Virus record (IMG/VR): IMGVR_UViG_3300042868_004161
Span: 1 to 44,959 of that record
Direction: 5' to 3' (one strand)
Source of the DNA: a virus
Length of the DNA: 44,959 nt
Part shown: positions 1 through 44,959 of the stretch, piece after piece
How positions within the stretch are numbered: position 1 is the first letter of the stretch
How the letters are laid out: every line of letters begins with the position of its first letter
The notes under the pieces: model-generated
The model's input: only the letters and a program-made list of their open reading frames with translations
The model's database searches: none
Told to the model about the DNA's origin: nothing
Position numbers and translations under genes: made by a program

Positions 1-1
1 A

Positions 2-1609
2 AACAATAACGCTTTAGGTAATTTTTCTCTTTATGCAAATACAACTGGTTTGCAAAATACTGCTATTGGTTCTTATGCACTTGCAGCAAACACCACCGCA
101 TCTAATAACACCGCAGTAGGTTATCAGGCTGGGTATAGTAATACTACAGGTAGCGCAAATATTTATTATGGTTACCAAGCTGGTTACACAGGAACAACAG
201 CCGTTGGTATTACAGCAATTGGTCATAGAGTTTTATACACAAACACAGGCAATGGAAATGTGGGCGTTGGTAGCGAATGGACTGGTGTTGCAAATGCTTC
301 TTTATACAACAACACTACAGGGCAACAAAATACAGCCGTTGGTGTTGGAACAATGCCAGCAAACACTACAGGCTCTTACAATGCTTCTTTAGGTGGTTTT
401 GCATTAACAGCAAATACTACAGGAAGCAATAATACTTCTTTAGGTTATCAAGCACTACAAGCAAACACCACCGCATCTAACAATACCGCAGTAGGATACC
501 AAGCTGGGTATAGTAATACTACTGGAACACCAAATACATTTGTTGGTAAACAAGCTGGTTACACAAACACTACTGGCGTAAACAATACAGCATTGGGTCA
601 AGTATCCTTATATTCCAACACAACTGGTGGTAACAATTTAGCGGTTGGTTCTGCGGCTTTGTATGCAAATACCACAGGTGCAGGTAATACTGCAATAGGT
701 AACGGTGTTGCTGGTTCAATTTTTTCAACAATGGAAGTAAATACTACTGGCTCAAACAATACAGCAGTAGGTTTAGGTGCATTAGGACAAAACACCACCG
801 CATCTGACAACACCGCTGTAGGTTATCAGGCTGCTTATTCAACCACAACTGGTAATCAAAATACTGCTGTTGGATACCAAGCACTTTATTCAAATGTATC
901 TGGTACAGAATGCACTGCCATAGGCTATTATGCTGGTAAAAATATTACTGCAACAGGAAATACGGCAGTTGGTCGTTTTGCTATGTCTAACGCAACCGTA
1001 ACTGGAGCATCAAACGTAGCAGTAGGCGGCTCTGCATTGTGGAATGTTACTAGCGGTTCGCAAAACGTAGTTTTTGGTAAGGATGCTGGAACTGTTATAA
1101 CAACAGGAAGTAATAATGCTTACATTGGTTTTGGTTCACAAGCATCTGCAAATAATGTAAATTATGAGTTAGTTTTTGGTACAGCTCAAACTGGTAAAGG
1201 CACGAATACAGCGTTTATTAGTGCTAATGGTGGTAATACTTTTAATGGCGGCAATACAACAACTTGGAACACAACTTCTGACCGCAGAATAAAGAAGAAC
1301 ATTGCAGATAACAATGACGGTCTAAACAAACTTGCTGGTATTCGTGTTCGTAATTTTGAATACAGATTACCCAAAGAAATTGATGGTGGTTTAGCACCAA
1401 CTGATGCTGTTAAAAAATCAGGAGTTCAGCTTGGTGTTATTGCTCAAGAATTGCAAGCAGTTTTACCAGAATGTGTTAAAGAGCAAAGCACAGGCGTGTT
1501 ATCTGTGAATACTGATAACCTTACTTGGTATTTAATTAACGCAGTAAAAGAACTCAACGCAAAAGTAGAGGCACAAGCATTAGAAATCGCAACCCTAAAA
1601 GGAAACTAA
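2..1609 (+). CDS. Tail fibre/tailspike with C-terminal S74 chaperone (5' partial)
   Basis: The frame is open from base 2, so the gene begins outside the window and the TTG at 50 is not its start. The visible part is a long run of roughly 14-residue repeats of the type NTAVGYQAxYSNTTG, a trimeric beta-fibre style, which fits a distal receptor-binding fibre. The C-terminal ~125 residues match the intramolecular chaperone of endosialidase (peptidase S74). The motif SDRRIKKNI has Ser at 1277-1279 and Lys five residues later, the Ser/Lys pair used for self-cleavage. It is followed by GVIAQELQAVLPE and a C-terminal coiled coil. From family knowledge, the chaperone trimerises the fibre and then cuts itself off just before the Ser. 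The fibre repeats make homology-based host assignment unreliable. Confidence 0.9.
   Translation, partial: NNNALGNFSLYANTTGLQNTAIGSYALAANTTASNNTAVGYQAGYSNTTGSANIYYGYQAGYTGTTAVGITAIGHRVLYTNTGNGNVGVGSEWTGVANASLYNNTTGQQNTAVGVGTMPANTTGSYNASLGGFALTANTTGSNNTSLGYQALQANTTASNNTAVGYQAGYSNTTGTPNTFVGKQAGYTNTTGVNNTALGQVSLYSNTTGGNNLAVGSAALYANTTGAGNTAIGNGVAGSIFSTMEVNTTGSNNTAVGLGALGQNTTASDNTAVGYQAAYSTTTGNQNTAVGYQALYSNVSGTECTAIGYYAGKNITATGNTAVGRFAMSNATVTGASNVAVGGSALWNVTSGSQNVVFGKDAGTVITTGSNNAYIGFGSQASANNVNYELVFGTAQTGKGTNTAFISANGGNTFNGGNTTTWNTTSDRRIKKNIADNNDGLNKLAGIRVRNFEYRLPKEIDGGLAPTDAVKKSGVQLGVIAQELQAVLPECVKEQSTGVLSVNTDNLTWYLINAVKELNAKVEAQALEIATLKGN
88..852 (+). repeat. Near-identical DNA repeats in tail-fibre gene
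   Basis: Three ~63 bp segments (88-150, 463-525, 790-852) are nearly identical at the DNA level. They all begin AAACACCACCGCATCT and run to an ACTACAGG/ACTGG end. The protein repeat continues between them, but DNA identity is highest in these three. They could let the fibre gain or lose repeat blocks by recombination. Confidence 0.75.
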
Positions 1610-1610
1610 A

Positions 1611-1844
1611 ATGACTGACATCATTAACCCAGCAGTAGAACAACCAACTGCAGAGCAAATTGCAAAACATTATTCTGCTGCACTTGACTCTGTAGCACTT
1701 ATCAACAGCACCAAGCCAGAAGAAACTTCTGCTGAAGATTGGGCAGATACTCTAGAGAGAAATCGTGAGCATCTCCGCATCATGCTGGCTAAAGACTTCT
1801 GGACAACGGAAGACTTGGCTCCGTTACAAGCCGCAGCAGCGTAA
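1611..1844 (+). CDS. Small acidic protein after tail fibre, unknown function
   Basis: A 77-residue acidic protein that starts one base after the fibre stop. A purine-rich AAAAGGAAA lies about 8 bases upstream of the ATG. It is probably mostly helical (ALDSVALINS..., ADTLERNREHLRIMLAKDFW) and ends in an alanine tail. No catalytic motif is visible. Tight spacing to the fibre gene suggests cotranslation and a role in fibre assembly or virion function, but this is inference. I do not recognise a named family. Confidence 0.7.
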   Translation: MTDIINPAVEQPTAEQIAKHYSAALDSVALINSTKPEETSAEDWADTLERNREHLRIMLAKDFWTTEDLAPLQAAAA

Positions 1845-1855
1845 GTTTAGGGCAA

Positions 1856-1877
1856 GCCAGCAGCCCACCTTGCTGGC
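1856..1877 (+). other. Stem-loop between small late genes
   Basis: GCCAGCA and TGCTGGC form a perfect 7 bp stem around an 8-base loop in the 50-base gap after the 77-residue gene. No T-run follows, so it is not a standard intrinsic terminator. It could be an mRNA-stabilising or translation-tuning hairpin. Confidence 0.5.
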
Positions 1878-1894
1878 GCATTTAGGAGAATATT

Positions 1895-2113
1895 ATGGGC
1901 GAGAAAAAACCAAACCCCGTAACAATCAATGGAAAAGAGTACGACTTTAATGATTTAACAGCAGAGCAACAAGGGCTGTTTCAACATTGTGTGGACTTGG
2001 ATCGCAAGATTAGCAACACAGCATTTCAATTAGATCAGCTTAATGTAGGTAAACAGGCTTTTATTAACTTGTTAGAAGCGTCTTTAGAGAAAAAACCAGA
2101 AGTGGTTCAATAA
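1895..2113 (+). CDS. Small phage protein, DUF6447-like
   Basis: A 72-residue protein with TINGKEYDFNDLTAEQQ at its N-terminus followed by a helical stretch (VDLDRKISNTAFQLDQLNVGKQAFINLLEASLEKK). From memory this resembles the DUF6447 type of small phage proteins found near lysis or tail genes, with unknown function. TTTAGGAGAATATT supplies a good ribosome-binding site before the ATG at 1895. An overlapping ORF in another frame (1765-1950) has no such site and was not called. Confidence 0.7.
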   Translation: MGEKKPNPVTINGKEYDFNDLTAEQQGLFQHCVDLDRKISNTAFQLDQLNVGKQAFINLLEASLEKKPEVVQ

Positions 2114-2114
2114 T

Positions 2115-2327
2115 ATGAAACAGACTATCGAAGCCTCAACTTTAGAAAACGGATTAATCCAGCCTAGACACGAGGTTGAGATAGTCTGCGCCGCTTGTGG
2201 TTACGACTTAGATGAAGCCGAATTGCAAGCCGATGTCTGCTCAGACTGTGGCGCTCCATTGAATCTTAAGCAACACATATCTATTTATGCAACGTCTGTT
2301 CCTGCCGCTGGTGGCGGAGTAATGTAA
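2115..2327 (+). CDS. Small zinc-ribbon protein
   Basis: A 70-residue protein with two CxxC knuckles, CAAC and CSDC, about 17 residues apart. This is the layout of a rubredoxin-like zinc ribbon. The rest is low in features, and the C-terminus is Gly/Ala-rich. The ATG begins one base after the previous stop, so translation is probably coupled. Zinc binding is inferred from spacing only, and the partner is unknown. Confidence 0.7.
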   Translation: MKQTIEASTLENGLIQPRHEVEIVCAACGYDLDEAELQADVCSDCGAPLNLKQHISIYATSVPAAGGGVM

Positions 2328-2331
2328 TGTT

Positions 2332-2943
2332 ATGGCTGGGAAGTTAAATGCAGACGATACGCTGTCAAAAGTATTGGCGTATGTAGATTCACCGTTTAAG
2401 TTATTTGCAATTGTTTTAATGGCTGTTTTTGCGTTTTCGGGTTACATTATTTATGACCACCGTGAGCTAATTGTTGGCACTTATAAGGAAAGCCAAAAAC
2501 TACCCAGCATTGCTGAAGACAGAGTAGACGATGTAGCGGTTCATTTGTTTAAAACAACTGGCGCAACTTTAGTAACGGTATTTAAAGTTAATCCATTGCT
2601 AGGCACTCGAATACAGTACCGTGCCTATACCAAAACGGGCAGGGATAAAACGAATGATGGTTTAGATGTAGGGTTGTTTACTTCTAATCAAGCAAATAAC
2701 CAAGACGTAGTAGCTTTAATGGCGGGCAATATTCCTTGTAGTGAATACAAAAGGGCGCAGTCAGAAATTGGCTTGTGGTACATAGAAGAAGGGATGAGGT
2801 ATGGTTGCAGAATTAGTGTGCCACCTGACCCCAGTAAGTTTATAGGGCAGATTACGGTTGGCTGGGAAAAAGAACCTGAAGATTTAGAGCATACAAAATC
2901 TATGCTTTTTATTGCAGCAAAAATGTTATCGAGGAAAAAATAA
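2332..2943 (+). CDS. Single-pass membrane protein preceding holin
   Basis: A 203-residue protein with one hydrophobic segment near the N-terminus (FKLFAIVLMAVFAFSGYIIY, about residues 22-43) followed by a soluble domain of ~155 residues. There is no lipobox and no cleavable signal. Its stop codon overlaps the holin ATG, placing it in the lysis cassette. A role in lysis timing or envelope disruption is suggested by context only. It does not look like a classical spanin because it is too long and lacks the coiled-coil pattern. Confidence 0.65.
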   Translation: MAGKLNADDTLSKVLAYVDSPFKLFAIVLMAVFAFSGYIIYDHRELIVGTYKESQKLPSIAEDRVDDVAVHLFKTTGATLVTVFKVNPLLGTRIQYRAYTKTGRDKTNDGLDVGLFTSNQANNQDVVALMAGNIPCSEYKRAQSEIGLWYIEEGMRYGCRISVPPDPSKFIGQITVGWEKEPEDLEHTKSMLFIAAKMLSRKK

Positions 2944-3353
2944 TGCTAGGACTAGACACCATTGTTGGCGTAGGAATGAAGCTAATTGACAAGCTGATTC
3001 CCGACCCAGCAGCTAAAGCCCAAGCCCAGCTAGAACTGGCTAAACTTGCCCAAGACGGCAAACTGGCTGAAATACAAGCTGATACCGCAGAATCCCAAGA
3101 AGTAACCAAACGGGCGCAAGCGGATATGGCTAGTGATAGCTGGTTATCTAAGAACATCCGTCCTATGACGCTAATCTTTATTCTTGGTGGTTACTTTGTG
3201 TTTGCCATGATGAGTGCTTTTGGTAATAACGCTAACGAAAAATATGTTGAGCTGCTTGGGCAGTGGGGTATGTTGATATTTAGCTTCTACTTTGGCGGTC
3301 GCAGTTTGGAAAAAATAATTGACATGCGTGAAAAGAAAAATGCACCAAAGTAA
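2943..3353 (+). CDS. Holin of the 3TM superfamily (GTA_holin_3TM-like)
   Basis: A 136-residue protein. The N-terminal half is amphipathic (IDKLIPDPAAKAQAQLELAKLAQ) and is followed by WLSKNIRPMTLIF, a signature of the GTA/phage 3TM holin family. Clear membrane segments lie at about residues 73-93 and 104-120, with a charged C-terminus (MREKKNAPK). It would form inner-membrane lesions that release the endolysin encoded 490 bases downstream. It overlaps the upstream membrane-protein gene by one base and the following HNH gene by 14 bases. Confidence 0.85.
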   Translation: MLGLDTIVGVGMKLIDKLIPDPAAKAQAQLELAKLAQDGKLAEIQADTAESQEVTKRAQADMASDSWLSKNIRPMTLIFILGGYFVFAMMSAFGNNANEKYVELLGQWGMLIFSFYFGGRSLEKIIDMREKKNAPK

Positions 3354-3846
3354 ACAATGTTCTAAATGCAAACAAATAAAGCTGTTTGCAGAATTTAGTC
3401 CTGATAAAAGAACTACAACTGGATGCCAGTCTAGGTGTAAGGTCTGTATGGCTGAAAACAGAAGGCAAAGGCATGCTGCCAATCCTGAGCATTTTAGAAA
3501 ACTTGTTGCCGAAAGCACAAAAAGACATTACGAAAAAAAGATACAGCGTAATAATGAATACAGGGCAAAAAACCCAGATAAAGTATATGCTTGGAAACAG
3601 AAAGATCGCACAGTCAACAAAGCCCGTGTGAGTGCAGACAACGCTATGCGTAGGTCTAAAATGAGTGGGAAATTAACGCCAGAAATAAATCAAATGTACG
3701 CACTTAGGGATTTTTATATTGCTATGTCACTTGGTGAGAGCTTTCATGTAGACCATATTACTCCGTTGGCTAAAGGGGGTCTTCATTGCCATACCAACCT
3801 ACGGGTATTGCCTGCTATAGATAATTTAAGAAAAGGCGTAAGCTGA
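3340..3846 (+). CDS. HNH endonuclease inserted in the lysis cassette
   Basis: A 168-residue protein. It has N-terminal zinc knuckles (CSKCKQIK near the start and CKVC about 20 residues on), a basic middle, and a C-terminal HNH motif FHVDHITPLAKGG with H136, D138, H139 and a later Asn in CHTNLRVLP. A TTG in frame at 3319 is possible, but the ATG at 3340 removes the long overlap with holin and is preferred. Free-standing HNH genes between phage operon genes are often homing endonucleases. It overlaps the endolysin ATG by one base. Confidence 0.85.
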   Translation: MHQSKQCSKCKQIKLFAEFSPDKRTTTGCQSRCKVCMAENRRQRHAANPEHFRKLVAESTKRHYEKKIQRNNEYRAKNPDKVYAWKQKDRTVNKARVSADNAMRRSKMSGKLTPEINQMYALRDFYIAMSLGESFHVDHITPLAKGGLHCHTNLRVLPAIDNLRKGVS

Positions 3847-4364
3847 TGCAAAGTAATTTTGAGAAGTGCCTAAAGAAAATGCTGGCACATGAAGGTGGCT
3901 ACGTTGACCACCCCCAAGACCCAGGCGGTATGACCAACCTTGGCGTTACTAAACGGGTTTGGGAGGAATGGGTAGGGCATGATGTAGATGAAAAACAGAT
4001 GCGGGCGCTTACCCCTGAAACCGTTGCACCACTCTATAAAAGGAAGTACTGGGATGCTATCAGAGCTGATGAGCTTGTGGCTGGTGTTGATTATTGCGTT
4101 TTTGATGTCGCTGTTAACTCAGGCCCCGGACGAGCAATTAAGTTTTTGCAGTCGTGTGTTGGGGTTGCTGCTGATGGTGGTTTTGGGCCTGCTACTCTTG
4201 GTGCCGTAAAGAAAGCCGAGGAAGACCCAGCTAGACTTGTAGAACTGTATTGCGCTAAACGGCTAGAGTTCTTACAATCACTAAAGACCTTCGAAACTTT
4301 TGGTAAGGGCTGGTCTAGGCGTGTTGCGGAAGTTAAAGATGAAGCACTTAAGATGTTAGGGTAA
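3846..4364 (+). CDS. Endolysin, glycoside hydrolase family 108 type
   Basis: A 172-residue peptidoglycan hydrolase. HEGGY (E16 as the expected catalytic Glu), DPGGMTNLGVTKRVW, YKRKYWD and VFDVAVNSGPGRAIKFLQ are hallmarks of GH108 lysozymes (ZliS-like). The C-terminal part (ADGGFGPATLGAVKKAE) matches the PG_binding_3 domain usually fused to it. No signal peptide is visible, so release should depend on the nearby holin. Length is normal for the family. Confidence 0.92.
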   Translation: MQSNFEKCLKKMLAHEGGYVDHPQDPGGMTNLGVTKRVWEEWVGHDVDEKQMRALTPETVAPLYKRKYWDAIRADELVAGVDYCVFDVAVNSGPGRAIKFLQSCVGVAADGGFGPATLGAVKKAEEDPARLVELYCAKRLEFLQSLKTFETFGKGWSRRVAEVKDEALKMLG

Positions 4365-4370
4365 ACCCGA

Positions 4371-6425
4371 ATGCCATTACAGAAACTCCAGTTCAAGCCA
4401 GGCTTAAACAGAGATCAAACCAACTACTCCAATGAAGGTGGTTGGTATGAGTGCGACAAAATTCGCTTTCGTTCTGGCTATCCTCAGAAGATAGGCGGCT
4501 GGCTACGCTATGGGATGTTTACCGTTGTCGGGGTTTGCCGTCAGGTATTTAACTGGATTACTACAGCTTCAGATAATTATTTGGCTTTAGGCACTAGCAA
4601 AAAACTATACATTGAATCTGGTGAGATTCTTAATGACATCACGCCAATAAGACAGACATTTACAACTACCGCTACAGACAACTGCTTTACTACAGTCAAT
4701 GGTTCAAAAACCGTTACAGTGACTATCAACGCTCATGGTGCGATAGACGGAGATTATGTAACTTTCTCTGGCGTGGTTGGCTCAATAGGTGGAATACCAG
4801 AAGCCGAGTTTAATGCCGAATTTATTATCACTTTTGTAGATGCTAACTCCTTCAGGATAACCACTACAACCGCAGCTGCGAGTTCAGTAACAGGCGGTGG
4901 AACGACAATTACAGCAAGTTTTCAAATTAACGTAGGAAATGACAATTCTGTATACGGATATGGCTGGGGTGCTGGACCTTGGAACAGTGGAGCTTGGGGT
5001 GCTGGAGCGGCTGTTCCCGTCTTTATTCGTCAGCGGGATTGGTTTATACAAAACTTTGACAATGACATGGTAGCCAATATCCGTAACGGCGCTATCTATT
5101 ATTGGGAATACGCAAATGGTCCAGGAGTTCGGGCTACATTGCTTTCTACGACTACTATTAACGGGGTAGCACCAGCCGATGTACCGACCCTAGCAATGCA
5201 GGTTTTAGTGTCCCAGAACGATAAACACCTTATTTGTTTTGGCGCCCAACCCTTTGGCGGCTCTCCAACTGACTTTGATCCCCTGTTAATCCGCTGGGCT
5301 ACCCAAGATCAGCCCAATTTCTGGACACCGCAAGTTACTAATTCTGCTGGATTTTTACGTGTTTCCCGTGGCTCCGCTATTGTTTGTGCGATTGCAACAC
5401 GACAGGAAATCCTTGTATTTACTGAGGGTACGCTTAACTCCCTTCAATTCGTAGGCACTACCGATGTATTCAATTTAAACGAGCTTTCGGACAATATCTC
5501 AATCCTTAGCCCTCGGTCAGTCGTCACGGTAAACAATACAGCCTATTGGCTTGGGCATGACAAATTCTATGCCTATGGCGGTCGTGTAGAAACGCTTCCA
5601 TGTACGATTCGAAATTTTATTTTTGAGAACTTAAACTACAGTCAAGCCGATCAAATCATCTCTGGAACCAATGAGGGCTGGAATGAGATTTGGTGGTTCT
5701 ACCCAACGGCAGACAGTCAAGTAAACAATGCTTATGTCATTTACAACCATTTAGAACGAATCTGGTATTACGGCACGATAGACCGTACGGCTTGGTCAGA
5801 CTCATCACTTAGGGAATACCCTCAAGCCCTAACATCAACCTATGTTACAGGCTCCATATCATCCACGACCTTTACGGTAACTGCTATTTCTGCGGGGATT
5901 TTGCAGGTAGGAAGCGTTATATCAGGCACAGGAGTAGCCACGGGAACCGTTATAACTGCCTTTGGGACTGGAAGTGGCGGTATTGGTACCTACACAGTCA
6001 ATATCTCGCAAAGTGTCGTATCAACCGCTATTACAGCTAATAGTGTCATGTACAACCACGAACAGGGTCTCAATGACGATATCTTACCTATGACAGCATA
6101 CATTGCGTCTTCAGACTTTGATCTCGTGGATGGAGATCAGTTTATCCTGACCAAGAGAATCATTCCTGACGTTAATTTCCAAGGGTCTACGGCTAACACG
6201 CCAACGGCTACGATGTACATCAAACCTCGTAATTTCCCTGGAAACGCGTATTCCAACGTAGAGTCCCAGAATGTTATTGAGACTTCGGTGGATATATACA
6301 CAGAACAGATCTTTATGCGGGCTAGGGCACGTCAGATGGCAATTGAAATTGAGTCTACAGATTTAGACACTCAATGGCAGTTAGGTAGCCCTCGGCTTGA
6401 CGGCAGACCAGATGGACAACGCTAA
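4371..6425 (+). CDS. Large tail protein, probable beta-rich tail hub/nozzle
   Basis: A 684-residue protein, rich in beta strands and aromatic residues, with little coiled coil. The N-terminus ([38 protein letters not shown]) is a type I associate with tail proteins of environmental podoviruses. Repeated short blocks such as [17 protein letters not shown] look like propeller blades. The region TTFTVTAIS...[16 protein letters not shown] around residue 490-550 resembles an Ig-like or carbohydrate-binding insertion. The position between endolysin and ejection-protein genes suggests a tail adaptor or nozzle. The exact role is inferred. Confidence 0.65.
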
Positions 6426-6781
6426 TGGGGATGCAACGATTTCGTGCGCCAGCTCTACCTCTGGCTACGCCTGAATATAATGAACAACAGTTAGCTCAGT
6501 TAATCGGTGTTTTAAGGCTGTATTTTACCCAGCTGGATTCAAATGTAGCTTTACAAACGGACGGAATTCGGCTATTAAATTTACCAACATCGGGTTACAA
6601 TTTGCCCAATGGTACTGTATTTCAGGTCGGGGAAGACTTAAAGATTGTCGTACCCAATGTTTCGTATTTATTTGGAGTATCGGGAACTGGAACAGTTGGC
6701 GTTGTCACAGTAGTGACCAACAACTTCCAAGGAATATTTGCAACAGCTAGTGTGGGTACGGTAACGGTAAGCATAACATGA
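6425..6781 (+). CDS. Small virion-associated protein, unknown
   Basis: A 118-residue protein whose ATG overlaps the stop of the large tail gene. The N-terminal half is helical (PEYNEQQLAQLIGVLRLYFTQLDSN). The C-terminal half is a beta-rich, Val/Gly/Thr-rich stretch. It probably joins the tail complex with its neighbour. No enzyme motif is visible. The downstream gene starts inside its last codons (ATGA overlap). Confidence 0.65.
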   Translation: MGMQRFRAPALPLATPEYNEQQLAQLIGVLRLYFTQLDSNVALQTDGIRLLNLPTSGYNLPNGTVFQVGEDLKIVVPNVSYLFGVSGTGTVGVVTVVTNNFQGIFATASVGTVTVSIT

Positions 6782-7296
6782 CGTTTGTTAAATTAAACCA
6801 AAAATTTCCTAGCATTCAGTACTCTGAAGGCGGAGAGGCGGTTTCTTACGGCGGAATCATTAGTTATCTAGAGTTAACCAGTATTAACCGAAACCTAATG
6901 GATGTGATTCCAGAGAAATACCAAGATAACTTTTCCTTGTCATTAATGAAAATAGCGGGCGAAGTACCTCCGCATACTGATAGCGATGTAAAGACTGTGA
7001 TTAACTTCTACGTCAACTCAGGAAACTACAAAACCGTGTTTTTTGATGGTGACGCACCGACTTATCAGATCAAAAATCAGACTAATGGGAAGATGTTCCT
7101 AAGGGATAACTTGGTAGAAAATGGCTCTTTCATTGCGTTTGATGACGATGCTTACTGTTTAAATGTTGAAAAGCCACACGCAGTGGACGCATTAGACGAT
7201 AGCCCAACTGAGAGAGTTGCGATCTGTATAAGTACGTGCGACTATGATTTTGAGCAAGTTTGCAGTATGTTAAATGACACTAAGTACCTGAACTAA
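6778..7296 (+). CDS. 2-oxoglutarate/Fe(II) oxygenase-like protein in the tail module
   Basis: A 172-residue protein with the pattern of the Fe(II)/2-oxoglutarate dioxygenase double-stranded beta-helix. It has an HxD pair in PPHTDSD (H66, D68), a distal His in KPHAV (H134), and an Arg 12 residues later (R146, in ERVAICIST) that would bind 2-oxoglutarate. Strands between them (KTVINFYVN, GSFIAFDDD) fit the fold. Such enzymes hydroxylate protein side chains or other small substrates. The gene sits between structural genes, so a virion protein is a possible substrate. The substrate is unknown. Confidence 0.6.
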   Translation: MTFVKLNQKFPSIQYSEGGEAVSYGGIISYLELTSINRNLMDVIPEKYQDNFSLSLMKIAGEVPPHTDSDVKTVINFYVNSGNYKTVFFDGDAPTYQIKNQTNGKMFLRDNLVENGSFIAFDDDAYCLNVEKPHAVDALDDSPTERVAICISTCDYDFEQVCSMLNDTKYLN

Positions 7297-7692
7297 ATGC
7301 AAACCTATAAAGAACCTCCAGCTATTGAGATCATTAAACAAGATCATACTTGCCAAAATGGTGAGGCTGAGCGAGTTTTGCCGATCATAGAAGAGCGTTT
7401 GAGCGAGGGTAATTCACTCCTAGTAAGAAAGTACAACTCACTATTCTTCATTACTAGGTTAGAAATTGGTGAGGCGGAAGCTCATTTTTACAGCATAGAT
7501 GATGCATTACTCGCTGTTAGAGCACTAAAATACTTCATAGATCAGGCAAGAAATTCTGGTATACATACTTTATATATTTACGATTTTTCGGATTCAAAAA
7601 TGGGAAGAATGTTAGAAATGATTAAATTGACCGTTCAACCTTCCGATAAAAAAGAATTTAAATATATGATTAATTTGGCGGGGAGCATGTAA
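7297..7692 (+). CDS. Hypothetical protein next to the oxygenase-like gene
   Basis: A 131-residue mixed alpha/beta protein (SLLVRKYNSLFFITRLEIGEAEAHFYSIDD, then ALKYFIDQARNSGIHTLYIYDFSD). The helix-strand order is faintly reminiscent of an N-acetyltransferase fold, but no acetyl-CoA loop (Q/RxxGxG/A) is visible, so I give no function. It begins directly after the oxygenase-like stop and overlaps the next ATG by one base, so the two small genes form a unit inside the virion operon. Confidence 0.6.
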   Translation: MQTYKEPPAIEIIKQDHTCQNGEAERVLPIIEERLSEGNSLLVRKYNSLFFITRLEIGEAEAHFYSIDDALLAVRALKYFIDQARNSGIHTLYIYDFSDSKMGRMLEMIKLTVQPSDKKEFKYMINLAGSM

Positions 7693-9911
7693 TGGGTAAA
7701 CTTAAAAAAGCAACAGGTATTGATATTGCTGCTCCAGTAAGAGCTGTTCAATCAGGTATTAGTTCTATTGGAAATGCGACTGGCATTAGCCCAGCACTTA
7801 CAAAGGTATTTCAGCCTGTAGAAAAAGCAATTGTTCAGCCAGCAGGTCAGGGACTTGCAAGTTTTGACAAAATGGTTGGCAAAACAATTCCCGGAGGGTG
7901 GGGGACTGTTGCTGCAATTGCTGGCTCAGCTATGGGTGTTCCTACGCCTTATTTGGTCGGCTTAGGCGCATTACAAGGCTCTGGAGTAACGCGCAAAGGC
8001 GGTAGTTTTAATCTGCAAGGTGCTTTAATTGGAGGCGCTACTGCTTACGCCTCTGCTGAATTAGGTGATTATCTACGTTCAGCAGCCCCTGGAGCTGAGG
8101 GTATTGCTGGGGTAACTCCACCACCAACCGTAGATGCAGCTGGAAACATAATAAATCAAGCAACTGGACAAGTTGGCAGTGGTTTAGCTGGAAATGCTAG
8201 TGGTCTAATTGCAGATCCATCAATGCTTACTTCGGCTAATATTGCTCAACTAAACGCATTATCTGCTCCGCTTGAGGCTGGCGCAGGAATTGGATTACAA
8301 GCAGCTCCTCCACCTTCTATTTTGTCGCAAGTAATGAGTGGAAACTTTGGAGATGCTATTTCTCAGGCCGGTACAAATATTGGAAACGCTGCTTCTAATG
8401 TTGGTAGTTTTGCTCAGGATGCTGGTAGATCCATAGTCAATGCTCCGAGTGATGCATTTAATGCTGTATCTAATTTTGACTATAGTAGTGCCGTAGATAA
8501 AGGACTTTCTAACGCAAGTCAAACTGGTGCTGGAATTAAAAATCTGCTTACTGGACCTGCTGGTGTGTCAAAAGCTGCGTCTGCTTTGTCTGGGGTAAAC
8601 CCAGTAACTATGGGTGGAATGGCAGTATATGGAGCCGCCTCTTTGTCTGATTTAGATGCGCAACGAGATTTCTTAAAAGCACAGCAAGAAGCTGGCAAAA
8701 TTGACCAAGCGTCATATGATGCGGCATTAGCTGAAATTAATCGTTCCGAAGCGGTTGCTCGTGATGCAGTAGCTAGAAATCCATTTAATAGCAATCCAGA
8801 TCGTAGCGCTACTATGGGCGAAACAACTTACAGACGTGGAAATGCCAATGAAACTCTGTATGGCAGATTTGATCCAAGCGAAAGACTATACGCAAAAGGT
8901 GGAGAAGTAGAACACTTCTTCCTTGGTGGACTTTCAAAGGCTGTAAAAGCAATTGTTGAAAATAGTGAAAAGGGTGGAATTGCTGCTGGATCACCCGTAG
9001 GATTCCAAAACTTACGATCTGAAGGTGTTCCTACATCACAATTAGATGCCCAAGGACTTGGCGCTCTTTTAAATCCAATAAGAAGTGTATCAACTCAATT
9101 TGCAAACACGCCAATTAGTTTAGGCGATACTTTGTACGATAGACGTTCTGATAAAAATCGTATTTATGATGAGCTTATGGGTAGAAAATATGCTATGGGT
9201 GGATCTATAGATGAAGAATCTGGAATGGATGAAGCCCGTGGAATGATGCAGGGAAACCTACAAAAAGGGTTGTTTGGTCAGGGTTACGCCAAAGGTGGAG
9301 AGGCGAAAGAAAGACGTGATTACTTAGATATGATAAACGCAGATTTAAGACTACCTTCTGCTCAGTATGTAGAGGGTATGGGTTTTATGACTCCTCCTCC
9401 ATCTGTTCTTGGAAGATTAGGTGCAAATTTTGATGCCCTTGGCGGTAATATTCGTGCTGGTGTATCTGGCAACGCCATGATGGATCAAGATAGAAAAGTT
9501 CGGGCAAGACCAGAAATGATAGATGTTGGATACAAAGGCAAAGTAGGACGTGGGGAATTAGATGTAGGTTTGCAACGGGCTATCCAATCGATGCCTGGAA
9601 GAAACAAAGACTACGCTGTTAATGCAAAATACTCCATGAAATTTGCAGAGGGCGGTCAACCACGTTTCTTATCGGGTGGCGGTGACGGGATGAGCGACTC
9701 CATTAAGGCAAGCATTAACGGAACTCAAGAAGCTCGTCTTGCTGACGGTGAGTTTGTAATACCAGCAGATGTGGTTTCTCATCTGGGAAATGGTTCTTCC
9801 AAAGCGGGAGCAAAACGACTATATTCAATGATGGATAAAGTACGTACTGCTCGTACAGGAACAAAACGGCAAGGCAAACAGATAAACCCTAAACAGTTTA
9901 TGCCAGTCTAA
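7692..9911 (+). CDS. Internal virion/ejection-type protein with glycine motifs
   Basis: A 739-residue protein. The N-terminal ~340 residues are Gly/Ala/Ser-rich with hydrophobic glycine-zipper-like stretches (GTVAAIAGSAMG, LQGALIGGATAYA), as expected for a protein that enters membranes during DNA ejection. A helical charged segment follows (RDFLKAQQEAGKIDQASYDAALAEI). The C-terminal half has four short motifs of the kind YAKGG or FAEGG (about residues 400, 500, 532, 651). The last ~70 residues contain ADGEFVIPADVVSHLGNG, a tail I recall from many phage virion proteins. It is the first of four consecutive large ejection-type genes. Confidence 0.65.
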   Translation: MGKLKKATGIDIAAPVRAVQSGISSIGNATGISPALTKVFQPVEKAIVQPAGQGLASFDKMVGKTIPGGWGTVAAIAGSAMGVPTPYLVGLGALQGSGVTRKGGSFNLQGALIGGATAYASAELGDYLRSAAPGAEGIAGVTPPPTVDAAGNIINQATGQVGSGLAGNASGLIADPSMLTSANIAQLNALSAPLEAGAGIGLQAAPPPSILSQVMSGNFGDAISQAGTNIGNAASNVGSFAQDAGRSIVNAPSDAFNAVSNFDYSSAVDKGLSNASQTGAGIKNLLTGPAGVSKAASALSGVNPVTMGGMAVYGAASLSDLDAQRDFLKAQQEAGKIDQASYDAALAEINRSEAVARDAVARNPFNSNPDRSATMGETTYRRGNANETLYGRFDPSERLYAKGGEVEHFFLGGLSKAVKAIVENSEKGGIAAGSPVGFQNLRSEGVPTSQLDAQGLGALLNPIRSVSTQFANTPISLGDTLYDRRSDKNRIYDELMGRKYAMGGSIDEESGMDEARGMMQGNLQKGLFGQGYAKGGEAKERRDYLDMINADLRLPSAQYVEGMGFMTPPPSVLGRLGANFDALGGNIRAGVSGNAMMDQDRKVRARPEMIDVGYKGKVGRGELDVGLQRAIQSMPGRNKDYAVNAKYSMKFAEGGQPRFLSGGGDGMSDSIKASINGTQEARLADGEFVIPADVVSHLGNGSSKAGAKRLYSMMDKVRTARTGTKRQGKQINPKQFMPV

Positions 9912-9920
9912 GGATAAAAT

Positions 9921-11324
9921 ATGTCTACTTCTACCTCGATATCAACAGCACTAACAGATGTCCCAGCGGTACTAAAACCGTACATAACGGACGCTGGCGG
10001 TATTCTTCCAGCGGCTCAACGACTGTTAACACAGGATTACGCAACTACTTACGGTAATGCGTTAAATCAAGCAGGTTTAGCAGGCTCAGGCCGTGTTGCT
10101 GGTATGTCTCCAATGCAACAACAGGTTGGAACACAGCTCCAATCTATGGGTGCTCCAGGTCAGTACGCTCAAGGTACACAAGCTACCCAAGCGGGCTTAG
10201 GATCGCTAGGTCAAGCCGCAAATGCATTTGGAAACATAGGGCAAGTTGGCGCACCAAGCCTGTCACAGTTTCAAATGCAAGGCCCACAAAACGTTAACGC
10301 ACCGAATATTAATTATTATCAAGCGTCAGCACCGGGGAATGTATCCGCTCAGAATTTAAATACGTTTCAGATGGCTGGCCCACAGCAATTTACTGGGGAG
10401 AATGTAAGCCAGTATATGTCTCCATATGCACAACAGGTAATGGATGTACAAAAGCAAGAAGCATTAAGGGATTTTGGTAAAGGCTTAACTGCTCAAAACT
10501 TAGGCGCAGCTCGTCAGGGTACTTACGGTGGGGCTAGAAATATCCTAGCCAATACAGAAGCACAGCGTAATCTGCAAACGCAATTAGGTGGTATTCAAGC
10601 TTCTGGTTTGCAAAATGCATTTCAGAATGCACAGCAGCAATTCAATGCTTCTCAAGCGCAACAACAAGCAGCTCAACAAGCTAATTTACAGGCCGCAATA
10701 GGAACTCAACAGTTTGGTGCTGGGCAGAATCTACAGGCACAGCAGTTAAATCAAGCTGCGCAACAAGGCACTAGCCTAGCAAACTTACAAGCCATGCTTG
10801 GAACGCAACAATTAGGTGCTGGTCAAAATCTTCAATCTCAATTAGCTAATCAAGCGGCTCAACAAGCTACTGGACAGACCAATCTTCAGGCTTTGTTGGG
10901 TGTTCAGCAGTTAGGCGCTGGTCAAAGCTTAGAGGCGCAACGAGCAAATCAGGCTGCACAACTGCAATCAGCCCAAGGATTAGGTCAATTGGGCGCGGCT
11001 TACGGCGGCTTAGGTCAAGCGTTTGGTGCTTTGGGTACTGCTCAACAGGCATCAGACATTGACCGCATTAAGACCCAAGGTGCGTATGGAGATCTACAGC
11101 GTGCTACTCAGCAACAACAATTGGACGCTCAATATCAAGATTTAATGACCAGAATGAACTACCCATTAACGAATTTGGAAACAATGAACAATTTGGTTCG
11201 TGGTGTTCCATTGTCACAAACAGCCGCATCACAAAGAACAACTACCCCTCCACCAAGCTTTGCAAGTCAGCTTGCAGGAACGGGTTTAACAGGTCTGTCT
11301 TTGTATAATATGTTTGGTAGATAA
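9921..11324 (+). CDS. Gln/Ala-rich internal virion protein
   Basis: A 467-residue, very Gln/Ala/Gly/Asn-rich and probably mostly helical protein. Residues ~254-352 are three tandem 33-residue repeats built around GTQQxGAGQNLQxQxxNQAAQQ. A less regular repeat of xxVNAPNINxYQ / NVSAQNLNTFQ type lies near residues 115-170. The composition resembles P22 gp20/gp7-like or T7 gp14/15-like ejection proteins. Position between the 739-residue and transglycosylase genes supports this, but no specific homology can be claimed. The ribosome-binding site AAGGAT lies 7 bases before the ATG. Confidence 0.6.
   Translation: MSTSTSISTALTDVPAVLKPYITDAGGILPAAQRLLTQDYATTYGNALNQAGLAGSGRVAGMSPMQQQVGTQLQSMGAPGQYAQGTQATQAGLGSLGQAANAFGNIGQVGAPSLSQFQMQGPQNVNAPNINYYQASAPGNVSAQNLNTFQMAGPQQFTGENVSQYMSPYAQQVMDVQKQEALRDFGKGLTAQNLGAARQGTYGGARNILANTEAQRNLQTQLGGIQASGLQNAFQNAQQQFNASQAQQQAAQQANLQAAIGTQQFGAGQNLQAQQLNQAAQQGTSLANLQAMLGTQQLGAGQNLQSQLANQAAQQATGQTNLQALLGVQQLGAGQSLEAQRANQAAQLQSAQGLGQLGAAYGGLGQAFGALGTAQQASDIDRIKTQGAYGDLQRATQQQQLDAQYQDLMTRMNYPLTNLETMNNLVRGVPLSQTAASQRTTTPPPSFASQLAGTGLTGLSLYNMFGR
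10680..10976 (+). repeat. Three tandem 99 bp coding repeats
   Basis: Units 10680-10778, 10779-10877 and 10878-10976 have an exact 99 bp (33 codon) period. The shared core begins at GGAACTCAACAG (10701), GGAACGCAACAA (10800) and GGTGTTCAGCAG (10899). The DNA has diverged more than the protein, so the duplication is old and kept by selection on the helix. Confidence 0.85.
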
Positions 11325-11333
11325 GGATAGGTT

Positions 11334-13046
11334 ATGAGCATACTTGACGCAATTAAACAGCAAAACAGTTCTATAGACGATCTGGCAAAATTGCCACAGG
11401 CCATGATTATGCAAATGGCTCAGCGTAAACAAATCGGCGAAGAGATGCTTGCCCCAATCCTTGCTCGTAAAGCAGAGTTAGCTGATGCGTTTGCAAGACA
11501 ACAATCCCTACAAAATGCTGATCAAGTACCGCCAACTGTTATGGAACAGTTAATGGCTAAAAATGCAATGGCAGATCAGCCACAAATGGAAGATGTAGGC
11601 GTTGCTCAATTACCTATCCCTGAAAGACAGTATGCTGGTGGTGGCATCATCGCTTTTGAAGAGGGTGGTGATGTAGAGGAAGACGAAGACTTTGCCTATC
11701 AAATGGCTTTAGAAGATCAAGATATGAACATGGGTTCATCGATTGACGACATATTCAAAATGGCTAGATATGGTCAAAGAGAAGCCCCATCTGACAACGC
11801 TGGTGTAGGTATTCGATACAGAGAACCTATTCCTGCGGGCGCATCACGAGGCATGGAGCCTAGCGACACCATTGACCGTCTTCGTTCCATGATTATGCAA
11901 AGAGAAAGTGGCGGTCGCCGCTACGATAAAGAAGGTAACTTGCTTACGTCTTCAAAGGGTGCATTAGGCGAGATGCAGGTTATGCCAGAAACGGCACGAG
12001 ACCCCGGTTTCGGTATCCGTCCAGCTCGAGATAACAGTCCAGAAGAACTTCGCCGTGTAGGTGACGAGTATGCTGCGGTATTACTAAGCCGTTACCGTGA
12101 TCCTAAATTGGCAATGATTGCCTATAACATGGGTCCAGGCGCTACCGACAGATGGTTAGCCTCAGGTGCTGATCCACGCAGACTGCCAAAAGAGACACAA
12201 GGCTATATCCGTGGTGTAAACCTAGCCCAAGGCGGTGAGGTTCGGCACTTCTATGAAGGTGATTATGTAGACCCATTTGGCGCTCCAACCCCCAGCTATG
12301 AGATGGACGCACTCCGTATAGAGGAGATTAACCGGGCAAGAAAACTGAAAGAAGCTCAAGAAAAAAATGAGTTTTTAAGAAAGTCTGCCCCGCAGTTGGT
12401 TGACAGATCCGTACCTGAAAGAGCCGCGCCCAAAGCCCCTTCAAAAGAAGAAAAAGCTCAAGCCAAGCCAAAACAGGAAGATGTTGATTTACAAACTAAA
12501 TTTAACAACTTTATACAGCAACAACAAGCCAATCCAGAGCGTAATATCTTTGCCGAGATGATGGCCCGTAATGAGGCGCAACGAGCAGAGAATAAGAAGA
12601 GTATGGCAGAAGATCGCAATTTAGCGTTATTGGCTTCTGGTCTTGGTATTTTGGGTGGAACATCTCCATATGCCTCGGTCAACATTGGTCAGGGCGCATT
12701 GAAAGGTGTAGAGTTCCTTGGCGGATCTAAGGCTAGACGTGCTTCAGAGCTAAATGCCCTGTCAAATGCTGACCTTAAGGCAATGTATTATGGTGAAGAA
12801 AACAGACGTAAAGAGCGTGCTTTGACTGGTGGATTGGCAGAACGAGCCATTGATAATCTTTCGGCTTATGATGCAAAGTTGCGTAAGAATTACTTTATTG
12901 AAGGTATAACACCCACAGCAAAACAGCTTGAAGCGTATGAAAACGCTAAACGAAACGACCCTATTTACAGAAGACTTTCTCAAGATGCCAATGTGTTAAC
13001 CTCTGCTCCAGCAAAATCACGTACACTAGATTTCTCCAAGATCTAA
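11334..13046 (+). CDS. Virion-associated lytic transglycosylase (SLT domain)
   Basis: A 570-residue protein with a soluble lytic transglycosylase domain at about residues 180-295. Motifs are QRESGG (E191 is the expected catalytic Glu), GALGEMQVMP and AYNMGPG, in the right order and spacing for family 1 SLT enzymes. YAGGG (residue ~100) and LAQGGEVRHFYEG (~297) flank the enzyme domain and resemble motifs in the 739-residue neighbour. The C-terminal half is charged and coiled. It probably travels inside the virion and opens peptidoglycan during entry, as T7 gp16 or P22 gp4 do. Confidence 0.85.
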   Translation: MSILDAIKQQNSSIDDLAKLPQAMIMQMAQRKQIGEEMLAPILARKAELADAFARQQSLQNADQVPPTVMEQLMAKNAMADQPQMEDVGVAQLPIPERQYAGGGIIAFEEGGDVEEDEDFAYQMALEDQDMNMGSSIDDIFKMARYGQREAPSDNAGVGIRYREPIPAGASRGMEPSDTIDRLRSMIMQRESGGRRYDKEGNLLTSSKGALGEMQVMPETARDPGFGIRPARDNSPEELRRVGDEYAAVLLSRYRDPKLAMIAYNMGPGATDRWLASGADPRRLPKETQGYIRGVNLAQGGEVRHFYEGDYVDPFGAPTPSYEMDALRIEEINRARKLKEAQEKNEFLRKSAPQLVDRSVPERAAPKAPSKEEKAQAKPKQEDVDLQTKFNNFIQQQQANPERNIFAEMMARNEAQRAENKKSMAEDRNLALLASGLGILGGTSPYASVNIGQGALKGVEFLGGSKARRASELNALSNADLKAMYYGEENRRKERALTGGLAERAIDNLSAYDAKLRKNYFIEGITPTAKQLEAYENAKRNDPIYRRLSQDANVLTSAPAKSRTLDFSKI

Positions 13047-13055
13047 AGGGTTTAA

Positions 13056-16000
13056 ATGACTTACGACATTCGGTTACCTGACGGTACGCTGGTTGAAAAT
13101 ATACCCGATGATCTTGACCCTAAAGACGCTAAAGCACGGATATTACAAGCATACCCAGAGTTAGCCCTAGGTGAATCTAGATCTATTGGCGAAACAGTAA
13201 CCGATGTAGGAGCAAGTTTTGGTACGGGAGTTGGCTCTTTACTTCAAATTCCAGGGCAAGTTGCTGGTCTAATTACAGGCAATGTCGATGAAACAACAGG
13301 ATTACAGGGCCTAGGAAAACGCTTAGAAACCTTTGCAGAAAAGGCTAAATCACCTGTATTACGAGCCAAAGAACAACTCAGAAGTCAAAAGATAGCTGAA
13401 GCAGAAGGCCCACTCGCCGAGGCGGGTGTTGCTATTTCTCAGACCTTAACTGATCCAGCACTGATTACCTCGTTCTTATTCGAGCAAGTCCCTAACTTAA
13501 TCGGAACTATGGGTGGTGGCCTGCTTACCAAGGGGGGCGTAAAGCTCTTAATGAGGCAGACAACGGACGATGCTTTGGCTAAGGCAGGTGTTCGTGGAGC
13601 AGTAGGTACTGGCTCTGTTATGCAAGGTGCCGACATCGGTACCAATACCTATGAGAATGTATATAACGAGCTTATTAGTCAGGGCATGGATCCTTCGGAA
13701 GCCTCTAAAGAAGCTTTAGTCCGTGGTCGTACGGCCGCCATTCAAGCCGCAGCCCTTACGGTAGGAACGTCATTTGGTGCTGGTTCTACCATCGAAAGAG
13801 CGTTAACCCGTGGCGCAGCTGGAGCACCTAGAAGAGGTGTTATCAGAGGAACGCTAGGCGAGACATTAAGCGAAGCAGTAGAAGAAGGTGGCGGTCAGTT
13901 GTTCTCTAACATCCAATTACAGGGTGTAGCGCCTGAAACTGACATCATGAAGGGTGTTGGTGCAGCCGCTGGTCTTGGTGCAGTAGGCGGTGCGTTATTT
14001 GGATTGCCAGCCAGCTTTGTTAACAGAGCAAATGCCAATGAGATAGAACGTGCCCAGCGGCAGGTAGAAGAAGCCAAGCGTAGGGCAGAGGAAAACAATC
14101 AACCTCAAGAGGTTCAGTTAGCCTTAGGCTTTGACCCTAACGTACAGGGTAGCGGTGTATATACACCCATCATCGTTAATCCAGACGGCACTACGATATT
14201 TCCTAGTGAGCGTAACCAGTTTGCCCAAGTTGTTCCAGATGAGCTATCCGAAGAGGGAATGGCTGAGAAATACGGCATTCCTACCGCAGCGCAACTAAAG
14301 GCTCGTACCTTTGATGCTGATGCAATCCGGGCGTTAGGCATTAGTCCCAAAGCTAATATCTACAAGAACACCGATATAGTTGGAGCAGATCTAGCAGACC
14401 CAGCGCAGGCTTCTAAAGTCAAGGCAGAGTTACAAAAGTACCTGTCAAAGTATCCAAACGTAAACCCAACGATCCGTAAGAACATTATGGATTATCTGGC
14501 ACGACCAGAGTTCCAGCCAAAACCAACGATACCTACTGAGGTTACTAGCGCATCCGCTACATCTGAGGCAGACAAAGAAGCCCTAAGACAGCGGATGATC
14601 GAAGGCTTTAAGAACCGTCCCGAGATCAAAAAGATCTACGAAGACTACGCTAGAATCACGGAAGGCAAGGATGCTGAGAAAGCCGCTTTATCTGCGTTTA
14701 ACAACATCGTTACTCCACAAGTCATTAAGAGTTTTGGATTTAAGCCAGATTCCCAGGTGTATTCCGATACAGACCTGATCAATGCGGATCTAAGCATTCC
14801 TGAGACAGCCGATATGGTTCGGGCCAAGTTGCTTGCGATTAAAGAGCAGACCCGTAGCACGTCTATTAAAGACAATATCGACAAGTACCTGAACCGCAGT
14901 GAGTTCATTACACCTAAGTTCGTAGACGAGTACCTAAATCCACCATTAGATCAGGATGTCCAAGGACTGGATCACTTCGTATTCACCGATGCAGACGGCA
15001 ACATCCAATCTAAATACGGTACGGTTTATGAGAAGAACGGCAAACGCTATGCCAAGTACGCTGAGAACAAAGGTCAGCGGGGTGGAGAGCGAGAGCTAAA
15101 CGAGAACGTCTTTGTTAATCCAAACCCAGACCAAATTAAGCTACTTAGCCTGTATAAGTCCAGAGACAAAATTGCTCAAGAACCAGACGATTTTAAAAAA
15201 TGGCTTATGTCTTATCGTATTAATTCTAAAGAACGAGCTGATTTAGGTATAGAAAAACGCATACCTAATCGCATGTTTACAGAAAACGGGTACGGGTTAG
15301 ATGACCTTGTTCTAGCAGCTATTAATGACGGTATCTTAAGCGAATCTGACTTTGATATGAGCCGTAGTGTTGGTGGCGTTGAGGATATGCGTGAATATAT
15401 TAGACGTTCATTGGATGGTGAGTTTGTCCCAACTCCAAACAACACCCGCAATATGATGGATCTTGAAAGCATCCAGTATGAAATCGAGGAAATTGAGAAA
15501 AGGCTAAAGGGCATTCCAGAAGAAGCCATAGCAGAAGAGTTCCGTGGTGAGCAGGCTCCTGAGGTCATTGAAGAAGGTGAAGTTCCTGCTCCTAAAAAAC
15601 CACTTACAGCAAAAGATGTTTTAGCAGGAATGCCAGCGCAAGAACAGGCAGCTAGAGAACAATCTAGAGAAGGTTTGACTCCAGAGCAAAACGAAGTGCT
15701 GGATATGGCAGATGAGATTGAGGCGGCTGGCGAAGCTGGATTTGCTAAAGGCATGCGCATGAATGTCTTGAATAGAAGGCCAATAAACCAGCAAGAAATG
15801 GACTTTTACCGTAGTCGGCGTGATGAGTATGTATCTAGGACTGGTGCAATCAAAAGCCCAATCAAAGAAAAGTTTGATATTGAAACATTCGTAGAAGGTT
15901 ACGAAAGAGATAAAAAACGGTTAGAAAGCCAAACTGATTTCTTTGGTACAGAAACATCTGAACTTGTAGAAAAATCAAACGACTACATAAAGCGTCTTGC

Positions 16001-19000
16001 AGGCAGAATCAATGATGCAGGCTATAAAGTGTCGGATGTAAACTCACTTGCACCAGCAGAGATCCAAGAGTACCGCACCAAGATTAGCGAGATAGCTGGT
16101 TCTACCATGCGTTTGATGCGGCAAAACGAAGCTATTGCTAAGGACTACAAGCGTGCTGATCAAGATAAATATCAAGCGGTTGTAGACCTGTTAAATAAAG
16201 ACTTTGCCGAAGCGGATCAGTTGTTTGGTGAAGCACCTCAATCCAAAAAAGAAGTTCCACAAACTCCATATACAGATCAATTTATTAAAGACTCTAAAAA
16301 GTTAGCAAAAGATATACGTAATGCTTTAGATAAAATGGGTTTAAAAGAAGTTGGACTTAAATTTGAAGACGCACTATTTCAACGCCTTAATGGTCAGATG
16401 AGCAGAGTAAATGGTGAATACTTTGATAAGTTAATCAATCTTTCTCTATCTGGCGATAACATATTCCGCACAATGAATCACGAAGCAATTCATGCAATGC
16501 GTGATTTAGGTTTCTTTACTGATGCACAGTGGTCTTTATTGACAGAAAAAGCCAAAAAAGAATGGATGGCTAAATATAAGATTACTGGCAAAGACGGTCG
16601 TTATAACAATGAAACTGAAGAAGTGCAAATAGAAGAAGCTGTAGCTGATGCTTTTGCGGATATGCAAACGCAACCAGCTAATATTAAAAGCTTAATGTCT
16701 AACATTATTAACGTACTTAAACGTATTGGTAATGTGCTTCGTGGCAAAGGATATCAAACAGCCGAAGACATATTTAAAAAGGCAGCCGCTGGTGAGTTAA
16801 ATAAAGACACCACAAAAAAGACTAATGCTAGAGAACGTATGTTCGAAAAGCCAATGAAAGCTTCATTTGAAAGCATGGATCAGGCATATGCTGATGCTAT
16901 CAAGAAGCAGTTCACTAGAGAAGAAGCTACGGTAGGACAGAAGTTTGAAGCTTTAAAAGATAACTTCTTTGAGCGTATGGTAACGGGCTTATTCGATGAG
17001 TTCCGTGCTATCAAAAAGTACTCTACCGAAGGGTATATGTTGGCTCGTCTGTCCAAGTCCATCGATGGCGGTCTGCAAGGGTTGCTGGAGCATGGGCAAG
17101 TATTCATCAATGATGGCGCATTAGACATTCGCCCAAATACAAAAGGGCTACTGGAAATACTAGAACCGCTAGGTACAGAGGTTGACCAATATCAAATATG
17201 GAAAGCTCTCAGCCGTGATGCGCAGATGTCGGCAGATAAACGGTCTTTCTCGGACGATTTGGTTCAGGGCAGAGACAACCTTACCAAAGGTATGCTGAAC
17301 GGTAAATCTCGTAAAGAGATCTACGAGAAGGCACGTCAGGAAGAGAACCAGTTAAATAAGTCTGTATTGGATGTTGCACTGCAATCAGGTCTAATTGACC
17401 GCCAAGCCTACCAAGTATTCTCAAACGACATCAACTACATTCCGTTCTATAAGGCTATGGAAGATGGCTCGGTAGACTCGATTAATGCATCCTCTAAGTT
17501 GACTGGCCAGTACTTCTCTAAAGCCCTCAAGGGTGGCGAGAAGAAGACCAACGATTTAATGGAAAACGTACTGCTGAACTGGTCACATATCCTGTCTGCC
17601 TCGATGAAGAATCAGGCAGCATTTAAGACATTAAAAGCAGCAGAGTCTATGGATGCGGCTAACAGGGCAAAGCCAATGGATGGCAAGTACCCACCCAATA
17701 CCGTAAAGGTTATGGAAGAGGGCAAGACCGTCCACTACACCCTGTCTGATCCAGACCTAGTAGATGCCATTTCTACCATTTCTTATCTTGGCCCAAAGTC
17801 AGCGTTCCTTGATGTAGCCAGAGGCTTTACAAACGCCCTGCGGTACGGTGTAACTATGTCTCCTGCCTACAAAATACGTAACTTAATCCGTGATTCGATG
17901 CAGTCAGCCGCGGTATCTGAGCTTGGCCAAAATATGTTTGAGAACGTATACAACGGGCTAAAGATGTCCAGCAAAGGTGATCCAACCTTTATGTCGGCAT
18001 TGGCTGGGGGCGGTATCTTTGAGATGGGTACTGCCCACGAAGGTGATCAGGCTAGATTGATTAAGCGTTTAATCGACAAGGGCGTAAAAGAAACCACGAT
18101 TCTAGATACCCCTGAGAAGATTAAAGGCAAGCTCCAAGACTTACTGAACGCCTACAACGAACTCGGAAACAGGTTTGAGAACGCCAACCGTTTGGCTTTG
18201 TATAAGAAACTTAGAGACAGCGGTAAGACACATCTTGAGGCTTCTTATGCAGCCCGTGACTTGATGGACTTCTCTATGCAGGGTCAGTTCCGTGCAGTCA
18301 AGATCGTTGGATCAGTCGTGCCGTTCTTTAATGCCCGCTTACAAGGTCTTTATAAGTTGGGTCGGGATGGTATTACCCCAACCTATCGAGTCATTGCCAA
18401 CGCTACAACTGGCGCAGAATTGCAAATTGACGACAAGAAAAAAGCACAACGCTTTATGACCATGTCGTCTGCCGTAGCCCTAGCGTCTATCCTCCTGTAC
18501 AGCATATACAAGGATGACGAGGATTATCAGCGTAGGGAAGACTGGGATCGTGACAACTTCTGGTGGTTCAAGATTGGCGAGACTGCCTTCCGTATTCCTA
18601 AGCCATTTGAAATTGGTGCATTTGGAACGATTGCCGAGCGTACCTATGAGCAGATTGCGGATGAGAACGTAGAAGGCAAAGTCTTTGCTGACCGCCTGAA
18701 CCACATCCTCATGGAGACATTTGGACTGAACCCAGTACCACAGATGATTAAGCCTTTAATCGATCTCTACGCCAATAAGGACAGCTTTACCAGTGCGCCA
18801 ATCGAATCTGCTGGTATGGAACGCCTGTCTAAGCAGGAACGTAAGACCAACAACACCAGCGGTATTGCTATCGCATTAGGTGGGGTATCTGAGGGCGCGG
18901 CTAAGATATTGACGTTTAACCCAGATGCCCAAGGATTCTCCCCAGTTCAAATGGATTACGCTATTAAGGCATATCTGGGATGGCTTGGAGCTACTGCCGT

Positions 19001-19421
19001 ATCGACCGCAGATCTAGCCGTAGAGCCGTTTACAGAGGGTACACGGGTGCGTAAGCCAGTCATTGATACATTAGCTATGGGATTCATTAAAACCCAGCCA
19101 GAGACCCAATCCAAGTACATGACGAAGTTCTACGAGAACAACGCCAGATTGCAGTCTGCCCTAGCCGATATGCGCCATTACGCTGAGATTGGGGATATGG
19201 ACAAGCTTGCTCAAACCTTGGAAGAGAAGGGCGACAAGATTGCTTTGGCTAAGGTATACGACAAGGCATCTAAGCAACTAGCTACCCTTCGTAAACAGAG
19301 CCGTATGATCGAAAGAAGCACCGACATCAGTACGGATGACAAGCGAGATGAAATGAACAGGATTAAGATCTTAATGTCGGATATTGCTAAAGAGATGGAG
19401 ATGGTTAGGAAGTCACTTTAA
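13056..19421 (+). CDS. Giant polyvalent ejection protein with HExxH site and LPD38-like C-terminus
   Basis: A 2121-residue protein. The N-terminus (DIRLPDGTLVENIPDDLDPKDAKARIL) is a small domain common in phage polyvalent proteins. A hydrophobic region follows at ~45-310. Two related ~67-residue repeats lie at ~419-486 and ~552-617. A zinc-protease-like site sits at 1142-1146 (HEAIH), with a downstream helix holding E1193/E1194 that could supply the third ligand. The C-terminal third (YGVTMSPAYKIRNLIRDSMQ, then a membrane segment near 1802-1820 and NFWWFKIGETAFRIPKPFE) matches my memory of large polyvalent protein domain LPD38. Such proteins are injected with DNA. It is the last gene of the late run and overlaps the convergent nuclease gene by 17 bases. 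Confidence 0.8.
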   Translation: MTYDIRLPDGTLVENIPDDLDPKDAKARILQAYPELALGESRSIGETVTDVGASFGTGVGSLLQIPGQVAGLITGNVDETTGLQGLGKRLETFAEKAKSPVLRAKEQLRSQKIAEAEGPLAEAGVAISQTLTDPALITSFLFEQVPNLIGTMGGGLLTKGGVKLLMRQTTDDALAKAGVRGAVGTGSVMQGADIGTNTYENVYNELISQGMDPSEASKEALVRGRTAAIQAAALTVGTSFGAGSTIERALTRGAAGAPRRGVIRGTLGETLSEAVEEGGGQLFSNIQLQGVAPETDIMKGVGAAAGLGAVGGALFGLPASFVNRANANEIERAQRQVEEAKRRAEENNQPQEVQLALGFDPNVQGSGVYTPIIVNPDGTTIFPSERNQFAQVVPDELSEEGMAEKYGIPTAAQLKARTFDADAIRALGISPKANIYKNTDIVGADLADPAQASKVKAELQKYLSKYPNVNPTIRKNIMDYLARPEFQPKPTIPTEVTSASATSEADKEALRQRMIEGFKNRPEIKKIYEDYARITEGKDAEKAALSAFNNIVTPQVIKSFGFKPDSQVYSDTDLINADLSIPETADMVRAKLLAIKEQTRSTSIKDNIDKYLNRSEFITPKFVDEYLNPPLDQDVQGLDHFVFTDADGNIQSKYGTVYEKNGKRYAKYAENKGQRGGERELNENVFVNPNPDQIKLLSLYKSRDKIAQEPDDFKKWLMSYRINSKERADLGIEKRIPNRMFTENGYGLDDLVLAAINDGILSESDFDMSRSVGGVEDMREYIRRSLDGEFVPTPNNTRNMMDLESIQYEIEEIEKRLKGIPEEAIAEEFRGEQAPEVIEEGEVPAPKKPLTAKDVLAGMPAQEQAAREQSREGLTPEQNEVLDMADEIEAAGEAGFAKGMRMNVLNRRPINQQEMDFYRSRRDEYVSRTGAIKSPIKEKFDIETFVEGYERDKKRLESQTDFFGTETSELVEKSNDYIKRLAGRINDAGYKVSDVNSLAPAEIQEYRTKISEIAGSTMRLMRQNEAIAKDYKRADQDKYQAVVDLLNKDFAEADQLFGEAPQSKKEVPQTPYTDQFIKDSKKLAKDIRNALDKMGLKEVGLKFEDALFQRLNGQMSRVNGEYFDKLINLSLSGDNIFRTMNHEAIHAMRDLGFFTDAQWSLLTEKAKKEWMAKYKITGKDGRYNNETEEVQIEEAVADAFADMQTQPANIKSLMSNIINVLKRIGNVLRGKGYQTAEDIFKKAAAGELNKDTTKKTNARERMFEKPMKASFESMDQAYADAIKKQFTREEATVGQKFEALKDNFFERMVTGLFDEFRAIKKYSTEGYMLARLSKSIDGGLQGLLEHGQVFINDGALDIRPNTKGLLEILEPLGTEVDQYQIWKALSRDAQMSADKRSFSDDLVQGRDNLTKGMLNGKSRKEIYEKARQEENQLNKSVLDVALQSGLIDRQAYQVFSNDINYIPFYKAMEDGSVDSINASSKLTGQYFSKALKGGEKKTNDLMENVLLNWSHILSASMKNQAAFKTLKAAESMDAANRAKPMDGKYPPNTVKVMEEGKTVHYTLSDPDLVDAISTISYLGPKSAFLDVARGFTNALRYGVTMSPAYKIRNLIRDSMQSAAVSELGQNMFENVYNGLKMSSKGDPTFMSALAGGGIFEMGTAHEGDQARLIKRLIDKGVKETTILDTPEKIKGKLQDLLNAYNELGNRFENANRLALYKKLRDSGKTHLEASYAARDLMDFSMQGQFRAVKIVGSVVPFFNARLQGLYKLGRDGITPTYRVIANATTGAELQIDDKKKAQRFMTMSSAVALASILLYSIYKDDEDYQRREDWDRDNFWWFKIGETAFRIPKPFEIGAFGTIAERTYEQIADENVEGKVFADRLNHILMETFGLNPVPQMIKPLIDLYANKDSFTSAPIESAGMERLSKQERKTNNTSGIAIALGGVSEGAAKILTFNPDAQGFSPVQMDYAIKAYLGWLGATAVSTADLAVEPFTEGTRVRKPVIDTLAMGFIKTQPETQSKYMTKFYENNARLQSALADMRHYAEIGDMDKLAQTLEEKGDKIALAKVYDKASKQLATLRKQSRMIERSTDISTDDKRDEMNRIKILMSDIAKEMEMVRKSL

Positions 19422-19698
19422 GGCGGTCGTTTTCAAATAGCCACCCTATTGTTTTCCTGTGGGCTTCTTCCCACATCTCCACTCGATCTTCCTTACTCAT
19501 CGTGCTGCCCTGGTCAAGATTGCTATGGCATGAAAAACACATTGCTGCGATGCGGTAATCGTGTGCTTTAAGCCCTCTACCTTTACCATCCCGAAGTTGA
19601 TTTGAGTGTGCTGCCACCACGGTTCCATCTTCTCGACCGCAAGCCTGGCATGGAGATTGTCTGACTATCTCTAGTAAATCTTTATTGCGGTACATCAT
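19405..19698 (-). CDS. YbcO/DUF1364-like zinc nuclease
   Basis: A 97-residue protein with CQAC near the N-terminus, AAHSNQ, GKGRGLKAHDYRIAAMCFSCHSNLDQG and a C-terminal helix with WEEAHRKT. This order (CxxC, AH, GxGxKxxD, CxxCHxxLD) is that of the small HNH/beta-beta-alpha nucleases of the YbcO/DUF1364 group found in phage recombination regions. It probably cuts branched or single-stranded DNA. It is the last gene of the minus early operon and overlaps both the end of the giant plus-strand gene and the start of its own upstream neighbour. Confidence 0.7.
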   Translation of the reverse strand: MMYRNKDLLEIVRQSPCQACGREDGTVVAAHSNQLRDGKGRGLKAHDYRIAAMCFSCHSNLDQGSTMSKEDRVEMWEEAHRKTIGWLFENDRLKVTS

Positions 19699-20329
19699 GT
19701 ACTATCTCATCAAAGTTGTAAAACCACTCATCTTTGGCGCTCCACTTGGCATGGTTCTCAACGCTATATACCTCCGTTGGGATGCGGAAATCAGGCGTTT
19801 TAAGCACAGCAGGAACAAGCGAAACGTCATACCAAAGGCAACGGTTATTCGGTTGACAGGCAAACTGCCCGTTATCTAGCTTGATGAAGTTGTACGACTT
19901 ATGTTCCTCGACCCCTTCGCTAAAGGTTGTGTCCAAACGATTACTGTCAGGGTCGGCAAAGTCTATGGTGAACAAGTAGTTGCCAAAGTGATATTGCCTG
20001 TCTTTACCGTAAAACTTAACCTTAAGCCCACGCAGGTTAGACTTCTCAATAACCGCCATGTCATACGATAGGCAGTCCCATATCTGTAGGTAATCTAGGG
20101 GCAAAGGTTCGGTCACTTCTTTCCATACATAAGCACTAATCGGCAACTTATCGTACAACGCACCGTAATTGGTTAGCATGGATTCAATGCGGAAGGCTTG
20201 ACCTTTTATAGCTTTGGCCGTCATCCATACGCATGGCTCTAGTTCACCATGTCCTTTTTCATGGTTGTAAAGGAACTCTTTACGCACAAAACACTTAACT
20301 GGCGGTATGTTAGCGACTAGGAATGTCAT
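19682..20329 (-). CDS. Conserved phage early protein, unknown function
   Basis: A 215-residue soluble protein beginning MTFLVANIPPVKCFVRKEFLY. Features include EPCVWMTAKAIKGQAFRIESMLTNYGALYDKLPISAYVW and LDYLQIWDCLSYD. I recall similar proteins in environmental podoviruses, always uncharacterised. It is beta-rich with many aromatic residues and has no nucleotide-binding or metal motif. It is coupled to a tiny upstream ORF by an ATGA overlap and overlaps the nuclease gene by 17 bases. Confidence 0.75.
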   Translation of the reverse strand: MTFLVANIPPVKCFVRKEFLYNHEKGHGELEPCVWMTAKAIKGQAFRIESMLTNYGALYDKLPISAYVWKEVTEPLPLDYLQIWDCLSYDMAVIEKSNLRGLKVKFYGKDRQYHFGNYLFTIDFADPDSNRLDTTFSEGVEEHKSYNFIKLDNGQFACQPNNRCLWYDVSLVPAVLKTPDFRIPTEVYSVENHAKWSAKDEWFYNFDEIVHDVPQ

Positions 20330-20424
20330 TCGTTACCTCGTTTAACGTAGCCACACATGATTGTTAAAGGTCGCCAGTTTTTTACTTCAAAGATAAACCT
20401 TATACCAAAGAGCTTTATTCTCAT
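20326..20424 (-). CDS. 32-residue basic ORF coupled to both neighbours
   Basis: A tiny ORF filling what would otherwise be a 91-base gap. Its ATG overlaps the stop of the upstream 78-residue gene (ATGA), and its TGA overlaps the ATG of the downstream 215-residue gene (ATGA). The product begins MRIKLFGIRFIF and ends in GYVKRGNE. It is basic and hydrophobic, possibly membrane- or nucleic-acid-associated. Overlaps at both ends support real translation, at least as a coupling device. Confidence 0.55.
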   Translation of the reverse strand: MRIKLFGIRFIFEVKNWRPLTIMCGYVKRGNE

Positions 20425-20657
20425 TTCTCTTGTGCCTTTCTTAGTATTGCTCTAGCAAAATCCACAACTGTTTCGTTAACAACCCATGTGTCTATTTCTT
20501 TGTCAACTAAACGCCATAAAGCCATTATTTCGTTATCTGTTAAGTCTTTTATTATTACGCTTGCACCACTATCCACAATGTGTGGTGGCGATGCGTTAAT
20601 GGTAAATGAGCCGTCTTTTTCGGCATGGATGCGATCTTCAGTAGTAAAAGTAGTCAT
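20421..20657 (-). CDS. Small early protein, unknown
   Basis: A 78-residue acidic protein. The N-terminal half looks like a short beta unit (SFTINASPPHIVDSGASVIIKDLTDNEI). The C-terminal half is helical (DFARAILRKAQEK). AAAGGAGTTAAG lies upstream of the ATG as a good ribosome-binding site. No family is recognised. Confidence 0.65.
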   Translation of the reverse strand: MTTFTTEDRIHAEKDGSFTINASPPHIVDSGASVIIKDLTDNEIMALWRLVDKEIDTWVVNETVVDFARAILRKAQEK

Positions 20658-20667
20658 CTTAACTCCT

Positions 20668-20850
20668 TTATTTAGTCATTTGAATCCTTAAAGCTTTGCA
20701 TTCTTCTTCTAAAAACTTGATGGTAGTTTTCAGATCCGCTATGGTGTCAAACTGTTGACGAAGCTTCAAAGCAGTCTTATCAACAATATACACAGGGAAT
20801 CCATCTTTATTATATTCATCTAACCCATCAGCAATTTCGTTTGCGTTCAT
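20668..20850 (-). CDS. Small coiled-coil phage protein
   Basis: A 60-residue protein starting MNANEIADGLDEYN, followed by a coiled-coil segment (TALKLRQQFDTIADLKTTIKFLEEECKALRI). Short proteins starting MNANELAD with such a coil are common in phage early regions and have no known function. The ATG overlaps the stop of the upstream exported-protein gene. Confidence 0.7.
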   Translation of the reverse strand: MNANEIADGLDEYNKDGFPVYIVDKTALKLRQQFDTIADLKTTIKFLEEECKALRIQMTK

Positions 20851-21206
20851 GTTCCGTGCCTTGTGTTTGGTCTTTTTTTAACTAATGTAAAGTTCTCGGC
20901 AGGATATCGCATCCGCCTTACCCCAGCAGAAGAATCCCAAATTACAACGACCGTTTCATCTTCAATATAAAAGCATCCTTCACTACCATGCCCTGATGTG
21001 GTGTAGTTATAGGCTCTGTTTAACGTTGAGTATGTTGTTCCTTTGTGTTTGCACACTTCATCGGTCAATACAATCTTGCCACCGCCTTCGTTTGGCATTG
21101 TGGCTATGGCATCAGCTCTCACCTCCTGCACAAAGCCCACCAAGATCATGCCAGCGACGACTCCAATAAGTAAGTCTTTTACTCTTCTTAAGTTGTAGTC
21201 TGTCAT
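20847..21206 (-). CDS. Membrane-anchored or secreted small Cys-pair protein
   Basis: A 119-residue protein with an N-terminal hydrophobic segment (LLIGVVAGMILVGFVQEV, residues ~11-28) ending near ADA, which looks like a signal peptide or anchor. The outer domain has the pattern KIVLTDEVC ... AYNYTTSGHGSEGCFYIEDETVVVIW. The same pattern occurs in the 89-residue gene two positions upstream, so the two are paralogues. I recall this LTxxxC...GCW/F...VxVxW family in many phages of Gram-negative hosts. The two Cys may form a disulphide in the periplasm. Function is unknown. Confidence 0.7.
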   Translation of the reverse strand: MTDYNLRRVKDLLIGVVAGMILVGFVQEVRADAIATMPNEGGGKIVLTDEVCKHKGTTYSTLNRAYNYTTSGHGSEGCFYIEDETVVVIWDSSAGVRRMRYPAENFTLVKKRPNTRHGT

Positions 21207-21208
21207 GA

Positions 21209-21475
21209 TTATCGAATATATTTAGGGGCGCAGGTAACATCAGCGGTGACTTCCGATAGATGCCCATTTACTTTACGTCTTGCCGTAATAACAACTGGTC
21301 GAAGTCCGTTACCCTCGCACTCATTAACGGCATTGATAATCTCGTTTCGAGTCATTGCTGGTACAGCCTTATCCACATGGACATCGGTGTTTGGTAGCTT
21401 TGCAAACGGATCTGGCTTAAACATAGAGCATCCAACCAGAGAAGCTACCCCTAAAACTAACAGTATCTTTTTCAT
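21209..21475 (-). CDS. Small predicted lipoprotein
   Basis: An 88-residue protein with a classical lipoprotein signal: MKK, hydrophobic ILLVLGVASL, then the lipobox VGCS with Cys at residue 16. The mature part holds two further Cys (NECEGNG and DVTCAP). It sits between two paralogous exported proteins. It would be lipid-anchored in the envelope. It is not placed beside an i-spanin or the lysis genes, so an o-spanin role seems unlikely. Superinfection exclusion is a reasonable guess only. Confidence 0.7.
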   Translation of the reverse strand: MKKILLVLGVASLVGCSMFKPDPFAKLPNTDVHVDKAVPAMTRNEIINAVNECEGNGLRPVVITARRKVNGHLSEVTADVTCAPKYIR

Positions 21476-21741
21476 TTCAGTTCCTTTTTGTTAAAAAAAT
21501 CATAAGAGTATGAGGTCATCGTAAAGTCATTCCAGGCAACAAAAACCCTTGACTTATCCGCTGCCCAACAGCCCAGCACAGTGTTCCCTGTGTTTGTATA
21601 TTGATACGCTACCTTTGTGTTGGGCATAGTTCCACATGGTGCGTCTGTCAAAGCTACTGTTAAGTTAGGAGTTCTGCCCTCAGCTATAACGCCAGTAGCT
21701 TGGGCAAAGGGAATCCATAATAAAAACAGATATTTCTTCAT
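21472..21741 (-). CDS. Secreted small Cys-pair protein, paralogue of 20847-21206
   Basis: An 89-residue protein with a cleavable signal peptide (MKKYLFLLWIPFAQATGVIA). The mature domain contains VALTDAPCG, AYQYTNTGNTVLGCWAADKSRVFVAWND, matching the conserved pattern of the downstream 119-residue protein. Its stop overlaps the lipoprotein start, so all three envelope proteins are cotranslated. Likely periplasmic, function unknown. Confidence 0.7.
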   Translation of the reverse strand: MKKYLFLLWIPFAQATGVIAEGRTPNLTVALTDAPCGTMPNTKVAYQYTNTGNTVLGCWAADKSRVFVAWNDFTMTSYSYDFFNKKELK

Positions 21742-21743
21742 AG

Positions 21744-21941
21744 TTAGCCCTTTTTCCCCTCATAAAGACGTGCGCTTGCCCTAGCCAAACAAGACCCACA
21801 TTTAAAACGGATTACTCTTTTACTGGCGGTCTGCACCATCTTGCCAGTCTCGGCAGGCTTGTAGGCTAGACAAGAAGAGCAATACTTAGGCTTTGATTCC
21901 TCAATTTCAACCAGTCCTGCAAATGGAATTGGCTCAATCAT
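21744..21941 (-). CDS. Small zinc-ribbon protein
   Basis: A 65-residue protein with CSSC and CGSC knuckles about 26 residues apart and a basic C-terminal tail (ARASARLYEGKKG). This predicts a zinc ribbon able to bind nucleic acid or a partner protein. Its ATG overlaps the previous stop. It could be a transcription modulator, but no family is identified. Confidence 0.7.
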   Translation of the reverse strand: MIEPIPFAGLVEIEESKPKYCSSCLAYKPAETGKMVQTASKRVIRFKCGSCLARASARLYEGKKG

Positions 21942-22120
21942 TTAACCTTTACCTTTCTCTTTATGGCAACAAGTCCTTCTTCCGTAGGTTTACGGGCCTC
22001 AAGCATTTCGTCTGCCATTTTGTATGCGGTTTTGGCTACGGAATAGTCTCTAAGACCGCTAGATAACATTCCGTTCATCGCAAACATAGCAAAGCAATCT
22101 CTTAAGTCTTCATCATTCAT
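21938..22120 (-). CDS. Small helical phage protein
   Basis: A 60-residue protein with LRDCFAMFAMNGMLSSGLRDYSVAKTAYKMADEMLEAR. I recall this pattern (LRDxFAxxAMxGLL...AYxxADAML) from many small phage early proteins of unknown function. The C-terminus is basic (IKRKVKVK). It overlaps both neighbours by four bases. Confidence 0.75.
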   Translation of the reverse strand: MNDEDLRDCFAMFAMNGMLSSGLRDYSVAKTAYKMADEMLEARKPTEEGLVAIKRKVKVK

Positions 22121-22326
22121 TGCATTTCTTTCAGTTGTTCACGCTTGTCGTGGTCGTACAAAGTTCCACAGTTGGTTAAAAATGTTTCTTTGGACATACC
22201 AAGTTGATTGGCAGATACCGTAGCAACATACAAAGCAGCAGCAAAGGCATCTGGGTAAGCGACTTCCTCCTCAATCAAAATGCCCTCAAACTTCCTAACA
22301 ATATCGAGTACATTGGCTTGATTCAT
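22117..22326 (-). CDS. Small early protein, unknown
   Basis: A 69-residue acidic helical protein (NVLDIVRKFEGILIEEEVAYPDAFAAALYVATVSANQL). ATGA-type overlaps occur at both ends. There is no metal or nucleotide motif and no transmembrane segment long enough to call. Confidence 0.65.
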   Translation of the reverse strand: MNQANVLDIVRKFEGILIEEEVAYPDAFAAALYVATVSANQLGMSKETFLTNCGTLYDHDKREQLKEMQ

Positions 22327-22604
22327 TTTGGCTCGATCCTTAACAATTTAATTTGGTTTATCAAAATGTCATTTAAATACTTACCTTTTACGGCAATCAT
22401 CTCAGCCTCCTTGTTGCTGTCAATGATGGCGCAAGCATCTTTTAGACCCTTGTTGTAACCACTAGAAAACTCATCTGTTTTATCCAGAGCCATAATCAAA
22501 GCGTCTCGAATAAAGGCAGAAGCTTTACGCTCCTTAGCCAGCTTCTTAACCTTTTTGATATGTTCCTCAGGCAGATACAGGCAGTACGGGATTAGTTTTT
22601 CCAT
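22323..22604 (-). CDS. Ribbon-helix-helix (CopG-like) DNA-binding protein
   Basis: A 93-residue protein. The first ~40 residues (LIPYCLYLPEEHIKKVKKLAKERKASAFIRDALIMALD) have the beta-strand, helix, turn, helix pattern of RHH/CopG regulators, with KASAFIRDAL as the second helix. The C-terminal extension is helical. It may regulate the operon it sits in, and the palindromes in the divergent promoter are possible targets. This link is untested. Confidence 0.6.
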   Translation of the reverse strand: MEKLIPYCLYLPEEHIKKVKKLAKERKASAFIRDALIMALDKTDEFSSGYNKGLKDACAIIDSNKEAEMIAVKGKYLNDILINQIKLLRIEPK

Positions 22605-23008
22605 TTTTTATACTCTGCGTTTAATTGTTCAAAAAGATACTGCGCCTTTTCATTGGTCTTGAGTTCAGCTCTGGATGAAACATTTAGGTAACTACATAAC
22701 CAATCCACAGCAACCTCTTCTTTTCGCTCAAAGATATATCCTTGGTCGTGTAAAAAGTCCCAAAACGTCTGTTCCCGGCACAACATTCCAGCCCGCTTAA
22801 CCAGTCTCGCCCCAGCGTACTCTTCTGAGCGCACCATGGGAACCTCGGTATCAGCCAGCCTAACCATGACTACCATGTACCTAGCCCCAACAAAATCCCG
22901 AAGAATCTCCTCTGGGATCTCATCGGGATGGATTGCAAGATTCAGTACATGGCCATCCTTAGTCTGCTTCAAGGCTATTTTCTTAGCTTCAAATTGACTG
23001 GTTTCCAT
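22592..23008 (-). CDS. Conserved early protein beside SSB-like gene
   Basis: A 138-residue protein starting METSQFEAKKIALKQTKDGHVLNLAIHPDEIPEEIL. GGGAG lies 5 bases before this ATG, which also overlaps the upstream stop (TGATG). A start four codons earlier lacks such a site. The N-terminal part is beta-rich (RYMVVMVRLADTE), followed by helices (REQTFWDFLHDQGYIF, VDWLCSYLNVSSRAELKTNEKAQYLFEQL). I recall this type next to recombination genes in other phages. It could be an accessory to single-strand annealing, inferred from context. Confidence 0.7.
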   Translation of the reverse strand: METSQFEAKKIALKQTKDGHVLNLAIHPDEIPEEILRDFVGARYMVVMVRLADTEVPMVRSEEYAGARLVKRAGMLCREQTFWDFLHDQGYIFERKEEVAVDWLCSYLNVSSRAELKTNEKAQYLFEQLNAEYKKWKN

Positions 23009-23277
23009 CAAAACTCCCATTCATCCTTGGATGATTCTGCTGACTTGGATTCTTCCTTCTTAACGTAAGTGTCAACCGCCAAAGAGATAAAACGATTGCC
23101 GTTCTTGGACTCTCGTTTCCAGCCACCAATTTTGATTTCAATACCATCTTGATCGTGCTGATCCATTAGGAACTTCAGATAGTTACGGTCAACCTTAATA
23201 GTGCCAAAGTAGTCAGGGGACTTCTCTGTCTTTTTTATAGTTGATACAAACAAACCACCAGTGTTTAAATATTCCAT
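23008..23277 (-). CDS. Probable ssDNA-binding-like protein with acidic tail
   Basis: An 89-residue protein. MEYLNTGGLFVSTIKKTEKSPDYFGTIKVD and IEIKIGGWKRESKNGNRFISLAVDTYVKK look like an OB-type beta barrel of the small phage NTG-LF family. The C-terminus is acidic and ends in Phe (SSKDEWEF), echoing the SSB tail that recruits partners. It lies directly upstream of the ERF-partner gene and downstream of ERF, which fits a role in recombination. Confidence 0.6.
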   Translation of the reverse strand: MEYLNTGGLFVSTIKKTEKSPDYFGTIKVDRNYLKFLMDQHDQDGIEIKIGGWKRESKNGNRFISLAVDTYVKKEESKSAESSKDEWEF

Positions 23278-23279
23278 CT

Positions 23280-23960
23280 TTATGCCTTAGTTAATGACTT
23301 CTTGGTTGCGGAGAACTTCTCCATAATCTTTGCGTAGGCGGTCTCGTCTAACGACTTTGCCTTATCAAATACAGATCGGTTGGTTTTAAAAATGGTGGCA
23401 ACATCGTCTACGCTTTCGGTAGCGCTTAACAGTACATCACATCCAGCACTTAAAGCATCCATCCACGCACCCGTATCCTCGGTGTCAGACAAAGACAAGT
23501 TCCATGGCCCAGTAGTTGGCTTAGGCGGTATATATGTATGCTTAGCTTCAACTGGTTTAGATACTGCTATGGTTTTAACTGGAACCTTCTGCTCAACGGC
23601 ATCGACCACGTCATTTTCTGTGATCTCCATACACATAAGCCAGAGGTAGCGACGCAAATAAGTATGAGTGCTGCCCAAATTTTGGATTGGTTGCGTCTTT
23701 TCTACGCTGGCATAAACTAGAGGAGAGGTAAAGGTTACAAACCCATCGCCATCGGTATCGTGTACCGTAAGGTATGCGGTGTCAGGGGTAAAAGACACAA
23801 TCCCACACAAGCCAACCTTATCAAAGATCGATGTCACCTGAGGGATAAAGTCACCCAACTCAAAGTAATTAAAGTTGGCAAACTTGTTCTTGCCAGACTT
23901 GTTTAACTGGGTCTCATGCAACATTACCCTAGCCTTTTGTAGCTTTTTATATACGCTCAT
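23280..23960 (-). CDS. erf: ERF-family single-strand annealing protein
   Basis: A 226-residue protein. Residues 1-130 carry the ERF pattern: YKKLQKARVMLHETQLNKSGKNKFANFNYFELGDFIPQV, GLCGIVSFTPDTAYLTVHDTDG and GSTHTYLRRYLWLMCMEI, which is characteristic of the ERF/Redbeta-like recombinase core. The C-terminal ~90 residues are variable, with a Pro-rich linker. It would anneal complementary single strands made by the nearby exonuclease, for replication, repair or genome circularisation. It overlaps the upstream gene by four bases. Confidence 0.85.
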   Translation of the reverse strand: MSVYKKLQKARVMLHETQLNKSGKNKFANFNYFELGDFIPQVTSIFDKVGLCGIVSFTPDTAYLTVHDTDGDGFVTFTSPLVYASVEKTQPIQNLGSTHTYLRRYLWLMCMEITENDVVDAVEQKVPVKTIAVSKPVEAKHTYIPPKPTTGPWNLSLSDTEDTGAWMDALSAGCDVLLSATESVDDVATIFKTNRSVFDKAKSLDETAYAKIMEKFSATKKSLTKA

Positions 23961-24433
23961 TTCGTACCTTTTAGTTTTAAGTTGTTAGCCTTCAATGTGT
24001 CTTTTACATCTTTCAAAGATAGCGCCCCAAAGTTATGAAGCTTCATTAAGTCAGATTCGGTACGCTTAAGAAGACTGGATATGGTTTTAATTCCCTCGTT
24101 CTTCATTGCGTTTAATGCACGGTTAGAAAAGGTTAAGTTATCAAGCAAATCCTTTTTTAACTCACGCTGTTCTTTGTCCGCCTCTGCTTTTAACTTAGCG
24201 TTAATTTTTTCAAACTCAGCACGAATGACTGGGTTGGTCTTCTTGAGATCCTCAAACTCACGGATACGCTCGTAAGCCCTACGGAGATTAGCCATTGTGC
24301 CTTCATAGGCTTGTTGCCAATTACTTGCCCCCAAGGGCAAAATGTCTGATTCGATTTCGTCAAAGCCGTTTACAAAGTTGTTGCAAAAGCCAAACATCTC
24401 TTCAGCGGAATTAAACTCTAAGTTGATTTTCAT
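23957..24433 (-). CDS. Coiled-coil protein fused to an RNA polymerase alpha-CTD-like domain
   Basis: A 158-residue protein. Residues ~45-95 form a charged coiled coil. Residues ~96-156 align along their whole length with the C-terminal domain of bacterial RNA polymerase alpha, including LDNLTFSNRALNAMKNEG, ISSLLKRTESDLMKLHNFG and SLKDVKDTL. By eye, the E. coli DNA-contact residues R265, N268, G296 and S299 correspond to R105, N108, G136 and S139. K298 is replaced by Leu and E302 by Asp. In the host, alpha-CTD binds UP elements and activators. This protein could therefore contact promoters or compete with host alpha. Other helix-hairpin-helix proteins are an alternative, but the match is unusually complete. 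Confidence 0.75.
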   Translation of the reverse strand: MKINLEFNSAEEMFGFCNNFVNGFDEIESDILPLGASNWQQAYEGTMANLRRAYERIREFEDLKKTNPVIRAEFEKINAKLKAEADKEQRELKKDLLDNLTFSNRALNAMKNEGIKTISSLLKRTESDLMKLHNFGALSLKDVKDTLKANNLKLKGTK

Positions 24434-24645
24434 ACGGTTTCCTTTAATAAAATTACTAATAAAATAAATGCACCGACCAGTTCAAAAATACGTCTTACGG
24501 TGTTCTGACGGCGCAGTAAATCCCCATCGCAGATCAAGTACTGTTGTAACAACAACATGTCTGGATCCTGTTCTATGTACTTCTTTCTTAATGGATTGAG
24601 TTCATAAAAAATCCCAATCTTTACTTTCCCAGTGTTGTAATACAT
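24430..24645 (-). CDS. Small tail-anchored membrane protein
   Basis: A 71-residue protein. The N-terminal 55 residues are soluble and basic/acidic mixed (ELNPLRKKYIEQDPDMLLLQQYL). The C-terminal VGAFILLVILL is a membrane segment with a short tail. It overlaps the alpha-CTD-like gene by four bases and follows the exonuclease stop immediately. Function is unknown. Confidence 0.65.
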   Translation of the reverse strand: MYYNTGKVKIGIFYELNPLRKKYIEQDPDMLLLQQYLICDGDLLRRQNTVRRIFELVGAFILLVILLKETV

Positions 24646-25518
24646 TTACTTCTCCTCCAAATAAGTCTTGTACTGCTCACACCATTGCGACACCTGACAA
24701 TACCTAGCGCACCGAGTACGCTCACCATCCCTAACTTCAAGGATGTATCCCTTACCAGCCTCCCCTAAGGCGGTCTCAGCTTCAGACAGGCTGGCATGGA
24801 CTGACTTGGCACGGACACCGCCATCTTTCTTTACAGCGTAGACTGTTGGTTTTTCCCAACACTCAGCAGGGGTACACTCAGGCAATGCTTCATTGGTGTC
24901 GGTGGCAAACAGGGCTTCGCTATGGAGGTGGATGCGTTCCTTAATGAACGCTTCACGCTGTTCCATAGTCCAAATAGGGATATCAATAGTAACTACCTGC
25001 TTGGCTGGGTAGTTCTGCCGAGTGGTGGCTTCCATTTCCTTCCAGTCCTTTAGGATCGCAACGATCTTAATCTTGGATATGGGGGCTTTCTTGACTGTCT
25101 CAACAAGCCATGCATAGATATTGAGTTGCTGTTCCCACTCAGGCTTGTCGTTCATAACAGACCATACGCTGACGGTCTTATAGTCATTAATCTCAATGCC
25201 TTCATCGGTAACGACTTGAAGGTCAATCGCCCCTGAGATGTGCCATCCATCGAGGTCAGCATGGAGTCGTTGCTCAACGATGTTATTCTCGTCCTTGCCC
25301 TGCTCCAAGACAGAATGAACAGCACTACCGAAGATAGACCAAATCATATCGATTACATCTACCTCGATCTGGTCAGCATACTTGGCTTTGAGTTGAACGA
25401 TTTGGGGGCTGCTTAGTAATTCGGTAACGGACATATGCGCCTTACCTTTAGTGTATGTAGGTCTTTCGACTACATTGACAAAGGGCTGTGGCAATCCATA
25501 CTTATTTGTAATTTTCAT
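24646..25518 (-). CDS. PD-(D/E)XK exonuclease, RecB/Cas4-like with cysteine cluster
   Basis: A 290-residue protein. The nuclease core has GSAVHSVLE (H68), GAIDLQ (D99), NDYKT (D112, K114) and QLNIYAW (Q130...Y), which is the RecB/lambda-exonuclease order. The C-terminus has Cys at 270, 274 and 280 (RCARYCQVSQWC) plus earlier Cys215/220, so an iron-sulphur or zinc cluster like that of Cas4/AddB is plausible. It would resect double-strand ends to feed the ERF annealing protein encoded three genes on. It is the first gene of the minus early operon, directly under the divergent promoter. Confidence 0.85.
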   Translation of the reverse strand: MKITNKYGLPQPFVNVVERPTYTKGKAHMSVTELLSSPQIVQLKAKYADQIEVDVIDMIWSIFGSAVHSVLEQGKDENNIVEQRLHADLDGWHISGAIDLQVVTDEGIEINDYKTVSVWSVMNDKPEWEQQLNIYAWLVETVKKAPISKIKIVAILKDWKEMEATTRQNYPAKQVVTIDIPIWTMEQREAFIKERIHLHSEALFATDTNEALPECTPAECWEKPTVYAVKKDGGVRAKSVHASLSEAETALGEAGKGYILEVRDGERTRCARYCQVSQWCEQYKTYLEEK

Positions 25519-25547
25519 TGGTTCCCTAGTAAGTAAGTTAAACTATT

Positions 25548-25607
25548 TTGACTTCTGTTTTAATAACTATACAATAGATTGTACACATTGTGTTTCAAGT
25601 ATTGCAA
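25548..25607. promoter_or_regulatory. Divergent early promoter region with palindromic operator candidate
   Basis: The 113-base gap between the exonuclease and RusA genes holds promoters both ways. Plus strand: TTGACT (25548-25553), 16 bases, TACAAT (25570-25575). Minus strand: TTGCAA, 18 bases, TACAAT, read as the complements within 25578-25607. The inverted repeat TACAAT-AG-ATTGTA (25570-25583) overlaps the plus -10 and the minus -10, so one dimeric protein could shut both operons. GTATTGCA at 25599-25606 is the reverse complement of TGCAATAC, a motif seen again at 34.8 kb. AAGGAAATCAG then precedes the RusA ATG. Confidence 0.6.
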
Positions 25608-25631
25608 ATATTTTTTAATTAAGGAAATCAG

Positions 25632-25961
25632 ATGATCATCTTCCCTTGGCCGCCGTCCGCACTGCGCCCCAACGTCAAGACCCACTGGGCTACAAAGGCT
25701 AAAGCCACCAAGGAATATAAGGAAATTTGCTTCTACCTAACCAAGGAACAGAACCTTCCGACTAGGGAATATACCGAGTTGCATTTAATCTTTACGCCCC
25801 CAAGTAAGCGTCATTACGACCTTGATAACTTACTCGCCAGCATGAAGGCGGGGTTAGATGGGATGTCATTAGCACTTAAGATAAACGACAAATGCTTTAC
25901 CAAAATCACGGTAGAGAAGACGGGAAATGTAGGAGGAATGGTCAAGGTTATATTAGGGTAA
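25632..25961 (+). CDS. rusA: RusA-like Holliday junction resolvase
   Basis: A 109-residue protein. PPSALRPNVKTHWATKAKATKEYK, LIFTPPSKRHYDLDNLLASMKAGLDGMSLALKINDKCF carry the RusA pattern, with the DLDN acidic pair and a later Asp (NDK) as metal-binding candidates and a Lys in SMKAGLDG. RusA dimers cut four-way junctions. It complements the exonuclease/ERF set on the other strand of the same divergent promoter. The 22 bp palindrome starts 8 bases after the stop codon. Confidence 0.88.
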   Translation: MIIFPWPPSALRPNVKTHWATKAKATKEYKEICFYLTKEQNLPTREYTELHLIFTPPSKRHYDLDNLLASMKAGLDGMSLALKINDKCFTKITVEKTGNVGGMVKVILG

Positions 25962-25969
25962 ACCCTAGT

Positions 25970-25991
25970 TATCTTTAAACGTTTAAAGATA
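25970..25991. repeat. Perfect 22 bp palindrome, copy 1
   Basis: Two head-to-head copies of TATCTTTAAAC make a perfect 22 bp palindrome just after rusA. The same 22 bp occurs at 38227-38248. There is no loop and no T-run, so a protein-binding site is more likely than a terminator. Confidence 0.9.
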
Positions 25992-26043
25992 GCCTGTAAA
26001 TTTATACAGTAAAATAGCCTTGTTTCTTAGTTGGTTCCTCTTG

Positions 26044-26086
26044 GGGGCGGTAAGTCTTATCCTTTACGTGACCGCCCCATTTTTTT
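26044..26086 (+). terminator. Intrinsic terminator after rusA
   Basis: GGGGCGGT (26044-26051) pairs perfectly with ACCGCCCC (26071-26078), followed by ATTTTTTT. The loop is long (19 bases), but the stem and T-run are strong. It should end rusA transcription and separate it from the next transcript. Confidence 0.75.
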
Positions 26087-26090
26087 GTGT

Positions 26091-26230
26091 TATAGTTTTA
26101 AAAACGGAGTGAAGTCCGAGTAGCAAATAGATTTCGAGTAGACCCCTTCGGGTTGTTCTGAGTGTTTAGTAAATGTTCGAGATCCATTTATTAAGCAACT
26201 TCACCTTAGAACAACCCCAAGGGGTTTTTT
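26091..26230 (+). ncRNA. Candidate structured non-coding RNA ending in terminator hairpin
   Basis: This segment has no ORF but strong nested pairing. A small hairpin CGGA/TCCG lies at 26105-26118. A 20-base arm 26143-26162 pairs with 26205-26224 at 18 of 20 positions before allowing G-U pairs. Inside it, TTTAGTAAATG pairs with CATTTATTAAG. The outer stem ends in AAGGGG followed directly by six T, so the RNA would close with its own terminator. TATAGT at 26091-26096 could be a -10, but no clear -35 is seen. CGAGTAG occurs twice upstream of the main stem. No known RNA family was recognised. Confidence 0.55.
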
Positions 26231-26504
26231 GTTTTACGGTTTATCCTGGACGGCAGAGAAACACCAGCGGGATAGATACAAGCGCTACTGGGGAAGTAGA
26301 TGTAACAGCGCAATGTCGGTGGCGAAGCTAGTGCCGACTCTACGAACGACTGGCGAGTGTTGTGGCTCCAATAAGGGTAACGACTAAAGGCACACTTCTA
26401 GGGCGGAGTGTGTCCACCAAATGGGTATTACATGTGTAACACGGGTTTATAAGAAGTAATAATTAGAAGTAACAATAAGAAACAGTTTTTTTACGAGGAA
26501 AACG
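26231..26504 (+). other. Gene-free structured leader of the ParB-like gene
   Basis: A 274-base stretch without a credible ORF or tRNA. Pairings visible by eye are CTACT/AGTAG nested within GCGCT/AGCGC (around 26282-26311), GTCGG/CCGAC around 26315-26340, and CACACT/AGTGTG around 26393-26412. An inverted repeat TTACA/TGTAA follows. The region ends with ACGAGGAAAACG, a good ribosome-binding site for the ParB-like gene. It may be a long regulatory leader or a second non-coding RNA. Confidence 0.45.
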
Positions 26505-27305
26505 ATGAAACTTAAAATAGCAAAAATTGAACTGGATAACGAACTTCAATCCAGAGCAGGGATGAATGAAGAGGTAGTGCAAGAGTACATGCACATCATT
26601 CTTGGCGGTACACAGATGCCACCAGTAACCGTCTTCCATGATGGTAAAAAGTACCACTTAGCAGACGGTTGGCATCGCTTCTCCGGCTATAAGGCAGCAG
26701 GCTTTACGGAGATTGAAGCAAACATTATCGAAGGCACACGCAGGGATGCAGTACTGTATTCCGTTGGTGCAAACGATGATCACGGACTACGCAGATCCAA
26801 CGAAGATAAACGCAGATCAGTAACGATCCTCTTGGATGATTTTGAATGGTCGGAGTGGAGTGATTCTGACATTGCTCGGGCATGTAAAGTATCATCCGTG
26901 TTCGTTAATAAAATTCGTAAATTACTTAAAGGTGATGAAGTACCAGCAATCCGTAAGGTAAAGCGTGGCGATACCGAGTACGAAATGGATACGAGTAAGA
27001 TCGGCGATAAAGAACCAGCAATCGAGTACGATTTTAAAGAAGACAAACTTGAAGAGATGGCTACTGAGTTCAAGGCAATAGCGGACGAGAACGAAGAACT
27101 TAGAACGAAGTTAGCAATCAAGGTAATGGAAGGTACTGAAGAAGAGAAGCAAGAAGCACAATCAATCATTACCGAACTGCGTGAGACGATTAAAAGTTTA
27201 GAAGCACAAGTCAAGGGTTTAACTGCATCGAGAGATGCATACCAATCCAAGAACGCAGAGTTGTTAAAACAAGTTAACTATTGGAAGAAGCAGGCGCAGA
27301 AGTAA
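26505..27305 (+). CDS. ParB-like DNA-binding protein with coiled-coil tail
   Basis: A 266-residue protein. The N-terminal ParB/Srx-like domain has MPPVTVFHDGKKYHLADGWHRFSGYKAAG (the DGWHR box at 54-58) and GANDDHGLRRSNEDKRR. A helix-turn-helix region follows (WSDSDIARACKVSSVFVNKIRKLL, ~118-142). Residues ~175-264 are a long coiled coil. This domain order is known from phage and plasmid ParB-like regulators. The family includes CTP-dependent clamps and nucleases. No ParA is seen nearby, so a role in replication or transcription control is more likely than partition. It sits between two structured non-coding tracts. Confidence 0.8.
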   Translation: MKLKIAKIELDNELQSRAGMNEEVVQEYMHIILGGTQMPPVTVFHDGKKYHLADGWHRFSGYKAAGFTEIEANIIEGTRRDAVLYSVGANDDHGLRRSNEDKRRSVTILLDDFEWSEWSDSDIARACKVSSVFVNKIRKLLKGDEVPAIRKVKRGDTEYEMDTSKIGDKEPAIEYDFKEDKLEEMATEFKAIADENEELRTKLAIKVMEGTEEEKQEAQSIITELRETIKSLEAQVKGLTASRDAYQSKNAELLKQVNYWKKQAQK

Positions 27306-27535
27306 AAGTTTATGGAGGGGCAGGCCGTTAAGCCGTATAAACCTAGCGATCGTAGGCAGACTGGATAGAAGTAGAAGGTCTCTGTACGAAAACAGATAAG
27401 GATGATCGCAACGTGTGCTTATACCCTCCGCCTTTTTATGGGGAGACTGACACTATTCAGCTCGATGCCTATCTAGTCAGGTAAGACTAAAAAGACTGTT
27501 TCCCCACCCCGACATCAAGCGGTTTCTTGATAGCA
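27306..27535 (+). ncRNA. Structured non-coding tract between ParB-like and helicase genes
   Basis: Two nested structures can be drawn. First, GGAGGG (27314-27319) pairs with CCCTCC (27424-27429), which is followed by GCCTTTTT. Inside are the stems CCTA/TAGG (27342-27356) and TCTGT/ACAGA (27381-27396), plus GGC/GCC. Second, GGGGA (27440-27444) pairs with TCCCC (27501-27505), enclosing CTGAC/GTCAG (27447-27480). The first looks like an RNA with its own terminator, the second like a leader hairpin before the helicase. No ORF or known RNA family is seen. Confidence 0.5.
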
Positions 27536-27546
27536 AAGGAGAAAAA

Positions 27547-29025
27547 TTGTTAGAGTTACGCCCACATCAGCAAGAAGTGGTTGATCAGTTAAAAGAAGGT
27601 TTCAAAAGCGGACACACCCGTCAACTTCTTTACGCATCCACAGGCTTCGGCAAGACCGAAGTGGCGATGGAGATTATGAAACGAGTATCCGAAGGGTACA
27701 AAAAAGCGGCCATGATTGTTGACCGCATCGTTCTTTGTGATCAAACCAGCGCACGATTATCCAAATACGGCATTGAACATGGAGTAATGCAGGCAGGTCA
27801 TTGGCGAGAGCGACCGCATGAACGCATCCAAGTTTGTTCAGCCCAAACATTAGAACGCAGAAAGTCATTCCCTGATATAGACCTTGTCATCATTGACGAG
27901 TGCCATATCATGCGCAGAAAGACCGTAGAGTTCTTAAAAGAAAACCCACAGATCAGAGTTATTGGATTGACCGCTACTCCTTTTACTAAAGGACTGGGCG
28001 ATGTCTATACCCATGTAGTCGGGGCTACACCCACAGGCGATCTAGTTGAGAAGGGCTGGTTAGTTCCGCTTAAAGTCTTTGTTGCTAAAGAGATTGACAT
28101 GACGGGCGCGAAAAAGATTGCAGGCGAGTGGGCTGCTGACGAGGTATCCAAGCGTGGTATGGCTATTACTGGAGATGTCGTAAACGAGTGGATCAAGAAG
28201 ACGCACGAAGTGTTTGGTGGCCCACGAAAGACCATTATCTTTTGTTCAGGGGTTGATCACGGTAAAGACTTAGTAAAAGGATTTGCTGATGCTGGTTATC
28301 GCTTTGAGTCCATATCGTATCGGGAAGATGATGACTTCAAACGTATGACGATTGAAGAATTTTCCAAACCAGACACAACCATTCACGGGCTTATAGCCAC
28401 GGATATTCTGACACGAGGTTTCGATGTAACCGATGTCATGATTGGAGTGTCTGCAAGACCGTTCTCTAAGTCGTTCTCATCCCATGTGCAACAGATGGGC
28501 AGGGTAATGCGCCCCCATGACGGTAAAGAGTTTGGCTTATGGCTTGACCACTCAGGCAATTTCTTGCGGTTCAGGAAAGACTGGGACAAGTTGTATACCG
28601 TTGGTGTCCAGACTTTAGACACGATCAGCGAGAAGGCACAAAAAGAACCAACCCTAAAAGAGAAACAGGAAGCGACTTGCCCACGGTGTAAGTCTTTATG
28701 GACTCCAGTAGGTAATGCGTGCTCTGAATGTGGCTACGAGAAGCCATTAAAACAAATCCTTACAATTCCAGGCGAGTTGCAGGAATTGGCAGAAAGCAAT
28801 CGTAAGTTACAGATTGACAACCGCCAGTTCTATGCCGAACTTATGTACTACGGCAAGATGAAGGGCTACAAAGACGGTTGGGCAGCCATGAAATATCGGG
28901 AGAAGTTTGACGTATACCCGAATGGTTTGCGTGTAGAGCCTATCCCAACATCAGCCAAGACTATGGGATGGATCAAAAGCAGGCTTATTGCTTACTCCAA
29001 GAGTAAAGCAAAGGCTTCAGCATGA
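27547..29025 (+). CDS. SF2 DNA helicase with C-terminal zinc finger
   Basis: A 492-residue protein. Helicase motifs are I at TGFGKT (33-37), II at DECH (117-120), III at TATPF, and VI at QQMGRVMRP (315-323). LRPHQQEVV at the start is the Q-like region. This places it in the XPB/RAD25/UvsW-like group. A zinc finger follows at CPRC...CSEC (378-395). The start is TTG at 27547, supported by AAAGGAG ending 5 bases upstream. It is probably used to open or remodel replication or recombination intermediates. The next small gene overlaps its stop (ATGA). Confidence 0.88.
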   Translation: MLELRPHQQEVVDQLKEGFKSGHTRQLLYASTGFGKTEVAMEIMKRVSEGYKKAAMIVDRIVLCDQTSARLSKYGIEHGVMQAGHWRERPHERIQVCSAQTLERRKSFPDIDLVIIDECHIMRRKTVEFLKENPQIRVIGLTATPFTKGLGDVYTHVVGATPTGDLVEKGWLVPLKVFVAKEIDMTGAKKIAGEWAADEVSKRGMAITGDVVNEWIKKTHEVFGGPRKTIIFCSGVDHGKDLVKGFADAGYRFESISYREDDDFKRMTIEEFSKPDTTIHGLIATDILTRGFDVTDVMIGVSARPFSKSFSSHVQQMGRVMRPHDGKEFGLWLDHSGNFLRFRKDWDKLYTVGVQTLDTISEKAQKEPTLKEKQEATCPRCKSLWTPVGNACSECGYEKPLKQILTIPGELQELAESNRKLQIDNRQFYAELMYYGKMKGYKDGWAAMKYREKFDVYPNGLRVEPIPTSAKTMGWIKSRLIAYSKSKAKASA

Positions 29026-29198
29026 AGAGAGATCCGTGGGCAAGGTTTAAAGCCAACACTCCAGCAGAGCGTATGGCTTACTTAGCGATGTGGTACAGAG
29101 GATATGCCAATCGAATGGGCATTGAGAAGGCAAAAATAAAACTAGATAAAGATCCTGAAAGGGACGCAATCAGAGAAGCCATGAGGAAAAACAGATGA
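29022..29198 (+). CDS. 58-residue basic protein between helicase and methyltransferase
   Basis: The ATG at 29022 overlaps the helicase stop (ATGA), and its TGA overlaps the methyltransferase ATG (ATGA). The product begins MKRDPWARFKANTPAER and is strongly basic and helical. Overlaps at both ends support a genuine gene. Composition suggests nucleic-acid binding. No family is identified. Confidence 0.7.
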   Translation: MKRDPWARFKANTPAERMAYLAMWYRGYANRMGIEKAKIKLDKDPERDAIREAMRKNR

Positions 29199-30451
29199 AT
29201 TACTTATCAGTATGTAGTGGAGTTGAAGCTGCAAGCGTAGCGTGGCATCCGTTAGGTTGGAATGCGGTTGGTTATGCAGAGATCGAACCGTTTCCATCGG
29301 CAGTATTGGCACATCATTACCCAACAGTCACTAATTTTGGTGACATGACTAAATATAAGGAGTGGGACATTGGAACAGACGGATTGGATTTACTCGTTGG
29401 CGGGACACCTTGTCAAGCCTTCTCAGTCGCAGGACTTAGGCAAGGACTCGCAGACCCAAGGGGAAACCTCACCCTTGTCTATACTGGAATTCTTGATCAC
29501 TACAAACCCAAATGGTTTGTTTGGGAAAACGTCCCCGGTGTGCTCAGTTCAAACGGAGGACGGGATTTTGGTTCCTTCCTCGGGGCGGTGGCTGAACTCG
29601 GGTATGGGTTCGCATACCGAGTGCTTGACGCTCAATATTTCCGAGGCACCCCTCAGCGGAGGCGGAGGGTCTTTGTTGTCGGACATCTTGGAAACTGGGA
29701 ACTTGCCGCCAAAACACTTTTTGAGCAAGATTGCTTGTCAAGGCATCTTGAGACGAGCAGAAACAAGGGGAAAGTTACTTCCACCATTGTTACAGGAAGC
29801 GCTGGAGGAAACAATCAAGAGAGAGTGACCTTTAATAGACAAAGCCACTCCCAATATGGAACAGATCCCTTGGCCAGTACCGTCAAAGCCCGTGATCACA
29901 AACAGTTTACGGATTTGGTTGTGTATGAAACACACCCAGCAGATTCAAGGGTAAAAGAAATGGGCGATGTATGCCAAACCGTAACCTCTAGATGGGGTAC
30001 GGGTGGGGGTAATGTACCTATCGCAATTCAAGATGTATCAGGCAGGGATAAGGCGCAGAATGGGCGCGGATGGAGTGATGAGAATGTCATGTATACACTT
30101 GACAGGGCATCCACCCAAGGAGTTGCCTATTCCATTCGGGAAGATGCCAAGGCTAACAACTTTAGTGCGACAGAGTTAGAAGTAACCCCAGCCCTGCAAG
30201 CACTCCGACCTTCTGTTCAGAGCCACCATGCCCAAACCTTTATCGCCAGCAATATGGCGGTCAGAAGACTTACACCAATAGAGTGTGAACGGCTTCAAGG
30301 CTTCCCTGATAACTACACGAACATCCCTTGGAGGGGCAAGAGTGAATCTCCCGATAGCCTACGGTACAAAGCGATGGGAAACTCAATGGCAGTTCCGTGC
30401 ATGAACTGGATTGGTCAGCGTATTCAACAAGTAGAGGATGGATTGGTATGA
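29195..30451 (+). CDS. dcm: C5-cytosine DNA methyltransferase (Dcm type)
   Basis: A 418-residue protein. The motifs are complete: I at SVCSGVEAASVAW, IV at GGTPCQAFSVAG (catalytic C73), VI at ENVPG (E111), VIII at GTPQRRRRVF (154-158), IX at RRLTPIECERLQGFPDNY, and X at MGNSMAVP. The ~200 residues between VIII and IX hold the target-recognition region. It would methylate cytosine in host or phage DNA, likely protecting phage DNA from restriction or marking it. No cognate restriction enzyme is nearby. Bases 29370-29828 are also read in another frame. Confidence 0.93.
   Translation: MNYLSVCSGVEAASVAWHPLGWNAVGYAEIEPFPSAVLAHHYPTVTNFGDMTKYKEWDIGTDGLDLLVGGTPCQAFSVAGLRQGLADPRGNLTLVYTGILDHYKPKWFVWENVPGVLSSNGGRDFGSFLGAVAELGYGFAYRVLDAQYFRGTPQRRRRVFVVGHLGNWELAAKTLFEQDCLSRHLETSRNKGKVTSTIVTGSAGGNNQERVTFNRQSHSQYGTDPLASTVKARDHKQFTDLVVYETHPADSRVKEMGDVCQTVTSRWGTGGGNVPIAIQDVSGRDKAQNGRGWSDENVMYTLDRASTQGVAYSIREDAKANNFSATELEVTPALQALRPSVQSHHAQTFIASNMAVRRLTPIECERLQGFPDNYTNIPWRGKSESPDSLRYKAMGNSMAVPCMNWIGQRIQQVEDGLV
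29370..29828 (+). CDS. Gene overprinted on the methyltransferase in a second frame
   Basis: A 152-residue ORF lying wholly inside the methyltransferase gene in another frame. It starts with TTG at 29370, and a consensus AAGGAG (29357-29362) lies 7 bases upstream. The product begins MEQTDWIYSLAGHLVKPSQS. It ends with LSDILETGNLPPKHFLSKIACQGILRRAETRGKLLPPLLQEAL across ~45 residues, quoted here in parts: SDILETGNLPPKHFLS, then ACQGILRRAETRGKLLPP. I recall the same C-terminal pattern (LExGxVPxxxFLSxxACxGILRRAExRGKxLP) from many uncharacterised phage proteins encoded at cytosine methyltransferase genes. Both frames therefore appear conserved. Function is unknown, and I am relying on memory for the family. 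Confidence 0.65.
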   Translation: MEQTDWIYSLAGHLVKPSQSQDLGKDSQTQGETSPLSILEFLITTNPNGLFGKTSPVCSVQTEDGILVPSSGRWLNSGMGSHTECLTLNISEAPLSGGGGSLLSDILETGNLPPKHFLSKIACQGILRRAETRGKLLPPLLQEALEETIKRE

Positions 30452-30612
30452 ACAATGAAATCATCAAGACACCAGACGGAGACAGACTTTGGAGAGAAGT
30501 TCGTACGGCTTTAAGAATGTATGATCGCCAAATAAAAATTGCAAAGGAAGCAAGTGAAAAACGAAGTGCAATATCAAAACAAGCATGGGCAAAAAGGAAG
30601 GCAAAAGCATGA
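30448..30612 (+). CDS. 54-residue basic helical protein
   Basis: The ATG at 30448 overlaps the methyltransferase TGA, and its TGA overlaps the ATG of the TOPRIM gene. An in-frame ATG at 30397 would give a long overlap and is less likely. The product is MNNEIIKTPDGDRLW followed by a strongly basic helix (KEASEKRSAISKQAWAKRKAKA). It may bind nucleic acid. Tight coupling suggests use with the methyltransferase or primase-like protein. Confidence 0.65.
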   Translation: MNNEIIKTPDGDRLWREVRTALRMYDRQIKIAKEASEKRSAISKQAWAKRKAKA

Positions 30613-31406
30613 GTTTTCAACAGTTTGCTGAACAGCATGGACTTATCATCGATCACTTGGTGCATGACAAGTGGACAAGAGTTTCAACCACCGACAAACC
30701 AAACAAAAAGAACGGTTCGTATATCTTTGACGGCAATTCCGGGGCGGTGCAGAATTGGGCAATCCATGAGAAACCAGTTACTTTTAAGGGCAAGCATGAC
30801 CCTTCACGAGTAGCAAGAAAGCCAAAAGTTGTAATCGACCAACAGGCAAACCAAACCAAGGCGACCAATAAGGCTGCATTCATCCTTGGAAATGCACTGA
30901 AGAAGCCCCACCCTTACCTTGCAAAAAAAGGGTTTCTAGGGGAAAAGGGTTGGGTATGGAATGATCTTTTGGTGATTCCAATGCGGATTAATGGCGATCT
31001 TGTGGGCTGTCAATTGATTGACCAAGAGGGCAATAAGAAGTTTTTGAGTGGGCAAAAGACCAAAGGGGCTTCGGCAGTCTTTGACAACAAGGGAGTTGTT
31101 CTTCTTTGCGAGGGGTATGCGACTGCATTATCCGTAAGACGGGCCTTAAAAACAGTTCGGCTGCGGTACACAATCGTAGTGTGTTTCTCTGCTGGAAACA
31201 TTGTTGAAATGGCAAAGACCTACCCTGACTCTTTAATTGTTGCCGACCATGACTTAATTGGCATCAAGGTGGCTAAACAAATCGCCCACCCTTACTGGCT
31301 TTCTCCAGAAAAGGGCGAGGATTTTAATGACTATGAGATTAGGGTCGGTGCTGAGAAGGCAGGGGAAGAACTTGGGAATCTTATACAAAGCACCAAGCCA
31401 CAATGA
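30609..31406 (+). CDS. TOPRIM-domain primase-like protein
   Basis: A 265-residue protein. The TOPRIM core has VVLLCEGYATALSVRRAL (E168) and SLIVADHD (D213, D215), and continues with GIKVAKQIA and GEDFNDYEI, as in Toprim_3 proteins of phage/P4-type primases. The N-terminal region lacks a CHC2 zinc finger but has an aromatic, basic fold (GSYIFDGNSGAVQNW). It starts at ATG 30609 (overlap ATGA, AAGGAAGG upstream), not the earlier in-frame ATG at 30585. It could synthesise primers or nick DNA. A replicative helicase domain is not attached. Confidence 0.8.
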   Translation: MSFQQFAEQHGLIIDHLVHDKWTRVSTTDKPNKKNGSYIFDGNSGAVQNWAIHEKPVTFKGKHDPSRVARKPKVVIDQQANQTKATNKAAFILGNALKKPHPYLAKKGFLGEKGWVWNDLLVIPMRINGDLVGCQLIDQEGNKKFLSGQKTKGASAVFDNKGVVLLCEGYATALSVRRALKTVRLRYTIVVCFSAGNIVEMAKTYPDSLIVADHDLIGIKVAKQIAHPYWLSPEKGEDFNDYEIRVGAEKAGEELGNLIQSTKPQ

Positions 31407-31457
31407 ACACCCCAAATAAAACGACACAGACAACATCGCCTAAAGTTAAGTCATCAT

Positions 31458-31661
31458 TCATAAGTCATCTCCCATGTAGTTATTGGTTAGCATTTCCATT
31501 ACCAAAGTCTTGATGCTCTGCTTACAATACTCAATATTTTTATCCAGCACAATGCCCACCGCTTCAGACTCAAGCGGTCTTCGGGCTTCCATCAATTTTA
31601 GGGCAGACTTTAGTTCTGCAAGCCTTACCCTTTCTTTCTTAAAATCACCATGAACTTGCAT
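31458..31661 (-). CDS. Small helical protein closing the minus accessory operon
   Basis: A 67-residue protein read from ATG 31661 (MQVHGDFKKERVRLAELKSALKLMEARR). An ATG nine codons upstream would overlap its neighbour by 44 bases. Largely helical and charged, possibly coiled coil. It is the last gene of the minus accessory block, 51 bases from the convergent TOPRIM gene. No family is recognised. Confidence 0.6.
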   Translation of the reverse strand: MQVHGDFKKERVRLAELKSALKLMEARRPLESEAVGIVLDKNIEYCKQSIKTLVMEMLTNNYMGDDL

Positions 31662-32091
31662 AATAAAAGTCCCAATCCTCTGACACATCGTTTAAAAGTC
31701 GCTGAATCGTGCCAATGGTGGCCTTTATATCATCCCAGTACCAGTCGTTAATCTCAGTCGAGCCAAAGAAGAAGCCCTCTGCTGGCGGTAGTAGGTCGTC
31801 AACCTTGCTGGGATCTTCCAGTACGGATTCACAGACTGCTAGCAACGACCTAAGATTGTCCCTTGAAACAAAGTATTCTCGGCAATCATCTGACCCCGAC
31901 TGGATGTTTTTGACAAACCAATAATGGATAGCGTTAGCCTTTCGCCAGTACATGGCTTCGCAACAAACCTCTTTGACACGCATACCACCATTGTCTAAGC
32001 CTATATCGCTGATCTTCTGAGCAATCTCTTGCTCACCATCCCTGACTCTCCATAGGTAGCGTTTAGCGTTTAAGTACATATCTAAGCCCAT
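31645..32091 (-). CDS. Conserved accessory protein (MGLDMYL type)
   Basis: A 148-residue protein starting MGLDMYLNAKRYLWRV. AGGAG lies 6 bases before this ATG, so the upstream in-frame ATG is rejected. It contains EVCCEAMYWRKANAIHYWFVKNIQSGSDDCREYFVSRDNL, many aromatic residues and several Cys. I recall MGLDMYL proteins from phages and plasmids, always without function. Its ATG overlaps the upstream gene's stop. Confidence 0.75.
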   Translation of the reverse strand: MGLDMYLNAKRYLWRVRDGEQEIAQKISDIGLDNGGMRVKEVCCEAMYWRKANAIHYWFVKNIQSGSDDCREYFVSRDNLRSLLAVCESVLEDPSKVDDLLPPAEGFFFGSTEINDWYWDDIKATIGTIQRLLNDVSEDWDFYYASSW

Positions 32092-32303
32092 TACATACTC
32101 CTGTAAGTTTTTAAAACACAATAGTTATACAGATCGAGAAAATCCTTCTCGAAATACCATTTTTGTGAATCGTTGTTCAACTCGGTTATAGCCCGACTCT
32201 TAAGCCGATCTAAATGAGAATCGCTGATTCTTTGATTCTTCTTAACCCATGCCATAAACTGGTGGAAGTAGTCCAGCAATTCGCCTTCCAATTCGATTTC
32301 CAT
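32091..32303 (-). CDS. Small acidic helical protein
   Basis: A 70-residue protein (MEIELEGELLDYFHQFMAWVKKNQR...), predicted mostly helical. An AAGGAACG sequence lies upstream of the ATG. Its stop overlaps the MGLDMYL gene start. No motif is recognised. Confidence 0.65.
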   Translation of the reverse strand: MEIELEGELLDYFHQFMAWVKKNQRISDSHLDRLKSRAITELNNDSQKWYFEKDFLDLYNYCVLKTYRSM

Positions 32304-32312
32304 AGCGTTCCT

Positions 32313-32792
32313 TTAAGTGTTTGCTAAGTCAATATTTTTAAAAATGTCTACCAAAACCAAGGCATCCGATCTGTCTATCTTCATGTCTATTTTTTGGTTG
32401 AACTCTTTGATGATCTTGCACATGGTTGCGTGATCCACTACCGAACCGCCTTTAGTTACTGAATCCTCAGGAACAACCCCGACATTTAACTGAAAGCAAA
32501 CAACGGTAGTACCCCACGATTCCTGTTCTTCATCGCCATCGTAGAAGCACATAGTGAACTCTGTACCATCTTCCCCAAGGTCATGCCCTAGGTTGTCGTT
32601 AGTCATGACTAGGAAGCCGTTATCCAGTTTCTTAACCCATGCGGTGCATCCGCCCCCAGTATGATCCACATAGAAGCCGTACCCTTTAGGGTCAACGGTA
32701 AACCGCCCACAAGGGCTAACGGTTGGATTTTGAATGGCAACATCCTCAAAAAAGAATGCCATTGTTTCTAAATCAAAAGTGTTATTTTTCAT
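32313..32792 (-). CDS. Accessory protein, unknown
   Basis: A 159-residue protein. The first ~110 residues are beta-rich with many Gly and aromatic residues (GRFTVDPKGYGFYVDHTGGGCTAWVKKLDNGFLVMTNDNLGHDLG). The C-terminal ~45 residues are helical. It overlaps the YubB-like gene by 11 bases. No enzyme signature is visible. Confidence 0.65.
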   Translation of the reverse strand: MKNNTFDLETMAFFFEDVAIQNPTVSPCGRFTVDPKGYGFYVDHTGGGCTAWVKKLDNGFLVMTNDNLGHDLGEDGTEFTMCFYDGDEEQESWGTTVVCFQLNVGVVPEDSVTKGGSVVDHATMCKIIKEFNQKIDMKIDRSDALVLVDIFKNIDLANT

Positions 32793-33291
32793 TTTCTTCC
32801 TCTGGACTGATATCCCATGATTCTTGAACCAAGCCCTCGGCTTGACTGTTTTCTATGTAACCCTCAAAGGACATCCCTTCCTCTGAATATTCATTTCTGA
32901 AGTAAGCATCAGGGTATTGCAATGCGAACCATTCAAAGAAGTTTTCAGGCGGACTCCATGCGGTTTCAAACATGACATAAGTTTCGTTCGGATTGTGGTC
33001 ATCAAAATCCACAAAACGAGCATCCCATTTAGTACCCCAGTTAGCGATGTTCCACATATACCAGTCGGGGAAGCCGTACTTTTTAATATTGGCTTTCTGC
33101 TTCTCATTGGGTTCACGACCAAGGCTGGACTCGGTATCAATCAATTCCTGAGGGCATGGCAACAAGTCTTGAAATGGTCGGGCTATGAGTTCGCCTTCGC
33201 TCTCGTACTTGGGTCTAAATGCTTCTGCCAGTTTCTTACCGCCCTCGCTGGTTGTGTCAATGGTTAAACGGTTGTAGCACCAATTAGGCAT
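32782..33291 (-). CDS. YubB/Api92-like (DUF1281) ferredoxin-fold protein
   Basis: A 169-residue protein beginning MPNWCYNRLTID, the signature start of the DUF1281/YubB group. The later WYMWNIANWGTKWDA and FETAWSPPENFFEWFALQYP are also typical. The fold in the family is ferredoxin-like. Members occur on conjugative plasmids and in phages near anti-defence genes, with unknown function. It overlaps both neighbours by several bases. Confidence 0.8.
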   Translation of the reverse strand: MPNWCYNRLTIDTTSEGGKKLAEAFRPKYESEGELIARPFQDLLPCPQELIDTESSLGREPNEKQKANIKKYGFPDWYMWNIANWGTKWDARFVDFDDHNPNETYVMFETAWSPPENFFEWFALQYPDAYFRNEYSEEGMSFEGYIENSQAEGLVQESWDISPEEENEK

Positions 33292-33475
33292 GATCTTTTT
33301 CCTCTTCTTTTTTAACTAAATGATCCATAAAAAATAATTTTGTATGTATTTCTTCAAGCATTGCAATCGTAGATTTTGAAGAGTCTAGGTTTTCAACATA
33401 ATCATTGAAAACCATCAACAAAAACTCCCACTCTTTCCTAGTCAAATTGCATGGTTTATTTTTTAACTTAGGCAT
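33284..33475 (-). CDS. Small helical protein
   Basis: A 63-residue protein read from ATG 33475 (MPKLKNKPCNLTRKEWEFLLMVFNDYVENL). AAGGAG lies 9 bases before this ATG, and the start overlaps the previous stop (TAATG). A start seven codons upstream would place that AAGGAG inside the gene. Charged and helical, no family recognised. Confidence 0.65.
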   Translation of the reverse strand: MPKLKNKPCNLTRKEWEFLLMVFNDYVENLDSSKSTIAMLEEIHTKLFFMDHLVKKEEEKDHA

Positions 33476-33888
33476 TATGAAATTCTCCTTACCCAATGTT
33501 CACAAAAAACTCCATCCAAGTCATAGCCTTCACCAACATGAAGAGTGCGGATGTTTTCAATATCCTTTTCTTCGTAGCCATTCTCGATACTGAAAAAATC
33601 AACAGGGTGATAGGCAAGCGTTGACTTGAGATCATCATCCCGATAACCAGCACCCCAAAAGCACTCGTAAATTTTCCCTTCCGAATCACCCCCCAATATT
33701 TCAAAAATCTTCCAATCGTTAGGGTTGAAATCATCAAGATAACCAAGAGAAACAGAGTCCTGACATTCTTTTACGAACTCATCCAATTCAGCCTTGGCTT
33801 CCTGATAAGAGTTATAGGTAATCGGGAACTCTTCGGGACATTCCCATTCGTTTTCATAAAATCGAGTTTGTATTTGAAATTTAGGCAT
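33475..33888 (-). CDS. Acidic accessory protein, unknown
   Basis: A 137-residue acidic protein from ATG 33888 (MPKFQIQTRFYENEWECPEEF), with GGAG 8 bases upstream. A TTG two codons earlier is less likely. It contains YLDDFNPNDWKIFEILGGDSEGKIYECFWGAGYRDDD, with many Asp/Glu and aromatic residues. Strong negative charge is seen in DNA-mimic anti-restriction proteins, but nothing more specific supports that here. Confidence 0.6.
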   Translation of the reverse strand: MPKFQIQTRFYENEWECPEEFPITYNSYQEAKAELDEFVKECQDSVSLGYLDDFNPNDWKIFEILGGDSEGKIYECFWGAGYRDDDLKSTLAYHPVDFFSIENGYEEKDIENIRTLHVGEGYDLDGVFCEHWVRRIS

Positions 33889-33890
33889 GA

Positions 33891-34238
33891 TCAATACTCC
33901 GATGTAAGCATCAATACATTGTCGGCAAGATAGAAGCGGTACTCGCCCTCTGGACAGTCGGTAAGACTTATATTCTTTTGGAATATCCGTTTATCGTTGC
34001 CATCATCCGCTATGATCTTTGCCTTACCATCATTGACCGATAAGGTAATGACTATGAAAGGTTCGTTCTTAGTCTTTGGGTAAATCTCGGTTGCGATGAT
34101 GTCAAGAAACCAAAACGCACCAGCCTTTTCCGCAAAGTACTGCACCCCATCCGTATGCTTGAGATGAGGGTTAAACAGAAAAGTTTTATAGTAATTTTCT
34201 GTGCCGTAAAACTGAGATAAGTCGAGAGATGTTTTCAT
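33891..34238 (-). CDS. DUF6876-like protein
   Basis: A 115-residue protein. FYGTENYYKT, HTDGVQYFAEKAGAFWFLDIIATEI and EPFIVITLSV match my memory of DUF6876 (GTExYY ... TDGVxYLAExAxAYWLIDxIAS). The family is found on plasmids and phages in accessory regions and has no known role. It lies second in the minus accessory operon. Confidence 0.7.
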   Translation of the reverse strand: MKTSLDLSQFYGTENYYKTFLFNPHLKHTDGVQYFAEKAGAFWFLDIIATEIYPKTKNEPFIVITLSVNDGKAKIIADDGNDKRIFQKNISLTDCPEGEYRFYLADNVLMLTSEY

Positions 34239-34242
34239 CTGT

Positions 34243-34485
34243 TTAGTCCCTTAATACTGGTAAGGTTGGTTGGGCAGGATCACAAGTAAACAACGCACCA
34301 GCATTGTTGCCCTCGTCATCGCTACTGGGGTAAATCATGTTGCCGTCATCTAAGATCATGACTACGCATCGTTCATACCAGCCAAGGTTTTCCATTTCTT
34401 CAATGGTGAGATAACGCACATCCACAATCTTTCGATTGAGTAATTGCTTCTTTGCTACATCGATCCAAAATTTATCGTTGTTCAT
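34243..34485 (-). CDS. Conserved small accessory protein, first gene of the operon
   Basis: An 80-residue protein. IVDVRYLTIEEMENLGWYERCVVMILDDGNMIYPSSDDEGNNAGALFT is a pattern I recall from many phage and bacterial accessory regions (VRYxTxxExxxLGW ... LxDGxxIxPSxDxEGNxAGALF). Function is unknown. It is the first gene under the control region at 34.5-34.7 kb, and its leader would carry the GC-rich repeats. Confidence 0.75.
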   Translation of the reverse strand: MNNDKFWIDVAKKQLLNRKIVDVRYLTIEEMENLGWYERCVVMILDDGNMIYPSSDDEGNNAGALFTCDPAQPTLPVLRD

Positions 34486-34509
34486 AGAGATCCTAATTAA
34501 GTTAAATAA

Positions 34510-34636
34510 AAGCCTGACCCTTCACAAGCCTGACCTTCCTAAGCCCGACTCTCGCAAGCCTGACCTTCCTGCACTCCCGAACAGGCGAGTAAACCCTTGG
34601 CCTTAGCCAAGCCTGACCTTCCAAGCCTGACCTTCC
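34510..34636 (-). repeat. Six GC-rich 14-15 bp direct repeats (iteron-like)
   Basis: Copies of AAGCCTGACCTTCC start at 34510 (variant), 34526, 34541 (variant), 34556, 34609 and 34623. The first four are spaced 15-16 bases, the last two 14. Between the groups, CTTGGC/GCCAAG forms a hairpin (34596-34611). Upstream toward 34640-34790 the DNA becomes strongly AT-rich. The repeats lie between the predicted minus promoter and the first minus gene, so they would also be transcribed as GGAAGGTCAGGCTT units. Confidence 0.85.
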
Positions 34637-34667
34637 AGCCAGTATTTAAAAATACAATACATCGCTA

Positions 34668-34694
34668 AATGTACCATATTGTTTCAGTTGTCAA
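34668..34694 (-). promoter_or_regulatory. Candidate promoter of the minus accessory operon
   Basis: Read on the minus strand, a perfect TTGACA (complement of 34689-34694) is followed 15 bases later by TACATT, which is preceded by TGG as an extended -10. The spacer is short, but the -35 is exact. The transcript would include the repeat array in a ~170-base leader. Confidence 0.5.
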
Positions 34695-34766
34695 TAATAG
34701 TTGAGTAAATTAGTAGGTTATTCCTTTTTTTAGAAATAAAAATCGAGTATATATTATGTAAAACAA

Positions 34767-34858
34767 GGGGATAATAACCCTATGCAATACTCAAGTAATG
34801 CCTATATATTGCAAGGTATGAGACAATCTCAATAGGGTAATTTTGCCCTTTGCAATAC
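34767..34858 (+). promoter_or_regulatory. Duplicated leader element upstream of the amidoligase
   Basis: A unit of GGG, 7-8 AT-rich bases, CCCT, one base, TGCAATAC occurs twice: 34768-34790 and 34835-34858, 67-68 bases apart. Each GGG/CCC can form a small hairpin just before TGCAATAC. The second copy ends 3 bases before the GGAGG ribosome-binding site (34862-34866) of the amidoligase gene, so a bound factor could block translation or transcription. No convincing -35/-10 pair was found here. Confidence 0.5.
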
Positions 34859-34874
34859 ATTGGAGGTATTGAAA

Positions 34875-36167
34875 ATGATGAATTTAATGGAGCATCGGAA
34901 AACAGGGGATGGCATCAGCTATATAAGGCGAATCATCCAGCGCAATTTGGGTTGTCCCGATCATCGTTGGGGGCATACCCGATCTAATTTTTTGGATCTA
35001 AGAAAACGCTATCGGCGATTTGGTCAAGCGATGGCGGTATGCATTCAGGATGATGATGCTAGTTCGGCATTGGATTTAATTGCAGAATCCAGCGTTCGCC
35101 ATAAGTTTGGTTGGGTTGATTTCATGGATGCCCATTTCTCAGGATGTTATTTTGAGTGTCACGACTGTGACGGTGTTTTTTCGGATGATGAAGCCCACAA
35201 CGCATATGACGATTACACAATTTGCGGTTCATGTGTTGAAGGTTATCTCTACTCGGACAGAAGGGGTTGTTATGTTCGGGAAGATGACGAAGACGAAGAC
35301 GAATTGCAAAATATTCGTGAGTACCATACATCCTCGGATTGTCTAGGTCATATCCCCAGTAAATACGATAAGCGTACCCCTAGAGTACTTCTCGGACTTG
35401 AGTTGGAGATGGAGATAAAAGACAATTATTGTCGTGATGAAAGGGCAGGATTTTTGCTTGAAAGTTTAAGAAATTACGAGCATTTCGATTATGCCCTCTG
35501 CGAAAATGATGGATCGCTAAATAACGGTTTCGAGATGGTAACTGCATATACTGGCTTGGATGTTCATGCGAAGCAGTTGGAATTTTTCAAGTCTGGGTTG
35601 CGTGGTGCGATCTCGCACGATAGCGATAATTGCGGACTTCATGTCCACATCTGTAAGGCTGATATGAGTACCTTACATGGGGCGAAAATGATCTTATTCA
35701 TTAACGATCAAGCAAACCAAAAACTAATTAAAGCGATTGCTCGTAGGGATGATTCGGGCTATGCGAAGTTCAAAAATAAACAAGTGGATAAGAGTTGGCT
35801 CAAGTCTGCGATTGGTTGTGAAACTAAGCGTTCCCAGTTGCGGAATCTCAATCATGATCGATACGAAGCCCTTAATTTTAAAAATGATAAAACGGTGGAA
35901 TTTCGTCTTTTCAAGGGTTCATTGGTTTACGAGACAATCATGTCATGCCTAGAATTTACCTATGCGACATGGTTTTTTACTAGGGAATCCAGCACCAAAA
36001 ATATGACGATTGACGGTTTTCTAAAGTTCATTTGTGCTAATGAGAATCGGGGCGATACAAAATTCCTGCGTGCTTATTTAAAGGCTAGAGGGTTCGAGTT
36101 GCCCGAAAAAAATACCGTTATCCAGTTCCCAAAACAATCCGACAATCAACTTAAGAAAGTGGCTTAA
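34875..36167 (+). CDS. Amidoligase (Amidoligase_2-like) with N-terminal zinc ribbon
   Basis: A 430-residue protein from ATG 34875, which has GGAGG 8 bases upstream. A TTG at 34860 precedes that site and is rejected. Residues ~95-120 form a zinc ribbon (CHDC, CGSC). The catalytic domain, from ~170, has GLELEME (174-180), NDGSLNNGFEMVTAY, CGLHVHI (253-259) and TVEFRLFKGS (340-349). This is the order of the glutamine-synthetase-like COOH-NH2 ligases called amidoligases. They use ATP to join an amine to a carboxyl group. The next gene, 2 bases away, encodes a glutamine amidotransferase that could supply ammonia. The substrate is unknown. Confidence 0.82.
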   Translation: MMNLMEHRKTGDGISYIRRIIQRNLGCPDHRWGHTRSNFLDLRKRYRRFGQAMAVCIQDDDASSALDLIAESSVRHKFGWVDFMDAHFSGCYFECHDCDGVFSDDEAHNAYDDYTICGSCVEGYLYSDRRGCYVREDDEDEDELQNIREYHTSSDCLGHIPSKYDKRTPRVLLGLELEMEIKDNYCRDERAGFLLESLRNYEHFDYALCENDGSLNNGFEMVTAYTGLDVHAKQLEFFKSGLRGAISHDSDNCGLHVHICKADMSTLHGAKMILFINDQANQKLIKAIARRDDSGYAKFKNKQVDKSWLKSAIGCETKRSQLRNLNHDRYEALNFKNDKTVEFRLFKGSLVYETIMSCLEFTYATWFFTRESSTKNMTIDGFLKFICANENRGDTKFLRAYLKARGFELPEKNTVIQFPKQSDNQLKKVA

Positions 36168-36169
36168 TC

Positions 36170-37120
36170 ATGTGCTTACTCGTTACTCAATCCAAATCTT
36201 CCCCGATCCTTTCGGATGCGTGGCTTACCGATTTCTATGATTTCAATTCGGATGGTGTCGGGGTTATGTTCGCCAATAATGGCGATTTAGTCATTAAGAA
36301 AATCATCCCCAAAACTGCGGAAGAGTTCATCCAGTTTTATCGTGCCGATATTCAAGGTCGGGATTGTGCTTTCCATTTGCGGATGCGTACTCATGGGGAG
36401 ATCGATCTCGCTAATTGTCATCCGTATGAAGTCCTCAATCGGGCTGAGCATGGAATAGATCTATGGCTTATGCACAATGGCATTCTTTCGACTGGTAATA
36501 AGGCGAATGTGAAAATGTCCGATACATGGCACTATATCAATGATTACCTAAAGCCTATGCTTGCTGGTAATCCTGATTTCGCTTTCCATCCAGCGTTTAA
36601 AGCCCTTGTTGCGGATCATATCGGGGGATCTAATAAGTTCGTGCTTATGGATAATGAAGGTCGGCAAGTGGTCATAAATCAGGAAGAGGGGGTTTATTGG
36701 GGCGGTTTATGGCTCTCCAATACCTATGCTTGGTCGGCTAGTCGCTCGGCTGGTGATCGTCCAGTAAATGGAAAGAGGGCTAAGAAACAAGTAAAGGAAA
36801 TGCCCGAAGTGCGCTCGGTTTATAAGTATTCCAATTACTCAATGACTACTTATGACTACATGGGCAAGGGTGACTACTCGGCTAATGATGAGTATGTGAT
36901 CCAGTCAAATCTCGATGATCTCGATTACTGCGGTATCACTCATGGGGTTAGTGTTGGGATGGGGCTGGATTTCGTTGATGCGTTCGGGATGGAATCCTTT
37001 CTCGATGTTATCGATCAGGCTATGGATCGGGCTATCGATGGGGAATGGTTTACGAAGGTAATGGGGGATCATGTGAAGGCTAGAGAAGTCTTTCCATACC
37101 TTGGGAGATATACCGTATAA
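36170..37120 (+). CDS. Class II glutamine amidotransferase
   Basis: A 316-residue protein. MCLLVTQ places Cys at residue 2, the N-terminal nucleophile after Met removal. NSDGVGVMF, FHLRMRTHGEID (R71-G76) and MHNGIL (H102-G104) are the other class II (Ntn) glutaminase motifs. Such a domain releases ammonia from glutamine. No synthase domain is fused. The C-terminal ~150 residues are not recognised. It follows the amidoligase with a 2-base gap and ends in a double terminator, so the two genes form a closed two-gene unit. Confidence 0.85.
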   Translation: MCLLVTQSKSSPILSDAWLTDFYDFNSDGVGVMFANNGDLVIKKIIPKTAEEFIQFYRADIQGRDCAFHLRMRTHGEIDLANCHPYEVLNRAEHGIDLWLMHNGILSTGNKANVKMSDTWHYINDYLKPMLAGNPDFAFHPAFKALVADHIGGSNKFVLMDNEGRQVVINQEEGVYWGGLWLSNTYAWSASRSAGDRPVNGKRAKKQVKEMPEVRSVYKYSNYSMTTYDYMGKGDYSANDEYVIQSNLDDLDYCGITHGVSVGMGLDFVDAFGMESFLDVIDQAMDRAIDGEWFTKVMGDHVKAREVFPYLGRYTV

Positions 37121-37141
37121 AAACTGCTCCAATCAGTTTTT
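37119..37141 (+). terminator. Stem-loop overlapping the amidotransferase stop
   Basis: AAAAACTG and CAGTTTTT form a perfect 8 bp stem around a 7-base loop, with the T-rich arm acting as the U-tract. The symmetrical A/T arms would let it work on both strands. Confidence 0.75.
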
Positions 37142-37144
37142 AAG

Positions 37145-37168
37145 CCCCCAGCAATGGGGGTTTTTTTT
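37145..37168 (+). terminator. Strong intrinsic terminator
   Basis: CCCCC (37145-37149), a 6-base loop, GGGGG (37156-37160), then eight T. It directly follows the first hairpin, so the amidoligase unit is insulated from the terminase operon. Confidence 0.9.
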
Positions 37169-37386
37169 CGTCCATACATTTCCAGGAGAGCAAAACCAAT
37201 TTTTTTACCCCAGTTGAATTGCAAAAAATCGGGTCAAAATGTGGCATTTTTTCAAGGTCAAATATTTTGCTGCGGGGTACTCACCATTTTTTTTAGGTCA
37301 GTTTTGATGGGTTTTCTCTTACTGGTGCGAGTTGTGGGGGTGTGCTTTGGTTTCGGTGTGGGTGTCTGGTCGAAGTAATGCCCCAG
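37169..37386 (+). other. Gene-free spacer before the late promoter
   Basis: No credible gene. A 74-residue ORF crossing it begins inside the terminator loop and is rejected. The pentamer GGTCA occurs three times (37232, 37256, 37296), each in an AT-rich setting. Bases ~37333-37372 are a T/G-only-like strand with several GG and GGG runs. These may be regulator sites or may be nothing. Confidence 0.5.
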
Positions 37387-37414
37387 TTGCACAAGTTGGG
37401 GAAATGCCTATACT
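37387..37414 (+). promoter_or_regulatory. Sigma-70-like promoter of the packaging/head operon
   Basis: TTGCAC, a 16-base spacer, TATACT. The -35 lies inside an imperfect inverted repeat CCCCAGTT...AGTTGGGG (37381-37401), a possible operator. Transcription would start ~20 bases before the small terminase ATG. Confidence 0.65.
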
Positions 37415-37441
37415 TGGCTGAAATTCGCGAGGTGTTCACAT

Positions 37442-38203
37442 ATGGAAATGAAAAGACTAAGTAGGAAGCAGATAAGAGAACAGATAGCAAGTACTCCATT
37501 GGAAGAGATACTCCATGTCCCAGTAAGATCGCTTACATCAAAGCAGAAGGACTACTGTAAGCGTGTGGCTAGTGGGAAACCGTTTAATCAATCGTATAGG
37601 GAAGCGTACCAGTCGAAGGCGAATCCCAAATCAATCGGAGTTGAGGTACATCATATGAACAAAGATCCTAGAATCATCCTAGAGACAGAAGCCCAAAAGC
37701 GGGCTATTGAGTTTGAGAAGTCTTATTCTGCTAGGCAGTTGAAGTCTATTGTTATCTCCCAGTTAACTCAGGAAGCCCTCAATCCTGAATCTAAGCCCTC
37801 GGAAAGGATCTCTGCTCTCAAGGCTTTGGGATCGGTCGCTGAGTTGGGGGTATTCAAGACGATAAAAGAAACTCGGATCATAAAAGACAGTGCGTCGGCA
37901 AAAGCAGATCTACTGGATAAGATCCGTAAAGCCATGAAGGATCAATCAAGAACAATCGATGCGGATGCTATGAGTTTGCTAGATGAAATCAATTCCTATG
38001 GTGCAACGCAACAGGAAAATAATTTGGGTGACGAGGCCCTGGCAGCAGACCCACTCCCTGGTGACCCCCCAAATTTGCCTGACGCTGACTCGAATCTACT
38101 ACATACTAATGTACTCAAACAATCACCAGAAGGTAGCGACTCTAAACAATCCCAAGATGAAAACGATTCTCAACAAACAGAGAGGGAATCAGAAAAATCC
38201 TGA
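37442..38203 (+). CDS. terS: Small terminase subunit
   Basis: A 253-residue protein. LTSKQKDYCKRVASGKPFNQSYREAY (residues ~31-56) is the helix-turn-helix seen at the start of phage small terminases. A helical oligomerisation region follows (~85-170). The C-terminus is hydrophilic, Asn/Gln/Ser/Asp-rich and probably disordered. It would recognise the packaging site and load TerL, which is encoded three genes on. GAGG about 9 bases upstream supports ATG 37442, although ATG 37448 is also possible. Confidence 0.75.
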   Translation: MEMKRLSRKQIREQIASTPLEEILHVPVRSLTSKQKDYCKRVASGKPFNQSYREAYQSKANPKSIGVEVHHMNKDPRIILETEAQKRAIEFEKSYSARQLKSIVISQLTQEALNPESKPSERISALKALGSVAELGVFKTIKETRIIKDSASAKADLLDKIRKAMKDQSRTIDADAMSLLDEINSYGATQQENNLGDEALAADPLPGDPPNLPDADSNLLHTNVLKQSPEGSDSKQSQDENDSQQTERESEKS

Positions 38204-38225
38204 GGAAAAACAATGGGTTAGATTT

Positions 38226-38249
38226 CTATCTTTAAACGTTTAAAGATAG
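38226..38249. repeat. Perfect palindrome, copy 2
   Basis: This is a 24 bp perfect palindrome whose inner 22 bp are identical to 25970-25991. It begins 22 bases after the small terminase stop. Both copies therefore sit just behind a gene end, in front of a hairpin-forming spacer. Confidence 0.9.
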
Positions 38250-38266
38250 GTTATGAAGTGTTTATA

Positions 38267-38280
38267 GGGGGAAGGCCCCC
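38267..38280 (+). other. GC hairpin without T-run
   Basis: GGGGG-AAGG-CCCCC. No T-run follows, so it may be a weak terminator or RNA-stability element between the small terminase and the next gene. Confidence 0.45.
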
Positions 38281-38318
38281 CTTATGTTTTGAAATGAAAT
38301 GGTAGGGGGGGGTATATT

Positions 38319-38477
38319 TTGAGAAAATTAGAAGATGTGGAACGAGACATATACAGAGTGCAACATATCCTGCGTACCCTTCATTTAGAGAGAACCTTGC
38401 TTATACAGGCTATTGAGGGAGTAGAGACTTCCTCTAAGGTCTTAACAAAGATGGCTATAGAGAAGATGATGAAATGA
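38319..38477 (+). CDS. 52-residue helical protein with TTG start
   Basis: TTG at 38319, preceded by a G-rich AGGGGGGGG site 7 bases upstream. The stop overlaps the ATG of the LexA-like gene. The product (RKLEDVERDIYRVQHILRTLHLERTLL...) is a single long amphipathic helix followed by a shorter one. It fills a gap in an otherwise tightly packed operon. Function is unknown. Confidence 0.6.
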   Translation: MRKLEDVERDIYRVQHILRTLHLERTLLIQAIEGVETSSKVLTKMAIEKMMK

Positions 38478-38698
38478 CGGAAAAACAAGCCTTGGTGTAT
38501 AAGTTCATAGATGAGTGGTGGAAGATGTACGGTTTCGCTCCTTCTATAGATGATGTCATGAGATTCACCGGGGATAAAGGGCGGGCGAACATTCACCGTA
38601 TTTATCATAAGCTGTGTGAACACGGGCATTGCAAGATGGTGCCGAGGTTGGCTAGGTCAATACGGCCATCGTACTTACGGGTAAAGGATTTAGATTGA
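38474..38698 (+). CDS. LexA N-terminal-like winged-helix protein
   Basis: A 74-residue protein. LVYKFIDEWWKMYGFAPSIDDVMRFTGDKGRANIHRIYHKLCEHGHCKMVP follows the LexA DNA-binding domain pattern (GxxPSxxE/D...N/S-hxxxLxxxG). There is no protease domain. It may regulate late genes or the host SOS regulon. Its stop overlaps the TerL start. Confidence 0.75.
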   Translation: MTEKQALVYKFIDEWWKMYGFAPSIDDVMRFTGDKGRANIHRIYHKLCEHGHCKMVPRLARSIRPSYLRVKDLD

Positions 38699-40182
38699 AC
38701 TTAGAGAAGTTGATTGAGTCCTTAGACCCTGTAGAGCAGACTGCTTTTATGGAGGCGGCGGAGGAGTATGTCGCTTCTTTGAACAGGGAGATCGCCCAAG
38801 TCGACTTTCTGAAGTTTGCCCATGAAATGTGGCCCGGCTTCATTGACGGAAGACATCACAAGATTATGGCTAAGAAGTTCGAAGAGATCGCCGAAGGGAC
38901 TTGTAAACGTTTAATAGTCAATATGCCTCCCCGCCATACGAAGTCGGAGTTCGCCTCTTACCTACTCCCAGCATGGTATCTCGGAAAGTACCCTGACCGA
39001 AAGATCATTCAGACATCGAACACCGCTGAACTGGCGGTAGGTTTTGGACGTAAGGTACGTAACTTAGTCGGAAGTGAGCAGTATGCACGGATTTTCCCAG
39101 ACGTAAGCCTACGGGCTGACTCCAAAGCAGCGGGGCGGTGGTCGACTAACGCCAACGGAGACTATTTTGCTATCGGGGTGGGGGGTACGGTGACGGGTAA
39201 AGGTGCGGATCTACTGATTATTGATGACCCACACTCCGAGCAGGAAGCGGCAATCGCGGCGACTAACCCCGAAGTCTACGATAAGGTCTACGAATGGTAC
39301 GGATCTGGCCCAAGACAGCGTCTCCAACCTGGCGGCGCCATCGTCATCATCATGACTCGCTGGTCAAAACGAGACTTAGTCGGGAAAATCATCAAAAGCT
39401 CGATCGAAAGAGACGGGGAAGAGTGGGATGTAGTCGAATTTCCTGCGATTTTGCCATCGGGGAACTCGCTCTGGCCTGAATTCTGGCCGATTAAGGAGCT
39501 TTTAGCCTTAAAAAACGAATTGCCTGTCTCCAAATGGAACGCCCAGTACATGCAGACCCCCACCTCGGAAGAGGGGGCGATGGTAAAACGGGAATGGTGG
39601 CGCATATGGGAAAAAGAAGACCCTCCCCCCTGTGACTTTATCATCCAATCTTGGGATACCGCCTTTACTAAGAATGAACGGTCGGACTATTCCGCTTGTA
39701 CGACTTGGGGTGTGTTTTATTTGAACGAAAACACCGAAGATCCCAACATTATTCTGTTAGACGCACACAAAGAACGGTTAGAATTCCCTGAGCTAAAAGC
39801 AAAAGCATTAGAGATGTACAAAGAGTGGGAGCCTGATGCGTTTGTGATCGAAGCGAAAGCCGCGGGCAGTCCGTTAATCTATGAATTAAGGCGCATGGGA
39901 ATACCAGTCTCAGAGTTTACTCCGACTAGGGGTAATGATAAGATAGCCCGTATGAATTCGGTGACGGATTTGTTCTCGTCTGGGAAGGTGTGGGCACCTT
40001 CTCGCAGATGGGCAGATGAAGTTATGGAAGAGATGGCTGCTTTCCCAAATTCAGAACACGATGACTTGGTTGACTCAAGCACCCAAGCATTAATCCGATT
40101 TAGAAAAGGTGGTTTCATTAGTTTGCCCAGTGACGAACCAGACGAACCAACTACATTTAGACGCAAAGCAGCTTACTACTAG
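38695..40182 (+). CDS. terL: Large terminase subunit
   Basis: A 495-residue protein. The ATPase has MPPRHTKS (77-84, Walker A variant), the Walker B LLIIDDPHSEQEAA (from ~173) and a coupling motif IVIIMTRWSKRDLVG. The C-terminal RNase-H-like nuclease has SWDTAFTKNERSDYSA and a later AxxxxxDDLVDSSTQA with Asp residues. It starts with TTG at 38695, which overlaps the previous stop, with AAAGGA 7-8 bases upstream. It packages DNA into the head through the portal. Length is typical. Confidence 0.95.
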   Translation: MNLEKLIESLDPVEQTAFMEAAEEYVASLNREIAQVDFLKFAHEMWPGFIDGRHHKIMAKKFEEIAEGTCKRLIVNMPPRHTKSEFASYLLPAWYLGKYPDRKIIQTSNTAELAVGFGRKVRNLVGSEQYARIFPDVSLRADSKAAGRWSTNANGDYFAIGVGGTVTGKGADLLIIDDPHSEQEAAIAATNPEVYDKVYEWYGSGPRQRLQPGGAIVIIMTRWSKRDLVGKIIKSSIERDGEEWDVVEFPAILPSGNSLWPEFWPIKELLALKNELPVSKWNAQYMQTPTSEEGAMVKREWWRIWEKEDPPPCDFIIQSWDTAFTKNERSDYSACTTWGVFYLNENTEDPNIILLDAHKERLEFPELKAKALEMYKEWEPDAFVIEAKAAGSPLIYELRRMGIPVSEFTPTRGNDKIARMNSVTDLFSSGKVWAPSRRWADEVMEEMAAFPNSEHDDLVDSSTQALIRFRKGGFISLPSDEPDEPTTFRRKAAYY

Positions 40183-40190
40183 GAAATATT

Positions 40191-42662
40191 ATGTCAATTG
40201 AAAAAAGTCTATATCAAGCCCCTGTAGGGTTAGATGCCTTAACCGAAGAAGAGCCTCTCGAAATTGAGATTATGGATGCCGAGTTAGACATCGAAGAAGA
40301 CGTGGAAGAGGAAGAAGAGTTTGACCAAAACCTAGCCGAAGTCTTGCCAGAAGGAGTCTTAGCGGAACTCGCTGGAGACTTAACGGGCGACTTTGAAGAA
40401 GACATTAGCTCCCGTAAAGACTGGATCCAGACCTACGTTGACGGTCTTGAGCTTTTAGGCATGAAGATCGAAGAACGGGCAGAGCCATGGGAAGGCGCAT
40501 GTGGAGTCTATCACCCCCTCCTTTCCGAAGCACTCGTCAAGTTCCAAGCCGAAACCATTATGGAGACCTTCCCCGCCCAAGGCCCAGTAAAGACACAGAT
40601 CATCGGCAAAGAGACGCAAGAGAAAAAAGACGCTGCTATTCGGGTTCAAGATGACTTGAATTACCAGTTAACAGACGTAATGACCGAGTACCGCCCAGAG
40701 CATGAAAGAATGATTTGGGGTCTGGGACTTTCGGGTAACGCCTTTAAAAAGGTCTACTTTGACCCCGCCCTAAACCGCCAAGTATCGATGTTTATCCCTG
40801 CGGAAGACATCGTTGTTCCTTATGGAGCCTCGAGTTTAGAGCAAGCGCCCCGTGTTACGCACGTCATGCGCAAGACCGAGAATGAAGTTAAGCGACTTCA
40901 GTACGCAGGCTTTTACCGTGACGTAGAACTCTCCGAGCCAAGCGGCGCTTTAGACGAAGTCGAAAAGAAGATTGCCGAGAAGATGGGCTTTAGAGCCTCA
41001 TCGGATGACCGCTACAAACTCTTGGAAATGCACGTTGACATTGACCTAGAAGGCTACGAAGACAAAGACAAGAATGGCGAAGAGACAGGAATCGCCCTTC
41101 CGTATGTTGTTACGATCGAAAAAGGTACTTCGACTATTCTCTCGATCCGTAGAAACTGGAGACCAGAAGATGAGACAAAACAGAAACGAAATCACTTCGT
41201 TCATTATGGTTACGTTCCGGGCTTTGGTTTTTACTGCTTTGGCCTTATTCACCTTGTCGGCGCTTTTGCTAAGTCTGGTACTAGTCTTATTCGGCAGCTC
41301 GTGGATGCTGGAACCCTCTCGAACTTGCCAGGTGGCTTTAAGACCCGTGGCTTGCGAATTAAAGGAGACGACACCCCGATTGCGCCAGGTGAATTTAGAG
41401 ACGTAGATGTTCCGTCTGGAGTCCTAAAAGACAACCTAATGCCACTCCCATACAAGGAGCCAAGCCAAGTTTTATACAGTCTTTTGGGTACTATCGTAGA
41501 AGAAGGGCGTAGATTTGCCTCGGCTGGAGACATGAAGATCTCCGATATGTCGGCTAATTCCCCAGTCGGAACGACCTTGGCGATTCTGGAAAGAACGCTC
41601 AAAGTCATGAGTGCAGTGCAGTCCCGCATTCATTATTCGATGAAGCAAGAACTTAAACTTCTAAAAGAGATCATCCGTGACTACACCCCACCTGACTACA
41701 ATTACGAGCCAGAAGAAGGTAGTCCACGGGCAAAGCAGTCGGACTATGACTTAGTTACGGTCATTCCCGTCTCGGATCCCAACGCCGCCACCATGGCGCA
41801 AAAGATTGTTCAGTACCAAGCTGTTCTTCAGTTGGCCGCGCAAGCTCCGCAGATCTATAACCTGCCACTCTTGCACCGCCAGATGTTGGAAGTCTTGGGG
41901 ATTAAGAACGCTCAAAAGCTCGTCCCACTACAAGAAGATCAAAAGCCAGCAGATCCAATCTCGGAAAATATGAATGTAATGTCTGGAAAACCAGTCAAAG
42001 CATTCGTTTATCAGGATCAAGATGCGCACATTACCGCCCATCAAAACTTCCTACAGGATCCACAGACCGCTGCGATTATTGGTCAAAACCCAATGGCAAA
42101 CCAAATCACCGCCGCCATGCAAGCACACATTGCGGAACACTTTGGATTCAAGTACCGCCTCATGATCGAACAACAGTTGGGCGCTCCATTGCCTTACCTT
42201 AAAGAAGATGATGAGCAGATCCCTGAGGAATACGAAGTTCAGATCTCCCGCCTCGTGGCTCAAGCCTCTACTCAGCTTCTCCAGCAGAACAAAGCTGCGG
42301 CTGCGCAACAACAAGCCCAGCAACAAGCACAGGATCCAATCGTTCAAATGCAGATGCAAGAACTCCAGATTAAGGCTCAAGAACAGCAACGTAAGGTCGC
42401 AAAAGACCAAACTGACGCTGCGCTTGAACAAGAGAAGCTGGATCTAGAGCGTGAACGCATCATGGGTGAACTGGAGATTCAGGGTACAAAGATGGGTATC
42501 CAGATGCAAAAAGACAAAGATCTAGCTGGTCGTAAAGAAGAATATGACGGCACGAAGCTGGGCATTGACATGATGAAATCAAAAGAGCAGAACCAGAATC
42601 AACGCCTGCAAGCAGAAGCTCAACTACTTACCGCAATGCAAAATAGTAAGGGGAATAAATGA
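40191..42662 (+). CDS. Portal protein
   Basis: An 823-residue protein. The acidic N-terminus is followed by WEGACGVYHPLLSEALVKFQAETIMETFPAQGPVKT, EHERMIWGLGLSGNAFKKVYFDP and EDIVVPYGASSLEQAPRVTHVMRKT, typical of P22-like portals in environmental podoviruses. The C-terminal ~130 residues are a Gln-rich coiled coil (QQQAQQQAQDPIVQMQMQELQIKAQEQQ), as expected for a barrel helix. It forms the dodecameric DNA gate. AGGAAA supports the start. The next gene overlaps by four bases. Confidence 0.88.
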   Translation: MSIEKSLYQAPVGLDALTEEEPLEIEIMDAELDIEEDVEEEEEFDQNLAEVLPEGVLAELAGDLTGDFEEDISSRKDWIQTYVDGLELLGMKIEERAEPWEGACGVYHPLLSEALVKFQAETIMETFPAQGPVKTQIIGKETQEKKDAAIRVQDDLNYQLTDVMTEYRPEHERMIWGLGLSGNAFKKVYFDPALNRQVSMFIPAEDIVVPYGASSLEQAPRVTHVMRKTENEVKRLQYAGFYRDVELSEPSGALDEVEKKIAEKMGFRASSDDRYKLLEMHVDIDLEGYEDKDKNGEETGIALPYVVTIEKGTSTILSIRRNWRPEDETKQKRNHFVHYGYVPGFGFYCFGLIHLVGAFAKSGTSLIRQLVDAGTLSNLPGGFKTRGLRIKGDDTPIAPGEFRDVDVPSGVLKDNLMPLPYKEPSQVLYSLLGTIVEEGRRFASAGDMKISDMSANSPVGTTLAILERTLKVMSAVQSRIHYSMKQELKLLKEIIRDYTPPDYNYEPEEGSPRAKQSDYDLVTVIPVSDPNAATMAQKIVQYQAVLQLAAQAPQIYNLPLLHRQMLEVLGIKNAQKLVPLQEDQKPADPISENMNVMSGKPVKAFVYQDQDAHITAHQNFLQDPQTAAIIGQNPMANQITAAMQAHIAEHFGFKYRLMIEQQLGAPLPYLKEDDEQIPEEYEVQISRLVAQASTQLLQQNKAAAAQQQAQQQAQDPIVQMQMQELQIKAQEQQRKVAKDQTDAALEQEKLDLERERIMGELEIQGTKMGIQMQKDKDLAGRKEEYDGTKLGIDMMKSKEQNQNQRLQAEAQLLTAMQNSKGNK

Positions 42663-42847
42663 CCGAACTAGAACTATTAATTAAGCAGCTTGACGAAAAG
42701 ATAGCCCAGCTTAAAGAAGCCGTAATCCTTGGAAACTACGAAAAATTCGAGGATTACAAAAGATCGTGTGGTGAGATTCGAGGTCTGCTCATTGCTCGTG
42801 GATACGTATTAGACCTCAAAGACAAACTGGAGAAATCGGATGACTAG
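42659..42847 (+). CDS. Small coiled-coil protein after portal
   Basis: A 62-residue helical protein (MTELELLIKQLDEKIAQLKEAVILGNYEKFEDYKRSCGEIRGLLIARGYV). It overlaps the portal and GroES-like genes. This size and shape is common after phage portal genes. The role is unknown. Confidence 0.7.
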   Translation: MTELELLIKQLDEKIAQLKEAVILGNYEKFEDYKRSCGEIRGLLIARGYVLDLKDKLEKSDD

Positions 42848-43244
42848 TCCAATCGACTTAGGCAAAGCAGTAGATTTGACGCAGCTGCTTGATAAGTCAA
42901 ATGAAGAAAAAGCAACACAATTACCTAAACCCTCTGGCTATCGCATGCTGTGCGCTATCCCAGAACAGGAAAAAGAGTTCGAAAGTGGCATCGCCAAAGC
43001 TGACGAAACGATACGAAACGATGAGACATTAACGACCGTTCTCTTCGTTGTTGAACTTGGACCTGATTGTTATAAAGACACGACCCGTTTTCCTAGCGGA
43101 CCATGGTGCAAAAAAGGAGACTTTGTCCTTGTTCGCCCCTACGCTGGTAGCCGCCTAGTGATTCATGGCCGTGAATTCCGCATGATCAACGATGATTCTG
43201 TGGAAGGTATTGTGGACGATCCCCGTGGTATTAAACGAAAATAA
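42840..43244 (+). CDS. GroES-like co-chaperonin
   Basis: A 134-residue protein. After a ~30-residue leader, PSGYRMLCAIPEQEKEFESGIAKAD corresponds to the first GroES strand and mobile loop. VLFVVELGPDCYKD, CKKGDFVLVRPYAGSRLVIHGREFRMINDDSVEGIV corresponds to GxVxxVGxG ... VGDxVxFxxY...xxIxxxEYxxxxExDIxAxV. Phage versions (T4 gp31 and others) help host GroEL fold the capsid protein. It lies between the portal and scaffold genes, fitting that role. Sequence similarity is moderate. Confidence 0.75.
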   Translation: MTSPIDLGKAVDLTQLLDKSNEEKATQLPKPSGYRMLCAIPEQEKEFESGIAKADETIRNDETLTTVLFVVELGPDCYKDTTRFPSGPWCKKGDFVLVRPYAGSRLVIHGREFRMINDDSVEGIVDDPRGIKRK

Positions 43245-43255
43245 GGAGCATGCGA

Positions 43256-44212
43256 ATGGAAAACTATAAGTTTCCCCATGAAGAAGAAGCAAAAAAAGTA
43301 GACGAACCTACTGAAAAAGAAAACGACTTTGAGATTGAGGTTGAAGATGACACTCCTCCTCAGGACAAAGGGCGTAGACCATCAGAGCCAGAGTTCGTTG
43401 AACAGCTTGAAAAAGATGAATTAGATGAGTATTCCGTAGAAGCCAAGAAGAAAATTGATGGCTTTAGGAAGATTTATCATGACGAAAGGCGAGCCAAAGA
43501 AGCGGCAGACCGTGAACGTCAGGAAGCCATCGACATTGCCAAAAAGCTCTATGAAGAGAATAAGAGCCTAAAAGGGCGTGTTAGCTCCACAGAAATGGTT
43601 GCAATTGACTCGTTCAAAAGCAACGCAGAACAAGAGTTAATCATGGCTAAGAAGGAATACCGTGAGGCTTACGAGTCTGGCGATTCCGAAAAACTGGTCG
43701 AAGCGCAGGAAAAAATGACTTCGGCAAAGATTAAATTGGACAGGGCATTTGATGCCTCCCAAAATTTAAATCAACGCAACGCTTTACAAGAAAGAGAAAA
43801 TGAAGTAAAAATACAACAACAGTCAGAAAAGCCTGTTGTCCGTGACCAAAAAGCCACATCGTGGCAGGAACGAAATCCTTGGTTTGGTCAGGATGATGAG
43901 ATGACTAGTTTGGCTTTGGGGCTACACGAAAAGCTCGTAAAGCAAAACGGTATGGCTTACGCTACGACTGATGAGTATTACAAACGGATAGACGAAACTA
44001 TTCGTAAACGGTTTCCAGAAAACTTCGAGGAAGCCAATGTAGACGAAGAAAAGAGTTCGCCTCGGACGAAACCGAGCACCGTGGTTGCCCCTGCAAGCCG
44101 CAGCACATCTTCAAAAAAGATAAAGCTGAACACTTCCCAGCAAAGCATCGCCAAGAAGCTAGGACTTACAAATGAGCAGTACGCCCGTGAACTTTTAAAA
44201 TTGGACCTATAA
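43256..44212 (+). CDS. Scaffold protein
   Basis: A 318-residue acidic, coiled-coil protein (ERRAKEAADRERQEAIDIAKKLYEENKSL and a second helical region with EAQEKMTSAKIKLDRAF). The N-terminus is disordered and highly acidic. The C-terminus is basic with KIKLNTSQQSIAKKLGLTNEQYARELLKL, a likely coat-binding segment. AAGGAG lies 7 bases before ATG 43256, but only 1 base before an in-frame ATG at 43250, so 43256 is preferred. Position before the capsid-type gene fits scaffold function. Confidence 0.75.
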   Translation: MENYKFPHEEEAKKVDEPTEKENDFEIEVEDDTPPQDKGRRPSEPEFVEQLEKDELDEYSVEAKKKIDGFRKIYHDERRAKEAADRERQEAIDIAKKLYEENKSLKGRVSSTEMVAIDSFKSNAEQELIMAKKEYREAYESGDSEKLVEAQEKMTSAKIKLDRAFDASQNLNQRNALQERENEVKIQQQSEKPVVRDQKATSWQERNPWFGQDDEMTSLALGLHEKLVKQNGMAYATTDEYYKRIDETIRKRFPENFEEANVDEEKSSPRTKPSTVVAPASRSTSSKKIKLNTSQQSIAKKLGLTNEQYARELLKLDL

Positions 44213-44213
44213 A

Positions 44214-44663
44214 ATGACTACGAATAGAACTACCCGTGAAATCGAAACCCGTGCAACTGTAGAGCGTCCTAAACAGTGGATGCCTGCTGAATTGTTACCA
44301 GAACCTCGCAAGACACCTGGTTACAGTTACCGCTGGATTCGTGTTGCAACCCTTGGAGCAGCTGACCCACGCAATGTCTCAGGAAAAATGAGAGAAGGCT
44401 GGGAACCCGTGCCGATTGAAGAGCAACCAGAAATGCAACTGTTAGTTGATCCCAATAGTCGCTTTAAGGACAGCATTGAGATTGGCGGGTTATTGCTTTG
44501 CAAAACTCCAGATGAGTTCGTTGAACAACGTAATAAACATTACCGAATTCAAGCAGAAAGTCAGATGGATGCTGTAGACAATAATTTAATGCGCCAGAAT
44601 GACCCAAGGATGCCCCTCTTTAATGAGAAAAAATCCACGGTAAGTTTTGGAAAAGGTAACTAA
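44214..44663 (+). CDS. Head-region protein, unknown
   Basis: A 149-residue protein. RPKQWMPAELLPEPRKTPGYSYRWIRVATLGAADPRNVSGKMREGWEPV is a pattern I have seen in head-region proteins of environmental phages, usually next to scaffold and capsid genes. It is soluble with no catalytic motif. Possible roles are capsid decoration or assembly. It starts one base after the scaffold stop. Confidence 0.7.
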   Translation: MTTNRTTREIETRATVERPKQWMPAELLPEPRKTPGYSYRWIRVATLGAADPRNVSGKMREGWEPVPIEEQPEMQLLVDPNSRFKDSIEIGGLLLCKTPDEFVEQRNKHYRIQAESQMDAVDNNLMRQNDPRMPLFNEKKSTVSFGKGN

Positions 44664-44682
44664 ACTTAATTAGGAGTTTTAA

Positions 44683-44959
44683 ATGGCTTATCCTACCGTA
44701 TCAGGACCTTATGGGTTCAGACCAATCAATTTGATTGGTGGTCAGGTATTTGCTGGTGCAACTCGCTCAATTCCCATCATTTCAGGTTCTACAACCGCCA
44801 TTTTCTTTGGTGATGTTGTACGTCTGAACACAGATGGTGCTTTGAGCCGTGTTTCAACCACAGCTACCGCAACCGATGCCGTTGGTATTTTTATGGGTTG
44901 TCAGTTCACAAACCCAACTACCAAACAGTTGCTACAACAGCAATTCTATCCAGGCGCTA
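44683..44959 (+). CDS. Probable major capsid or virion structural protein (3' partial)
   Basis: Open to the window end. TAGGAG lies 6 bases before the ATG. The product begins MAYPTVSGPYGFRPINLIGG and continues QVFAGATRSIPIISGSTTAIFFGDVV. I recall proteins starting with YGFxPxNLIGG as the main structural protein of many uncultured marine and freshwater phages. Only 92 residues are present, so fold and length cannot be checked. The scaffold gene upstream supports a capsid role. Confidence 0.7.
   Translation, partial: MAYPTVSGPYGFRPINLIGGQVFAGATRSIPIISGSTTAIFFGDVVRLNTDGALSRVSTTATATDAVGIFMGCQFTNPTTKQLLQQQFYPGA

Follow-up and report, generated by a model that had tools for sequence, protein, structure and literature searches.

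A 44,959-nt stretch of DNA (below, the window), the IMG/VR virus record IMGVR_UViG_3300042868_004161 from a carrier described as a freshwater phage, contains two adjacent genes whose products would together form a two-subunit amide synthase, and comparison with related loci indicates that this compact cassette, composed of a leader, two genes and a terminator, moves between unrelated phages and integrative mobilizable elements. According to the predicted folds and invariant residues, the Cys2 glutaminase would free ammonia from glutamine, and the glutamine-synthetase-like amidoligase would activate a carboxylate with ATP and then amidate it. An earlier sequence-only reading had predicted an enzyme that forms amides with ATP and is supplied by a glutaminase, and both folds and residues support it; we consider this biochemistry of the pair probable. 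The target would most likely be a host-side molecule, since some carriers have no visible virion genes and defence genes lie alongside, and the likeliest payoff would be shielding of the carrier cell from competing phages, e.g., by amidated carboxylates of the envelope or peptidoglycan. Taken as a whole (amide synthase, mobile cassette, host-side target, protection against competitors), this explanation is in our judgement evenly balanced between right and wrong.

Organization of the two-gene unit

In addition to the pair, the window encodes terminase, portal, GroES-like co-chaperonin, tail, recombination, and replication genes; a tyrosine integrase was searched for in the window and not found. 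A strong Rfam match to the Betaproteobacteria-1 RNA (RF02932, 94.5 bits; positions 26239–26358, plus strand) suggests, by its presence within a phage record, a betaproteobacterial host. The window also has a ferredoxin-family phage gene (19685–20329, minus strand; phrog_3704, E 1e-83) and a GroES-like co-chaperonin gene adjoining the portal gene (42840–43244, plus strand; phrog_3188), and a DUF6876 gene (33891–34238, minus strand) adjoins the cassette. The unit has the following features.

34486–34874: private leader, a divergent intergenic region that holds a promoter-like block, a hairpin, and five repeats
34510–34632 (+): AAGCCTGACC, repeated exactly five times between the divergent genes, each copy a possible regulatory site
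34743–34768 (+): conserved block TCGAGTATATATTATGTAAAACAAGG, putatively promoter-like
34834–34849 (+): leader hairpin AGGGTAATTTTGCCCT, about 25 nt 5′ of the amidoligase start
34863–34867 (+): ribosome-binding site GGAGG, a direct reading
34875–36167 (+): amidoligase (Amidoligase_2, predicted glutamine-synthetase-like fold) with a Cys-rich N-terminal region, 430 aa
36170–37120 (+): glutamine amidotransferase of class II (Ntn, Cys2), 316 aa, stand-alone and extended at its C-terminus by a helical region
37118–37163 (+): double terminator of two stacked hairpins at the end of the unit (fold z = −4.9, equalled in 0 of 200 shuffles)

The gap of 2 bases between the genes, claimed in the sequence-only reading, is confirmed by the end of the amidoligase at 36167 and the start of its neighbor at 36170, and the leader and the double terminator are both real. 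The insulation claimed for the module holds in the window's clade and several others and fails in group g6, where the pair is part of a series of small genes that all point the same way. For the amidoligase, the start codon is ATG 34875, the upstream TTG 34860 being only a mechanical open reading frame (ORF) start.

With at most one mismatch allowed, AAGCCTGACC has eight matches in the window versus 2.7 expected, with all five exact ones in the leader, and the repeats recur at the same place in loci L003 and L016. The TCGAGTATATATTATGTAAAACAAGG block is nearly invariant across four group 1 relatives, and a weak sigma-70 consensus is seen at 34729–34757. The hairpin GGGYAATTTTGCCC is common to two phage backbones and specific to the amidoligase leader: one strand of the 789 kb of representative loci contains its core GGGYWNTTTTGCCY 12 times, and in 12 representative loci, from two unrelated backbones, this core lies 14–65 nt 5′ of the amidoligase ORF, while group g2 has a similar yet different hairpin. 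Covariation in the hairpin is suggestive, not decisive (25 out of 500 shuffles reach an equal pair count). As several of these hairpins come after a −10-like hexamer, the hairpin may mark the 5′ end of the mRNA. A glutamine or other known riboswitch was also considered, and Rfam, permissive thresholds included, gave no match in the leader.

Predicted structure and conserved residues of the two proteins

The amidoligase passes the curated cut-off of PF12224 Amidoligase_2 (E 2e-7, 31.6 bits against a cut-off of 22), as anticipated from its motifs GLELEME, CGLHVHI, and TVEFRLF, which are all in place. Counted from ATG 34875, residues E176, E178, H256, H258, E342, and R344 do not vary across 39 relatives, so that the loss of ExE or HxH residues, named beforehand as evidence against this assignment, is not observed. 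In glutamine synthetase, the motifs that bind metal and ATP correspond to the ExE, HxH, and E-x-R of GLELE, CGLHVH, and VEFR. The AlphaFold model (pLDDT 83) matches YbdK and glutamine synthetase and, more weakly, PafA/Dop; the predicted fold is thus like that of the glutamine synthetase/YbdK/PafA superfamily, with ExE, HxH, and E-x-R invariant. The structural overlap with these proteins is low (TM 0.2–0.4), and the modest overlap scores of both protein models support the fold family, not the fine structure. Comparison of the amidoligase sequence with PDB yielded no detectable match, and the sequence search against solved structures returned nothing useful. In the N-terminal region, Cys98, Cys117, and Cys120 are invariant in the 39 relatives, most of which have a CxxC..CxxC layout, and this region is probably zinc-binding.

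For the amidotransferase, the profile search foreseen in the sequence-only reading gives the expected family at a lower score, as the match to PF13230 GATase_4 (E 2.5e-4, 20.5 bits) falls just under the Pfam cut-off of 23, which is a detection threshold and not a biological criterion. Its AlphaFold model (pLDDT 84) matches EgtC, PurF, and the glutaminase domain of GlmS, and this predicted fold supports class II homology despite the sub-threshold Pfam score. Positions Cys2, R71, T74-H75-G76, N103-G104, and D118 are invariant in 39 sequences, which, together with the fold match, upholds the Cys2 glutaminase proposed from HLRMRTHG and MHNG. By analogy with GlmS, we assume that Cys2 is the nucleophile, with the Arg, the Asn-Gly oxyanion hole, and the glutamine-binding Asp in their usual roles. 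Neither protein matches a PADLOC defence family.

Linkage of the genes and their neighborhoods in viruses

The co-occurrence expected for related phages is seen throughout the survey. A search with the amidotransferase found the amidoligase directly 5′ in every locus of sufficient length, and an independent search with the amidoligase found the amidotransferase directly 3′ in 75 out of 80 loci, the other five stopping at a contig edge, i.e., in 75 out of 75 evaluable loci on viral contigs. Fusions of the two genes were looked for among the loci and none was found. The distance matrices of the two proteins (48 pairs) correlate at r = 0.94, the shuffled maximum being 0.28; for sequence distances this shows joint inheritance more than contact, as shared descent as one unit would give the same value. 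The pair is found in at least six phage backbones or gene neighborhoods, with carriers both with and without an integrase, and in records of isolated or complete phages (MEP402, Marvin, and MW202733). Phages of Clostridioides difficile and Microcoleus have a distant amidoligase whose partner is not recognisable, and a plasmid of M. intracellulare has a distant pair.

No accessory gene is common to the 81 non-redundant loci, where the most common neighbors are terminase- and primase-type genes, and the absence of a substrate gene from the unit, as originally noted, is supported by the lack of a third shared gene beyond the phage core. As candidate substrates, the most common non-core neighbors, the DUF6876 family (in various backbones) and an 81-aa Cys-rich protein, were rejected, each being near the pair in 13 out of 81 loci.

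Tiny single-span membrane ORFs adjoin the pair in groups g2–g5. Upstream they are over-represented (15/77 versus 5/112 for the remaining genes in these loci, p = 0.001, an optimistic value given the phylogenetic relatedness of the loci), the downstream excess is not significant (p = 0.11), and none is seen in the window's own clade or in g6. In seven loci (L009, L012, L026, L027, L037, L110, L119), the end of the amidotransferase gene is overlapped by single-span ORFs of 26–31 aa, most of which have a KDDIxC-like motif. One could suppose that a small co-encoded membrane peptide, modified by the pair, is the true effector: several backbones have single-span ORFs of 26–40 aa that abut or overlap the pair, and in g3 these start within the last 3–10 nt of the amidotransferase gene and share the KDDIxC-like motif. 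However, the window's clade and g6 have no such ORF, the ORF families vary by backbone, and the enrichment is modest, making this explanation quite improbable. Under the preferred explanation, with a host-side target, the upstream membrane ORFs weakly favor a link to the membrane or envelope.

Mobilizable elements of Polynucleobacter

The sequence-only reading described a phage-encoded unit, which is true for many phages, but the cassette is not restricted to them: a genome scan revealed the pair in three Polynucleobacter genomes (L064, L065, L066), on integrative mobilizable elements and not in prophages. The pair is surrounded by genes for an integrase, a MobA/VirD2-type relaxase, and a type IV coupling protein, and no virion genes were recognised in the elements. 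The left end is marked by a site, ATTTGACATAATAATGATTATACGCA, close to E. coli dif.

L065 4340–4372; L064 2530–2562: dif-like site at the left end of the elements

The elements, with a Xer-like integrase, appear to be inserted at a chromosomal dif-like site; a second dif copy at the right end was not found within the contigs examined. Between L064 and L065, the amidoligases are 85% identical and the amidotransferases 87%, compared with 63% for the integrases and 40% for the relaxases, and DNA homology begins about 460 nt 5′ of the pair and stops just past it. Conservation of the cassette far exceeds that of the remainder of the elements. The tree places the element pairs amid those of phages, and the fork that encloses them is moderately supported.

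The pair is preceded in all three elements by a leader of about 400 nt (L065 6250–6672) that is 97–98% identical, versus 53–73% for the adjoining codons. Non-coding and rich in hairpins, it folds far better than shuffles (z = −4.9); it may act as a structured RNA or, in single-stranded DNA, as a promoter or an origin. It is absent from the other Polynucleobacter genomes sampled, bar a 24-base partial match in one, and from viral contigs (searched with one exact pattern). Kinship with the phage leader was considered and rejected, as the two have no similarity.

These elements bear directly on the role of the pair. In group 1 phages, the pair adjoins the terminase and portal genes, which might indicate a virion protein as its target and a part in phage assembly; yet it also resides on mobilizable elements without a recognised virion gene, and its position differs in other phages. 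This element context argues against virion assembly, which we regard as most improbable.

A second possibility is an auxiliary metabolic function, in which the pair would produce a soluble amide or keep nitrogen in balance. Both proteins come from metabolic superfamilies, and the authors describing OM43 phages list both genes as auxiliary metabolic. However, the pair is almost absent from sampled cellular genomes, being present in three out of 151 Polynucleobacter genomes with no further match in approximately 770 order- and class-level genomes, and this scarcity argues against a borrowed metabolic gene or housekeeping enzyme. The putative zinc-binding N-terminus and the strict two-gene form are also unlike the metabolic enzymes that we are familiar with. 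We hold the metabolic role to be improbable.

Directly 3′ of the pair, L065 and L066 carry SIR2-HerA defence genes (PADLOC E 7e-85 and 1e-183), these two elements being near-copies, so that one out of two clearly distinct elements has this system; an AIPR gene lies further along the L065 element. The distribution together with the defence neighbors points to competition among mobile elements, not to virus building. A role in competition or superinfection seems to us plausible, at slightly less than an even chance. The same distribution would be expected for anti-defence cargo, in which case the pair would amidate or tag an immune protein or immune signal of the host soon after infection begins or an element enters, and so neutralise the defence of the host. 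Carriers comprise phages with or without an integrase and mobilizable elements, all of which need to survive entry, and the leader is private and, in the elements, highly structured; on the other hand, the pair in L065 and L066 adjoins intact defence genes of its own element, and a known anti-defence neighbor was looked for and not found. Counter-defence is rather unlikely in our view. Due to the defence neighbors and membrane ORFs, we give a surface change a modest edge over it, the envelope as the specific target being possible but doubtful.

Comparison with known systems

The amidoligase/amidotransferase pair itself and the hypothesis of a cell-wall or superinfection role are known and date, as cited in later papers (PMC10580990, PMC5498523, PMC11318856), to Iyer 2009. 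In phiEco32, LUZ24-like, and RIO-1-like podoviruses, an Amidoligase_2 gene is likewise near a class II amidotransferase (PMC3890496; PMC5498523), and modification of the host surface has been hypothesised for this cassette (Iyer 2009; PMC3890496; PMC5498523). Some seven genes make up the podovirus cassette, among them those for a COOH-NH2 ligase, an ATP-grasp enzyme, and a gamma-glutamyl cyclotransferase, whereas that of the window has two. The cyclotransferase (AIG2/GGACT) was found in 0 out of 28 virus records, with detection in the positive control, Stenotrophomonas phage StenR_269; a second amidoligase or an ATP-grasp enzyme was not seen among the scanned window neighbors, nor was one common to the 81 loci upon clustering and reading. 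The gene content indicates that, as far as tested, the window pair is the minimal form of the cassette. The StenR_269 cassette (L061 3022–10387) is an extended one, with a cyclotransferase, two amidotransferases, a protein annotated as glutamine synthetase, an ATP-grasp enzyme, and an amidoligase.

The same two genes are adjacent in Methylophilales phages MEP401/402, mycobacteriophage Marvin, and Caudoviricetes MW202733, with no cyclotransferase in the annotated neighborhood. Their amidoligases are distant from that of the window (24–32% identity over matched parts), and the amidotransferases are 32–36% identical where tblastn matched, that of Marvin being recognised by profile only; no evidence for a leader or a mobile element has been reported for these pairs in the literature searched. 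A mechanistic parallel is MurT-GatD, in which, according to PMC3267633, a ligase and a glutaminase subunit jointly amidate a carboxylate of peptidoglycan, as proposed here for the pair; in contrast, the MurT-GatD folds differ and the target is known.

MurT is a Mur ligase, and GatD is a class I glutaminase. The surface hypothesis is prior art, like the pair; new in the literature searched, some of which Iyer 2009 may already hold, are the minimal form across many freshwater phage backbones, the mobility of the cassette on mobilizable elements beside defence genes, and the shared leader hairpin. In a tentative and somewhat unlikely proposition, this stand-alone, glutamine-fed amidation cassette would be a weapon or shield common to phages and integrative mobilizable elements and would represent an undescribed class of immunity, or counter-immunity, that is carried by such elements and works through the covalent amidation of a host molecule.

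Biological meaning

Annotations of amidoligase/amidotransferase genes in phages go back to 2009 or earlier and carry a guessed role in superinfection, with no experiment behind the guess in the literature searched. The minimal two-gene form on Polynucleobacter elements without visible virion genes makes this guess directly testable, given that it involves just two genes and a single private promoter region and that its catalytic residues are clear. It also suggests that the question is one of mobile-element conflict rather than phage metabolism.
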